This document shows, in pieces, positions 1 to 51,060 of a stretch of 51,060 nucleotides of DNA; positions within the stretch are counted from its first letter, which is position 1, and every line of letters starts with the position of its first letter. The notes below the pieces were generated by a model. That model had not been told where the DNA came from, did no database searches, and saw nothing but the letters and a program-made list of their open reading frames with translations. The position numbers and the translations under genes were made by a program. The stretch is from Chloroflexota bacterium (lineage in GTDB: Bacteria > Chloroflexota > Anaerolineae > Anaerolineales > Villigracilaceae), in contig JACRLB010000025.1 of assembly GCA_016235445.1 (NCBI GenBank), forward strand, positions 1 to 51,060, written 5' to 3'.

Positions 1-129
1 ATTATTGAAACCATTTACCAAACTGGACGAAAAGTCGCCGATGACTTTAAACAAACCATGCGCATTGTCTTTGACGACTTCTTACCTGCTTGGAACTATC
101 GCGCCATTCCTAATTCGATAGTTATTTAA
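1..129 (+). CDS. C-terminal end of a protein cut by the window edge (possible transposase)
   Basis: An open frame runs from base 1 to a TAA at 127-129 and encodes about 42 residues with no start in the window. The tail contains FDDFLPAWNYRAIP. A tryptophan-asparagine-tyrosine near the end is reminiscent of the C-termini of some DDE transposases, but I cannot place it in a family. It faces the next gene convergently. It could equally be the end of a hypothetical protein. Confidence 0.35.
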   Translation: MIETIYQTGRKVADDFKQTMRIVFDDFLPAWNYRAIPNSIVI

Positions 130-135
130 TTCAAA

Positions 136-414
136 TTACTCAGCGTCAAATGCTTCTGCAACCCCACGAGCCGCAGGAGAGAAGTAGGCAATTACCTCGC
201 AATGCAATCTTCCTTCTGATTCACTCCGTGTGAAAACCGCCATATCCACGGGCTTGCCAGCCTCGCCAAACGACGCAAGAAATGTTTCTTCGATCTGCGT
301 GGATAGCGTGGGCGCCCACATCCCATCACCAAGCGCTAATGAATACCAAGCGTTTATCTGCTCCATAAATGTTCCACTACGCTGAATTATCACACAAAAT
401 GCGCGACCAACCAT
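136..414 (-). CDS. Small hypothetical protein
   Basis: This frame encodes up to 92 residues. An internal ATG at 366 would give 76 residues starting MEQINAWYSLALGDG. The 414 start has an AGG-like ribosome site just upstream, the internal one only a weak site. The protein has no membrane segment or recognisable motif, is mildly acidic and ends in FDAE. Its stop lies 6 bases from the stop of the convergent left-edge fragment. No function can be assigned. Confidence 0.5.
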   Translation of the reverse strand: MVGRAFCVIIQRSGTFMEQINAWYSLALGDGMWAPTLSTQIEETFLASFGEAGKPVDMAVFTRSESEGRLHCEVIAYFSPAARGVAEAFDAE

Positions 415-461
415 TGCACCTGCCGCGAATCCAACAAATAGAATATGAACGATGATTGATC

Positions 462-1112
462 CTATTTGTGCCCCAGCCCCGCGTCGCGCGCGCGGACGAT
501 GGCTTGGGCGCGGTCCGCGACCTGTAACTTGCTGAAGATGTTGGTGATGTGGTTGCGGATGGTCTTGCCGCTCAAAACAAGCCGCTGTGCGATTTCATTG
601 TTGTTGCGACCCTCGGCGATCAGCCCCAGGATTTCGCGCTCGCGGTCGGTGAGTTCGGGGAAGAGGTCGGATGACTCGATGGGCTTGACTCCCGCAAAGT
701 AGCGCATCATGCGCTGGGCGATTGCCGCGCCGAAGACGACTCCGCCTCCTCCTACGGTTTGAATTGCTCTCAGGATTTCGGCTTTGAGCGCCCCTTTGAG
801 AAGATACCCGCGCGCGCCTGCGCGCATTGCGGTGAACACCGAGTCGTCGTCTTCGAACATGGTGAGGATGAGGATGCCAATGTGCGGACTGGTGTTGAGG
901 ATGCGACGCGTGGCTTCGATGCCGTTGACGCCTGGCATGTTGATGTCCATGAGGATGATGTCGGGTTGCAGTTCCGCGGCGAGGCGGATGGCTTCGCTCC
1001 CAGTCGCGGCGTCGCCGACGAGCGCGAGTTCGTCCGCGGATTTGAGCAAGGCGCGCAGACCGCTTCGGAAAGCGGGTTCGTCGTCGGCGATGAGGATGGA
1101 GGTTTTGTCCAT
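462..1112 (-). CDS. NarL/FixJ-type response regulator (receiver + LuxR HTH)
   Basis: This is a 216-residue two-component regulator. The receiver has the acidic pair D10-D11, the phospho-acceptor D56 in ILMDINMPG, T84 and K106. A LuxR-type helix-turn-helix occupies about residues 152-212 (LTDREREILGLIAEG, then GKTIRNHITNIFSKL). Length and layout are normal for the NarL group. It lies directly downstream of a HisKA_3-type kinase on the same strand, separated by a 45-base spacer made mostly of a heptad repeat, so the two should form a pair. Target genes cannot be told from the sequence; the small membrane genes just upstream of the kinase are possible targets. Confidence 0.93.
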   Translation of the reverse strand: MDKTSILIADDEPAFRSGLRALLKSADELALVGDAATGSEAIRLAAELQPDIILMDINMPGVNGIEATRRILNTSPHIGILILTMFEDDDSVFTAMRAGARGYLLKGALKAEILRAIQTVGGGGVVFGAAIAQRMMRYFAGVKPIESSDLFPELTDREREILGLIAEGRNNNEIAQRLVLSGKTIRNHITNIFSKLQVADRAQAIVRARDAGLGHK

Positions 1113-1126
1113 GGTAGAGAGTAGAT

Positions 1127-1174
1127 GATTGGAGATTAGAGATTAGAGATTAGAGATTAGAGATTGGAGATTGG
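1127..1174. repeat. Tandem heptad repeat (AGAGATT) in the kinase-regulator junction
   Basis: About six consecutive units of AGAGATT, some with one substitution (GGAGATT), fill the spacer between the regulator start (1112) and the kinase stop (1157-1159). They also run into the last codons of the kinase, whose C-terminal ISNL and stop codon lie within the repeat. Such a tract can change copy number and so alter the spacing or the kinase tail. Confidence 0.85.
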
Positions 1175-3256
1175 TAGTTTTGCTATGACGCGAGTTCCGT
1201 TATTTGTTGCGGATTCAACTACGCACGTTCCGCCGATTTCTTCGGCGCGTTCGCGCATCGAAGAGAGACCTACGCCTGCACGCTGAGACGGCGGGAATCC
1301 GATACCGTCATCACTTACAACGATTTCAAAATCCTGGTTTATGGCAAGGGTGACTGTGCAAGTCTTTGCGTGTGCATGACGCGCAACATTGGTCAAGGCT
1401 TCTTGAATGATGCGATATGCGGCCACTTCGACGGCGGCGGGGAGAGTTGGCAGCGAGTCGGGAGCGGAGACGGTCACTTGCAAGCCGTTCATTTGATACT
1501 GCGCCGCCTGTTCGCGGATGGCGGAGAGCAGTCCAAGTTGGTCGAGCGCGGGCGGGCGCAAGCCGTAGACGAGACGCCTGATCTCGGTGATGAGGGTTTG
1601 CGATTCGGTCATGCTTTCTTTTAGCAGGGTGCGGGCGGTTTCGGTCTCGCTGTCGAGCGCGTCCATGGCGGCTTCGAGTTTGAGAGTCTGACCTGCCAGT
1701 TTGGGTCCGAGCCCGTCGTGCAGGTCGCGGCGCAGGCGGAGGCGTTCCTCTTCGCGCGCGGCGACGATCTGTTCGCGCGAGCGCTGCAAGTCGGCGGTGA
1801 GGCGGACATTGTGGACAGCGACTCCCGTCTGCGCGGCGATGTCTTCGAGCAGGCGGCGTTCGGCGGAGGTGAAGGGTTCGTCTGCTGAACGCTGGGCGAC
1901 GCGCAATTCGCCGATGGTCTGGTGTCCGTGGGTCAACGTCAGCGTGAGAAAATGCTCGGTGGGCGAACCAGTTACGGCGGCGGTCTGAAGCGTTTTTCCA
2001 TCCGCAAGCAAAATGGCGGCGTAGGGAAGTTTGAGAGTCTGGGCAATTGTCTCCACAATCGTTGACAAAATTGATTCGGGTATTTGAGTCGATTCGAGGC
2101 GCTGGCTGAGTCGCGAGAGGACTTTGTAGGGGTCGTCGCGTTCGCCGTACATCAGGCGGTTGACGAATTGCTGTAATCGCAGGCGGAGCGGATTGACGAG
2201 CAGGGCGATGACGCCAGTGGCAAAGAGCGAGAGGAAGAAGTTGCCGCTCGATTGAATGAGCGCGCCCAACCCGCCGACGACCAAAACATAAAACGCGACG
2301 ACGAAAGCGGTGAGCGTCCCGTAGACAAGGGCGCGGTTGATGAGGATGTCAATGTTCCAAAGGCGGTGGCGCATGATGGAGAAGGCGATGGCGATTGGGA
2401 GGGCGGACACGACAAGGGAAAGGGGCATCTGCCAGAACATGTAAGCGAATGCCTGCGGGTTCGGCTGTTCCTGACCGAGCAAGTCGTAGCCTGGCACGAA
2501 GGCGCCGATGATCGAGGTAAGCGTCATCGTAAGGATGATAAGTACCACCGCGAAGACAACCCATTTTGTCTGCTGGCGTTCGATGTCATTTGAAACGCGC
2601 CGATAACGATAGACCTGGCTGAACATCCACGTTGCCCAAAAAAATCCAACAACTGAGCCGAACAACCAGGGCGACCAGTTGAGCGGGTTCCACGGAGAGT
2701 CTGGCAGGAAGTTCCATACCGTGCAGATGGGAGTCCAGATGAGCGCAAGCCAGCGCATCCAGCCTGGAACGAAACGCCCAGTGGGAAATAGATAGAAGAA
2801 CAGGGCAAAGGTGATCCAGGATAACGCGCCGAAGGACTTGTGGAGGAAATCGAAAGAGGGATGCGTACCGACCAGCGCGCCAATCGTCGGAGTGATGGTG
2901 CCGCTTCCGACGCCGAAGACGACGAGGAAGAGCGAGGTGAGCAGGGCGATGCGCTCATCCCCGCAGCGCTTGAAGATGATGAAGCCGACGATGGCGAATG
3001 GCGCGGCGATGACGATTTCCCAGAACATCGTGTACGCGGCAAAAAAAGTCGGCGCGATTCCGAGCGCGTTCAGGTTGGAAAGGTTCGTCGGGGATGGATG
3101 AGTCAACTGTATCCAGCGAAACGGCAAGGCGACAAGAAAGGTGAAGGTTGCCGTCACGCAGACGACCAGCCACAGTGAGCGGGCGACCGTGAGGGCGCGC
3201 CCGCTCAAGCGGATCACATTTACAGATGGGCTGTGGGTGAGAGTTGATCCGTTCAT
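1157..3256 (-). CDS. Multi-pass membrane sensor histidine kinase (HisKA_3 type)
   Basis: This is a 699-residue sensor kinase. The first ~360 residues contain about eight or nine hydrophobic membrane segments and no large extracytoplasmic loop, so the stimulus is probably sensed within or near the membrane. A GAF-like region follows (about 375-500). The dimerisation and phosphoacceptor helix has RLRRDLHDGLGPKL with the histidine at residue 513, the HisKA_3 pattern of NarX/DegS-type kinases. The C-terminal HATPase_c domain shows the expected N box (IIQEALTNVARHA) and a DDGIGFP glycine box. It is upstream of and co-oriented with the regulator at 462-1112. The last residues are encoded by the heptad repeat. 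Confidence 0.92.
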   Translation of the reverse strand: MNGSTLTHSPSVNVIRLSGRALTVARSLWLVVCVTATFTFLVALPFRWIQLTHPSPTNLSNLNALGIAPTFFAAYTMFWEIVIAAPFAIVGFIIFKRCGDERIALLTSLFLVVFGVGSGTITPTIGALVGTHPSFDFLHKSFGALSWITFALFFYLFPTGRFVPGWMRWLALIWTPICTVWNFLPDSPWNPLNWSPWLFGSVVGFFWATWMFSQVYRYRRVSNDIERQQTKWVVFAVVLIILTMTLTSIIGAFVPGYDLLGQEQPNPQAFAYMFWQMPLSLVVSALPIAIAFSIMRHRLWNIDILINRALVYGTLTAFVVAFYVLVVGGLGALIQSSGNFFLSLFATGVIALLVNPLRLRLQQFVNRLMYGERDDPYKVLSRLSQRLESTQIPESILSTIVETIAQTLKLPYAAILLADGKTLQTAAVTGSPTEHFLTLTLTHGHQTIGELRVAQRSADEPFTSAERRLLEDIAAQTGVAVHNVRLTADLQRSREQIVAAREEERLRLRRDLHDGLGPKLAGQTLKLEAAMDALDSETETARTLLKESMTESQTLITEIRRLVYGLRPPALDQLGLLSAIREQAAQYQMNGLQVTVSAPDSLPTLPAAVEVAAYRIIQEALTNVARHAHAKTCTVTLAINQDFEIVVSDDGIGFPPSQRAGVGLSSMRERAEEIGGTCVVESATNNGTRVIAKLPISNL

Positions 3257-3391
3257 GATCTGAAGTTGGGACTATGCAAATGTAACATGAATTTATGGGA
3301 ACATGTCAATGAAAATCTTTCACCAGATAAGCGCTGCTTTCTTGGAATGAGAAACAGGACGCTCTTTTTATTTTGCAGAGCAGGTCTCTTT

Positions 3392-3961
3392 TCATGATTT
3401 GCCTTCTTTGAGTAGTATGCGGCTTGTCCAACCGAGCCAGATCACATAACCGAGCACAAAGGCAAGGTACGTCCCCATGATGGCAGGCAGGTTGGCGGGA
3501 TCGTTCGGCGCGCTCCAACTGCCGCCGTCCATTTTGATGACGAGAGAATTGGCGAACCCAGCCGCGCCTGTGAGGATTCCAATGACAGCAAGGATGCGCG
3601 AGATACCCTGTGTTTGAAAATAGACTATGCCAAAGAGCGGGCAAGCCACCACCAGGACAAGCGTCTCGCCGAAGTCGCCAATTCCATAGAAGGATGGCGA
3701 GAATGTGCCAAACAGGAACAGCGCGTTTCCGCCAATCCCAGCAATCAACGCAAGCAGGCTGAACAATGGCGCGGACTCGCGACAGCGAAGATAAGCGGCA
3801 TAGAAAAGGAGGATGGAACCCAGCCCGATGATCCAACTGAGGACATGGGTCATCAACGATCTGTTTCCGCTGGGGTCAGTGGTGAAGTAAAGGGCGAAGG
3901 TTGCAACAACAACTACAATGCCAAGAATTCCGCCGAGACGATAGATGGATTTGGTTGACAT
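3392..3961 (-). CDS. Six-helix membrane protein (DUF4386-like)
   Basis: This 189-residue, very hydrophobic protein has about six membrane helices and no signal peptide separate from the first helix. It opens MSTKSIYRLGGILGIV, which resembles the opening of the protein at 4860-5393 (MSNTNLYRLAGWSAIL). The two are probably members of one family of the DUF4386 style. No catalytic or metal-binding residues stand out. It is part of a minus-strand row of small membrane genes upstream of the kinase at 1157-3256. The function is unknown. Confidence 0.75.
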   Translation of the reverse strand: MSTKSIYRLGGILGIVVVVATFALYFTTDPSGNRSLMTHVLSWIIGLGSILLFYAAYLRCRESAPLFSLLALIAGIGGNALFLFGTFSPSFYGIGDFGETLVLVVACPLFGIVYFQTQGISRILAVIGILTGAAGFANSLVIKMDGGSWSAPNDPANLPAIMGTYLAFVLGYVIWLGWTSRILLKEGKS

Positions 3962-3981
3962 AATTTTCTCCTAAGGTGAAT

Positions 3982-4446
3982 TTATGGGTTTTCAGCGGTA
4001 TGAAGAATGACAACGGGGATCGTCCGTTCAGTTAATTTTTCATATACCTTGAAAACAGGTTGTTCCTCCCTGAGGATATTCCACAAACTCGCGCGTTCCT
4101 CTCCGCTGGCTTCACGCGCCGAGACCGTCGTTTTCAGGCTTCCAACTTCCACGACAGCATTGGGCGATGTCTTCAAATTCAGATACCACAGCGGAAGTTT
4201 GTCATTGCCCGAGTTGGTAGCCGCAACAATGAAGTCCCTTCCATTGGGATAATACATGACAGGATGTGTCCGCTGGATGCCGCTTTTTCGTCCCGTTGTG
4301 GTGAGCAAAAGGATTTTGAGGTTTCCGCCAGGCGTTTTGTTGAAAAGCCGTCCGCCAGTGAGACGATAGATCAGAATGTTCAAACGATACGGCGCGAATC
4401 GGCTAAATTTCGCGGCAAGCTCCATGCGTTTATCTGCGTTTGACAT
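3982..4446 (-). CDS. Deazaflavin/F420-dependent nitroreductase-family protein
   Basis: This is a 154-residue protein starting MSNADKRMELAAKFSRF. I chose the start at 4446 because it gives the usual family length and has an AAGG-type ribosome site; the frame stays open upstream to 4524. The core LLLTTTGRKSGIQRTHPVMYY followed by NSGNDKLPLWYLNLKTSP is the pattern of the DUF385/DDN family of split-barrel proteins that bind deazaflavin F420 or flavin. The substrate is unknown. The downstream gene starts 21 bases after its stop, so co-transcription with the small membrane genes is likely. Confidence 0.82.
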   Translation of the reverse strand: MSNADKRMELAAKFSRFAPYRLNILIYRLTGGRLFNKTPGGNLKILLLTTTGRKSGIQRTHPVMYYPNGRDFIVAATNSGNDKLPLWYLNLKTSPNAVVEVGSLKTTVSAREASGEERASLWNILREEQPVFKVYEKLTERTIPVVILHTAENP

Positions 4447-4468
4447 GATTTCGCCTTGAGTAGGAAGT

Positions 4469-4825
4469 CTAACTTCCACTGGAAGACATATTCGCGCGAC
4501 CGACGAGGAAGAACCCGATGGCAACGATCAGCCACAACGTCGGCGGGATGTAGCCCGCGGGCGAGTCCAGGAAGAGTCCGTTCCACTGGGCATAGTAGGC
4601 GACGAGGCTCACGAAGAAACTGGAGAGGAAGCCCGCCATGAAAATCGCGTTCCGCGCCGTGGACGCCGCTTCATTGCGCGTCATCAAGAACAACGCGCCG
4701 AGCGACATGCAGAAAATGCTGTAGGCATACGCGATAAAGTCAAAGCCGCTGACCATGAAAAAGCCCGCGAGTCCGTCCAGCAGGAAGTAGACGCCAGCGA
4801 TGGTGAGGAAGAGTTTTGGTTTCAT
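4469..4825 (-). CDS. Four-helix membrane protein
   Basis: This 118-residue protein starts MKPKLFLTIAGVYFLLDG and has four hydrophobic helices with short loops. Its arrangement resembles the other small membrane proteins around it, but no family could be named with confidence. It lies between the nitroreductase-like gene and the DUF4386-like gene at 4860-5393, all on the minus strand with gaps below 40 bases, which suggests one transcript. The function is unknown. Confidence 0.72.
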   Translation of the reverse strand: MKPKLFLTIAGVYFLLDGLAGFFMVSGFDFIAYAYSIFCMSLGALFLMTRNEAASTARNAIFMAGFLSSFFVSLVAYYAQWNGLFLDSPAGYIPPTLWLIVAIGFFLVGRANMSSSGS

Positions 4826-4859
4826 TTCATTTTCTCATTTGATTTGTTTTGCAACGCTG

Positions 4860-5393
4860 CTACGCCGCTGCCATGACCGATTTGGATGAGGTGAAGAAGC
4901 GCCAAATTCCGACCGACCACACAATCCACGCAGCGAACAACACCATCGGGATGGCGCTTGCCACGCCGACCTGACCCAGCGCGCTTGCGCCCGCAGTCGC
5001 GAGGCTGGCAAATCCCACCACATACGCGCAGACCGCCAGCCAGCGCGGCATTTGCGCGTTGCCATAGCCGAGGTAGCCGACCAGCAGGAAGGTTGTTCCA
5101 TAGATCACGCTCGTGACCATGCCCATCGGGGTGTCAGGTCCCATGCCGAGATTCTCAAGGATCAACCCGACGGTGGCGCATATCAACATTGCCAGACTCA
5201 AGGCAGGGGCTTGCGGACGATGAAAGACATAGATTCCGTACAGCGCGAAGATGGTGAATAACGCGGCGATAATGGACACGACCATGAAGGCTCCGCTACG
5301 TCCGCCGCCGATCAGGGCAAACATTCCGAAACTGAACAGGATGCTGAGGATGGCAGACCATCCCGCCAAACGATACAAGTTTGTGTTGGACAT
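4860..5393 (-). CDS. Six-helix membrane protein (DUF4386-like), paralogue of 3392-3961
   Basis: The 177-residue protein starts at the ATG at 5393 (MSNTNLYRLAGWSAIL). An upstream in-frame start at 5456 would add 21 non-hydrophobic residues and is less likely, since the internal start has GGAGAATG just upstream. About six membrane helices are visible. The N-terminal tyrosine-arginine-leucine motif and the helix pattern match the protein at 3392-3961. It is the first gene of the minus-strand group. A 199-base region separates it from the divergent gene at 5593 and should hold both promoters. Confidence 0.75.
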   Translation of the reverse strand: MSNTNLYRLAGWSAILSILFSFGMFALIGGGRSGAFMVVSIIAALFTIFALYGIYVFHRPQAPALSLAMLICATVGLILENLGMGPDTPMGMVTSVIYGTTFLLVGYLGYGNAQMPRWLAVCAYVVGFASLATAGASALGQVGVASAIPMVLFAAWIVWSVGIWRFFTSSKSVMAAA

Positions 5394-5592
5394 TTCATTC
5401 TCCTTTTGGTTGATTAGGTTGCGGACAGTATAGAGGAGGAGTTGTCCCTTTGTCATGGGACTGGTGTCCCGATTTGGGTGGGACTGTGAAATGAAGTTTT
5501 AAAACTCATCACATCAAAACAGGATTCATAGCGTCATTCTCTCCCTCCTCATAAGAGTTAAAAAACCTCGCAACCAGCGGTAGAATGAAGGT

Positions 5593-6675
5593 ATGAAATC
5601 ACTTCCTAACCGCTTTCCATTGCCGTTTCTGTTTCTCGCCATTCTCGCATTACTCGCCGCGCTGTGGGCGGGACTGATGCGCCTCGGATGGCAACTCCCC
5701 ACGTTGACTCCATCTCTCGCACTGGCGCATGGTCCGCTCATGATCTCTGGATTTTTGGGGACGCTCATCACGCTGGAGCGCGCCGTTGCCATGCAGAGAA
5801 AATGGATGTACCTGCCTCCGCTTCTTGCCGGACTGGGATGGCTGGTCACTGTTCTCATGCCTTCTCCTCCGCTGGGACCGATTCTCCTCACTCTCGCCAG
5901 CCTCGGCGGGGTTGCCATTCTGATCGAGATGACGCGTCGCGAAACTGCTTCGCACACTATTACCATGTTGCTTGGTATGTTGGCATGGTTTACAGGCAAC
6001 CTACTTTGGTTGTTTGGTTGGCAGATTTTTCAAGTAGTTTTCTTCTGGCAGGCATTTCTTGTTCTCACGATTGCAGGTGAACGATTGGAGCTGAGCCGTG
6101 TCCTGCGTCCTTCAAATAAAAGTCAAACCTTGTTCGGAGGTATTGTCTTCATCTTTCTTGCAGGCATCATCGTTTCCGTTTTCAATCCGCAGATCGGCAC
6201 ACGTCTGAACGGCGCGGCATTGCTTTTTCTGGCGATCTGGTCTGTTCAGAATGACATTGCATGGCGCAACCTGAACCATAAACTTCCGCTCACGCGTTAC
6301 ATTGCGCGTTGTCTCGCATTAGGGTTCGTGTGGCTCGGCGTCGGCGGGGGATTAAGCCTGGTGTTTGGCGCGCAAGTTGCAGGTCCAAGATATGATGCGG
6401 TTCTGCACGTCGTCTTCGTCGGCTTTGTCATTTCGATGATCTTCGGTCACGCACCGATCATCTTCCCCGCCATTCTGGGAGTGCCGATCAAATTCCAGCC
6501 TGGGTTTTACATTCATCTGATTTTATTGCACGCTTCGCTGGCATTGCGCGTGCTCGCTGATTATGCCAACTGGCACACGCTTCGCATGTGGGGTGGACTG
6601 TTGAATGAGGTTGCAATCCTGCTATTCATCGGCATGACGGTCTATTCTGTTCGAAAGAGTGTCTCAGGAAAATAA
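5593..6675 (+). CDS. NnrS/haem-copper-like polytopic membrane protein
   Basis: This 360-residue protein has about ten to twelve membrane helices. Two helices carry a histidine a fixed distance before a glycine: H46 in LAHGPLMISGFLGTL and H272 in LHVVFVGFVISMIFG. H286, H308 and H313 follow nearby. This layout resembles NnrS and haem-copper subunit I relatives, in which such histidines bind haem or metal, and NnrS proteins are linked to nitric-oxide stress. The assignment is by pattern only. It leads a plus-strand run that includes two half-size relatives and a Crp/Fnr regulator, which suits a role in nitrogen-oxide metabolism. Confidence 0.68.
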   Translation: MKSLPNRFPLPFLFLAILALLAALWAGLMRLGWQLPTLTPSLALAHGPLMISGFLGTLITLERAVAMQRKWMYLPPLLAGLGWLVTVLMPSPPLGPILLTLASLGGVAILIEMTRRETASHTITMLLGMLAWFTGNLLWLFGWQIFQVVFFWQAFLVLTIAGERLELSRVLRPSNKSQTLFGGIVFIFLAGIIVSVFNPQIGTRLNGAALLFLAIWSVQNDIAWRNLNHKLPLTRYIARCLALGFVWLGVGGGLSLVFGAQVAGPRYDAVLHVVFVGFVISMIFGHAPIIFPAILGVPIKFQPGFYIHLILLHASLALRVLADYANWHTLRMWGGLLNEVAILLFIGMTVYSVRKSVSGK

Positions 6676-6677
6676 CC

Positions 6678-7076
6678 ATGCCATTGCTCACGCGCACATT
6701 CATCAAAACCGCGCTGGTCTGTCTCGCACTCGCGCTCGTGCTTGGCATTCTTTTGGCATCAGGTGTGACGAACGGTTTGTTTCCTGTATATATTCATCTG
6801 CTTGTCTTTGGCTGGCTGACGCAATTGATCTTTGGCGTAGTCTTCTGGATGTTTCCAAAATATTCCAACGAACTCCCACGTGGACACGAATCCCTGGGTT
6901 GGATCGCTTATACCGCGTTGAATATCGGCTTGCTTCTTCGCGCAATCGCTGAACCAATGCAGGCAATGCAGCCGAGCAATTTATATGGCGGGTTGTTGAT
7001 CGCTTCGGCAATTTTGCAATGGCTTGCGGGAGTCGCCTTTATTGCCAACACCTGGCGGCGGATCAAGGAAAAGTAA
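6678..7076 (+). CDS. Half-size haem-copper-like membrane protein A
   Basis: This 132-residue protein has four membrane helices. The second carries YIHLLVFGWLTQLIFG followed by FWMFP, which resembles the histidine-bearing helix of cbb3-type cytochrome oxidase subunit I. The usual family is several times longer. The start follows the stop of the preceding gene by two bases and its own stop abuts the next ATG, so it is translated as part of one operon. It may pair with the next protein to rebuild a larger bundle. A catalytic site cannot be shown. Confidence 0.65.
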   Translation: MPLLTRTFIKTALVCLALALVLGILLASGVTNGLFPVYIHLLVFGWLTQLIFGVVFWMFPKYSNELPRGHESLGWIAYTALNIGLLLRAIAEPMQAMQPSNLYGGLLIASAILQWLAGVAFIANTWRRIKEK

Positions 7077-7481
7077 ATGCCGCGCCTGAGTGTCTGGTTT
7101 GTGCGATTTTCGTTCGTCCATCTCTTGATTGGATTGACCTTTGGCGGACTTATTCTGGCGAATAAAGGATTCCCGTTCGCATCCTGGACCTGGAGCCTGT
7201 TACCCGCTCACATGGAATCCCTGCTCCTCGGCTGGATGGCGCAACTAGCGATGGGCATGGCATTTTGGATTCTGCCGCGCTTCAGGTACGGCGCGGCGCG
7301 TGGCAATGTTAATTTTGTTTGGGGTGCGCTGATATTGTTGAATGTAGGGATTGTGATGGTCGCGATGCAACCTCTGATCAGCATGAGTTGGATTGTTTTG
7401 ACGGGACGTATCCTGGAAACATCCAGCATATTACTTTTCATCCTTGCGTCATGGCGTAGAGTCAAGCCGATGGAAACATAA
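7077..7481 (+). CDS. Half-size haem-copper-like membrane protein B
   Basis: This 134-residue protein has four membrane helices. Its second helix has AHMESLLLGWMAQLAMG followed by FWILPR, matching protein A except that the histidine is two residues further from the glycine. That longer spacing is also seen at H46 of the 360-residue protein upstream. The ATG at 7077 directly follows the TAA of protein A. The pair look like tandem paralogues or the two halves of a split protein. Haem or metal binding is inferred only. Confidence 0.65.
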   Translation: MPRLSVWFVRFSFVHLLIGLTFGGLILANKGFPFASWTWSLLPAHMESLLLGWMAQLAMGMAFWILPRFRYGAARGNVNFVWGALILLNVGIVMVAMQPLISMSWIVLTGRILETSSILLFILASWRRVKPMET

Positions 7482-7492
7482 CAGGATTCAGA

Positions 7493-8176
7493 ATGCAAAC
7501 TGATATTCTTCTCAAACGATTGCAGACCTTCGAGTTCCTGCGCGGACTCGATCGCGAGACTTTGGCTGTATTAGCAAGGAGCGCGGTGTGGAAAGTTTTC
7601 GCGCCTGATGCAGTTGTGTTCTGGGAAGGAGATACGGAAACCAATTTGTATTACCTGCAATACGGTTCATTGAAAGTATTGAAGACCTCCCCCGATGGAC
7701 GTGAGCAGGTTTTGCGTTTTCTGGATGCGGGCGAAATATTTAATGAGATCGGCGTGTTTGCAAAGCGGGCAAATCCTGCCACTGCGATTGCTTTGGAAGA
7801 ATCAGGAATCTGGTTACTGCCGCGTCAGGCATTGGAAGATGTCTTATTGGCGCATCCACGCACGGCGTTGCAGATCATGGAAAGCATGGCAGACCGTTTC
7901 ATCAGTTTGGTGGCGTTAACCGCAGATCTGTCCCTGCGGACGGTGGAAGCGCGGTTCGCCAAACTTTTGTTGGAGCAAGCCGAGGGGGATGTGATCGAAC
8001 GGCGCCGCTGGACAAATCAGACAGAAATGGCTGCGCATCTCGGCACAGTGCCAGATGTGTTAAGCCGCGTCATCCGCGAGTTGACGAAGGCGGGGTTAAT
8101 CGAAATGGATAAACATCAAATCCGCATTCTGAATCGTGCAGGTTTGGCGGAGCGGGCAAGGCTTCAGGGTAAATAA
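7493..8176 (+). CDS. Crp/Fnr-family transcriptional regulator
   Basis: This 227-residue protein has a cyclic-nucleotide-binding-type beta barrel (about residues 15-130), a long dimer helix and a C-terminal winged helix (TEMAAHLGTVPDVLSRVIREL, then KAGLIEMDKHQIRI). There is no N-terminal cysteine cluster, so it is not an oxygen-sensing Fnr with an iron-sulphur cluster. The barrel could bind haem or another ligand, as in Dnr/NnrR-type NO regulators, but no ligand residue proves this. It begins 11 bases after the membrane gene pair, so it probably controls its own operon and perhaps the facing nar locus. Confidence 0.9.
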   Translation: MQTDILLKRLQTFEFLRGLDRETLAVLARSAVWKVFAPDAVVFWEGDTETNLYYLQYGSLKVLKTSPDGREQVLRFLDAGEIFNEIGVFAKRANPATAIALEESGIWLLPRQALEDVLLAHPRTALQIMESMADRFISLVALTADLSLRTVEARFAKLLLEQAEGDVIERRRWTNQTEMAAHLGTVPDVLSRVIRELTKAGLIEMDKHQIRILNRAGLAERARLQGK

Positions 8177-8193
8177 AAGCCTGGGAGCAAAAA

Positions 8194-8209
8194 CCCGACA
8201 AAAGTCGGG
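8194..8209. other. Short hairpin between the crp and cupin genes
   Basis: CCCGAC and GTCGGG pair around an AAAA loop. There is no T run after it on the plus strand. On the minus strand the stem is followed by TTTTTG, so it would look like a terminator only for antisense transcription. On the plus strand it may be an attenuating or processing stem. Confidence 0.5.
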
Positions 8210-8260
8210 GCGCGAGGCGGGGGGAAAGGTTAAAGTCAGGCATATCCAAAAGGAGACGAT

Positions 8261-8572
8261 ATGTCCGACATCTATTTTTCAGACACAAAATCAAAAGCTG
8301 TTTTTTCGACAGAGGGTCCCAAACCGCAGTTCCTGATCGACGCGCCGCAATTCAAGGCGCTGGTCGTGGGATTGGAAGCAGGCGGACAAATTCCCGTTCA
8401 CCCTGGTGAGGCGGCGATGTATCACTTTCTCGAAGGCGAGGGACTGATGACCGTTGACGATGAAGCCTTCGCCATCAAGCCTGGCGTGACAGTGGTGGTG
8501 CCGAGCGGCGCGAAACGCGGCATGAATGCAAAGACGCGCGTTATCTTTCTCGGTTCAAAAGGGGAGAAATAA
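8261..8572 (+). CDS. Single-domain cupin protein
   Basis: This 103-residue protein has the small beta-barrel cupin fold, seen as a glycine-rich first motif (GGQIPVHPGEAAMYHFLEG) and a second motif around PGVTVVVPSGAKRG. H52/H60-type residues in the first motif could bind one metal ion, but the second motif lacks the usual histidine, so binding may be incomplete or absent. AGGAG lies just before the ATG. It sits between the Crp/Fnr gene and cytochrome b561. The substrate is unknown. Confidence 0.78.
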   Translation: MSDIYFSDTKSKAVFSTEGPKPQFLIDAPQFKALVVGLEAGGQIPVHPGEAAMYHFLEGEGLMTVDDEAFAIKPGVTVVVPSGAKRGMNAKTRVIFLGSKGEK

Positions 8573-8573
8573 C

Positions 8574-9107
8574 ATGACACAAAATTCACCCAAACGTTAT
8601 CACCCCTTGCAAGTCACATTGCATTGGCTGGTGGTCATCCTTGTGTTCGGCGCGTTCGTGATCGGCAAATCCATGAGCGGACAGCCCAACGACGCGGAGA
8701 AACTTACGCCATTGGCATTGCATATGGGCGTGGGGATTCTCACATTGCTCGTCATCGTGGTTCGCTTCGTAGTGAAAGTGAAACTGCCCAAACCTGAACA
8801 TGTTTCCGCCGGGAATGCAGCCTTTGATTGGATCGGCAAGGCTGTTCATTATGCGCTGTACCTGCTGGTCTTTTTGATGACGGTCAGCGGGATATCGCTT
8901 TCGATACAGGCAGGGCTTCCCTCAATCGTCTTTGGCGGATCGGGAAATTTGCCCGCAGATTTTTATGACTTTGCCGCGCGCATGTTGCACGGCTTCATCG
9001 CGCCCGCGTTGTTTCTGCTTGTGCTGTTGCATGTCGGCGCGGCGTTCTATCATCAACTTGCGCTGAAGGATAATCTGCTGGCGCGCATGTGGTATGGAAA
9101 AGGATAA
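8574..9107 (+). CDS. Cytochrome b561-family membrane protein
   Basis: I start this 177-residue protein at 8574 (MTQNSPKRYHPLQVTLHW). The open frame continues 16 residues upstream into the cupin gene, but the internal ATG follows the cupin stop directly and gives the family's typical N-terminus. Four membrane helices carry histidines positioned for two b-type haems: H17 (LHW), one in ALHMGVGIL, one in KAVHYALYLL and the pair in LLHVGAAFYHQ. The family moves electrons between quinol and partner cytochromes. The next gene is a cytochrome c, so a b561 to cytochrome c relay is likely. Confidence 0.9.
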   Translation: MTQNSPKRYHPLQVTLHWLVVILVFGAFVIGKSMSGQPNDAEKLTPLALHMGVGILTLLVIVVRFVVKVKLPKPEHVSAGNAAFDWIGKAVHYALYLLVFLMTVSGISLSIQAGLPSIVFGGSGNLPADFYDFAARMLHGFIAPALFLLVLLHVGAAFYHQLALKDNLLARMWYGKG

Positions 9108-9114
9108 CCCACTG

Positions 9115-9879
9115 ATGAAACAAACTTTATTGGTCGCAGTTCTGGCTCTGCTTCTCACTGCCTGCGGCGCGCAGGGTAATGAGACGAGACCAGACATGGG
9201 CATGAATAACGACGGGATGATGTTGCGCCACCATGCTGAAATCCCGGCGGAATATGCAGGCTTGAAGAATCCAATCCCTGCCGATGATGAGTCTCTTGAA
9301 CGCGGCGCGGCGCTTTACACAACGAACTGCGCCAGTTGTCACGGTGACGGCGGCATGGGCGATGGACCTGCTGGCTCGGCGCTCGTCCCCGCCCCTGCGC
9401 CTGTGGCGCATACCAGCCAGATGATGGCGGATGACTATCTGTTCTGGCGCATCAGCGAGGGCGGCGCACCGTTCGCTACATCCATGCCTGCCTGGAAAGT
9501 TTTGGATGAACAGTCACGCTGGGACATCGTCAATTACATGCGCGCCCTCGGTGCAGGGACGGTACACCCTGCCAACGGCATGGGCGGCGAAGCGTATGAT
9601 CCTGCTGTTCAAGCCGCGCATCAAGACGAAATGCTTGCAAAGGCTGTGGAACAGGAAGTGATTACGCAGGAGGAAGCGGACACTTTCAGACTCGCCCACG
9701 ATGCATTGGAGCAATATCGAAACGAACATCCTGAAATCACGAACAGCGGCGGGAACGCCACCGAGCGCGAAGCGGCGATTCTTTCTACGCTGGTGGATGA
9801 AGCCATCATCACGCAAACTCAGGCAGATATTTTTCAAGATATTCACGAGCGGCTCGGACCGTCAGGCTTGATGCCGTAA
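9115..9879 (+). CDS. Lipoprotein monohaem cytochrome c with a C-terminal helical repeat
   Basis: This 254-residue protein starts at 9115 because MKQTLLVAVLALLLTACG is a lipoprotein signal with C17 as the lipidated cysteine. The haem site is C72-A-S-C75-H76, followed by a small-cytochrome fold with a likely methionine ligand in ATSMPAWK. The C-terminal ~80 residues hold two similar ~29-residue helical units (KAVEQEVITQEEADTF and STLVDEAIITQTQADIF) that are not part of an ordinary cytochrome c. It probably sits on the outer face of the membrane and exchanges electrons with the b561 encoded 7 bases upstream. Confidence 0.88.
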   Translation: MKQTLLVAVLALLLTACGAQGNETRPDMGMNNDGMMLRHHAEIPAEYAGLKNPIPADDESLERGAALYTTNCASCHGDGGMGDGPAGSALVPAPAPVAHTSQMMADDYLFWRISEGGAPFATSMPAWKVLDEQSRWDIVNYMRALGAGTVHPANGMGGEAYDPAVQAAHQDEMLAKAVEQEVITQEEADTFRLAHDALEQYRNEHPEITNSGGNATEREAAILSTLVDEAIITQTQADIFQDIHERLGPSGLMP

Positions 9880-9880
9880 A

Positions 9881-9939
9881 AACATCTTCCCGAAGGTTTG
9901 AATGGCAACCAGACTCAAGCCTTAACCCTTCGGGATGTT
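9881..9939. repeat. CCCGAAGG-type inverted repeat after the cytochrome c gene
   Basis: AACATCTTCCCGAAGG is matched in reverse complement by CCTTCGGGATGTT about 25 bases later. It lies just after the stop at 9879 and can form a stem acting as a terminator or mRNA end. It belongs to a family of similar palindromes seen elsewhere in the window. Confidence 0.75.
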
Positions 9940-9980
9940 CTACACAAGTTCACTGAACTATTCAAAACAAGGAAAATAAA

Positions 9981-11159
9981 ATGCCCATTCCATATTTACT
10001 CACAACTTTGCTTTTTACATTCGTGGCGTTACTCGCCGCGGCAGACGCCTCATTCGTCAGCCTGAACCTGGTCAGCGCATTTCCTGCGTTACGCTGGGTG
10101 CGTGTCCATTTCATCACACTGGGGATTCTTTCGCAGGTCATCTTCGGGCTGTTGCCCCTGCTGACTGCATCGCTTTCCAAAAAACCAAAACCCGCCATGC
10201 GCTGGGACATCTGGCTGACTCTCAACATCGGCTTTGTTTCCCTCGTGGCTGGATTCGCGGGCGTGAATCAACCGATGATCCTCGCGGGCGGCACGCTGAT
10301 CTTCACCGCCGCAACCCTCTTCATCGTCCAGTTGTGGAAAGTGCGCGGCGGCGAAGCGCCTGCCTCGCTCAAGTTTTACATCACAGGCGTTTTCTATCTC
10401 CTCGTCGGCATCATCATCGGAACGGGCTTGTGGCTCAACTGGAGTGAAGCCCTCTACATCAAAGTCCCGCTCGAAGCGCACATCCACGCCAACTCATGGG
10501 GTTTCATGTCGCTCGTCTTCGCAGGCTTGCTTGTTGATTTCGTCCCGATGGTCACGGGTCGTCCGCTCGGCACAACAAAAAACGTTTCGCTGATCTACTG
10601 GGGCATGACTCTCGGCGCATTCGGTCTCGTGCTGGGACCGTGGCTCGGCGGCAGTCTACCACCCACCGTTTCAGGTTTGGTTTTGCATTTGAGTTCGACG
10701 ATCTGGATGGTAACCTTGCTGATCAAAGCCTTCAAACGAAGCGACAAACTGAACAGCGCAGGCGCATGGCACTTGATCTCTTCATACATGTGGATTATCG
10801 CCCCAATCGGGATGGCTCCCTTCATTATGCTCGGACTCGTTGAAGGCGCGCCGATTGAACAAACAGCGCCTCAAGCCTTAATTTATGGCTGGGTACTGCA
10901 ATTTGGCATTGCCCTCATCCCGTACATTGCCCGCCGATTCTTCCTCAAGGATCAGAATCCGCAACTCGGCGGCAATTGGGTGAGTTTAGCGGGGGCAACA
11001 GTGGGGAGTCTGTTTGTGTGGGCAAGCATCTTCATCGTCCCCGCCAGAGGCGTGTTGTACGGAATCGGTTTCGCGCTGTATGCCATCGCCTTGATCCATC
11101 CCGTCAAGGAACTGTTCGAGATCGCTCGGGATGGACTGAAGAAAATCGAATCAGCTTAA
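9981..11159 (+). CDS. Haem-copper/NnrS-like polytopic membrane protein, 392 residues
   Basis: This protein has about eleven or twelve membrane helices. One early helix reads RVHFITLGILSQVIFG and a central one EAHIHANSWGFMSLVFAG, both with histidine five residues before a glycine, as in the other membrane proteins of this cluster. More histidines occur in LVLHLSSTIW and AWHLISSYMW. The pattern suggests a relative of cbb3-type subunit I or NnrS proteins. The catalytic-copper histidine set of a true oxidase or NO reductase is not evident. Its start has AAGGA upstream. A role in haem-linked electron transfer or NO handling is inferred from the neighbours. Confidence 0.65.
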   Translation: MPIPYLLTTLLFTFVALLAAADASFVSLNLVSAFPALRWVRVHFITLGILSQVIFGLLPLLTASLSKKPKPAMRWDIWLTLNIGFVSLVAGFAGVNQPMILAGGTLIFTAATLFIVQLWKVRGGEAPASLKFYITGVFYLLVGIIIGTGLWLNWSEALYIKVPLEAHIHANSWGFMSLVFAGLLVDFVPMVTGRPLGTTKNVSLIYWGMTLGAFGLVLGPWLGGSLPPTVSGLVLHLSSTIWMVTLLIKAFKRSDKLNSAGAWHLISSYMWIIAPIGMAPFIMLGLVEGAPIEQTAPQALIYGWVLQFGIALIPYIARRFFLKDQNPQLGGNWVSLAGATVGSLFVWASIFIVPARGVLYGIGFALYAIALIHPVKELFEIARDGLKKIESA

Positions 11160-11182
11160 TCAAAACAAAAAAGGAGAACAAA

Positions 11183-11416
11183 ATGAACTTCATCAAATTT
11201 ATGACCAGTAATGCAGGTCGCGGTGCTCGCGTCGTGCTGGGGCTCGTCATCATTAGCCTGGGACAGTTCGTCGTACAGGGAACGATCGGCACTGTCATGT
11301 CTATTGTGGGATTGATTCCCCTCTCTGGGGGCGTGTTCGACTTCTGCCTGATCGGCTTTGCCATGGGCTATCCGCTCAAAGGCGCGGACGCTCGCAAGAA
11401 ATTGGCGGGCAACTAG
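11183..11416 (+). CDS. DUF2892 small membrane protein
   Basis: This 77-residue protein starts at 11183 (MNFIKFMTSNAGRGARVVLG) behind a clear AAGGAG site. It has two membrane helices separated by a turn, and the end FDFCLIGFAMGYPLKG is typical of DUF2892, the membrane module also attached to rhodanese domains in YgaP. Proteins of this family often accompany sulphur or nitrogen-oxide genes. It follows the haem-copper-like gene by 23 bases and is followed by a strong hairpin. Confidence 0.82.
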   Translation: MNFIKFMTSNAGRGARVVLGLVIISLGQFVVQGTIGTVMSIVGLIPLSGGVFDFCLIGFAMGYPLKGADARKKLAGN

Positions 11417-11426
11417 AGAGAACAAA

Positions 11427-11456
11427 AGCGGCAGGTCACGAATGTGACCTGCCGCT
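11427..11456 (+). terminator. Perfect 13-bp hairpin between the DUF2892 and DUF1858 genes
   Basis: AGCGGCAGGTCAC and its exact reverse complement enclose a GAAT loop, ending 14 bases before the next ATG at 11471. No T run follows, so complete intrinsic termination is doubtful. An mRNA-stabilising or attenuating stem is as likely. Confidence 0.65.
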
Positions 11457-11470
11457 GGAGTATTTCTGAA

Positions 11471-11701
11471 ATGGAAATTACAAAAGACACACGTGTCTCT
11501 GCCATTCTCGAAGAATACGGCGACATCGCCGACGTGATGGAAGTCTTCGGCGTCAAACGCGTGGGACGCTACTCCCTGCGAATGCTGGCGGCGAAGGCGG
11601 TCACGGTCGAATGGGCGGCGCGCATCCATCGTGTGCCACTTGCGGAATTTCTCGATATTCTGCATCAGGCAACGACAAATAAAAAGTCTATTGAGACTTA
11701 A
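11471..11701 (+). CDS. DUF1858-domain protein
   Basis: This 76-residue soluble protein starts at 11471 (MEITKDTRVSAILEEYGDIADVMEVFGVKRVGR). The segment RVSAILEEYGDIADVMEVFG is typical of DUF1858, a small helical domain commonly found next to DUF2249, hemerythrin or haem-sensing proteins. The usual CxxC-like cysteines of some members are absent. I placed the start after the hairpin because the frame upstream of it runs through the stem. The next gene follows within 10 bases. Confidence 0.78.
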   Translation: MEITKDTRVSAILEEYGDIADVMEVFGVKRVGRYSLRMLAAKAVTVEWAARIHRVPLAEFLDILHQATTNKKSIET

Positions 11702-11707
11702 AGGAAT

Positions 11708-12082
11708 ATGTCAATGAACATGTCACTGAATCAAGTCGCGTCTGTTCTCGCATTTATCATCGGTATCATGTCCATCGTCGCGGGCGGAAAAGCCATGCAA
11801 GGCTGGAACCCTGGTTACTCTGTTCTCACGTGGCTTCCCGTCTATAACTTCGTAATGGGAATTCTGGCTCTCATCCCCGCCGTTTTGATTTGGATGAATC
11901 ACCGTTACGCGCTGATCGCATCCATTGCGGCATTCGGTGTCCATGCAATTGTGTTATTGATTCTCTTCACCGCCTTTCGTAACACCGTTGCATATCAAAG
12001 CCTTGCTGCCATGATGTTTCGCCTGGTCGTCTGGATTGCCATTCTTGCGCTAATGTACTTTCAAGCGCGGAAGGGAATATGA
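11708..12082 (+). CDS. Four-helix membrane protein at the end of the plus-strand operon
   Basis: This 124-residue protein (MSMNMSLNQVASVLAF) has four membrane helices and one charged turn (IWMNHRYAL). No conserved metal-binding pattern is clear. It is the last plus-strand gene before the convergent nar locus, with 73 bases between the two stop codons and no strong terminator seen. The function is unknown. Confidence 0.72.
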   Translation: MSMNMSLNQVASVLAFIIGIMSIVAGGKAMQGWNPGYSVLTWLPVYNFVMGILALIPAVLIWMNHRYALIASIAAFGVHAIVLLILFTAFRNTVAYQSLAAMMFRLVVWIAILALMYFQARKGI

Positions 12083-12155
12083 TCACGCCATTGCTCACGC
12101 GGATATGAGCTGCCCAATGGATGAAGGCAACTCATGTTCGACCTTAAAGTATTAA

Positions 12156-12416
12156 CTACTTGGTTTTCCCAATCAGGACGCTCCACACTTCTGGACCCTT
12201 CTCCACATAGTCCCATGTGAACTGATCTGTGCGCTCCGCCTGGAATTGATAATACAAAGGTTTGGGGTCGTGATCGTTGACAAGCAGGAAGTTTTCGCCT
12301 GGTTGCAATGCTTCAAATGTTTCGAAAATGCGTTGATGACGATACATTGGCGCAAGTGTGCGCACGTCAACGGTTGTTTTGGGTGTATTTGTGGTGGATT
12401 GTAAATCGCTCATCAT
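12156..12416 (-). CDS. DUF2249 (TusA-like) protein
   Basis: This 86-residue protein contains the family pattern VDVRTLAPMYRHQRIFETFE, then LVNDHDPKPLYYQFQAE and a C-terminal VWSVLIGK. The DHDPKPLYYQ segment is diagnostic for DUF2249, a TusA-like fold found in denitrification and hemerythrin neighbourhoods. Two ATGs lie side by side at the start and either may be used. It is the last gene of the long minus-strand nar locus and follows the FmdE-family gene by 12 bases. The biochemical role is not established for this family. Confidence 0.88.
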   Translation of the reverse strand: MMSDLQSTTNTPKTTVDVRTLAPMYRHQRIFETFEALQPGENFLLVNDHDPKPLYYQFQAERTDQFTWDYVEKGPEVWSVLIGKTK

Positions 12417-12428
12417 AATGCTCCTGTT

Positions 12429-13037
12429 TCAATTGGTTTGTGATTTGATGGAAATTTCACTTGATGCTTGTAAATAATATGAATATCCAGCACAAGCCCT
12501 GCACAATGTAGTTCCTTCGTGCATCACTTCCCTCTGGTTGATGATCTCTTCGCCACAGGCTTCACACATCACACGTTTCCCTGGTTGACCGATGATTTGC
12601 TTCACGGAGACAGTCAGCTCCACCCACTGACAATGAAATAGTAATTCATCTGGAATGTGTTGATAGCCGATGAGTTGTGATTCCCATTTGTTGCGTGCGG
12701 AAGGCGCGTACTCCCATGCCAATTCTCTTGCGTTGTTGCGCGGCGAAATTCGAATGGTTTGTTCGGTGAGTGTATCCACAAAGGTTGCGGCAGTCTTGCC
12801 GTAGTCTTCGATGCGCAGGGTGCGATGTCCAACCGTACAGGCTGTGGCGGCTTCGATGCCGTCGGCGAAACAGCCGTCGGTTTCGAGGATGACCAGCAGG
12901 CGTTTGTCGCGGCGCGGGAGTTCCATCCCCAGCGCCGACGCGCCCGCCAACCCGATGCGCGCGCCGAGAACCTGCCGCGGACAGAGATGGGTATGACGCG
13001 ACGCGCTGACCTTCAGGATTTCGTCAAGGGTCTGCAT
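12429..13037 (-). CDS. FmdE-family protein with C-terminal zinc ribbon
   Basis: This 202-residue protein has an FmdE domain. HTHLCPRQVLGARIG (residues 15-29) holds the conserved histidine and cysteine, followed by LETDGCFADGIEAATACTVGHRTL, the usual cysteine-rich core. The C-terminal CEACGEEI and CRACAG pairs form a four-cysteine zinc ribbon. The family is named after formylmethanofuran dehydrogenase subunit E but is widespread outside methanogens, often beside molybdenum enzymes. Here it follows the second NarK gene by 7 bases, so a link to molybdoenzyme function is plausible but unproven. A decayed relative is present at 32974-33290. Confidence 0.88.
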   Translation of the reverse strand: MQTLDEILKVSASRHTHLCPRQVLGARIGLAGASALGMELPRRDKRLLVILETDGCFADGIEAATACTVGHRTLRIEDYGKTAATFVDTLTEQTIRISPRNNARELAWEYAPSARNKWESQLIGYQHIPDELLFHCQWVELTVSVKQIIGQPGKRVMCEACGEEIINQREVMHEGTTLCRACAGYSYYLQASSEISIKSQTN

Positions 13038-13044
13038 TTTAATT

Positions 13045-14412
13045 TTATGATTGGGGAGGTTCCGCTATTGAAGCAACCAATTGCGGATCTTTGAAATCCA
13101 ACTGGTTTTCCAACGCGGGAGAGGCTTGTTGTAACATGTGGATGACAGTCCAATGCAGCCACATGTAACTGACCGTCGTGACGAGGAAGAGGACGAAGAA
13201 AGTGGTTTGCGGAAGCCACGTCAATTCCAAAATAGTGGCGAACATGGGCGGAAGGAAAAAACCGCCGAGCGCGCCCAACATGCCCACCAGTCCGCCCACC
13301 GCCCCGACGTCGTGCGGGAAATATTCGGGGATGTATTTATAAACCGCCGCCTTGCCAACTCCCATGCACACGCCCACGATGAAAACCAAAACCGTGAACC
13401 AGGTCACGTTCATCGCGAAATGGAACATCTCGGTCTCGCCTGCCGCGACGAATCGGGTCGGGACGTGAACCATGAAATATCCCTGGGGCAACGACAATAA
13501 ACCTGTGGCAAAAAACATGACGCCGAAGACCCAATACATCAGCCGCCGCGCGCCAAATTTATCCGAAAGATATCCGCCGATAGGTCGCAACAGACTCGCA
13601 GGGAAGATGAACAACGCCGTCAACAGCGCGGCATGTTTCAAATCCATGCCATACACATCCACATAATATTTCGGAAGCCACACCGACAGCGCCACATACG
13701 CGCCGAACACCACCACGTAATACAAACTAAAGCGCCACACACGGATGTGCTTCAAGGGCGCGAGCAATTCCTTGAGCGGACGGGTCGCGCCAGGTTTGTG
13801 GTCGTGCTTCGGGGTGAAGAACCAGACGGAAATCGCCATGATCGTCAACAGGATGCAATACAGGAAGGGGACGAATCGCCACCCGCCTGGGATGAATCCG
13901 CTTGCGAGTCCCGCAGGGACAAGGGCGATCAACGCGGGACCGATAAACTTTGTCACCGATGCCCCGACATTTCCCGCGCCGAAGACTCCCAGCGCAAATC
14001 CCTTCTGTTCATGCGGATACCACGCCGAGTTCCACGCGATGCCCACCGAGAAGGCATTGCCAGCAATTCCGACGAAGAACGCCCAGATCATCAACTCCGT
14101 GTACGAGTCGGCGCGGCTGACCATGTACGACGGAATGATCGCGGCGGCGACCAGCAAAGTGAATACAATCTTCCCACCGAAGCGATCGGCGAGGATGCCG
14201 AAGACCAGCCGCCAGATCGAGCCGTTCAAAATGGCGACTGCCGACAGCCAGCTTAACTGCACGTCGGTCAAACCGAATTCTTCGCGGATGGGGATGCCCA
14301 GCACGCCGAACATCAGCCACACGGCGAACATGAGCGTGAAGCCGATGGAGGAGAGGACAAGGACGCTGGTCTTGCCTTTGTCGTTTAGTTGAGGGGAGGT
14401 TGTTGAGGACAT
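13045..14412 (-). CDS. narK: NarK-type nitrate/nitrite transporter (MFS), copy 2
   Basis: This 455-residue transporter has twelve predicted membrane helices. The nitrate signature occurs twice: GVFGAGNVGASVTKF in the fifth helix region and the glycine-rich GAVGGLVGMLGALGG in the second half. ADRFGGK after helix 2 is the standard MFS loop. Such proteins bring nitrate in, either with protons or by exchange for nitrite. It is downstream of another NarK in the same orientation, separated by a palindromic repeat. Paired NarK proteins commonly divide proton symport and nitrate/nitrite antiport; which does which cannot be read here. Confidence 0.93.
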   Translation of the reverse strand: MSSTTSPQLNDKGKTSVLVLSSIGFTLMFAVWLMFGVLGIPIREEFGLTDVQLSWLSAVAILNGSIWRLVFGILADRFGGKIVFTLLVAAAIIPSYMVSRADSYTELMIWAFFVGIAGNAFSVGIAWNSAWYPHEQKGFALGVFGAGNVGASVTKFIGPALIALVPAGLASGFIPGGWRFVPFLYCILLTIMAISVWFFTPKHDHKPGATRPLKELLAPLKHIRVWRFSLYYVVVFGAYVALSVWLPKYYVDVYGMDLKHAALLTALFIFPASLLRPIGGYLSDKFGARRLMYWVFGVMFFATGLLSLPQGYFMVHVPTRFVAAGETEMFHFAMNVTWFTVLVFIVGVCMGVGKAAVYKYIPEYFPHDVGAVGGLVGMLGALGGFFLPPMFATILELTWLPQTTFFVLFLVTTVSYMWLHWTVIHMLQQASPALENQLDFKDPQLVASIAEPPQS

Positions 14413-14426
14413 TTGTTTCTTATCTC

Positions 14427-14480
14427 GCGTAGGGCGCGTTCTCTCACGCGCCCATTGGCGTTAGAGAACGCGCCCTACGC
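14427..14480. repeat. 18-bp perfect inverted repeat between the two narK genes
   Basis: GCGTAGGGCGCGTTCTCT and its exact reverse complement are separated by 18 bases, giving a strong stem. The right arm touches the stop codon of the upstream transporter. No T run follows on the minus strand. It looks like a mobile palindrome of the REP kind and may also modulate read-through between the two transporters. Confidence 0.85.
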
Positions 14481-15802
14481 TACGAGGGTTTTTCACATCC
14501 CTTGCGGGTGTAATACTGCCAGTTGACGGCGGTGGCGATGACGAAGAAAACGACCAAGCCGTAGAAGAAAATGACGGGCGAGCCTGTATTCGTGATCGAA
14601 GAACCAATTAGCATGGAGAAGATGAAAGGTCCGTACGCCGCGACGCCCGCCGTCCAGCCGATGACGCCCGCGCCCTGACGCGGATTGTCGGCGAAGATGA
14701 TCGGGAACTGGCGGAAGGTGGAGGCGTTGCCGACGCCCGCGACGAAGAACAGCAGGAGCATGAGCGTCACGAACATTGGGAATTGATCGAGCGAAGACGG
14801 AGTCAACAAGCCCAGGAAGAGCATCGCCAGTGACGTGACGGTGAGAAGGATGCCCGTGATGTGAGTCAGGATCGCGCCGCCGAATTTGTCCGCGACGGGA
14901 CCGAACAACGTCCGCGCGAGGGAACCAACCAGGGGACCGAGAAAGGCATATTTCAGAGGATCAGGCGCCCCGTCGAAAGAGCCGTAGAGGTTTTTGATCA
15001 GGAGCGGGAACGCAGCGGCGAGTCCAGAAAAGGAGCCGAAGGTCATCAAGTAGGTGATGGTGCAGAACCAGGTGTGCTTGAGTTTGAAAATGTCCAGTTG
15101 CTCTTTGAACGAGGCTTTGATGGGAACGCTTCTCAAGAAGTTCCACGCGACCATGCCGCCGATGACCAGAAACGGGGCATACCAAAATGCCGCGTTTTGA
15201 AGCCAGACGGATTTAGTTGTGTCGCCGATGACCAGAGTCTGCGAAGAGCCGAGCGCGGCGATGCCGATGATCCAGGGCGTGATGAATTGCGCGAGGCTGA
15301 CGCCGAAGTTGCCGATGCCCGCCTGCACGCCCAGCGCGGTGCCTTGCATGTTTTTCGGGAAGAAGAAACGCGTGCTCGGCATGTACGATGAGAAGTCGCC
15401 GCCGCCGAAGCCTGCGGTAAACGCGAGAACCATGAATACCCAGAACGGCGTGTTGAGATTCATCACAGCCAGACCGATGCCGAGGCAGGGGATCAATTTC
15501 AGAATCGTCGTAAAAGTGATGACGTGCCGCGTGCCATAGATGGGAATTAAAAACATGTTGATGATGCGAAGCGTCCCACCCGCCAAGCCAGGCATTGCCG
15601 CCAGCCAGAATAATTGCATAGTGTCGAACTTGAATCCGATTTGGGGAATGCGCACGACGATGGCGCTCATCATGAACCAGGTGGCGAATGAGAAGGTCAA
15701 GCCAACGGTCGTGATGAACAATGTGCGCCAGGCGATTTTTTTGCCTGTGGATTCCCAAAATTCGGGGTTGTCGGGTTCCCAGTGTGTGAGCCAGGTTGAC
15801 AT
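14480..15802 (-). CDS. narK: NarK-type nitrate/nitrite transporter (MFS), copy 1
   Basis: This 440-residue MFS transporter starts at 15802 (MSTWLTHWEPDNPEFWESTG) with AGGAG about ten bases upstream; a TTG at 15823 would add seven residues. Twelve helices are predicted. The nitrate signatures are visible as GVQAGIGNFGVSLAQF and AGVGNASTFRQFP followed by GVIGWTAGVAAYG. The N-terminal WxPE-like stretch before helix 1 is common in NarK proteins of nitrate-respiring bacteria. It follows the hemerythrin gene by about 28 bases in the nar operon. Confidence 0.93.
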   Translation of the reverse strand: MSTWLTHWEPDNPEFWESTGKKIAWRTLFITTVGLTFSFATWFMMSAIVVRIPQIGFKFDTMQLFWLAAMPGLAGGTLRIINMFLIPIYGTRHVITFTTILKLIPCLGIGLAVMNLNTPFWVFMVLAFTAGFGGGDFSSYMPSTRFFFPKNMQGTALGVQAGIGNFGVSLAQFITPWIIGIAALGSSQTLVIGDTTKSVWLQNAAFWYAPFLVIGGMVAWNFLRSVPIKASFKEQLDIFKLKHTWFCTITYLMTFGSFSGLAAAFPLLIKNLYGSFDGAPDPLKYAFLGPLVGSLARTLFGPVADKFGGAILTHITGILLTVTSLAMLFLGLLTPSSLDQFPMFVTLMLLLFFVAGVGNASTFRQFPIIFADNPRQGAGVIGWTAGVAAYGPFIFSMLIGSSITNTGSPVIFFYGLVVFFVIATAVNWQYYTRKGCEKPS

Positions 15803-15830
15803 TGGGGATATGCTCCTATCCAAACTGTAT

Positions 15831-16280
15831 CTAAATCATGATCAACGGTGCGCGTCTCTGCGCCCATTGTGCGCCGAGGGCGGAGAGTTGCTCTTCGCCC
15901 AGGAATTGCCGCGCCATGCGGAAGAGAACCTGCTCCTCCTTTTGGAAGTGAGCGCGGCTGACCGCGATCATCTGCGCGGCGAGGGCGCGTCCCTGCTCCA
16001 ATTCTGTTGCGGATGCGATTTGCCCCAGCAGATTCACGATCTGGTCGTGTTCCATCCGCATGACTGCCAGAGGTCCGCCCTGCGTGCCGAGATGAGGTTC
16101 CAGCGCGGTGAAAAGCAATTCGTCTTCGAGACGGGCGTGGGCTTCGAGGGAGAATGAAAGCGGCGCGGCGCGGTTGGTCAACGCGGCGACCGTTTCAAGT
16201 GCGGGCAATGCCTTTTCGATATCTTGAAAGAGCAGGTAGAAAACGCCGTGTTCGCCGAGCAGCGCGTCTGTAATCAGCAT
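15831..16280 (-). CDS. Hemerythrin-domain (HHE) protein
   Basis: This 149-residue soluble protein starts at 16280 (MLITDALLGEHGVFY), five bases after the narI stop. A longer frame exists but would overlap narI extensively. The four-helix bundle carries the di-iron-type residues in GEHGVFY, EAHARLEDELLF, MRMEHDQI and RAHFQKEEQVLF. HHE proteins bind oxygen, NO or iron. Its place between narI and the nitrate transporters suggests protection of the reductase from NO or oxygen, or iron delivery. The upstream sequence has no good ribosome site, so it may be translated by coupling to narI. Confidence 0.9.
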   Translation of the reverse strand: MLITDALLGEHGVFYLLFQDIEKALPALETVAALTNRAAPLSFSLEAHARLEDELLFTALEPHLGTQGGPLAVMRMEHDQIVNLLGQIASATELEQGRALAAQMIAVSRAHFQKEEQVLFRMARQFLGEEQLSALGAQWAQRRAPLIMI

Positions 16281-16285
16281 GGAGG

Positions 16286-16960
16286 TTAATAATGCCGCGA
16301 TTTGTTCCAGATCACAACCTGGTGTTCGCGCCACAAATACGAGATGGGATAAACCAGCAAATGCACGAGGCGCGTGAACGGCAGGAGCAGGATGATGGTG
16401 AATCCGTTGATGAAATGGAACTTCACCCAAAACGGCAGCGCGGTGACCGAAGCAATATTCGGTTGGAACTTGAGGAGCGAGATCAGCCACGGCACGGCGG
16501 TGTGCAGGTACCAGTCTGAACCCCAGCGATAGTAAAATGCCACCCAGAATCCCAGCCCCACTTGAAGCAGTAAAACAATGAGCAACACCCAATCCAATTC
16601 AGATGTGACGGATTGCGCGCGTGCGTTCGCCATGCGGCGATAGAAAAGCAGAACCAATCCCACCGTCGCCATCAGCGCCAGCGACAGCCCTATGATCTCC
16701 AGCACATAGAGGCGGGTCTGGTTAGCGGTGAACAATCCCCACAAGCGAGGGAAGAGCAATGCCGTAATATGCCCAAGCAGAATGATGATCACACCGTAAT
16801 GCCACGGTACCGATCCAAAGAACAACACACGATTCTCCAGAAATTGCGATGACTGGCTTGAGTACGAATACGGGTCAAACCAGAACCGATAGATAGACAC
16901 GACAATCGCAATCACGACCGCGGCGTAGGGAAAGCCAATGAACAAGGCGTTATCGAACAT
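16286..16960 (-). CDS. narI: Respiratory nitrate reductase gamma subunit (NarI)
   Basis: This 224-residue dihaem b membrane subunit has five helices. Counting from the ATG at 16960, the haem histidines fall at 54 and 64 (WHYGVIIILLGH) and 182 and 200 (FHFINGFTI then RLVHLL), with the same 10- and 18-residue spacings as in E. coli NarI. I chose the ATG at 16960 over the adjacent GTG because GAGGAGG lies at good distance before it. It passes electrons from quinol to NarH. It sits in canonical order after narG, narH and narJ and is followed by a hemerythrin gene. Confidence 0.95.
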   Translation of the reverse strand: MFDNALFIGFPYAAVVIAIVVSIYRFWFDPYSYSSQSSQFLENRVLFFGSVPWHYGVIIILLGHITALLFPRLWGLFTANQTRLYVLEIIGLSLALMATVGLVLLFYRRMANARAQSVTSELDWVLLIVLLLQVGLGFWVAFYYRWGSDWYLHTAVPWLISLLKFQPNIASVTALPFWVKFHFINGFTIILLLPFTRLVHLLVYPISYLWREHQVVIWNKSRHY

Positions 16961-16970
16961 CACATCCTCC

Positions 16971-17600
16971 TCAGAAGGTCTCGGAGACCTTTAGGGTCTT
17001 GTCTGTTTCCAAGACGTTCAGGACTTGGAATTGATTTTGCAGGACGGAACGCAGCGCTTCCAACACGACCTGGAACTGGGTGCGCTTTTCGGGCTCTTTC
17101 TCCGCTTTGGGCGCTTCCTCCTCGTCGAAGCCCTCGGACTTGGCGCGTCCTGTCATGCGATCCAGCACGGGCAGGAGCGCGTCGCGGGCGATTTCTTCCG
17201 CCTGCGTATTGTCGCTCGTCATAGCAAGGAAGTGCAGGATGACGGCGAGATGATCGGGCAGTTCGTTGTCGGGAAAGGTAAAACCCTCCGCGCTGTAGCG
17301 TTGCTTAAGTTCCAGGAGAAAGATACTGCGCTTGTACGTCTCGCCGAACAGGTGATAGCCCACGTACGGATGACAAGCCGCGTCGAGATCGAACGTGCCT
17401 GTGTACACTTCTTCGAGTCGTCCAGGCGGCAGGGACGCGGCGTAGTCGTGAAATTCCTTCAACTGCGCGGCGGCTTGGGGGTCTTCGTCAATCAATAATC
17501 CCTGCGCCGTGATAGCGGCTTGAAGCGTCCCGCCCGCGGGGTATTCCAACATGCGCGCAAAGCATTGATACAACTTTCGTATTTCGACTTCGTTGTACAT
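16971..17600 (-). CDS. narJ: Nitrate reductase assembly chaperone NarJ
   Basis: This 209-residue protein starts at 17600 (MYNEVEIRKLYQCFARMLEYP), with GGAGG upstream. It has the all-helical TorD/NarJ fold: the PPGRLEEVYTGTFDLDAACHPYVGYHLFG stretch is the family hallmark, and the C-terminal quarter is charged and acidic. It guides molybdenum cofactor insertion into NarG in the cytoplasm. The last codons (KTLKVSETF and stop) lie inside a repeat that also occurs before narG, so the tail was probably supplied by a repeat insertion. Confidence 0.93.
   Translation of the reverse strand: MYNEVEIRKLYQCFARMLEYPAGGTLQAAITAQGLLIDEDPQAAAQLKEFHDYAASLPPGRLEEVYTGTFDLDAACHPYVGYHLFGETYKRSIFLLELKQRYSAEGFTFPDNELPDHLAVILHFLAMTSDNTQAEEIARDALLPVLDRMTGRAKSEGFDEEEAPKAEKEPEKRTQFQVVLEALRSVLQNQFQVLNVLETDKTLKVSETF
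16975..17000. repeat. Palindromic repeat copy forming the narJ 3' end
   Basis: AAGGTCTCGGAGACCTTTAG and the following GGGTCTT match bases 24908-24933 at all but one of 26 positions. The centre is a palindrome. On the minus strand it encodes the last codons of narJ. Confidence 0.85.
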
Positions 17601-17618
17601 TAGTGAACCTCCGTTGTC

Positions 17619-17771
17619 GTCATTGCGAGGAGGGTCGGTGGTCGAGTAGCGTTCTTTGCATACCGAGACCCCGACCCGACGAAGCAATCTCCTTGTCGTG
17701 GTGGGGATTGCTTCGCTCTGGTCTCGATACAGCGGAAGAACGCCGCCTACTCGACCATCGCTCGCAATGAC
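17619..17771. repeat. Long nested inverted repeat in the narH-narJ gap
   Basis: GTCATTGCGAG at the left is matched by CTCGCAATGAC at the right, with further paired arms inside (GTCGAGTAG with CTACTCGAC; CGAAGCAATC with GATTGCTTCG). The unit spans about 153 bases and could fold into one long stem. The CATTGCGAG/CGAAGCAATC words are typical of a widespread family of bacterial intergenic palindromes. It fills nearly all of the 180-base gap between narH and narJ. Confidence 0.85.
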
Positions 17772-17780
17772 AGATGATGG

Positions 17781-19295
17781 CTAGAACTTCCTCTTGGCGA
17801 TCTTGTTGCGGACACCGAAGCCCGCTTCTCTCTTGCGGTCGAGTGGCTTCTCCCATGCTTCCACCGCGACCTCACGCGCCAGCGGCGGCACGACGAAGCG
17901 TTCTTCGTAGGTGGGCAATGCGGTCAGGCGAAAGATGGATTCCACTTCGTCGGCGGTGGTGTTGCCCGCTTCGAGCGCGGCGTCCACTTCGGCTTGCTGA
18001 TAATCCTTCACCGTTTGCGCGCGCTTGAAGATTCGCACCGCGATCAGTTTGCGATAAACATCCTCGACCACTTTGACGTTGCCCGCTGAGAACATGCTTG
18101 CCATATACTTGATCGGCATGCGCGCCCTCTCAAGTGAACTCAACAAGGCAGGGAGGTTTTCGCTTTCCGCATCGCTTACGTCGTAGTTGCCGTCTTTTGT
18201 CTTGGCGAGCACGGGCAACATCGGTGGGACGTAGTACAGCATGGGCAAGGTGCGGAAATCGGGATGAAGCGGAAGGGCGAGTCCCCACTTTTTGACGAAT
18301 TTGTAGACAGGCGAATTCTGCGCGGAGGCGATCGTCGCGTCCGAGATTCCGTTGGCTTTGGCGGACTTGATGACTTCGGGATCGAACGGGTCTTGGATCA
18401 TGTTCCGTTGCGCGGCGACCAACTCCTCGTCAGGCACAGAGGCGCATTTTTCGATTTGATCCGCGTCGTAGAGCAGGACTCCCAAATAGCGGATGCGTCC
18501 CACACAGGAGTGGAAGCAGGCGGGGGGTTGTCCCGATTCGAGGCGCGGATAGCACAAGATACATTTTTCGGATTTGCCCGAAGCCCAGTTGTAGTAAGTC
18601 TTCTTGTACGGGCAGCCTGAAATGCACATGCGCCAGGCGCGGCATTTATCCTGCGCGATCAGCACGATGCCGTCTTCGCCGCGCTTATAGATGGCGCCCG
18701 CGGGACAGGCGGCGACACAACCAGGGTTGAGACAGTGATTGCAGATGCGCGGCAGGTAGAAGAAGACCACCCGCTCGAGTTCGTTGAGTTGCTCGCGCTC
18801 ATCGTCGGTGAGTCCGTCGAGGTTGACATCGTTGCGGGCGTAGATGGGCGAGCCGCCGAGATCGTCGTCCCAGTTGGGTCCCGCTTCGATGTTGTCCATC
18901 GGTTTGCCCGTGACCATCGAGATGGCGCGGGCGGTGGGCTGGTCGTCGCCTTCGGGCGCGTTGAAGAGATTCTCGTAGTCGTAGGTCCACGGCTCGTAGT
19001 AATCGTCGAGCGTGGGCAGGAAGGGGTTGTAGAAGATGTTGCCCAGCCCTTTCAGACGGCTGTGCAGTTTTAGTTTGAGGTCGCCGTTTTTCTTCTCCCA
19101 GCCGCCTTTGTATTTTTCCTGGTCTTCCCACAGGGTAGGATAGCCCGTGCCAGGCTTGGTCTCGACGTTGTTCCACCACATGTACTCGGTGCCTTTGCGA
19201 TCCGTCCAGATGTTCTTGCAGGCAATACTGCACGTGTGACAGCCGATACATTTATCAAGATGAAAGACCATTGAAACGTGTGAACGAATATCCAT
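17781..19295 (-). CDS. narH: Respiratory nitrate reductase beta subunit (NarH)
   Basis: This 504-residue iron-sulphur protein has the four cysteine groups of NarH: CIGCHTCSIACK near the start, CNHCLNPGCVAACP, CRAWRMCISGCP (tryptophan in place of a cysteine gives a 3Fe-4S cluster) and CILCYPRLESG followed by CFHSC. It relays electrons from NarI to NarG. Length is normal for the family. AAGGAG precedes the start. In canonical operons narH follows narG directly; here a beta-helix gene lies between them. Confidence 0.96.
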   Translation of the reverse strand: MDIRSHVSMVFHLDKCIGCHTCSIACKNIWTDRKGTEYMWWNNVETKPGTGYPTLWEDQEKYKGGWEKKNGDLKLKLHSRLKGLGNIFYNPFLPTLDDYYEPWTYDYENLFNAPEGDDQPTARAISMVTGKPMDNIEAGPNWDDDLGGSPIYARNDVNLDGLTDDEREQLNELERVVFFYLPRICNHCLNPGCVAACPAGAIYKRGEDGIVLIAQDKCRAWRMCISGCPYKKTYYNWASGKSEKCILCYPRLESGQPPACFHSCVGRIRYLGVLLYDADQIEKCASVPDEELVAAQRNMIQDPFDPEVIKSAKANGISDATIASAQNSPVYKFVKKWGLALPLHPDFRTLPMLYYVPPMLPVLAKTKDGNYDVSDAESENLPALLSSLERARMPIKYMASMFSAGNVKVVEDVYRKLIAVRIFKRAQTVKDYQQAEVDAALEAGNTTADEVESIFRLTALPTYEERFVVPPLAREVAVEAWEKPLDRKREAGFGVRNKIAKRKF

Positions 19296-19389
19296 GTAGT
19301 TACTCCTTTATCAAAATAATTTCACGAGTTCGTTGCGCCGCGGACACCTAGCCGCCCACTGCATGTTGCACGCTGTGCTAGGCGCACAC

Positions 19390-21093
19390 CTACTCTATTG
19401 GACGAATTTGAGTTAAGAGTCGCTTCATAGGATCGGGTAGATAATCCTTTATAAGAGCGATGACTCGTAACCAGGGCTTCTGAATAATCAATTTGTTACA
19501 GGTCGGAATGGTTTTGCAGTTAATGGATTGAGATACATTGCTCTGGATATCATATCCGCCAGCAACGTTGTCTTGGTATGTAATTGGCCCTACAAAATCT
19601 GACTCTCCATCAGCCAGATAGGGTTTGCATGGATCATCCACCTCAGGTCCAGGTTGGAGATGGTTTTGGGTTTCGAACTTTTCAATGATCTCGCCTGGAC
19701 AATTGCCCTCCATGATATTATCGCGCACACATACTTTGCCAGGCTGGTATGCATATGTTTTGTATGCATAATACTTGCCTTCTGAGTTCTTACACCCTTT
19801 AATTCCTTCGTGATCGACAATTGCCGTGACAAGAATGCACGGTAATTTATCTTGGCGACTGTCATTTCGGAAAATGTTATCAACCACCTCACATGACTCT
19901 GCCCCCGCAATTGCCATAAATGCATAACGCAATGGATTGCCTTTTGCATCTTGGGGATTGGGTGCCTCGCGTGGTAGGTATCCAAAGTTTCTTTCAAATC
20001 GCATATTCTTTGGGCGGCTCCGCTGTCCTGGTATCATCCCGCAGTAAAAGAAATCTGAGGCTGGGTATCGACTTTCCTCGATATACCACCTACCATCCTT
20101 CCCTGGTTGTCGCTCCAAAACATTGCCAATGAATTTGTTATTGCTGCCACTGAATGCTCCAATCCGAGATTGAAGCCCTTTGGCATAGTTGAATTGAACG
20201 ACACAATCACTGCATGCTATTAACGCAATGGCATCATCTTTGAATCCCTCAATGTAGTTGTTCTCAATCACCAAAGACCGCGTGAATCCCTCGTCTCCTC
20301 TTTGACCACCCCCAATGTTGATAGCTGCACCTCCGCCTCCGTTGACTGTTATTTTGCCTTCGGAATTGCGGAATGGACGTGGTTCTCCATAAGCTGCGCC
20401 GAATAATTTGCAGTTTCTGATTACCCCGTGATTCAAGGCGGGCGAGGGGTAAAATGAACCGCTATACCAATGAGTTGGCTGACCGCCACCTATACAATTG
20501 CCTCCATTGATATGCTCGATAGGGCGAAGATCAAAAATGCAGTTTTCGATGACAAAGTTTTCTGCACGATGAAGCATAATCATGTTACCGAGAGATGGTT
20601 GTTCCTTGTACTCTTTAAATTGTGCGATCACTTCTCCCCTCGCCTCATCCCAAAGTTTCATCATTTCAACGAGTACAACTTGGGATTCTTGGTTGCTTTG
20701 TACTGTACCATCGCATTTGCCATTCGCCGTGACCCGTAATGTAATATTCCTAATCTGCCCTGTCCATGCTCTAAGTTCTCCTCCAAATGCAGGAATTCCA
20801 AAGTTGATCCAGAATTCTTTGAAGTGTGGGATAACACGAAAACCAAGGTCTCGATCCGCGCTTAGATCGCTATCAAGCTCAATAATGCTGTTATTTACGC
20901 TTTTGCCTTCGATGGTTACATTGCCGTAAAGGAATAAATTCCTTGTTATGCGGACAGTAGTGTTTTCAGGGATGATTACTGTGAGCGAGTTATTGCTGGC
21001 TTTATAGAGACACTTCTGGAAAGACACGGTATCATCATCCATACCGTTTCCACTAAAGCCTCGCAAATCTTTTACATTGATAGTATTCGCCAT
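19390..21093 (-). CDS. Right-handed beta-helix protein (pectate-lyase-3-like) inside the nar operon
   Basis: The 567-residue protein starts at 21093 (MANTINVKDLRGFSGNGMDD). The start NVKD...GMDDDTVSFQKCL resembles the opening of the Pectate_lyase_3 beta-helix family. The body shows repeated short strands with asparagine ladders (LVIENNYIEGFKDDAIALI, then CVVQFNYAKG). No signal peptide or membrane helix is present, so it may stay in the cytoplasm. The DNA is visibly richer in A and T than the flanking nar genes, which suggests transfer. It is co-oriented between narG and narH. No catalytic residues were identified. It could be a polysaccharide-active enzyme, phage- or surface-related, or a structural protein. 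Confidence 0.82.
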   Translation of the reverse strand: MANTINVKDLRGFSGNGMDDDTVSFQKCLYKASNNSLTVIIPENTTVRITRNLFLYGNVTIEGKSVNNSIIELDSDLSADRDLGFRVIPHFKEFWINFGIPAFGGELRAWTGQIRNITLRVTANGKCDGTVQSNQESQVVLVEMMKLWDEARGEVIAQFKEYKEQPSLGNMIMLHRAENFVIENCIFDLRPIEHINGGNCIGGGQPTHWYSGSFYPSPALNHGVIRNCKLFGAAYGEPRPFRNSEGKITVNGGGGAAINIGGGQRGDEGFTRSLVIENNYIEGFKDDAIALIACSDCVVQFNYAKGLQSRIGAFSGSNNKFIGNVLERQPGKDGRWYIEESRYPASDFFYCGMIPGQRSRPKNMRFERNFGYLPREAPNPQDAKGNPLRYAFMAIAGAESCEVVDNIFRNDSRQDKLPCILVTAIVDHEGIKGCKNSEGKYYAYKTYAYQPGKVCVRDNIMEGNCPGEIIEKFETQNHLQPGPEVDDPCKPYLADGESDFVGPITYQDNVAGGYDIQSNVSQSINCKTIPTCNKLIIQKPWLRVIALIKDYLPDPMKRLLTQIRPIE

Positions 21094-21219
21094 TTTTTCA
21101 TCCTTTATTGCGGGTAATAAATAGCACCTAACTCTTATTGGGTGTCGTGGCATTGACCTAACGCGGGGATCATTGTTTCGGGGTCTATCTTGGTTGCCAT
21201 TTGGTGTACCTCTCGCTAC

Positions 21220-24200
21220 TCACCACTCCAACTTTTCCATCTTCCTCACCACGCAATACGTATCGCGCGTGAAGACGCCAATGGGCCCCCAATAGTTGAA
21301 GCCGTAGGTGAACTGGGCGTAGCCGCCCGCCAGCAGGACGGGGTTAATGCGCGTGCGCGTCAGGCTGTTATGTCCGCCCGCGCGCTTGCCCTTGCGGATC
21401 TGCGACTTTGGGATGAAGACAGTGCGCTCGACCGCGTGATAGTACAGGCACGTGCCAGGCTGGACGCGGGCGCTGACCGCGGCGCGCGTCACGACCACGC
21501 CATTGTCGTTGTGGACTTCGACCCAGTCGTTATCCACAATGCCGACGCTTTCGGCTTCCTTGTCGTTGAGCCAGACGGGATCCATGCCGCGCGAGAGCGT
21601 CAACATGCGGTGGTTGTCCTTGTAAGTGGAGTGGATGTTCCACTTGCCGTGCGGCGTGATGTAGTTGAGGATCAGGCTCTTATCATCCACGGGACTGTTC
21701 ACGATGTCGCCGATCTTCTTCCAGTCGCCTGGCTTCGAGACCAGTTTGGGCTTGAAGGTCGGCAGGTTCTCGCCGAAGTCCATGTAGTAGGGATGGTCAA
21801 TGTAGAAATGCTGGCGTCCCGTCAACGTGCGCCAGGGGACGCGCCGCTCCACGCTCAGGCACCAGGCGGCGTAGGCGCGCCCATCCTTGACGATGCCCGA
21901 CCAGCACGGACTGTTGAGCGTGCGCCGCACCTGCCGCGTCAGGTCGAAGAAGGTCATGCGGACGCTGCGATCGTTTTCGGCGAGATCCGCCAGAGGCATT
22001 CCGACCCGCTCCTCCTCATGTTTGAACGCCTCATAAGCGACTTCGCCGTTCGTTTCGGGCGCGAGATACAACAGGACGTTCGCCGCGTCGAGCGCGTCTT
22101 CCAACGACGGATATTTCTGTCCGCCCCATTCCACGCAGCGCAAGTGACGCGGGTCGGGCGAGCCGCCGACGGGATTCCCCAGCAGGTCGTCGTAGAACTT
22201 TGCTATCGGAATTTGCACGCCGTTGCCGTTGATACCGTCCGCGCGCAGGTTCGGTCCGAGCGAGATGAACTTGTTGTACAGGTTGGCGTAATCGCGCTCG
22301 ACCACGCGGAAGTGCGGCATGGTCACCCCAGGAACGGGATCGCATTCGCCCGCGCGCCAATCTTTCACATCGGGCTGGGAAAGTTCGTCGGGCGTGTCGT
22401 GCATGAGCGGCGACATCACCAAATCTTTCATCGGTTCGGGGAATACGTCCGCCGAAAGTTCGCTGACTTTCTTCGAGAAGGCTTTGAAGATTTCATAGTC
22501 TGTCTTCGATTCCCACACGGGCGGTACAGCCTGTCCGAGCGGGTGGACGAACGAATGCAGGTCGGTGGTGTTGAGGTCGTTCTTCTCGTACCAGAACGCG
22601 GCGGGCAGGACGATGTCCGAATACAGCGCGGAGGAGTCCATGCGGAAGTTGAGGTCCACCACGAGGTCCATTTTGCCGCGCGGCGCAGGCTCGGTGAATT
22701 TGACGGTCTTGACCTTGTCCTTCGCGTGCTCCTCGGCGATGATGTTATCGTGCGTGCCGAGATAGTGACGCAGGAAGAACTCGTGTCCCTTGGCGCTGGA
22801 TTGAATCGCGTTGCCGCGCCAGATGATCCAGACACGAGGCCAGTTCTCTTTCGCGTCGGGGTCGTCCACCGCGAATTCGAGCTTGCCGTCCTTCAATTGT
22901 TTCGCCGCCCATTTGGAGACTTCATCCGCAGACTTCGCGCCTGCGGCTTCGGCGTCCTTCATCACGTCGAAGGAGTTGGTCTTGAACTGCGGGTAGTACG
23001 GCATCCAGCCCATGCGGACAGCCATCGCCTCCAAATCCATCGCGTGTCCCTTTGCCCATTTGGTCTTGGGCGGCACGTGCGCGTAATCGGTGAAGTCGCC
23101 TTCATAACGCCACTGGTCGCTGTTGACGTAATGCCACGTCGGGGATTGCTGTCGGCGCGGCGGCTTCTGCCAGTCGAGCGCGAACGCCAGACTCGTCCAC
23201 GGCGCGACAAGCGTCAGTTTTTCCTGTCCCACGTAATGGTTCATCCCGCCGCCGTTGACGCCGCAACAGCCGCACAGAATCAGCGCGTAGATCGGCGCGC
23301 GATAGACGAGATTGTTGTTGTACCAGTGATTGATACTTGCGCCGATGATGATCATGGATTTGCCGTTCGTGGCTTCGGCGTTGGAGGCGAACTCGCGCGC
23401 GAGACGGATGACCGTGTCGCGCCCAATGCCCGTATAACTTTCCTGCCAGGCAGGTGTGTACGCGCCAACCTCATCGTAACTGGTCGGGTAATCGCCAGGC
23501 AGTCCGCGGCTCACGCCGAATTGCGCCGCGACCAAATCAAAGACGGTTGTGACAAGTTTCTTCCCTTCGCTGGTCTCGATATATTTCGCGGGGATGCCGC
23601 GCAGGGCGGTGGTCTTCTCCGCAAATTCATAGAACGCGACGTTGACCGTCTCGTCCTGCGAACCGAGAAATGAAAGCGTCGGCTCGATGGGCGAGTCATC
23701 CAGTCCGTCTTCCATCTTGATATTCCACTTGCCTTTTTCCTTGCTCCAGCGGTCGCCCACCGCGCCTTTGGGCATGCGCGGCTCATTGTGTTTCGCGTCG
23801 TGGACAAGGAACTTCCAATCGCCGTTCTCCACGTCCTTGTAGCGTTTGACCGTGTTGGCGCGGATGTAACGTCCCGCCTTGTAACCGCCGCCGTCCTTTT
23901 CCAACTCGATCAGGAACGGCATGTCGGTGTTCTCTTTGAGATAGTTGACAAAATATGGGACTTGGCGATCGGCGTAATATTCCTTCAAGATGACGTGATT
24001 GACCGCCATCCAGATCGCCGTATCCTGCCCCGCCTTGACGGGGATCCACCAATCGGAATATTTCGCCACCTGCGAGAGGTCTGGCGCGATGACGACGAAC
24101 TTCGCGCCTTCGTGCCGCGCCTCGGCGACGAAGTGAACGTCGGGCGTGCGCGTCATGTTCAGGTTCGCGCCCATCGAGACGATGTACTTGCTGTTGTACC

Positions 24201-24876
24201 AATCGGCGGATTCGCACACGTCGGTCTGGTCGCCCCAGATTTCGGGGAAGGCGTTCGGCAGGTCGGCGTACCAGTCGTAGAAACTCATGTTCACGCCGCC
24301 GAACAGTTGCAGGAAGCGCGACCCCGCGCCGTACGAAAGATACGACATGGCGGGAATCGGCGAGAAGCCGAAGACGCGGTCAGGTCCGTATTTCTTCGCG
24401 GTATAGAGGTTTGCCGCGGCGACAATTTCCAACACCTCATCCCAATTCGTGCGGCGGAATCCGCCCTTGCCGCGCGCCTTCTGGATGCGCTTGCGCTTCG
24501 CCTCATCCTCGATGATGGACGCCCACGCTTCGACGGGACCAAGTTTGAACCTTGCCTCGCGCCAGAAATCCAGCAACACGCCGCGCGCGTACGGATACTT
24601 GACGCGGATCGGGCTGTAGACGTACCACGACGCCGAGATCCCGCGCTGACAGCCGCGCGGCTCGTAGGGCGGCAATCCCTTCTCCAGCAACGGATAATCC
24701 ACCTGCTGCATCTCCCACGTGATAATGCCGTCCTTGACATAAACCTGCCACGAACATCCGCCCGTGCAGTTCACCCCATGCGTACTGCGAACAACGTTAT
24801 CGTGCTGCCAGCGGTTGCGATAAAACTCCTCCCACTGGCGAGCTTGCGGGTTGATCAAATCCTGAATCCAACTCAT
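21220..24876 (-). CDS. narG: Respiratory nitrate reductase alpha subunit (NarG), molybdoenzyme
   Basis: This 1218-residue catalytic subunit reduces nitrate to nitrite. The N-terminal FS0 cluster ligands are H33, C37, C41 and C76, with the same spacing as E. coli NarG. The segment FYDWYADLP then [19 protein letters not shown] carries the region of the molybdenum-ligating aspartate. No twin-arginine signal is seen, consistent with a cytoplasm-facing enzyme. GGAGG lies before the ATG. Close relatives include nitrite oxidoreductases, so reverse activity cannot be excluded, but narJ, narI and two NarK genes in the locus favour nitrate respiration. Confidence 0.96.
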
Positions 24877-24899
24877 GGTGAATGCCTCCGTTTGTATCC

Positions 24900-24932
24900 A
24901 GACCCTAAAGGTCTCAGAGACCTTTAGGGTCT
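24900..24932. repeat. 16-bp inverted repeat between cytochrome c and narG
   Basis: AGACCCTAAAGGTCTC and GAGACCTTTAGGGTCT are exact reverse complements separated by one base. The element lies in the 60-base gap before narG. A near-identical copy makes up the 3' end of narJ. A hairpin here could limit read-through from the cytochrome gene or protect the narG message. Confidence 0.88.
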
Positions 24933-24936
24933 TTGT

Positions 24937-25782
24937 TTATTTCTTGGTTGATGCGGCAAGTGTCCGCTCGATCATCGGTCTTCGCACGCCTTTTAAGCGT
25001 TTGCCCCAATAGACCTGCGCCAGCGCGATCAACGCCGCCGCCCCAACGATGGCAAGCAACGCGATCTGTAACAACGCTCCAGGCTCGCGTCCCGAAACGG
25101 ACGCGTTCTTCATGAACGCAAACAGGTCAGCCTGTTCCTGCGGGGTGAGCGGCGTATTCTTCCAGACCGCGTTCATGGTCACAGTGGGCGGGGAACTTAG
25201 GAACGCCGCCAGACCATCGCCATATTTGGTGAAGCCGTTAGCGGTCAAGTCAGGACCGAGATTCCCGCCGCCCAGCGACCCGATCCCCGCGATGCTGTGA
25301 CATGACATGCACTGCGGTCCGCCGTTCTCGAAGCGTTTATCGCCGACGAAAAACGCTTTGCCCGTCACTGCGTTACCCGTTGGGAGCACACTGCCGCCGA
25401 TGGTCGCGCCACTCCCCAGGTAGGAAAGAAGCGTATTCACCTGATCGGGAGTCAATCCCAGGTTGGGCATGGGAACCTTGTTGTAGGTATTGAACAATTC
25501 GGTGGCAATCGGATCGCCCGAAGCCAGCACCTGATCGGGCGCGAGCAGCCATTGGGTCAGCCATTCGTTCGAGCGGTTGTCCGTTACTCCCGCCAGGTCG
25601 GGACCCACCAGTTTCCCGCCGCCAATCGTATGACAAGCCACGCACTTCTCCTTGAAGAGCGCCTCCCCATCAGACGCCTGTCCAAGCGGTTGTGCGAACG
25701 TGACCCCAGTGACCGTCGTCACCAGGGCGAACACGAGCAACGGAACAAACCAGATGGTTGAAGGTCTTTCACCTTTGGTCAT
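24937..25782 (-). CDS. Membrane-anchored dihaem cytochrome c
   Basis: This 281-residue protein has a signal peptide or anchor at residues 10-30 and two haem c sites, C47-V-A-C50-H51 and C158-M-S-C161-H162, each in a small cytochrome domain with a downstream methionine. One membrane helix lies near the C-terminus (ALLQIALLAIVGAAALIALA), followed by a basic tail. It is thus anchored outside with both haem domains extracytoplasmic. The stop-to-start distance from the pseudo-receiver gene is 3 bases. Placed immediately before narG, it may feed or drain electrons at the membrane, as NarC-like cytochromes do in some nar operons. Confidence 0.9.
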   Translation of the reverse strand: MTKGERPSTIWFVPLLVFALVTTVTGVTFAQPLGQASDGEALFKEKCVACHTIGGGKLVGPDLAGVTDNRSNEWLTQWLLAPDQVLASGDPIATELFNTYNKVPMPNLGLTPDQVNTLLSYLGSGATIGGSVLPTGNAVTGKAFFVGDKRFENGGPQCMSCHSIAGIGSLGGGNLGPDLTANGFTKYGDGLAAFLSSPPTVTMNAVWKNTPLTPQEQADLFAFMKNASVSGREPGALLQIALLAIVGAAALIALAQVYWGKRLKGVRRPMIERTLAASTKK

Positions 25783-25785
25783 CTC

Positions 25786-26163
25786 TCATTCACTCCTCTC
25801 ATTGGAAGGGTTTTTTATTTCGGGCAAATTGCGGATGGTTTCCAACAAATCGGTGCCGCGCGCAGGCAGGATGTGAGTCGAATGCACGCGCACCACGTTC
25901 TCGGTCAGCCCTGCGCGGATGATTGGAAGATTCGGATACGCCTCCATGATGACCGACGTCAAATTCGCGCTTGCCTCGCTCTGCGAATCTTCGTTCACGA
26001 TCACGACAACGTCGGGGCTTGCCTCTGTTATCCTCGGGCAGACCTCCTCCCCCGGTTCCCACGGTCCGATCAACTCAACATCCGCTTCGGCGCGCAAAAC
26101 CGTTTCCATGCTTTCGCCGAAAAGATGTTGGGAACACACCAGCAGTACGCGTCGTTTTGACAT
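25786..26163 (-). CDS. Pseudo-receiver protein (response-regulator fold without phospho-site)
   Basis: This 125-residue protein starts at 26163 (MSKRRVLLVCSQHLFGESME). The layout copies a CheY-like receiver: LLVCSQHLFGESM aligns with [13 protein letters not shown] of the NarL-type regulator encoded at 30351, and SPDVVVIVNEDS with [12 protein letters not shown]. The acidic pair is replaced by C10-S11 and the phospho-acceptor position by V56, so it should not be phosphorylated in the usual way. No DNA-binding domain follows. It is the first gene of the nar operon. It may sense by another means or act as a binding partner. C10 is a possible redox-sensitive residue. Confidence 0.75.
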   Translation of the reverse strand: MSKRRVLLVCSQHLFGESMETVLRAEADVELIGPWEPGEEVCPRITEASPDVVVIVNEDSQSEASANLTSVIMEAYPNLPIIRAGLTENVVRVHSTHILPARGTDLLETIRNLPEIKNPSNERSE

Positions 26164-26221
26164 GACCTGTCTCAAATGAAACGAAAAAATTTCTTCAAGA
26201 GTACTGGAAAACACAGTGCAA

Positions 26222-26313
26222 ACGAATCCCTCCCCCTCCTGCTTCGGGAATGAAAAAAGAGTGATTGTTAAATCACTCTTTCTGTGAAGGAATTAGTTCT
26301 TGTTTTGCAGTCG
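26222..26313. repeat. Terminator-bearing repeat, copy 1
   Basis: A ~90-base segment with the hairpin AAAGAGTGATT-GTTA-AATCACTCTTT (26256-26281). On the minus strand the stem is followed by TTT and C, so it can end minus-strand transcripts. A close copy lies at 26781-26871. It precedes the nar operon start at 26163 and follows the membrane gene at 26363. Confidence 0.8.
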
Positions 26314-26320
26314 GCTCGTC

Positions 26321-26354
26321 AAAAAAATCAGGGACTGGTTTTTCCCAATCCCTG
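26321..26354 (-). terminator. Intrinsic terminator after the membrane gene at 26363
   Basis: On the minus strand CAGGGATTGG and CCAGTCCCTG pair (with one mismatch) around GAAAAA and are followed by a run of seven T residues after one A. It lies just downstream of the stop at 26363, so it should insulate the nar operon from upstream transcription. Confidence 0.82.
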
Positions 26355-26362
26355 AACCTTGA

Positions 26363-26734
26363 TTAACCCTTTTCGTCTTTACGAAAAAAGAACAACAATG
26401 CTGTGAAGATCGTATTGACGATCAGCGGAGGTCCCGCCTGGGCAAAGTTCAATATGCCCGTTCCCAGTTGGTAACCGAATATCACAACATGACCCGCAGT
26501 AAGTACCAGGATGAGACGCGACAATATACGCACTCCATCCCCGCCGCGGGCGGCAAGGAAAGCCAGATATGCGAACGTGAGCGTCAACTGCCCGTAAAGC
26601 ATGTTCAATGCGGCATCTGGCAGGCGGGTGGACAAAACCTTCTCAGCCACGCTTGGCAGGAACAAAAAGAGCGCGCCAAAGACCGTCAGGTACACCGCGA
26701 CAACGTACAAGGTGATTTGCAACTTCCTGTTCAT
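26363..26734 (-). CDS. Four-helix membrane protein
   Basis: This 123-residue protein starts MNRKLQITLYVVAVYLTVFG and has four membrane helices, with a basic-acidic tail FFRKDEKG. The ATG is preceded by AGGAG. It stands alone on the minus strand, bracketed by the two copies of the terminator-bearing repeat. No family could be named. The function is unknown. Confidence 0.75.
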   Translation of the reverse strand: MNRKLQITLYVVAVYLTVFGALFLFLPSVAEKVLSTRLPDAALNMLYGQLTLTFAYLAFLAARGGDGVRILSRLILVLTAGHVVIFGYQLGTGILNFAQAGPPLIVNTIFTALLFFFRKDEKG

Positions 26735-26780
26735 CCTATTTCTCCTTATCTACCTTAGATTACAGGAAATTATCACCCGT

Positions 26781-26871
26781 GAATATCCCTCCTTATCCCG
26801 AATCAAGAATGAAAAAAGAGTGATTGTTGAATCACTCTTTTTGGAAAGAATTAGTTCTCTGTTTTGTCGGA
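26781..26871. repeat. Terminator-bearing repeat, copy 2
   Basis: This segment repeats most of 26222-26313, including AATGAAAAAAGAGTGATTG, a hairpin at 26815-26840 and GAATTAGTTCT. It lies between the DsbA-like gene (stop at 26921) and the membrane gene at 26363-26734, so it can terminate the former. Confidence 0.8.
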
Positions 26872-26920
26872 CGCCGCTTCTCTCAACGGCTTGGAACCAG
26901 ACAATCTCTAAATATTATTT

Positions 26921-27544
26921 TCAACCCTTTCTCTCACCCAAAGCGCGCTCGATGATGCCTGCCAGCCTTTCTGGCGGACGAGCGCCGACGACGAGATAGC
27001 GGTTGTCCACCACCAGGGCGGGAACGCCTGTGATGCCTAATTGAACCGCCTGTGCCTGATCGTTCAGCGCGGCGCGGCGATAAAAATCATCGTCCAGGGC
27101 GGAGAGAAAGTCGTCGGAGGGCAAACCTGCTTCGGCGGCGAGCAGGCTCAAGGTCTCGCGGGAATCGAGGCGCAGGTCGCGAAAAAAATGGGCGTCGAAC
27201 AGGACGCGCTGATATTCCATCAATCGCCCGCGCGCGGCGGCAAATTTCGCGCCTGCGTGCGCGTCCAGCGTTGCCACCCCCCAGGGTCCCAGCAACATCC
27301 CGTCCACGTTCAGCCACTCCCGCGCGGCGGTGAGAGCATGCGCGTCGGCGGCGTGCGTGCGCTGACGCAGGGCTTCGTTTTCTTCGGGTGGGAGGTGTCC
27401 CAACCCTTCCGCCCAGAGCGGGAAGGATTTTGGAATCAGCGTGATGGGATAGCGTTCCTCCAGACGCTCGAGGGCGAGGTCGGTGACGTAGCACCAGGGA
27501 CAGATGTAATCAAAGAAGATGTGAATGGGAAGGAGGGGGGACAT
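26921..27544 (-). CDS. DsbA/FrnE-family thiol oxidoreductase
   Basis: This 207-residue protein has a thioredoxin-type fold with an all-helical insert. The active site is C15-P-W-C18 in FFDYICPWCYV, and the cis-proline segment is GVPALVVDNRYLVVGA. This layout fits the FrnE/polyketide-type DsbA group, which is cytoplasmic; no signal peptide is present. It is divergent from a MarR-type gene with only 85 bases between, so both could be under that regulator. The substrate is unknown. Confidence 0.9.
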   Translation of the reverse strand: MSPLLPIHIFFDYICPWCYVTDLALERLEERYPITLIPKSFPLWAEGLGHLPPEENEALRQRTHAADAHALTAAREWLNVDGMLLGPWGVATLDAHAGAKFAAARGRLMEYQRVLFDAHFFRDLRLDSRETLSLLAAEAGLPSDDFLSALDDDFYRRAALNDQAQAVQLGITGVPALVVDNRYLVVGARPPERLAGIIERALGERKG

Positions 27545-27571
27545 GGATTCTCCAAACTGGCAGGTTTACTC

Positions 27572-27614
27572 TTGACTGCGGGACAGGATGAATTATAATT
27601 TAGGAGTACTAAAT
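27572..27614 (+). promoter_or_regulatory. Promoter and overlapping operator for the MarR-type gene
   Basis: TTGACT (27572-27577) and TATAAT (27594-27599) are spaced by 16 bases, close to a consensus promoter. An inverted repeat ATTTAG-GAGTA-CTAAAT (27598-27614) overlaps the -10 box and the expected start site, where a bound regulator would block transcription. AAGGAG follows before the ATG at 27630. Autoregulation is inferred from position. Confidence 0.82.
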
Positions 27615-27629
27615 AATCAAGGAGACGCC

Positions 27630-28250
27630 ATGACCTCATTCGACCCCGCCCAGAGAAACGATTCTCTGCCTGCCCGAATTACCTCCGCGCTGTACCGCAT
27701 CAGCCAGGCGATGAATCATCTGTTGCGGGCGCGCGGCGAGGCAGCGGGACTTTCCCCAGCGCAGATTCATGCCCTGCTCTTCCTGCAATATGCCCGCCCT
27801 GGTGTACGGACGATTGGAGGGCTGGCAGAGCGGCTCGCCGCCACCTATGCCACCGCCAGCGGCGTGGCAGACGCGCTGGAGCGCAAGCAGTTGCTCCGCC
27901 GCAAGCCGCTCGCGGAGGATAGGCGCACGGTCACGCTGAATCTGACTGCAAAAGGCGGGCGGGAAGCGGCGACAGTGGAGGATGTGCTGGGGGAGGTGGA
28001 AGCCGCCATCGCGTCCCTGCCCGAAGCGGAACAGGAGGCGCTTCAGCGCGCGGCGCAAGCCATTGTGCGGCGGCTGCAGGCGGCGGGTCACGTCAGGGTC
28101 TATGAGATGTGCTGGGGTTGTCGGTTCTTCCAACGCGAGGCGCATCCTGACGACCCGCGCGGTCCGCATCACTGCGCCTTTGTGGACGCGCCCCTGCCCG
28201 TTGCGGAGACGTATCTTGAATGTCCCGATTTCGTTCCGTTAAACCTTTGA
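27630..28250 (+). CDS. MarR-family regulator with C-terminal cysteine/histidine cluster
   Basis: This 206-residue protein starts at 27630 (MTSFDPAQRNDSLPARITSA). Residues 40-115 form a winged helix (LAERLAATYATASGVADALE, then DRRTVTLNLTAKG). After a helix, a C-terminal tail holds C161-W-G-C164, H180-H181-C182 and C198, a likely zinc or iron-sulphur site. Similar cysteine-tailed MarR proteins exist in other bacteria. It has its own promoter with an overlapping operator and precedes glutaredoxin-like and protoglobin genes. A redox or NO signal sensed through the metal tail is plausible. Confidence 0.88.
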   Translation: MTSFDPAQRNDSLPARITSALYRISQAMNHLLRARGEAAGLSPAQIHALLFLQYARPGVRTIGGLAERLAATYATASGVADALERKQLLRRKPLAEDRRTVTLNLTAKGGREAATVEDVLGEVEAAIASLPEAEQEALQRAAQAIVRRLQAAGHVRVYEMCWGCRFFQREAHPDDPRGPHHCAFVDAPLPVAETYLECPDFVPLNL

Positions 28251-28264
28251 AAGGAGGTGTTGCC

Positions 28265-28522
28265 ATGCCCCTGCCAATCGTCCTGTATGGCGCGGCGGAT
28301 TGCGACGATACCGAGCGCACGCGCGAACATTTGCGCGCGCTGGGCGCGCCGTTCCGCGAGGTAAGTATTGACCGCGACCCCGAGTCCGAACGATTCGTGG
28401 TTTTCATCAATGGCGGTTATCGCAGTACGCCGACACTGGTGGTTGGCGAGGGAAAACATAAACTGATTCTTACCGAACCGACGAATGAAGAACTCGACGA
28501 AGTATTGACTGGCAATTTCTAA
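28265..28522 (+). CDS. Glutaredoxin-like protein with a single active-site cysteine
   Basis: This 85-residue protein starts at 28265 after a strong AAAGGAGG site. The fold is glutaredoxin: VLYGAADCDDTERTREHL (C13 in a C-D-D-T site instead of CPYC), and the cis-proline loop GGYRSTPTLVVG. A single cysteine suggests monothiol chemistry or glutathione/mycothiol-independent transfer. It lies 14 bases after the MarR-type gene and is probably co-transcribed with it. Confidence 0.88.
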   Translation: MPLPIVLYGAADCDDTERTREHLRALGAPFREVSIDRDPESERFVVFINGGYRSTPTLVVGEGKHKLILTEPTNEELDEVLTGNF

Positions 28523-28552
28523 TCTAACCTCACCCAACAAAGGAGACTTTCC

Positions 28553-29140
28553 ATGACTACAACTGCAATCCCTGGATATACCTTCAGCGCGACGAACGCG
28601 AAGTCGCCGCTCAGCGCCGAGGAGTTCGAAAATTTGAAGAAAGCGGTTCTTTTCGGACCCGAGGATGAATCCGCCCTGCGGATGGCGGGCAGCGTGCTGG
28701 CGGACCAGATCGAAGCCGTGCTGGACGTGTGGTATGGCTTTGTCGCTTCACATCCGCATCTGGTCTATTACTTCACGGATGGCAAGGGCAACGCCAACGG
28801 CGATTATCTCGCCGCAGTGCGCAAACGCTTCGGTCAGTGGATCCTTGACCTGTGCAACCGCCCTTACGATCAGGACTGGCTGAACTACCAGCAGGAGATC
28901 GCCCTGCGCCATCACCGCTCGAAGAAGAATCAGACCGACGGCGTGAAGTCCGTGCCGAATATCAGTCACCGCTACATGACCGCGTTCATCTACCCCATTA
29001 CCGCCACCATCAAGCCGTTCCTTGCCAAAAAGGGACACAGCGCGGAAGAGGTAGAGAAGATGCATCAGGCGTGGTTCAAGGCAGTGGTTATGTCCATAAC
29101 GCTGTGGAGTACTCCCTACATCACAGACGGCGATTTCTAA
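28553..29140 (+). CDS. Protoglobin
   Basis: This 195-residue globin has no attached signalling domain and fits the protoglobin family in length. The segment WLNYQQEIALRHHRSKKNQTDGV includes the histidine pair expected near the haem, followed by VPNISHRYMTAFIYPI. The N-terminal PGYTF is typical. Protoglobins bind oxygen, CO and NO. It follows the glutaredoxin-like gene by 30 bases, with AAGGAG upstream. Within this nitrate-respiring neighbourhood NO detoxification or sensing is plausible. Confidence 0.9.
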   Translation: MTTTAIPGYTFSATNAKSPLSAEEFENLKKAVLFGPEDESALRMAGSVLADQIEAVLDVWYGFVASHPHLVYYFTDGKGNANGDYLAAVRKRFGQWILDLCNRPYDQDWLNYQQEIALRHHRSKKNQTDGVKSVPNISHRYMTAFIYPITATIKPFLAKKGHSAEEVEKMHQAWFKAVVMSITLWSTPYITDGDF

Positions 29141-29296
29141 ATCTGCCTTTAAAAGCAGAAAGGCGCTCCTCAGGCTCGCAACGGCTCCCCGCAAAGAGAC
29201 ACCGCTCATCCGTCTCACAGAAGCGCCCAATGCAAGATAGCCGAATTATGACGGCTTGTCAATGGAACGTCCGCCGCACGCATCCACGCGGCGGAC

Positions 29297-29341
29297 GTTG
29301 CTCTTCGCCGCCTCGCGCCGCGTGGACACTTGCAGTGTTGA
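29297..29341 (-). pseudogene. Remnant of a NarL-type response regulator C-terminus
   Basis: On the minus strand this stretch encodes [26 protein letters not shown] is identical to the end of the regulator at 30351-31001. Over the 33 matching bases four differences occur, all at third codon positions, so it derives from a separate gene that was once translated. The rest of that gene is gone, replaced by intergenic palindromes and the EamA transporter gene. Confidence 0.75.
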
Positions 29342-29347
29342 AACAAC

Positions 29348-29401
29348 CGTCCCGAAGGTTTTGAAAGACGGCTACATTGGCTTAAATCAACCTTCGGGAC
29401 G
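29348..29401. repeat. CCCGAAGG-type inverted repeat
   Basis: CGTCCCGAAGGTT and its exact reverse complement AACCTTCGGGACG are separated by 28 bases. Both arms recur at 43312-43365. It lies in the convergent gap between the protoglobin and EamA genes. Confidence 0.85.
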
Positions 29402-29431
29402 TTCTGGTATAACCCATTTGAAACGCACCCT

Positions 29432-30328
29432 TTATGTCTTTAGACGTTTGCCTGTTTGTTGTACAAGTACAACCCCCGCGAGCACAGTAACCATGCCCGC
29501 GATTTGTACAATATTCAAACGCTCATCAAGCAATAGCCATGCAAATAGCGCAGTGCCTAATGGCGAAAGATTGAGCATGATATTCATTTCAAGCGCCGAA
29601 AGCGCTTGAAGAGCATGATTATAGAGAATGTAAGCAAATGCGGTATTAACAGTTGCCAGCCATATCATGATTCCCAATGTAATCGGATTAAATGCAGGCA
29701 TTCCTTCTATAAGAAACGCTATAAGCATAAGCGCGCCTCCGCCAATCGCAAGAGGTATTGCTGTGAGAGAAAGAGTGTCTACTTGTTGGTCTCTTGCCAT
29801 TCCGCGTCCCAATACTCCAAACAGTGCGAAGCCAATTAATCCAATGGAGATAATGAAGATGCCCAGTAACTCATCTGCCTGTAACTTTTCGGAAAAGAAC
29901 AAGCCGCTGCCAACAAGACTGATAATCATGCCCAAGATTTGCCAAAGCGATGGCGTTTCTTTTAACCATATTGTTCCCAAAAGTAAAATCAACAAAGGCA
30001 AAAGACTCGTAAGAAATGATACGGTTGTTGCAGAGAGATACTTAAGCCTCCAGAAAAACGCCCCATTTCCGATGGTGTAGGCGCTGATGCCAGTAGCAAT
30101 TAGTCGTATCCATAAAGCGCGAGAGATGGGTTGGGAAGATTTGTAATTACGGATACTAAACGGGAGCAATAGGACAAACGCTCCAAAATACCGCAACCCC
30201 GCTATGGTTATCGGTCCCATATAATTTAGCGCTATTTTGACAAAGATAAATGATGAAGCCCAAATAATGGTGACCAATAGACTCTCTGCAACGGCGACTG
30301 AACGATGTGGTCTATCAGCGATTTGCAT
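29432..30328 (-). CDS. EamA/DMT-family transporter
   Basis: This 298-residue protein has ten membrane helices in two EamA repeats, with the typical GLRYFGAFVLLLPFS in the first half and MLNLSPLGTALFAWLLLDERL in the second. The substrate is not predictable; the family exports metabolites or amino acids. The gene is visibly more AT-rich than its neighbours. It follows the regulator remnant and sits just downstream of the NarL-type gene in the same orientation, 22 bases apart. Confidence 0.9.
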   Translation of the reverse strand: MQIADRPHRSVAVAESLLVTIIWASSFIFVKIALNYMGPITIAGLRYFGAFVLLLPFSIRNYKSSQPISRALWIRLIATGISAYTIGNGAFFWRLKYLSATTVSFLTSLLPLLILLLGTIWLKETPSLWQILGMIISLVGSGLFFSEKLQADELLGIFIISIGLIGFALFGVLGRGMARDQQVDTLSLTAIPLAIGGGALMLIAFLIEGMPAFNPITLGIMIWLATVNTAFAYILYNHALQALSALEMNIMLNLSPLGTALFAWLLLDERLNIVQIAGMVTVLAGVVLVQQTGKRLKT

Positions 30329-30350
30329 AGTTTATCTGATGGATGCGTAT

Positions 30351-31001
30351 TTACACCAACCCCTTGTTCTTCGCCACCTTTGCCGCCTCGCGCCGTGTGG
30401 ACACCTGTAGTTTGGACAGGATATTCCGTATATGCGTCTTGACCGTGTTCAGGCTGATGTTCAACGCTTCGGCGAGTTCCTTATCGGTCGCGCCGCGCGC
30501 TACTTCCGCCAGCACTTGGTGTTCGCGCTCGGTCAAACCGCTGTCGTCTTCTTTTTTCACAACCCCGTAATTGCTCAGACGGCGGAACTCCGCCAGTACG
30601 CGCGCCGCCAGCGATGGGGATAGCGCGGCTTCCCCTTTCATTGCCCCGTGCAACATCGCCAGCATATCCTGTGAGCGAATATCTTTCAATAGATAACCCT
30701 GCGCGCCGTTCTTCAACGCCTCGAACAACATCGCATCATCGCCGCGCACAGTCAGCATCACGATGAGGGTATCTGGCAAAGCCTGCTTGATCTGGCGCGT
30801 CGCTTCCAACCCGTCCATGCCAGGCATTTGCACGTCCATCAGAATCAAATCGGGCTTGAGTTCCTGCGCTTTGACCACGGCTTCGAGTCCATCGTTTGCT
30901 TCGCCGACCACTTCCAGGTCAGGTTGTGAAGCGATGATTCCCGCCAGCCCCTCGCGGAACAGGACGTGATCGTCCACCAGCAAAACGCGCATTCGACTCA
31001 T
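30351..31001 (-). CDS. NarL-type response regulator, partner of the NarX-like kinase
   Basis: This 216-residue regulator has a receiver with D10-D11 and phospho-acceptor D56 (ILMDVQMPG) and a LuxR-type DNA-binding domain at about residues 150-210 ([15 protein letters not shown], then [18 protein letters not shown]). The start overlaps the kinase stop by 4 bases, so translation is coupled. With a NarX-like kinase and a nar operon in the same window, a nitrate- or redox-dependent control of nar is the simplest reading, though the binding sites were not located. Confidence 0.93.
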
Positions 31002-32908
31002 AACGACGCCTCCACAAGCCAGCGCAATTCCAACCGCGTCCCCGCGCCGCGTCGCGAAACGATTTCGATCTGCCCGCCGATGTGCGCGGCGCGCGCCTGC
31101 ATGATCTTCAAACCAAAGTGTCCGTTCGGTTCGGGTTGCGAAGAATCGAATCCCTTGCCGTCATCTTCAATTGCAATAAAGTAATGACCGTTCTCCCGAC
31201 CCAGCCGCGCAGTGACGTGTTTCGCCTCGGCGTGACGCGCCACATTTTTCAACGCCTCACGCGTGATGTTCAACACCTGCTCCGCCACCTGACGCGAACA
31301 ATCTGGCGCGGCTTCCATCTGCCAATTGATATGCAGATGGCTTTCCTCCGCGAACTCATCCATCGCATTTTGCAAACGCATTCGCAGGTCAAGCGCGGGC
31401 GGCGCGTCCTCCATCAGGCTGTTGATGGCGCGGCGTACTTCGCCTGTGGTTTTTTCGATTGTCTCGCGCGTCTTTCTCAAACGTTCGAGTGCGGCTTCAT
31501 CCTGTCCGTCCGACACAAACTCAACCGTCTGGTCGGTCATCAATCCGAGATAGCTCAGCGTCTGCCCCAGCCCATCGTGCATATCCGCCGCGATGCGGTT
31601 GCGTTCTTCGAGCGCGGCAACCTTTTCCGCCTGCGCGTACAACTGCGCATTCTGCAACGCGACCGCGGCGGTGTTGGCGAGTTTGGTCACTACGCCTGTT
31701 GATTCTTTGGAAAAATGCCTGGGTTGGGAACTGCTAACGCACAACGCGCCCATCACTTGATCGCCGATTCGCAGGGGCGCGACCACGTGACTGGCGGCAT
31801 GAGTATTGGAAAGCAAGGCGCAACCGCCTACACATTCTGTATTACTGCAAACCAGTGCTTGGTGGCTGGTGAGCACCGCGCTGGCGCGATTGACCGTGGA
31901 CATGCGCTCCGAGTTCGTTGCGATGGAAGGAACGCCGCTGACGGCTTTGAGCAGGAGATATTGCTTCGCATCGTCCAACAAGCACAACATGGCAGAGTCG
32001 CCGTCCAATAACGCGCGGGCTTTATCGATCACGGATTTCAGTACGAGCTTCACATCCAGTTGCGATGTGATCTCGCGGCTGACCTCGTTGAGCGCGTCCA
32101 ATTCGCGTGTGCGCTGGGCGACGCGCCTCTCCAGCGAATCGGTCAACTCGACCAGTTCCCGCCGCGAGGAGGACAGACTTGCGCGCATATTCTCGAACGA
32201 CTCGCCCAACATCCGCATCTCACTCGGACCCTCGACCTGCACCTGCGTCTCGAAATCGTTCTGCCCGATCCTTTGCGCGGCGGCTTCCAACGCGTGAAGC
32301 GGACGGATCACCGAGCGATTCGTGGCCCAGCCGCCAACGACGATCAGGATCAACGCGCTGGCCAGGAAGCCGATCTGAATCGCGCGCAGGCGCGCCATTT
32401 TGACTTCCGCCGCGAATTGATAGGCGCGCACAACCTCGTCTGCCTGTCCGACGAGTTCCGTTGATTCTAATTGAATGAAGGCCAGCGCGTCATCCGTAGG
32501 CGCTGAAAGTGTTTCATCCAACGCGGCTCGGAATGCATTCCAACGCAAGTCAAGCATATTCAGTTTTTCCAATACTTCGGGATCGCGCGTGGGAGGCAGG
32601 GAGACCGTCTGACCTGGAAGATAAGGGACTTCACCGCCCGCGCGCAGGGCGGTGAGAGTCAAGTCAAAGGTGGATTCGGCTTCTCGAAGCGCGGCCAGCA
32701 CATCGTCCGCGTGGGATTCGTTCCACTGTGCCGCCAGCCGAGTCATCTGCTGGATGAGCATCCGCTGGCGCCCTGCGAGATTAATCACCAGCGCATCCTG
32801 CCGCTGGGTTTCCAGCCCCCAATACGTCGCTCCCACAGAAACAGAGACGAGAGCGAGGAAGATAAAGAAAAGTATGTTCAAGCGGCTGCGGATGGTTTTG
32901 AACATCAT
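30998..32908 (-). CDS. NarX-like sensor histidine kinase (PilJ-type input, HAMP, GAF, HisKA_3)
   Basis: This 636-residue kinase has membrane helices near residues 10-30 and about 170-190, enclosing an extracytoplasmic helical sensor. Just after the first helix comes INLAGRQRMLIQQMTRLA, which matches the PilJ/NarX-type motif that binds nitrate in NarX. A HAMP linker, a GAF-like domain with a cysteine group CSNTECVGGC, then RIAADMHDGLGQTL with H444 and an HATPase_c domain follow. Cysteines in the central module are also a feature of NarX. A second ATG at 32905 is an equally good start. It overlaps its regulator gene. Confidence 0.92.
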   Translation of the reverse strand: MMFKTIRSRLNILFFIFLALVSVSVGATYWGLETQRQDALVINLAGRQRMLIQQMTRLAAQWNESHADDVLAALREAESTFDLTLTALRAGGEVPYLPGQTVSLPPTRDPEVLEKLNMLDLRWNAFRAALDETLSAPTDDALAFIQLESTELVGQADEVVRAYQFAAEVKMARLRAIQIGFLASALILIVVGGWATNRSVIRPLHALEAAAQRIGQNDFETQVQVEGPSEMRMLGESFENMRASLSSSRRELVELTDSLERRVAQRTRELDALNEVSREITSQLDVKLVLKSVIDKARALLDGDSAMLCLLDDAKQYLLLKAVSGVPSIATNSERMSTVNRASAVLTSHQALVCSNTECVGGCALLSNTHAASHVVAPLRIGDQVMGALCVSSSQPRHFSKESTGVVTKLANTAAVALQNAQLYAQAEKVAALEERNRIAADMHDGLGQTLSYLGLMTDQTVEFVSDGQDEAALERLRKTRETIEKTTGEVRRAINSLMEDAPPALDLRMRLQNAMDEFAEESHLHINWQMEAAPDCSRQVAEQVLNITREALKNVARHAEAKHVTARLGRENGHYFIAIEDDGKGFDSSQPEPNGHFGLKIMQARAAHIGGQIEIVSRRGAGTRLELRWLVEASL

Positions 32909-32973
32909 GTCGTTTGCATTATAACCCGCTTGGGATTGCCAAGGCTTATTTACCCCATCACACCGTGCTGCGG

Positions 32974-33290
32974 ATGATTTTCGAGCTGTATTGCGGTGCC
33001 TCCGCCAGGATCCACAATCGTGCGCGTCAATCGGTGCAATCGCTGGCGCCAGACAGAAATCATCGCTGGGAAAAATACCTGCTCGGTTATCAGCGCATTC
33101 CTGATGAAGAATTATCCGTCATCCAGGATGTTTTGTTGTCCATCCCCATCGAGAAGTTGATCAACCGCGCGGGAGCCAAAGCCAGATGCGAGCAGTGCGG
33201 AGAAGAAATCTTCAATGAACGGGAGGTTGTCTTAGAGAAGCGGGTATTCTGCCGCCCTTGCAAATCGGCGGCGATTTCGGTGGCGAAGGT
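32974..33290 (+). pseudogene. 5'-truncated FmdE-family remnant with zinc ribbon
   Basis: The translation YLLGYQRIPDEEL followed by CEQCGEEIFNEREVVLEKR and CRPCKS parallels the FmdE protein at 12429-13037 (QLIGYQHIPDEL, CEACGEEIINQREV, CRACAG). Only the last ~95 residues are present: the HTHLCP core is missing, and downstream the frame runs on into unrelated sequence overlapping the antisense pgmB gene. It is divergent from the NarX-like kinase. An expressed zinc-ribbon protein starting at ATG 32974 is possible but unlikely. Confidence 0.78.
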
Positions 33291-33395
33291 GTTTGCAATG
33301 CTCGGCAAAAGGTGTGCGAGAGTAAGCTCAGTTTCGCGGAAAAGGGAGATGGATGGGTTCATAGGAAGCGCGCTGATATTTTGGATGAACTCTTT

Positions 33396-34073
33396 CTACT
33401 TAGGAAAGTTCATATCTTTGACATTGAATTCCAACTTGCTGATTAAATCTGACAAATGCACATTGGCAAGTGAGGGATAGATCACATCCGCCCCGTCAAC
33501 CCGTTCGCGCGGACCCAGCCCTACGCAGCGGAATCCGCCTGCTTTGGCGGCTTCGACTCCGGCTGTGGCATCTTCCACAACAATACATTCAGCCCGGGAA
33601 AGTTTGAGTTGGGCGGCAGCGTGCAGAAAAATATCCGGCGCGGGTTTTTGTTGTTCAACACTTTGACCATCTGAAACTGCATCCAACAGATTCTCAATGC
33701 CCAGGCGTTGAATGACCTCGGGTGCATTCTTGCTGGCCGAACCCAGCGCTGATTTCAGCCCGGCGGCGCGTATTTCTTCGAGCAGTTCGCGCGCGCCGGG
33801 CAGCACATCACGCGGACTAATTTCACGGATAAATTCCAAATAATAGAGATTCTTGCGCTCCATCATTTCCTGAATTTGTTCTTCCGGGAAAGTGCGTCCT
33901 TTTAGAATCAACATCAAGGATGCGCGGCGCTGAATTCCACGCAGGGACTCGTTATCTTCACGGCTGAAAGGAATCTCAAGTTCGTCAGCAAGCCGTTTCC
34001 AACCGCGATAATGATATTCGGCGGTGTCGGTCAACACGCCATCAAGGTCAAAGATAAATGCTTTAATGGTCAT
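33396..34073 (-). CDS. pgmB: Beta-phosphoglucomutase (HAD family)
   Basis: This 225-residue HAD-type phosphatase fold has the nucleophile and acid D9 and D11 in FDLDGVLTDT, the cap residues in HYRGWKRLADEL, SASKNAPEVI as motif II, a lysine in QQKPAPDIFL and VVEDATAGVEAAKAGG as motif IV. It interconverts beta-glucose-1-phosphate and glucose-6-phosphate. Its ATG overlaps the stop of the GH65 phosphorylase by 4 bases, the classical arrangement in which the phosphorylase supplies beta-glucose-1-phosphate. Confidence 0.94.
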   Translation of the reverse strand: MTIKAFIFDLDGVLTDTAEYHYRGWKRLADELEIPFSREDNESLRGIQRRASLMLILKGRTFPEEQIQEMMERKNLYYLEFIREISPRDVLPGARELLEEIRAAGLKSALGSASKNAPEVIQRLGIENLLDAVSDGQSVEQQKPAPDIFLHAAAQLKLSRAECIVVEDATAGVEAAKAGGFRCVGLGPRERVDGADVIYPSLANVHLSDLISKLEFNVKDMNFPK

Positions 34074-36241
34074 GAGGTATTCCCGGTTTCTGCACCGGAT
34101 GGGTTCTGAATATCGACAACCTGAATCTTGCCATGTTGGAAGAACTTGAACGATAAGCGCTTCCAGTGCTTTGGCATATGCGGAGAAGTTTTCCAGCCTT
34201 CTGCGTTGAGTCGCAAACCCCCAAAGCCAAAGACTACAGCTTGCCAGGTACCGCCTGCCGAAGCGCCGTGGATTCCATCACCGGCATTGCCGCGCACATC
34301 ACGCAAGTCGGCGCGAGCCGCGCGGACGAAGTGTTCATAGCCATCTTCCGGATAGCCCATCATACAGGCCACAATCGCCTGAATCGAAGGCCCCAAGGAT
34401 GATCCGTAGGTATGGTCAGTTCGCAGGTTGTAATAGTTGTAATTCGCGCGGATCGCTTCACCTGAATAATGATCGTGGAGCAGGTATTGCACCATCAATA
34501 CATCCGGCTGTTTGATCGCCTGACATTCATTGGCAGCTTCGATACCAAAAATTTCGTGCATCGATTTGGTGCGCGGTTCGTAATCTGCTGGTTTGAAATC
34601 TTTTAGATCAAAAAATCCATCGAATTGTTCAATCAACCCGTCAGGCTTAACAGATAAATGCATATTCGCCGCCACCTTACGCCATTTTTCCAAGCGGACT
34701 TCGGTCAGGTTTAAGCGTTCGGTTAGGTCGGTTAATTTTTCTGGGCATTTCACCTTTAGCCAATCAAGCACGGTAAATGCAGTCTCAAGATTCCATTGCG
34801 CAAGACAATTGGTATAAGCATTGTTGTTGACATGGTCGTGGTATTCGTCCGGGCCAATGACATCGTTATATTCATAACGGTTGCGTGCCTCGATCCATTC
34901 GGCGCGTGTGCCAAAGAAACTCGCTGTGTCCAGAATCAACTCGGCGCCGCGCTCGCGGAACCAATCATCATCGCCCGTCACCCGCCAATATTGATACGTA
35001 CCATACGCTACATCCGCTGAAATATGGATGGCAAGATCACCCGTCCAAACCCGCGCCAGTTTTTTCTTATCTTTAAAGTCCGGCACCCATGTAGGCGTCA
35101 CTTCCTCGCCAGTATCGGCGCTTTCCCATGCAAACCATGCGCCCTCGAAACCGTTCTCTTTTGCCTTTGCGCGCGCGGCTGGCAATGTGTGAAAACGATA
35201 ATCCAGCAGATTTCGGGCAATGTGCGGCGACGTATACGTGAAGACCGGCAGCATAAAAATTTCAGTATCCCAAAAGGCATGTCCGCGATAGCCAAAGCCG
35301 GAGAGCGTTTTTGCGCCAATATTGACTCGCTCATCATGACGCGGCGCGGCGATAAGTAATTGGAATAGGCTGAAGCGGACTGCGATCTGGGCTTCATCAT
35401 CCCCTTCAATGATAACGTCCGCTCGCTTCCATTCCTGCGCCCAGGCCTGTTGATGCGCTTCGAAAGCAGACTCCCAGTTGATGGCTTTTCCAGCGTGCTC
35501 AACAGCCATGCCGACCGGGTCAGATGTATCGCGTGAAGTGGCAATGCCGACAAATTTTTCCACGCTCAGTATTTGACTGCGCTTGACGGTAAATGTCTGA
35601 CTCAAAGTGGGAAAATTTTCAACATCCCAAAAAGCAGTTTCCAGCGGAGTCTGATCCGAGTCCACCTTCATGGCAAGAGCCAGATCCAGATTCGTCGCGC
35701 GCGTACGGGTGTGAAGGAATGCAATTGAGTCGCGTTGTCCCTGAGCCACCCGCCTCCAGTGCATGATCCCTTCATTATCCATATTCCCGTTAAGCCCGGC
35801 GCGAACCTCAACAGTGCCGTCGAATTCTGGTTCTACCTGACAGCGCAAACACAGCAGGTGCTCATCTTCAAGTGAAGCAAAGCGTTCAAATTTGAGAGTC
35901 GCTACACAGCCAGAGGGTGAACGCCAGCGAACATTGCGGATCAGCAGGCCAGTCCGCAGGTCAAGATGACGATCGTAGGATTCGACAGTCCCAGAATCAA
36001 GCGAAAAGCATTCGCCGTTTAATAAGATGATCAGTGAAAGCCAATCAGTGGCATTGGCAAGTTCGGTAAAAGCAATCGGCACGCGATCAAACATGCCATG
36101 CACAAAAGTTGCGCGGCTATCGGCGGGATAACCTTCTTCAAATGCTCCGCGTGTGGAGAGGTAGCCGTTGCCGATGGTGAAAATGGTTTCTTTATGATGC
36201 TGGCTTTTAGGTTCAAAGATGTCTTCGGAGATTATCCACAT
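34070..36241 (-). CDS. GH65 disaccharide phosphorylase
   Basis: This 723-residue cytoplasmic enzyme has an N-terminal beta-sandwich (TIGNGYLSTRGAFEEGY is the family signature) and an (alpha/alpha)6 barrel with the catalytic acid E466 in VIGPDEYHDHVNNNAYTN. The length is slightly shorter than some family members. It phosphorolyses an alpha-linked glucosyl sugar (maltose, trehalose, kojibiose or nigerose) to beta-glucose-1-phosphate plus glucose. The substrate cannot be chosen from sequence. It is in the same minus-strand operon as the sugar ABC transporter. Confidence 0.93.
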   Translation of the reverse strand: MWIISEDIFEPKSQHHKETIFTIGNGYLSTRGAFEEGYPADSRATFVHGMFDRVPIAFTELANATDWLSLIILLNGECFSLDSGTVESYDRHLDLRTGLLIRNVRWRSPSGCVATLKFERFASLEDEHLLCLRCQVEPEFDGTVEVRAGLNGNMDNEGIMHWRRVAQGQRDSIAFLHTRTRATNLDLALAMKVDSDQTPLETAFWDVENFPTLSQTFTVKRSQILSVEKFVGIATSRDTSDPVGMAVEHAGKAINWESAFEAHQQAWAQEWKRADVIIEGDDEAQIAVRFSLFQLLIAAPRHDERVNIGAKTLSGFGYRGHAFWDTEIFMLPVFTYTSPHIARNLLDYRFHTLPAARAKAKENGFEGAWFAWESADTGEEVTPTWVPDFKDKKKLARVWTGDLAIHISADVAYGTYQYWRVTGDDDWFRERGAELILDTASFFGTRAEWIEARNRYEYNDVIGPDEYHDHVNNNAYTNCLAQWNLETAFTVLDWLKVKCPEKLTDLTERLNLTEVRLEKWRKVAANMHLSVKPDGLIEQFDGFFDLKDFKPADYEPRTKSMHEIFGIEAANECQAIKQPDVLMVQYLLHDHYSGEAIRANYNYYNLRTDHTYGSSLGPSIQAIVACMMGYPEDGYEHFVRAARADLRDVRGNAGDGIHGASAGGTWQAVVFGFGGLRLNAEGWKTSPHMPKHWKRLSFKFFQHGKIQVVDIQNPSGAETGNTS

Positions 36242-36279
36242 GTTTTTTTCCTCAATGACGAAATCGGTATGGAGAGATG

Positions 36280-37212
36280 TCAGCCTTCTTTGGAGCCAGT
36301 CGTTGCAATGCTCTGGATGAAGTAACGCTGAAAAAGGAAGAACAGAATCAAGATGGGCAGGGTATTGAAGAGCGACCCCGCCAGAATGACGGAATAGAGT
36401 GTGTAATACTCACCGCGAAACCATTGCAGACCAATCGGCAAAGTAAAGTTCTCAGGACTGCGCAGGATGAGCAGGGGTTCCATGAAGCGGTTCCACTCAC
36501 CCTGGAAGGTCAGCAGTGCGAGAGTGATCAATTGTGTCTGGCTGATGGGCAATACAACCCGGAAAAAGGTGCCGAAGCGGCTGGAGCCATCCATGGTGGC
36601 GGCTTCTTCCAGTTCTTTGGGAAAGGATTTATAGAACTGTGTCATCATGAAAACGCCAAAAGCGTCCACCACGTTGGGCAGGATGACGCCGCCCAGTTTG
36701 TCGATCAGACCGAAACCTGTTGGAATGATCAGCTCACCCAGATGTATACCACCCCGGATAAACCCCGGCCCGATGATTAGAAACTTAGGGATCAGTGTAA
36801 CGACGCCCGGCATCATCATGGAGATCAGCAGGGCGTTGAACAGGAATTTTTTGAGGGGGAATTCAATTCGAGCAAAGGCATACCCCGCCATCGCGCAAAA
36901 CAGAACGCGCAAGACAGTCACAACGACTGCAATGACAGCGCTGTTCAGCAGCCAGCGCGGAAAGAGATCGAACGAAGAGAATACCGTCTGGTAGTTTGCA
37001 AACGTAAACGGCGTGGGCATCCAGAGCGGGGGAGTGTAAGCGTTCTCGATTGGTTTCAGTGAGAATACCAAAGTAAAGTATAGCGGCGTCAGGCAGATGA
37101 TCGCCCAAACTGTGAGAAGTGTATAAAAAACTGGAGCTTTGATACGTTCCCAACCGTCTATCAATTGCTCTCGCGTGGAACGGTTATCTGACAATGGGGA
37201 TGTGGCAGCCAT
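36280..37212 (-). CDS. Sugar ABC transporter permease, MalG type
   Basis: This 310-residue protein has six membrane helices and the EAA loop (EELEEAATMDGSSRFGTFFRVVLPIS), the site that contacts the ATPase. It starts 9 bases after the MalF-type permease stop. No ATP-binding subunit gene is present here, so a shared MsmK/UgpC-type ATPase elsewhere in the genome is expected. It imports the oligosaccharide that the GH65 enzyme degrades. Confidence 0.93.
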   Translation of the reverse strand: MAATSPLSDNRSTREQLIDGWERIKAPVFYTLLTVWAIICLTPLYFTLVFSLKPIENAYTPPLWMPTPFTFANYQTVFSSFDLFPRWLLNSAVIAVVVTVLRVLFCAMAGYAFARIEFPLKKFLFNALLISMMMPGVVTLIPKFLIIGPGFIRGGIHLGELIIPTGFGLIDKLGGVILPNVVDAFGVFMMTQFYKSFPKELEEAATMDGSSRFGTFFRVVLPISQTQLITLALLTFQGEWNRFMEPLLILRSPENFTLPIGLQWFRGEYYTLYSVILAGSLFNTLPILILFFLFQRYFIQSIATTGSKEG

Positions 37213-37221
37213 AGTGTTCTC

Positions 37222-38106
37222 TTACTCGGTAGTGGAACCGCCGCCTTCGATGACGCGGCGTTGGATAAAAGTCACGGCGATAATGATCAGGGCCAGAATG
37301 ACGGACAAAGCAGAGGCTTGCCCCATCTTGACAGTCGTGTCGCGGAACGCCCACTTGTAGATCAGGTACGTGATCGTCGTAGTGGAGTCGAGCGGGCCGC
37401 CGCTGGTCATGACAAAAATCTGATCGAAAACCTGGAAGGTTCCAATCACACTGACCGTGATGACAAAAAACAAGATCGGTCTGAGCATTGGGACTGTGAT
37501 GTACAGAAAAGTTTGTAATTTATCCGCGCCGTCGATCTCGGCAGCTTCATAAAGTGTGGTGGGAATATCCTGCAAGCCAGAAAGGAAGATCAACATGAGT
37601 GTGCCGCTGGTTGTAAAAATATTCATGCCCATAATGACATAAAATGCGGTGTTGACATCATCCAGCCAGTTGATCGTCAGGCCGAATATCTGGTTGAATA
37701 CGCCTTGTGGAGCAAACAGCCAGACAAAGATCAGCGAGATAACCACCGAGGATGTAACGGAAGGCAGGTAGAAAATAGTCCGAAATAATTTTCGCGCGCG
37801 TAATTTCTGGTCCATCGCGAAAGCAAGGATCAGGCTGATGATGGTCTGCAAAGGAACAACAATGAAGACATATTTGAAGGTATTGGGCAGAGCCTTCTGC
37901 CAAAAAAGCTCATCAGTTAATACCCGCTGATAGCTTCCCAATCCCCACCATTGCGGCGGACTGAGCAGGTTGTATTTTGTGAAAGAGAGGTAAAGAGCGT
38001 AACCAAGCGAAAATACACTGAATGTGAAAAAAATAAAAAGCCAGGGTGCGACGAAAAGATAGCCTGTCAGTGCTTCCGTTATCTTTTTGTTCCTGAACGT
38101 GGTCAT
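37222..38106 (-). CDS. Sugar ABC transporter permease, MalF type
   Basis: This 294-residue protein has six membrane helices. The start FRNKKITEALTGYLFVAPWL is typical of sugar-type permeases and the EAA loop reads TLYEAAEIDGADKLQTFLYITVPML. It partners the MalG-type protein downstream. It is separated from the binding-protein gene upstream by 415 bases that hold a MITE-like element and a strong hairpin. Confidence 0.93.
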   Translation of the reverse strand: MTTFRNKKITEALTGYLFVAPWLFIFFTFSVFSLGYALYLSFTKYNLLSPPQWWGLGSYQRVLTDELFWQKALPNTFKYVFIVVPLQTIISLILAFAMDQKLRARKLFRTIFYLPSVTSSVVISLIFVWLFAPQGVFNQIFGLTINWLDDVNTAFYVIMGMNIFTTSGTLMLIFLSGLQDIPTTLYEAAEIDGADKLQTFLYITVPMLRPILFFVITVSVIGTFQVFDQIFVMTSGGPLDSTTTITYLIYKWAFRDTTVKMGQASALSVILALIIIAVTFIQRRVIEGGGSTTE

Positions 38107-38121
38107 CGGCCTCCTTACAAA

Positions 38122-38457
38122 TTAATAACTCACCTTACGCAGTTCAATCCCGAAGGGATGGCAGGATGATAGAAAATTACGTGAAAGAATTCCAAATCCC
38201 GAAGGGATGATATTGATTTTACGAGCCATGACACCCCTGCGGGGTTGAATTTGGCACATCCCAAAAACTATAATCATTTGACCCCTTCGGGGTCTTCGAG
38301 TAAATCGCGTAAGAGAGCGTTTCTTAAGTGCTTTTTTGTACACGGACTGCACGGATTTCACGGAGTCTCACGGAAAAACCTTTTAAAAATCCGTGTTTGC
38401 CCGTGTAATCCGTCAAATCCGTGTACTTAAGAAACAGTCTCTAAGGTGAGTTAATAA
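38122..38457. mobile_element. MITE-like element with terminal inverted repeats in the binding-protein/permease gap
   Basis: TTAATAACTCACCTTA at the left end is matched by TAAGGTGAGTTAATAA at the right end (15 of 16 positions pair). Inside are copies of AATCCCGAAGGGATG, a CCCCTTCGGGG palindrome, and a long inverted repeat in which GTTTCTTAAGT (38319-38329) faces ACTTAAGAAAC (38425-38435) around several ACGGATT/AATCCGT words. No ORF is present. The AACTCACCTTACGCA end recurs at 43296-43310. Confidence 0.75.
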
Positions 38458-38470
38458 GGATCAGTTGCGG

Positions 38471-38504
38471 AATGGCAGGGCAGACTTGAGTCTGCCCTGC
38501 CATT
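38471..38504. other. 16-bp hairpin downstream of the binding-protein gene
   Basis: AATGGCAGGGCAGACT and its exact reverse complement are separated by only two bases (TG). It lies 17 bases after the binding-protein stop on the minus strand. No T run follows, so it probably slows mRNA decay or partly limits transcription into the permease genes, as stems between malE and malF do in other bacteria. Confidence 0.8.
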
Positions 38505-38521
38505 AACTTTATAGAACGGGC

Positions 38522-39826
38522 TTATTGTTTCAAAGCCTCGCGCACAGCCTCAGCGGCCTGTTTCAGCGCATCCGCCACAGGTTGGCTCTCTTTGTAAATG
38601 CGTTCGAGAGCCTTACTCATCTGGTCGTTCACATCCGAGCCTACTGAACCCCAGAAGAAGGGTTGGGCATTGTTGAGCGCGCCATTGAAAATGGCGGCGG
38701 AGTTCGAGTTATTCGTGAAGTATTCGCTCCCTTGCAGGGAAATGCGTGTGGGCAGGGCAAAGCCGCTTTCGAGAACAGTCTTCTGGCTGGCCTCATTGGT
38801 CAGGAAGTCAACAACTTTCCAGGCGGCTTCGGGGTTCTTGGTATTCTTGGAAATGCCCCATGCAACGGTGAAGATCAAGTTGCCTTCACCTCCTGGTCCA
38901 GCAGGCGGGATCACAACACCATACTTCGTGCCGGGGAACTGGTCACGCAGGTAACTGATCAGCCAACCGCCTTCATACACCATGGCACATTGACCCTTGC
39001 CGAAAACGGTCCCTTGCCAGCCTTCACCGACATCAGCAGGGGCTACGCCTGTCTTGTTGGCGCGGAAATCAGTATAGAATTGCGCAGCGCCAATCGCCGC
39101 ATCCGAATCGAGGGTGGTGTCGGTGTAATCCGCATTCATCACCGTGCCGCCGTTCTGGAAGACGAAGATGGGGAATCGGCCAGCATCTGGGGCCATACAG
39201 ATGCCATAAACGGGTTTGGTGGCATCTGTCAGGTCGGTTGTCTTTTCGGCGGCGGTTTTCAGGTCGTCCCAAGTCCAGTCATCGGTGGGATAGTCCAGAC
39301 CGGCCTTGTCGAAAAGATCCTTGTTATAGAACAATCCCAGCGTGTTGAAATCTTTCGGAATGCCATAAGTCTTACCCTCAAACTTGAAGGCATCGATTAG
39401 GGACGGGATGAAATCCTCGTTCTTGACGCCGGATGCGCTCATCAAATCATCCATAGGCAAGATAACATCATTCTTGGCAAGTTCCTGCCACCAGAAGATA
39501 TCCATGTAATACAAGTCAGGTTCGGTGCCGGAAGCGATGGCGGTCAGAAGCGCCTGCTTGTAGTCGCCGGTGATCGGCTCGTATTTGACTGTGATGCCGG
39601 GATTCTCAACCGAGAATCTATAGAGCAGCGATTCAAGTAAAGCCGTTTCAGACGGGCTGGAGGCCCAACCCGAAAGGCGCACTTCAACTTGCCCGGCCGG
39701 GACTTCGACAATCTGCGTTTCTTTGACGGTCACGATTTGTGGTGTGCCCGTAGCGGGACTGCCACAAGCGGTTAGGAGCAGGGCCGCAATAAAAAACAGA
39801 GACAACACTTTGGACAGCGATTTCAT
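38522..39826 (-). CDS. Sugar ABC transporter substrate-binding lipoprotein
   Basis: This 434-residue protein starts at 39826 (MKSLSKVLSLFFIAALLLTACG), whose lipobox LTAC marks the lipidated cysteine. The open frame upstream is longer but lacks a signal. The mature region has the bilobal family 1 binding-protein pattern (VRLSGWASSPSETALLESLL, YYMDIFWWQELAKN, FNTLGLFYNKDLFDKAGLDYPTDDWTWDD, GKGQCAMVYEGGW). It catches an oligosaccharide outside and delivers it to the two permeases. AGGAGAA lies before the ATG. It sits between lacI and the permeases. Confidence 0.94.
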   Translation of the reverse strand: MKSLSKVLSLFFIAALLLTACGSPATGTPQIVTVKETQIVEVPAGQVEVRLSGWASSPSETALLESLLYRFSVENPGITVKYEPITGDYKQALLTAIASGTEPDLYYMDIFWWQELAKNDVILPMDDLMSASGVKNEDFIPSLIDAFKFEGKTYGIPKDFNTLGLFYNKDLFDKAGLDYPTDDWTWDDLKTAAEKTTDLTDATKPVYGICMAPDAGRFPIFVFQNGGTVMNADYTDTTLDSDAAIGAAQFYTDFRANKTGVAPADVGEGWQGTVFGKGQCAMVYEGGWLISYLRDQFPGTKYGVVIPPAGPGGEGNLIFTVAWGISKNTKNPEAAWKVVDFLTNEASQKTVLESGFALPTRISLQGSEYFTNNSNSAAIFNGALNNAQPFFWGSVGSDVNDQMSKALERIYKESQPVADALKQAAEAVREALKQ

Positions 39827-40003
39827 AACTTTCTCCTTTATTTTTTGTACATATGGTTGGCAAAATGATGGATGTATGGTAAAAGGGCTATACCCTGGTT
39901 TTAGACAACGACTTTCACCTCCTATGCGAGTGTGGAGTAAAGATGAACGCATCGCCCGAAGAAGTGACTGCATTCATCGACAGAGTCCGAGCCAGGGCTT
40001 TTT

Positions 40004-41020
40004 CTATCCTGAAGCTCGCACTATCAACCTGGGCTTGAGCAAAGCCTGATGGTCTTGCGGTGGATTTCTTTCCATCAGCGAAACCAGGATTTCGACGCAT
40101 TTGTGCCCGGCTTCGCTGATAGGCTGGCGCACGGTTGTTAGCGCCGGTTGAAGGTATTGTGACATGGGGGCATCGTCAAAACCGACAATTGCCACATCAC
40201 GGCCTACCTCCAGGCCACGTTCGCGCGCTACATGCAGTGCGCCAATCGCCTGTGTATCATTGAGCGTTACGATCGCGGTTGGGTGATTTGCTTCGGGGAG
40301 TTCAAGCAGACGGAAAGCCGCTTCACGCCCAAACTCGTAGGTTCCCTCACCACGTTCGATCCACTCAGGGTGGGTTTTGAGTCCCGCCGACTGCATTGCC
40401 TGAAAATAACCGCGCATACGTTCATTGCCCACGCGGGAGTTGTCCGGCCAGGCAATTGCGGCGATCCGCCGGTGTCCATTTGCAATCAAATGCTCCACTG
40501 CCTGAAGCAGCCCGTCAGCGCCGTCAACATCCACATAGGGGAAATCCAGCTCTGGATTGGAACGACCGAAAGACACAAACGGAACCCGTCGTTCCAGCAG
40601 GAAATTAATCCTCGGGTCGTTATAGTTCACGCTCGAGAGCACAAAACCATCCACTCTGCTGGTATCGATCAATTCGCGATAATCATCCACGTGCGCCTGC
40701 CCTGCACGGAACGGGAAAGGCAACAGGTGATAGCCGGCCGCTTCAGCCTCTCGCACCATGCTGGTCAGGAACAGATCGAGAATATGATTGACTTGGTCCG
40801 GGGAAGTTTGCACCCAAGAATACCCAATCATAAGGCTGCGTTTGGCGCGCATATTGCGGGCGATCTGGTTGGGCCTGTAGCCCGAATCGCGAACGGCATC
40901 CATGATCCGCTTTTCTGTTTCTTCGGATACCTGAATTTTCCGGTTCAGAACCTTGGAGACAGTTTGATAACTGACCCCAGCCTTGGTTGCGACTTGTTTG
41001 AGCGTGATCATGCGTGCCAT
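40004..41020 (-). CDS. LacI-family repressor of the sugar cluster
   Basis: This 338-residue regulator has an N-terminal LacI helix-turn-helix (LKQVATKAGVSYQTVSKVLN) and hinge (YRPNQIARNMRAKRS), then a periplasmic-binding-like effector domain. A perfect inverted repeat lies 10 bases before its start and is a strong candidate for its own operator. It is upstream of the binding protein, permeases, phosphorylase and beta-phosphoglucomutase in the same orientation, and divergent from the GH13 gene. The inducer is probably the imported sugar or a derivative. Confidence 0.94.
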   Translation of the reverse strand: MARMITLKQVATKAGVSYQTVSKVLNRKIQVSEETEKRIMDAVRDSGYRPNQIARNMRAKRSLMIGYSWVQTSPDQVNHILDLFLTSMVREAEAAGYHLLPFPFRAGQAHVDDYRELIDTSRVDGFVLSSVNYNDPRINFLLERRVPFVSFGRSNPELDFPYVDVDGADGLLQAVEHLIANGHRRIAAIAWPDNSRVGNERMRGYFQAMQSAGLKTHPEWIERGEGTYEFGREAAFRLLELPEANHPTAIVTLNDTQAIGALHVARERGLEVGRDVAIVGFDDAPMSQYLQPALTTVRQPISEAGHKCVEILVSLMERNPPQDHQALLKPRLIVRASG

Positions 41021-41030
41021 AAGTTTTTCT

Positions 41031-41064
41031 TGTAGGCGAACGTTCGTGCGAACGTTCGCCTACA
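41031..41064. promoter_or_regulatory. 34-bp perfect palindrome, probable LacI-family operator
   Basis: TGTAGGCGAACGTTCG and its exact reverse complement are separated by TG. Each arm also contains the palindrome CGAACGTTCG with the central CG step typical of LacI-family operators, so two operator units sit side by side. It lies upstream of lacI and 130 bases before the divergent GH13 gene and could control both. Confidence 0.88.
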
Positions 41065-41194
41065 TAGTACAACGTTCAATAAGAGTTGTCAAGTAGCAAT
41101 TCTGAGAATGTTTGATTTGGGTGGAAAGACTTGGCTCGAATCATACACATTCGCTAATAATTCGAGTAAACTCATAGAATGGGATTCCCAATAA

Positions 41195-42787
41195 ATGCAT
41201 AATGAACTCTGGTACAAAGACGCAGTCTTCTATCAAATCTCTGTGCGTGCCTTCAAAGATAGCAATGGCGACGGTCACGGTGACCTGCGCGGATTAACTG
41301 AAAAACTCGACTACATCCAAAATCTCGGCGTAGATTGTATTTGGATCATGCCCATTTATCCATCACCATTACGCGACGATGGCTATGACATTGCAGATTA
41401 CTACAACGTGTCGGATGAATACGGCAAACTGGATGATCTCAAAGGATTGATCGCCGCCGCCCATGAGCGCGGAATCCGCATCATCATGGACCTGGTGCTG
41501 AATCATACATCTGACAGACATCCTTGGTTCCGAGCATCGCGTTCAGATAAAAATTCTCCGTATCGCAGTTACTATGTATGGAGTGACACAGATAAAAAAT
41601 ACGAAGGTGTCCGCATCATTTTCGGCGACATTGAAAAATCCAACTGGGCATGGGACGATAAGACACAACAATATTACTGGCATCGTTTTTTTTCTTCACA
41701 GCCTGATCTGAATTTTGACAATCCCGCCGTACAAGCTGAAATGCTGAATGTCGTGCGCTTCTGGCTGACCCTCGGCATTGACGGCTTCCGTGTGGATGCG
41801 CCCACCTACCTCTTCGAACGCGAAGGCACGAACTGTGAAAGCCTGCCCGAAACACATACCTATCTAAAACGCATACGCTATTTAATTGACAACGAATTTC
41901 CCGAAGCCATCATGCTGGCAGAAAGTAATCAATGGCCGCAGGAACTCAGTCAATACTTCAGCAGCGGCGATGAGTTTCACATGGCATTTCATTTCCCGCT
42001 TATGCCGCGCATCTTCCTTTCGCTTGCGGAGAACAACGCCGCGCCCATTACTGAGATATTAAAAGATACGCCATCGATTCCAGAAAATTGTCAGTGGGCG
42101 ATCTTCCTGCGAAACCATGATGAACTCAGCCTCGAAATGGTGACAGATGAAGAGCGTAAATTAATGTGGCATAAATTTGCACCCGAGCCGCAAATGATCC
42201 ACAACCTCGGCATCCGCCGCAGGCTTGCTCCCATCCTCAACAATGACCGTTGTAAGATCGAGCTGGTCAATTCATTATTATTCACATTGCCCGGCTCCCC
42301 AATTATCTATTATGGCGATGAGATCGGCATGGGCGACAACCTCAATCTTCCAGACCGAAACGGTGTGCGCACGCCCATGCAGTGGAATTCTTCACCCAAC
42401 GCAGGGTTTACAAAAGGCGAACCATTTACTGAATTGATTCAAGGCCAGTACGGTTTTCAGCATGTCAACACAGAGGCGCAGCTTGCGAATCCTGATTCGC
42501 TTTATCGCGCCATTCGCCGCATGGTTCACATCCGCAAAGAACATCATGTCTTCGGACGCGGCTCGATTCATTTCATCGAAACAAATGACACGGGTATTCT
42601 TGCTTATGTGCGCGAACATGGCGGAGAAAAAATATTCATGATCCACAACCTTGGCAATTCTATAAAGTCTTTTACACAACCTGGCGAACATCAAAGCGAA
42701 TATATAAATTTATTAAACAATGAAACACAAGATATGCAGAGTATGAAATTAAACCCATACTCATATCACTGGATGAAAAAAAAATAA
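41195..42787 (+). CDS. GH13 trehalose-synthase-type glucosyl isomerase/glucosidase
   Basis: This 530-residue enzyme has the GH13 catalytic set: nucleophile D in GIDGFRVDAPTYLF, acid E in IMLAESNQWPQELSQYF and D in FLRNHDELSLEM. The N-terminus LWYKDAVFYQISVRAFKDSNGDGHGDLRGLTEKLDYI and the motif VDCIWIMPIYPSPLRDDGYDI place it with trehalose synthases (maltose to trehalose) and related alpha-glucosidases. It has no signal peptide. Divergent from lacI, it probably links maltose, trehalose and the GH65 pathway. Confidence 0.9.
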   Translation: MHNELWYKDAVFYQISVRAFKDSNGDGHGDLRGLTEKLDYIQNLGVDCIWIMPIYPSPLRDDGYDIADYYNVSDEYGKLDDLKGLIAAAHERGIRIIMDLVLNHTSDRHPWFRASRSDKNSPYRSYYVWSDTDKKYEGVRIIFGDIEKSNWAWDDKTQQYYWHRFFSSQPDLNFDNPAVQAEMLNVVRFWLTLGIDGFRVDAPTYLFEREGTNCESLPETHTYLKRIRYLIDNEFPEAIMLAESNQWPQELSQYFSSGDEFHMAFHFPLMPRIFLSLAENNAAPITEILKDTPSIPENCQWAIFLRNHDELSLEMVTDEERKLMWHKFAPEPQMIHNLGIRRRLAPILNNDRCKIELVNSLLFTLPGSPIIYYGDEIGMGDNLNLPDRNGVRTPMQWNSSPNAGFTKGEPFTELIQGQYGFQHVNTEAQLANPDSLYRAIRRMVHIRKEHHVFGRGSIHFIETNDTGILAYVREHGGEKIFMIHNLGNSIKSFTQPGEHQSEYINLLNNETQDMQSMKLNPYSYHWMKKK

Positions 42788-42816
42788 CAAATAACTCAAC
42801 GCCAGGCTAAGTTTTT

Positions 42817-43122
42817 TTACATTTTCCCCAACCTCGACCTGCCCCGCGCCGCGCCGGAGTTTCCCCCCCCCGTTTTAACACCTTCCACGCGAATCCGCAC
42901 CGGCACCTCGCCCGCGCGTTCCCTGCCCGCTTCGATGGTGAGCGTGATCTTCGTGCCGGGCTTGATCGAAAATTCGATCTCGTTTGCTGGCGGCGCTTTG
43001 CGTTTGGGTTTGGATTTGGATTTGCGCTTTGCAGTCGGCATCGGATGCATCCCAATTTTTTCGGTGATCTCGATAGGTTCGATGATTGTATCACCGCGTT
43101 TCCCTCCCCGCACGCGGGTCAC
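42817..43122 (-). CDS. Small lysine-rich hypothetical protein with a G9 tract
   Basis: A 101-residue frame starts MTRVRGGKRGDTIIEPIEIT; an internal ATG gives MPTAKRKSKSKPKRKAP. A basic stretch is followed by a beta-rich core (EIEFSIKPGTKITLTIEAG, then VPVRIRVEGVK). A run of nine G residues (42863-42871 on this strand) lies near the end. A shift there changes the tail, since a second frame also stays open to 42807. No family is recognised. It is convergent with the GH13 gene. Confidence 0.45.
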   Translation of the reverse strand: MTRVRGGKRGDTIIEPIEITEKIGMHPMPTAKRKSKSKPKRKAPPANEIEFSIKPGTKITLTIEAGRERAGEVPVRIRVEGVKTGGGNSGAARGRSRLGKM

Positions 43123-43295
43123 CTACTTTTGCAATGTGCGGAATCCGGTGTACGCGACGCGCCACGTTTGCGCGGCGGAGCGGTCCTGCTCTTCGGCATC
43201 GGCGCGCCCGCAGACAGGCTGGCAAATCAATTTGGGCGGCAACATTTCCCATGCAAAAACTGTATAATTTTAGAACACATTCGAACTCATTAACC

Positions 43296-43365
43296 AACTC
43301 ACCTTACGCACCGTCCCGAAGGTTGGAACGAAAAACAGCATTGATTTGCAAGAACCTTCGGGACG
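43296..43365. repeat. CCCGAAGG-type inverted repeat next to a MITE-end motif
   Basis: AACTCACCTTACGCA (43296-43310), the same word as at the left end of the element at 38122, is followed by CGTCCCGAAGGTT (43312-43324) and its reverse complement AACCTTCGGGACG (43353-43365). A further half copy (AACCTTCGGGAGA) follows at once. It lies upstream of the lipoprotein gene at 43394. Confidence 0.8.
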
Positions 43366-43393
43366 TTTCGCAAACCTTCGGGAGACCATTCCA

Positions 43394-44380
43394 ATGAAAA
43401 TGAATTTCCCAAAAATCATTCTTCTGCTGCCAGTCTTTTTAGCGTCCTGCGCGCCGGCGGCCGCGTCCCGACAGGGGTTCTCCGGTTATATCGATTCGCC
43501 CTATATTGTCCCGGACGGCACGGCCATTTACTTTCTCCATTCCGTGGCGTCCACCTATGACATGCTGACCGGAAACCCAAATGCCAAACCGGTGGCGGAA
43601 TACTTCCCGAACCACCAGGGGCAGGGCGGCGCGTATTGGTACAATACGGACCTGTATCGCAGCCAGAAAAATCCCAACGGCACATGGGGACAGCCGCAAA
43701 ACCTGGGACCTCAAATCAATACCGAGAATCTCGAATGCTGCATGTGGACGGACAGCGCTGAGACCGTTCTCCTTTTTGTCCGCTCAGCCGGCACGGGCGA
43801 CACAGCCGTGACCATCCCTTATATCGCGCGCAGGGATTCGCGGGACGAACCCTGGGGAACGCCCCAGGAACTTCCCGGCGAATTTGGTTTGGCGGCAAAT
43901 GAATTTACGGATTTCCATCTGACGCCCGCGGGCAATCTTTATTTTTGGAGCCCTTGGAACGGCAACGGTACGCTGTTTTACGCCGCCTCGACCGGAACCG
44001 GAGAATGGGGAACGGCTGAAAACCTGACCATGTTTGAATCGCAGGTGGACGAATCCCAACCCTGGGTCAACGCTGATGAAACCATCCTCTTTTTCAACCG
44101 CCGCGCTCCCGACGGGAGTACGGAACTTTGGATGGCTGCGCGTCCGACCAAAGAGTCCGCGTGGGGGGCTGCCGAAAAGGTTGTTTTGACGGGGTTCGAG
44201 GAACCGGCGGGAGGTCTGGTATGGGGCGAACCGAGTTTTGATTCCAGCGGCGCGATGTATTTTGTCCGCTTCAATGTCTCCCTGCCGGGTTGGGATGCGG
44301 AATTGATGAAAGCGGAGCGAAACGCCGATGGCAGTTACGGTCCCCCGCAGCCGCTGGTATTTGATCTCGAAACGCCCTGA
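43394..44380 (+). CDS. Lipoprotein with PD40/WD40-like propeller repeats
   Basis: This 328-residue protein starts at 43394 (MKMNFPKIILLLPVFLASCAP), with the lipobox LASC and lipidated C19. Repeated units such as GTWGQPQNLGPQINTE, EPWGTPQELPGEFG, GEWGTAENLTMFES and SAWGAAEKVVLTGFEEPAG each end a blade of a beta-propeller of the TolB/PD40 kind. It is likely anchored on the outer face of the membrane. The ligand is unknown. It heads a three-gene plus-strand group. Confidence 0.85.
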   Translation: MKMNFPKIILLLPVFLASCAPAAASRQGFSGYIDSPYIVPDGTAIYFLHSVASTYDMLTGNPNAKPVAEYFPNHQGQGGAYWYNTDLYRSQKNPNGTWGQPQNLGPQINTENLECCMWTDSAETVLLFVRSAGTGDTAVTIPYIARRDSRDEPWGTPQELPGEFGLAANEFTDFHLTPAGNLYFWSPWNGNGTLFYAASTGTGEWGTAENLTMFESQVDESQPWVNADETILFFNRRAPDGSTELWMAARPTKESAWGAAEKVVLTGFEEPAGGLVWGEPSFDSSGAMYFVRFNVSLPGWDAELMKAERNADGSYGPPQPLVFDLETP

Positions 44381-44444
44381 TGGACCCCGCCCACACACAA
44401 CCCGCCATCTCTTGTTTCATGCCCGTTGTTGCACAAGGAAACAA

Positions 44445-45377
44445 ATGAAAACAATCAAAAATATTCTGCTTGTCTTATCCACTGGTTATATATTTTTCTA
44501 TTTTTCGGAGCGGCTGTTCTGGGCGCGTTTTCGTCCAGAGGATTCGGCGGCGGAATGGCTGTGGACATGGCTCGCCTATTCGCTCATGGCGTATGTCTTT
44601 TTGTTTCTTGTTTCCTGGTTTCGGGTGAAAAATATTTGGGGGATATTTCTGGCAGGGGCGGCGTTTGGATGGCTGGGAGAAGGGGTGATCGTGCAAACCA
44701 CTTACGAAGATCTTCCTCTTTCGATTTCTTTTACCGCGCTGGCCTGGCATGCGCTGATTACGGTCTGGGTGGGGTGGTATGCGCTGCGCCTGGCGTTGTT
44801 AAGGTCCACCTGGGCGACGGTGAAATGGGCGGCGTGGGTCGGGGTCGGATTTGGGTTCTGGGCGATTAATTGGTGGCTGGAACCGGATGGCGGCGTCTCC
44901 ACCTTGGCTGAGTTCGCCGCGCATCTGTTTCTGGCGACGTTGATTGTCGTCCCCGCCTATGGGCTGGCAAATTGGAGCAGTTCAGAACGTTTCGCGCCGC
45001 CCCGCTGGATGACGTGGCTGGCAGGGGGATTCTTTGCGCTGGCATTCGTTGCGGCAGCGCCTGCCGCGCCCTCGGCGGCAATCATCCTGCCTGTGTTGCT
45101 CGGCTTGGTGTATCTGGGATTAAGGCGTAATCGGCTGAATGAGAAAGACGGCTCGCTGCTTGACGTTCTGCAGGGTCCTGTTCCAGCAGGGAGATTGCTC
45201 GCCCTGTTCATTTTGCCGCTTACAGGGACGCTGGTATATGCGGGCGCATTGGCGTTGGACCTCCAATGGCAAACCAATTGGCTTTTGTATCTCGTCACCA
45301 CGCCGTTGGGGTTTATCCTGTTTGGAGTCGGGTTCTATAAGATGTTTAAGGGAAAGCCTTCGGGAGGTTCTGCGTAA
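44445..45377 (+). CDS. Polytopic membrane protein between two propeller lipoproteins
   Basis: This 310-residue protein starts at 44445 (MKTIKNILLVLSTGYIFFYF), with AAGGAA upstream. It has about eight or nine membrane helices and a tryptophan-rich second half. A charged loop LRRNRLNEKDGSLLDVLQGP lies between the last helices. It is not recognisable as a transporter family. Its place between two outward-facing lipoproteins suggests a common membrane complex. Confidence 0.75.
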   Translation: MKTIKNILLVLSTGYIFFYFSERLFWARFRPEDSAAEWLWTWLAYSLMAYVFLFLVSWFRVKNIWGIFLAGAAFGWLGEGVIVQTTYEDLPLSISFTALAWHALITVWVGWYALRLALLRSTWATVKWAAWVGVGFGFWAINWWLEPDGGVSTLAEFAAHLFLATLIVVPAYGLANWSSSERFAPPRWMTWLAGGFFALAFVAAAPAAPSAAIILPVLLGLVYLGLRRNRLNEKDGSLLDVLQGPVPAGRLLALFILPLTGTLVYAGALALDLQWQTNWLLYLVTTPLGFILFGVGFYKMFKGKPSGGSA

Positions 45378-45398
45378 CGCGAAGTTTAGGAGATTCTG

Positions 45399-46433
45399 AT
45401 GAAACGCTTGCTCATTCTCACTCTTGCCCTTGCTTTCTTTCTCACCGCCTGCCTGTCCTCGTCAGGGGATGCCACCCCTGCGCCAGGGCGGACGGGCGAC
45501 GGATGGGTTCATGGTTCCACACAACCGGTTCTCGAATCGAATCAGACGACATTGGACGGCATCCCCGCCGACCCATCTGTCATTAAAGACCCGGCGGGTG
45601 GATCTGGGTACGTCATGTACTATGGCGCCGCGCGAGGGGATTTTTCGGATCCGCTGATTCGTATCTTTCGCGCGACATCCCAGGACGGGATGCAGTGGAC
45701 TCGTTCAGACCGTCCTGTCTTAGAACCGACAGCCGGAGCATGGGATTCCACCAATGCCGAGACGCCATGCGTCATCATCCTGCCGGACAAATCGTTACGC
45801 ATGTACTATTCAGGCGCGCTCGACCCCGAAGACGAACGATTTCAAATCGGTTTCGCATTTTCGGAGGACGGAATTACGTGGACAAAACCCGCAAACAATC
45901 CCGTGATTACCCGCGGAACGCCGGGGTCATTCGACAGTTATTCAGCCATGGATCCCAGCGTCGTCTTGAAAGACGATACTTATTACATGTGGTACATGGG
46001 CATCTCCGACGCGTTCAAAACCGCCATTGGGCTGGCAAAAAGCCCGGACGGCATTCAATGGACCAAAGTGGGACTCGTTCTCGAACTCGATTCCGAGCGG
46101 CGGGACCCCAACGATCTCGGCGTGACGAATCCGAATGTCATCTGGAACGGCGAATCTTTCGAGATGTTCTACACCTTGCTGGGCCCGGATGCAACTGCGG
46201 GACCGATCTTTCATGCCGTCTCGGATGACGGCGAGCATTGGAAAAAGGACGCCGAGCCGGTGTTGGAACGAGGCGCCGGCGGACATTGGACGGCGAGCGG
46301 CGTCAGTTCGCCCACCGTTCTGCTGGAAAAGGACAAATACTTGATGTGGTACGCGGGCATGTACACCGACGGAAAGTCGTTCCTTGAGGGGGGGATTGGA
46401 TACCTGATGAAACCGCTGACCGGCATTCCTTAG
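45399..46433 (+). CDS. Lipoprotein with GH43/GH130-like five-bladed propeller
   Basis: This 344-residue lipoprotein (MKRLLILTLALAFFLTACLS, C18 lipidated) has repeated blades with the pattern DPSVI...YVMYYGAARG, FSEDGITWTKPANNPVI, DPSVVLKDDTYYMWYMGIS, KSPDGIQWTKVGLVL and DKYLMWYAGMYTDG. The WYxG and SxDGxxW pattern is that of five-bladed glycosidase folds of the GH32/43/68/130 type. The acidic residues are present in places, but whether it is an active enzyme is unclear. It is followed by a strong terminator-like stem. Confidence 0.83.
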   Translation: MKRLLILTLALAFFLTACLSSSGDATPAPGRTGDGWVHGSTQPVLESNQTTLDGIPADPSVIKDPAGGSGYVMYYGAARGDFSDPLIRIFRATSQDGMQWTRSDRPVLEPTAGAWDSTNAETPCVIILPDKSLRMYYSGALDPEDERFQIGFAFSEDGITWTKPANNPVITRGTPGSFDSYSAMDPSVVLKDDTYYMWYMGISDAFKTAIGLAKSPDGIQWTKVGLVLELDSERRDPNDLGVTNPNVIWNGESFEMFYTLLGPDATAGPIFHAVSDDGEHWKKDAEPVLERGAGGHWTASGVSSPTVLLEKDKYLMWYAGMYTDGKSFLEGGIGYLMKPLTGIP

Positions 46434-46436
46434 CCG

Positions 46437-46472
46437 AAGCATCCCGAAGGCTGCTCACCCTTCGGGATGCTT
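46437..46472 (+). terminator. 14-bp stem after the propeller lipoprotein gene
   Basis: AAGCATCCCGAAGG pairs exactly with CCTTCGGGATGCTT around an 8-base loop, 3 bases after the gene's stop, followed by TGC rather than a T run. It is one more member of the CCCGAAGG palindrome family and probably ends or protects the transcript. Confidence 0.8.
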
Positions 46473-46477
46473 TGCAT

Positions 46478-46588
46478 CTACTCCGCGCAGCACGACAACC
46501 TGGCGGGGTCTTTGAAATACGAAATCGCCGCAATCTTCAACGCTTCCGCCATGGTAGGATAGCGGAGATTCCGCAAATGTTCAGGCAT
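46478..46588 (-). pseudogene. C-terminal remnant of a mercuric-reductase-like (MerA) protein
   Basis: On the minus strand this stretch encodes 36 residues from MPEHLRNLRYPTMAEAL to FKDPARLSCCAE and a stop. The YPTMAEALKIAA segment and the terminal CC followed by two residues match the C-terminus of MerA-type flavoprotein disulphide reductases, where the paired cysteines hand over Hg(II). An in-frame stop lies four codons upstream and no other part of MerA is visible. It is a short fossil of a lost gene. Confidence 0.7.
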
Positions 46589-46641
46589 GGGCGCTCCTCA
46601 CCACCATTCGCACCGCATCGCCCTTTCGCTCCGCCAGCCGT

Positions 46642-46932
46642 TTGAGCATAAAATCTTATTGGCACAGTATCACGGGCGAAGAAGTGGTTGCTTTTTTGAA
46701 ACAAATCCTTCGGCTAGTTCGTGGTTACATTGTGCTGGTCTGGGATCGCCATCCAATTCATAAGCGCAAAGCGGTTCAGAGTTTTATTCAATCGCAAAAG
46801 CGTCTCGTTGTTTTTGAATTTCCAGTTGCTGCTCCTGAATTGAATCCAGCAGAATTTATCTGGACCCAAACTGTTGAATATGTCGCAGGAACTGCTCCGC
46901 ATGATAAATATGATAGGACTTACGCAAAATAG
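46642..46932 (+). pseudogene. 5'-truncated IS630-family transposase
   Basis: About 96 residues of the C-terminal catalytic part remain. VLVWDRHPIHKRKAVQSF carries the second aspartate and FPVAAPELNPAEFIW the glutamate of the DDE triad, typical for IS630/Tc1. The first aspartate and N-terminal HTH region are missing. The frame runs into the inverted repeat of the element at 46913-47006, which interrupts it. It begins right where the MerA remnant region ends. Confidence 0.8.
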
Positions 46933-47006
46933 GCACAAAACCACCAAATACGGTGTTTGATGGGATCATAAAACGGCATATATGGGTGGTTTTGCGTAAG
47001 TCCTAT
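46913..47006. mobile_element. 94-bp MITE with 17-bp terminal inverted repeats
   Basis: ATAGGACTTACGCAAAA at 46913-46929 and its exact reverse complement at 46990-47006 enclose 60 bases that include a further AAAACCACC/GGTGGTTTT pair. It encodes nothing. The terminal word GGACTTACGCA resembles the ends of several bacterial insertion sequences. It has inserted into the IS630 remnant. Confidence 0.85.
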
Positions 47007-47430
47007 ATGAATTACAGGCAAATGTTTTCGCAGGCATTTCTCGAACTCGAATTTCGCAATCGCGCTTGTTCTCTTGTTTGCACGGCTCCAAGCTTGACTG
47101 GATCAATTAATGGACTTATTTTTTTCAAAAATCAGTAGGTATAGGTAATCATATATACTGCCTAAATTGGGACAAGCGAATAGAGAGCCCATTCCCGCGA
47201 ATTCTTCAACCTCTGCTTATCCATGCAAGCGCTTACCCAGATATGTTCTGACCTTGACGATAGTGCAAAGGGATCCATTTATACATGCTTAAGCACACAG
47301 TATTATTACAGAAACTATGTCTTGCTTAAGAATTTTCAGTTATCGGTTATTCGCATGGACTATAATCGACTGCAATTCCCATTTGCAATTATCATAAACA
47401 ATACCATCGCCAAAACTAGACTAAGAAAGT
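47007..47430. other. AT-rich gap without a recognisable gene
   Basis: Between the MITE and the next transposase the sequence is AT-rich with only short frames. I see no gene, RNA or clear inverted repeat. It may be decayed IS sequence. Confidence 0.6.
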
Positions 47431-47482
47431 AGGGCTTTTCGGGTAAAGTAAGTTTACCAAGACCACAAAACCCGAGAAACCC

Positions 47483-48818
47483 ATGACAGAGATTCTAGCA
47501 CTTTTACAAAACATTGCGCCAGTTGTAAGCGCGACAAATTTGCGGCAAATGAGCCAGGCAATCTATGGCATGTTGATCAGCAATGGACGGATCACAATGC
47601 TGGAAATTTCACGCTGGACAGAGCGGGGGAAGTTACCGAACCATCCAGCGTTTGTACCATACGCCATTGCTCTGGCTACAAATCCAGTGGATCTTTTTTG
47701 TTAGCCAGTTACAAAAACCAACCCACGAATATATTGCGGCAGGCGATGAAGTGGTATTTGGCAAAGCAGGCAAAGAGACTTATGGAATTGGATGTTTCTT
47801 TTCCAGCCTGCAAAACCGAGTGATTCCTGGTTTATCGTTCTTTGTATTTTCAGTGATAGATGTCAAAGCGCGTCAATCGTATCCAATTCAAGCAGTTCAA
47901 ATAGTCAAAGAGAAAGAAGAGCGCAAGGCGAAGGGAAATAAAAAATCGGACAACTCAGAAAAGCGTTCTGTTGGCCGTCCAAAAGGCAGCAAGAATAAGG
48001 TTGACAAGCAGCCCGATTTGAGCCCTGAATTATTGCGGATTCAGCCCGTCTTACAGGCGTTTTTGGCGATTTTGAAAGGCGTTTTGGCTATACCGTATCT
48101 GGTCATGGACAGTCATTTCGGAAATTACCCAAGTGCTTGGATGGTTTTACAAACAGGTTTGCATTTCGTTTCAAAACTTCGCTCAGATGCTGCTCTATAT
48201 GAACCCTTTACAGGAAAATATGGTAGACGCGGCGCTCGCCCCAAGTATGGCGAAAAAGTGGATGTGCGCAAGATGAAAAAGAAATATTTGAAAAGCGACA
48301 AACAGGAAGACGGCATTCGTACGCAAATTTATCAAGCCGCTTTGCGTAACAAAGGATTTGCCTTCTCAATCAATGTTGTCGTCATCCTGAAAACTAACCT
48401 TTCAACACGCAAGCAAGCGCATATCATTCTATTCAGCACAGACTTGACGTTGCCCCATGAAAAACTCTTTGATTACTACACTCTGCGTTTCCAAATCGAA
48501 TTCAATTTCCGTGACGCCAAACAGTATTGGGGCTTGGATGATTTCATGAACGTCAAAGCACAAGCTGTGACCAACGCAGCTAATCTCTCTTTGTTCATGG
48601 TGAACTTCAGCTCTGTTCTTTTGCACCGTTATCGAGAACACAATCCTGAGTTCAGTGTTCTGGATTTGAAATCTCATTATCGCGGTTGCAGGTATGCTTC
48701 TGAGACAATAAAATTACTTCCGCAAAAGCCTGATGGCATTTTATTAGCTGAAATATTTGAACAAATTGCCCGTTTAGGCATGGTTCATCCTATTTTCGAA
48801 CCAATCCCTGCTTCATAA
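47483..48818 (+). pseudogene. IS4-family transposase, frameshifted at a G tract
   Basis: The first frame (47483 on: MTEILALLQNIAPVVSATNL) reads properly to ISRWTERG near 47629, where the homologous continuation SYRTIQRLYHTPLLW lies in another frame that then runs to 48818. The run of five G at 47625-47629 is the shift point. Removing one G or adding two would restore the reading frame. The C-terminal part has the IS4 signature Y-x2-R-x3-E-x6-K in YTLRFQIEFNFRDAK and DSHFGNYPSA with a catalytic aspartate. It could be a broken gene or need ribosomal frameshifting. Confidence 0.85.
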
Positions 48819-48846
48819 TTGGCGAAGGTATTGATAAAGGTATCTT

Positions 48847-50901
48847 ATGGACAATCATCTTGTCTCGGAAAACTCTCCCTACCTGCTTCAACATGCGAAC
48901 AACCCTGTGGATTGGTATCCTTGGGGAGAAGAAGCGCTTAATAAAGCTAAAGGTGAAAACAAACCCATTTTCCTTAGTATTGGTTATGCTGCCTGCCACT
49001 GGTGTCACCGCATGAGGGAGGAGAGTTTCGAAGATCCTGAAACCGCTTCACAGATGAATCAAGAATTTGTAAGCATCAAAGTGGATCGAGAAGAACGTCC
49101 AGATATAGACGGAATATATATGCAAGCTACCGTTGCCATGACCGGCTCTGGTGGCTGGCCTATGTCTGTCTTCCTCACACCCGACTTGCGTCCTTTTTTT
49201 GCCGGCACATACTTCCCACCTGTTCGACGCTACAACATGCCATCCTTCAAAGAAGTCTTAAGTAGTATTGCCAAAGCATGGCGTGAAGATGTTCAGGAAG
49301 TGGATCGAGTTGGAAATCAGGTACTCGAACATATTCGTCCACCTCTACACAGCCCCGAGAACAAGAATGAAAGTACCACTGAAGTTCTTGAAGCAGCAAT
49401 AAAAAGCCTACTCGATTCCTACGATTGGGGATATGGAGGCTGGGGTTCAGCGCCGAAGTTTCCGCAACCCATGACAATCGAATTTCTTTTACGCCGGGCA
49501 ACCACCGATACAACCCAACGCGAACAAATACTAAAGGCTGTCTCTCATGGATTGAATGCAATGTCACGCGGCGGGATGTATGATGTCGTTGGCGGTGGTT
49601 TTTCCCGTTATAGCGTCGATAATTTTTGGAGAACGCCTCACTTTGAAAAAATGACATATGATAATGCCCAATTAGCCCTGGCATATCTGCACGGGTATTT
49701 GGTCACTGGCAACACCGACTATCGCAGGATTTGCGAGGAGACACTGGATTTTGTCCTGCACGAATTGACCCATTCAGAAGGTGGTTTTTTCAGCAGCTTG
49801 GATGCCGACTCGGAAGGTGAGGAAGGGAAATTCTATATCTGGACACCAGAGGAGCTCGAAGAAGTGCTCGGATCAGATTTCGACTTTTTCAAAGCTGCCT
49901 ATGGCATTACCCCATCTGGGAACTGGGAAGGTAAAACCATCCTGCAACGTGCTCTGGATGATTCCACGCTCTCAGCCCGTTTCAATATGGAGCAAGAAGA
50001 ACTTTTGCAAAAATTATCAAAATGTCATGCAAAACTTTTAGAAGCAAGAAGTTTACGCATCCGCCCCGCCACCGATGACAAAGTGCTGGTGATGTGGAAT
50101 TCCCTTATGCTCAAAGCCTTCGCAGAGGCTGGACGTTATCTGAATAGGCAGGATTATCTTCAAGTAGCCATTCGTAACGCTCGTTTCTTGTTGGATAACC
50201 TTTACGTAAATGATCGACTACACCGATCCTGGCGGGATGGACAGGCAAAACATAATGCCTACCTCGAGGATTATGCCGGTTTGATTTTGGCGCTTTTGGC
50301 GTTATATCAATCTGATCCGAATAAGGAATGGTATCTTTCGGCTATAAAACTCGCCGATGAAATGGTGGAACACTTCGTTGATCCGAATGGAGGTTTTTTT
50401 GATACCCGCGATGATCATGAAACCCTCCTTGTACGTCCGAAAGATATTCAGGACAATGCCACCCCATCTGGGAATGCACTCGCCGCTACTGCCCTACTCG
50501 AGCTGGCAGCGTATGGAGACCGCCCGGCATGGCGGGATCTTGCCGAGGAGATGCTTTCCTCAGTATATGGAGTCATGCTGCGGTATCCAACAGCTTTTGC
50601 ACAGTGGCTGTGCGCGGCAGACTTTGCTGTTGGTCCGACTCGTGAGGTAGCAATTATCGGTGACTCACAGCATACCGAAACCAAAGAATTGTTGAATACC
50701 CTCTGGAAAACGTTCTGGCCCCGACAGGTAACAGCGATTTCCAATTACCCGCCGGAGCCGGATGCGCCAGCCTTGCTGAAGGATAAACCTTTATTGAATG
50801 ATCTTCCAACAGCATACGTGTGTCAAGGATTTGTTTGTTTACAGCCAGTCAATTCGCCAACTGAGATGGAGTCCCAACTGGCGAATAACTCACATCCTTA
50901 G
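48847..50901 (+). CDS. DUF255 thioredoxin-fold protein (YyaL/spermatogenesis-associated 20 type)
   Basis: This 684-residue protein starts [31 protein letters not shown], the exact family opening. The thioredoxin-like domain has C50-H-W-C53 in [19 protein letters not shown] large (alpha/alpha)6 glycosidase-like domain follows ([14 protein letters not shown], then [19 protein letters not shown]). Length is full. The role is not settled; the family is very widespread. It starts only 28 bases after the IS4 remnant and seems intact, with AAAGG upstream. Confidence 0.93.
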
Positions 50902-50968
50902 TGAGCCATTAAACCATAACTAGTTTCTGGTGCAAAAGTGGCAGCGTAGCACATAAACAATTGACAAA

Positions 50969-51030
50969 CGAAAAGCCTCTTTGGTAAAAGGAAGGTAACC
51001 AAACCAAATCCATACCGCAGAGGCACTCCA
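50969..51030 (+). other. Leader of an insertion-sequence-like gene
   Basis: The stretch from AAAAGCCTCTTTGGTAAAAG resembles the leader of the IS4 transposase at 47432-47482 (CTTTTCGGGTAAAG, then TTACCAAGACCA against TAACCAAACCA). In each, the two ends of the leader pair (GCCTCT with AGAGGC; CGGGT with ACCCG). It suggests a second, related insertion sequence begins here. Confidence 0.55.
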
Positions 51031-51060
51031 ATGTTACGTGAACATTACCCAACTGACAAG
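51031..51060 (+). CDS. Start of a protein cut by the window edge (probable transposase)
   Basis: The frame MLREHYPTDK starts at ATG 51031 and runs off the window. Ten residues do not allow a family assignment. The IS-like leader before it suggests a transposase. Confidence 0.4.
   Translation, partial: MLREHYPTDK

Follow-up and report, generated by a model that had tools for sequence, protein, structure and literature searches.

The genes of respiratory nitrate reductase usually lie close together, and most of the junctions measured in this study are short. What, then, is a 567-codon open reading frame (ORF) doing between narG and narH in a bacterium of the Chloroflexota, and does it belong to nitrate reduction or has it only come to lie there? 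The window, the whole stretch of 51,060 nucleotides that was analysed, is one contig (JACRLB010000025.1) of an assembly (GCA_016235445.1) of 4.13 Mb in 55 contigs that is 98.28% complete.

A low-GC3 gene inside a narGHJI operon

The minus strand of the window reads, in order, cytochrome c gene, narG, the 567-codon ORF (hereafter the insert ORF), narH, narJ and narI, and downstream of narI follow a hemerythrin-domain ORF (Table 1) and two transporters resembling NarK, which score below the cut-off of the NCBIfam model for the NarK family. The four subunit genes are co-oriented and all exceed the cut-offs of their NCBIfam equivalogs, as expected of a narGHJI operon. The original prediction, a gene of 567 residues lodged between co-oriented narG and narH, is borne out; both neighbours are complete and share one contig with it. 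The insert ORF starts with the ATG at 21093, or at an alternative start at 21153 that would give 587 aa. It is preceded by the ribosome-binding site AAAGGA, and the ATG of narH is still preceded by its own (given in Table 1).

Table 1. Features of the nar region (positions in the window).
Feature	Position	Strand	Evidence or remarks
c-type cytochrome gene, upstream of narG	24937..25782	-	PF00034, E 5.2e-18
narG, complete	21220..24876	-	TIGR01580, 1484.9 bits (cut-off 1084.15)
narG-to-insert-ORF spacer, 126 bp	21094..21219	-	differs from the nearest relative's spacer; includes one flanking word and a 21-codon ORF
insert ORF, 567 aa, low GC3, possibly a cytoplasmic parallel beta-helix protein	19390..21093	-	ORF call, Pfam, composition
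insert-ORF-to-narH spacer, 94 bp	19296..19389	-	contains the narH ribosome-binding site TAAAGGAG; RNA folding ordinary (z -0.3)
narH, complete	17781..19295	-	TIGR01660, 655.8 bits (cut-off 524.05)
narJ, longest reading; true start possibly further in	16971..17687	-	TIGR00684, 71.9 bits (cut-off 59.35)
narI	16286..16963	-	TIGR00351, 120.7 bits (cut-off 105.55)
hemerythrin-domain ORF, listed start overlaps narI	15831..16592	-	PF01814, E 2.2e-15

The insert ORF has a GC content of 0.444 and a GC3 of 0.426, against 0.596 and 0.802 for narG and 0.572 and 0.747 for narH; in the seven other measured genes of the region GC3 is 0.69–0.80. The contrast extends to the genome. Of the 229 ORFs with 200 aa or more in 18 other stretches of the same assembly plus the window (403,785 bases; median GC3 0.615, sd 0.071) the insert ORF, ranked with its longer start (GC3 0.422), was the 4th lowest. 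The AT-richer composition that had been claimed for this gene thus stood up to the comparison of GC proposed along with it. Such a GC3 fits a recent foreign origin, short of proof. A low-GC3 DDE transposase ORF also lies at 47583–48818, close to the right end of the window.

Little else was recognised around the gene. Rfam families were absent at gathering score from 15800–26300, tRNA genes from the whole window, and promoter and terminator patterns near the insert numbered 6 and 1 (4.3 and 2.0 in shuffles). Between narG and the insert ORF there is a short ORF of 21 codons (21135–21200, minus strand), possibly with its own ribosome-binding site; it could be the beginning of a further gene that was lost. 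An assembly artefact would agree with the presence of the insertion in one assembly only, but it would require two false joins, and the nar genes are complete at both junctions with well-placed ribosome-binding sites; we regard it as highly improbable.

A probable replacement of the narG–narH spacer

The operon nearest to the one in the window (G507/L050, NarG 97% identical) has, instead of a gene, a 76-bp hairpin spacer, stop codon included. Identity with this relative breaks off at the stop codon of narG and restarts at the narH ribosome-binding site, which argues for a replacement of the entire spacer. An insertion of compositionally odd DNA, missing at this place in the nearest relative compared, is thus supported. 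Two similar words flanking the gene had been put forward as marks of that insertion. Both were found where described, one of them overlapping the last codons and the stop of the insert ORF. Under strict scoring their match was equalled in 8, 14, 74 or 119 of 2000 dinucleotide shuffles, a count that for a gapped local match varies with mismatch and gap costs; under looser scoring the alignment of the flanks was ordinary (553/1000 shuffles as good). Because identity with the nearest relative breaks outside the words, they lie inside the replaced segment and not at its breakpoints; a target-site duplication at the insert ends was rejected on this ground, and the words lose their meaning as insertion marks. 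An integron cassette or repeat ends were likewise rejected, as searches of the own genome with the flanking DNA returned, besides the flanks themselves, only short matches (E at least 0.3). DNA folding of the two flanks gave z values of -1.88 and -0.08.

The reading that we favour, with a probability of roughly two in three, is that a recently acquired and probably foreign gene replaced the whole narG–narH spacer and is carried as a passenger. Its direct support is the position of the gene, the intact neighbours, the odd composition, the absence from the nearest operon and the lack of any relative in our searches (below); that other genomes have unrelated genes in this slot also speaks for it. 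The acquired gene, whose product may be a beta-helix protein of the cytoplasm, would have taken the place of the entire spacer, perhaps by illegitimate recombination or through a mobile carrier since lost. It would be transcribed with the nar message and translated from its own ribosome-binding site, narH would be translated from the site it retained, and the passenger would be tolerated since neither the reading frames of the two nar genes nor the ribosome-binding site of narH suffered damage. A shift in the NarG:NarH ratio, as originally proposed, may or may not follow, given that narH retains this site. Counting against a passenger, the insert ORF is long, undamaged, in the sense of the operon and equipped with a ribosome-binding site, features that selection explains equally well.

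The insert protein and the search for its relatives

The protein had been described as a beta-helix without a signal peptide. The latter part holds, as none is visible by eye at either start. As to the fold, PF12708 (Pect-lyase_RHGA_epim) matched the N-terminal part with 17 bits (E 0.0053), short of the curated cut-off of 27 bits for membership, and the Pfam Beta_helix match was negligible (E 5.6). Rung-like motifs, counted with a pattern composed after reading the protein, numbered 12, some overlapping; shuffled proteins averaged 2.6, and none of 5000 shuffles reached 12. NCBIfam and PADLOC searches gave no match, the latter leading us to reject a defence gene, and phmmer found no sequence relative in the PDB at E≤1. 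Structure prediction of the protein alone, which had been suggested as a check, yielded poor single-sequence models (mean pLDDT 34.1 at full length and 38.6 for the first 340 residues), with which Foldseek found no match at E≤0.001. A search of the own genome with PF12708 for further beta-helix genes gave one match (E 0.218), interrupted by stops. The rungs speak for the claimed fold, the profile match stays below its cut-off and neither model is reliable; the insert ORF possibly encodes a cytoplasmic parallel beta-helix protein, an assignment that is plausible but unproven.

The weak N-terminal profile match and the repeated beta-helix-like rungs are shared with PF12708 proteins and phage tailspikes, from which the insert protein differs by its sub-cut-off score, the lack of a visible signal peptide and its nar rather than phage neighbours. 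This raises the alternative that the insert is what remains of a phage, or of some other element, with a tailspike-like beta-helix that was inserted with a target-site duplication. The best PHROGs match was a tail protein (E 0.0038, weak), five phage records matched weakly at E≤10 (E 0.9–6; two annotated as tail spike, one as tail fibres), tailspikes are named in the Foldseek lists (E 0.18–5.1), and there are the two flanking words. The phage and fold matches are all non-significant, however, and the Foldseek lists carry no weight because both structure models are poor. The insert has space for one gene of the size of the ORF, nothing else in it, shorter overlapping ORFs apart, was recognised as a gene, and the words are off the breakpoints, one overlapping the ORF stop. 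We consider a phage remnant unlikely.

Relatives were then sought more widely. The own genome holds a single copy of the insert ORF. A class-level draw of 395 other genomes, which included only part of the 152 genomes of the family, gave no match at E≤0.001; an overlapping phylum-level draw of 400 genomes gave 13 with a match at E≤0.1, the own genome alone at E≤0.001, and the other 12 matches were partial (about 40–110 residues, best E 0.0014). A peptide-pattern search, a method that detects close relatives only, found none in the GTDB contigs, nor did the same type of search in IMG/VR, or tblastn at 1e-5 against plasmids and phages. In the 182 gathered loci the protein was matched at 1e-3 only by those of the own genome.

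The narG–narH junction in other operons

We surveyed the narG–narH junction in other genomes, as the original prediction had called for. Of the 152 family genomes 45 have a NarG at E≤1e-100; these, together with 77 NarG loci from GTDB, supplied the junctions that their contigs made it possible to measure. A narH copy entered the count if its match began no later than residue 5, its identity was 54% or more and its contig included 450 bases of the gene. Deduplication was on these exact 450 bases, by which near-identical copies (such as L010 and L013/L087) count separately; own-genome loci (L001, L002) were removed first, L037 was merged with the window, and the identical G061 and G449 were counted once. 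Junctions on truncated contigs (such as L055 and L056, present in the spacer folding set below) were left out.

More than 400 bp separated narG from narH in 6 of the 90 deduplicated junctions: 3/19 at a NarH identity of at least 80%, 2/28 at 70–80% and 1/43 below. The first class includes an Actinobacteria record from outside the clade (L078). Gaps of this size were found at none of 89 narH–narJ junctions and at four of 86 narJ–narI junctions, all four in the lowest identity class. The insert ORF itself was present in one of the 90. The survey therefore found genes in the slot of other operons, but not this gene. Elsewhere the slot holds a lipoprotein with a CarboxypepD_reg domain (L004/L059, in G061), a DUF4440 protein with a 1077-aa NHL protein (L032, in G497), a DUF433/DUF5615 pair on the opposite strand (L062), a hemerythrin (L066) or a haem-binding protein (L101). 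The first two cases resemble ours in that protein-coding DNA has entered this slot in an operon of the type found in the window. They differ in that the lipoprotein and the NHL protein have N termini that, judged by eye, look like those of exported proteins, and the proteins are unrelated, similarity among the contents of the three junctions being at chance level (blastn, blastp). Matches to the lipoprotein at 1e-5 occur in 27 of the 152 family genomes, G061 and G449 included and the own genome not among them; the remaining ones sit on other contigs or at other places. G061:C147 and G449:C94 have identical nar junctions and lipoprotein although their assemblies are assigned to two different genera, and are possibly one organism's contig in two bins.

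Two records of other kinds came up. In Nitrococcus mobilis (L083) a DDE transposase ORF (11441–12868) follows a NarG-like gene 71% identical to that of the window, and no narH-like gene was matched within 7 kb downstream of it. In L104 and L107, records titled Bacteroidia and Saprospiraceae, about 800 bp lie between narJ and narI.

These counts suggest that the narG–narH junction of this clade could be a recurrent landing slot for genes, with the insert ORF as one of several independent captures. This idea is compatible with the passenger reading, to which it adds a preferred place. At a NarH identity of at least 80%, unrelated genes occupy 3/19 narG–narH junctions against 0/36 at the two downstream junctions (Fisher p = 0.037, no tree correction), but the 19 include the non-clade record. 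In a quick NarG tree without bootstrap (58 rows, each with an identity of 70% or more and a match of at least 900 residues) the window's sister (SH-aLRT 99) is without an insert, and the other two inserts of the close clade are on sister branches; therefore two to three events suffice. Moreover, narJ–narI also gains DNA in distant operons (4/40), and the family's second, 62%-type operon has no narG–narH gap above 400 bp.

The folding of the gene-free spacers is a second point in favour of a landing slot. Most narG–narH spacers of the relatives are palindromic, with several sequences among them that are unrelated to one another, and at a NarG identity of at least 82%, 14 of 17 form strong hairpins (z≤-3; the exceptions are L087, L119 and L054). 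In a sample of co-directional spacers of 60–135 bp from the own genome 19/51 fold as strongly (p = 0.0018 for the difference between the two sets, no tree correction). One spacer palindrome is a dispersed repeat with 24 matches at 21 places in the own genome (0 for the reversed control), present in 7/8 genomes searched. The window has strongly palindromic spacers of its own, one separating the two narK-like genes (14413–14479, z -10.3) and one separating the cytochrome c gene from narG (24877–24936, z -5.0). Since so many own-genome spacers fold as strongly, spacer folding is largely a habit of the genome; this weakens a conserved hairpin function in the narG–narH spacer, a candidate we set aside, and counts against the landing slot, which we hold as a tentative possibility.

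An extra gene at an alpha–beta junction already has a published precedent. In Nitrobacter winogradskyi nxrX, reported as a prolyl isomerase gene homologue, lies between nxrA and nxrB, and the order reported there, cytochrome c, alpha, extra gene, beta, J, gamma and narK, resembles that of the window (PMC4786786); a second paper also names nxrX as an accessory (PMC12815253). The open-licence literature yielded neither a gene between narG and narH nor a combination of beta-helix and narG. By analogy, the insert protein could be a real accessory that is made with NarG and aids cytoplasmic assembly of NarGH, and the lack of a visible signal peptide and the intact ORF would suit such a role. The protein, unlike nxrX, has no Pfam match to a prolyl isomerase, nor to a chaperone. 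Its composition is odd, and each of the remaining 89 deduplicated junctions either spans no more than 400 bp or contains different genes. Neither in its domains nor in conservation within the slot (1/90) does the protein qualify as an accessory of the nxrX kind. The proposal of a conserved nitrate reductase accessory is not supported here, as no relative turned up in the collections searched and other genomes have unrelated genes or a spacer only. We judge an accessory role improbable. A broader scheme, in which the junction of this Anaerolineales-related clade is a preferred slot for swapping hairpins and genes and some captured genes, the insert ORF included, were recruited to tune or scaffold NarGH assembly, appears to us speculative and quite unlikely.

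Taken alone, the insert ORF, in our favoured reading a passenger, probably has a small effect. If the alpha–beta junction of this clade tolerates repeated capture, it would provide a natural test of how foreign genes are taken up without loss of subunit balance.
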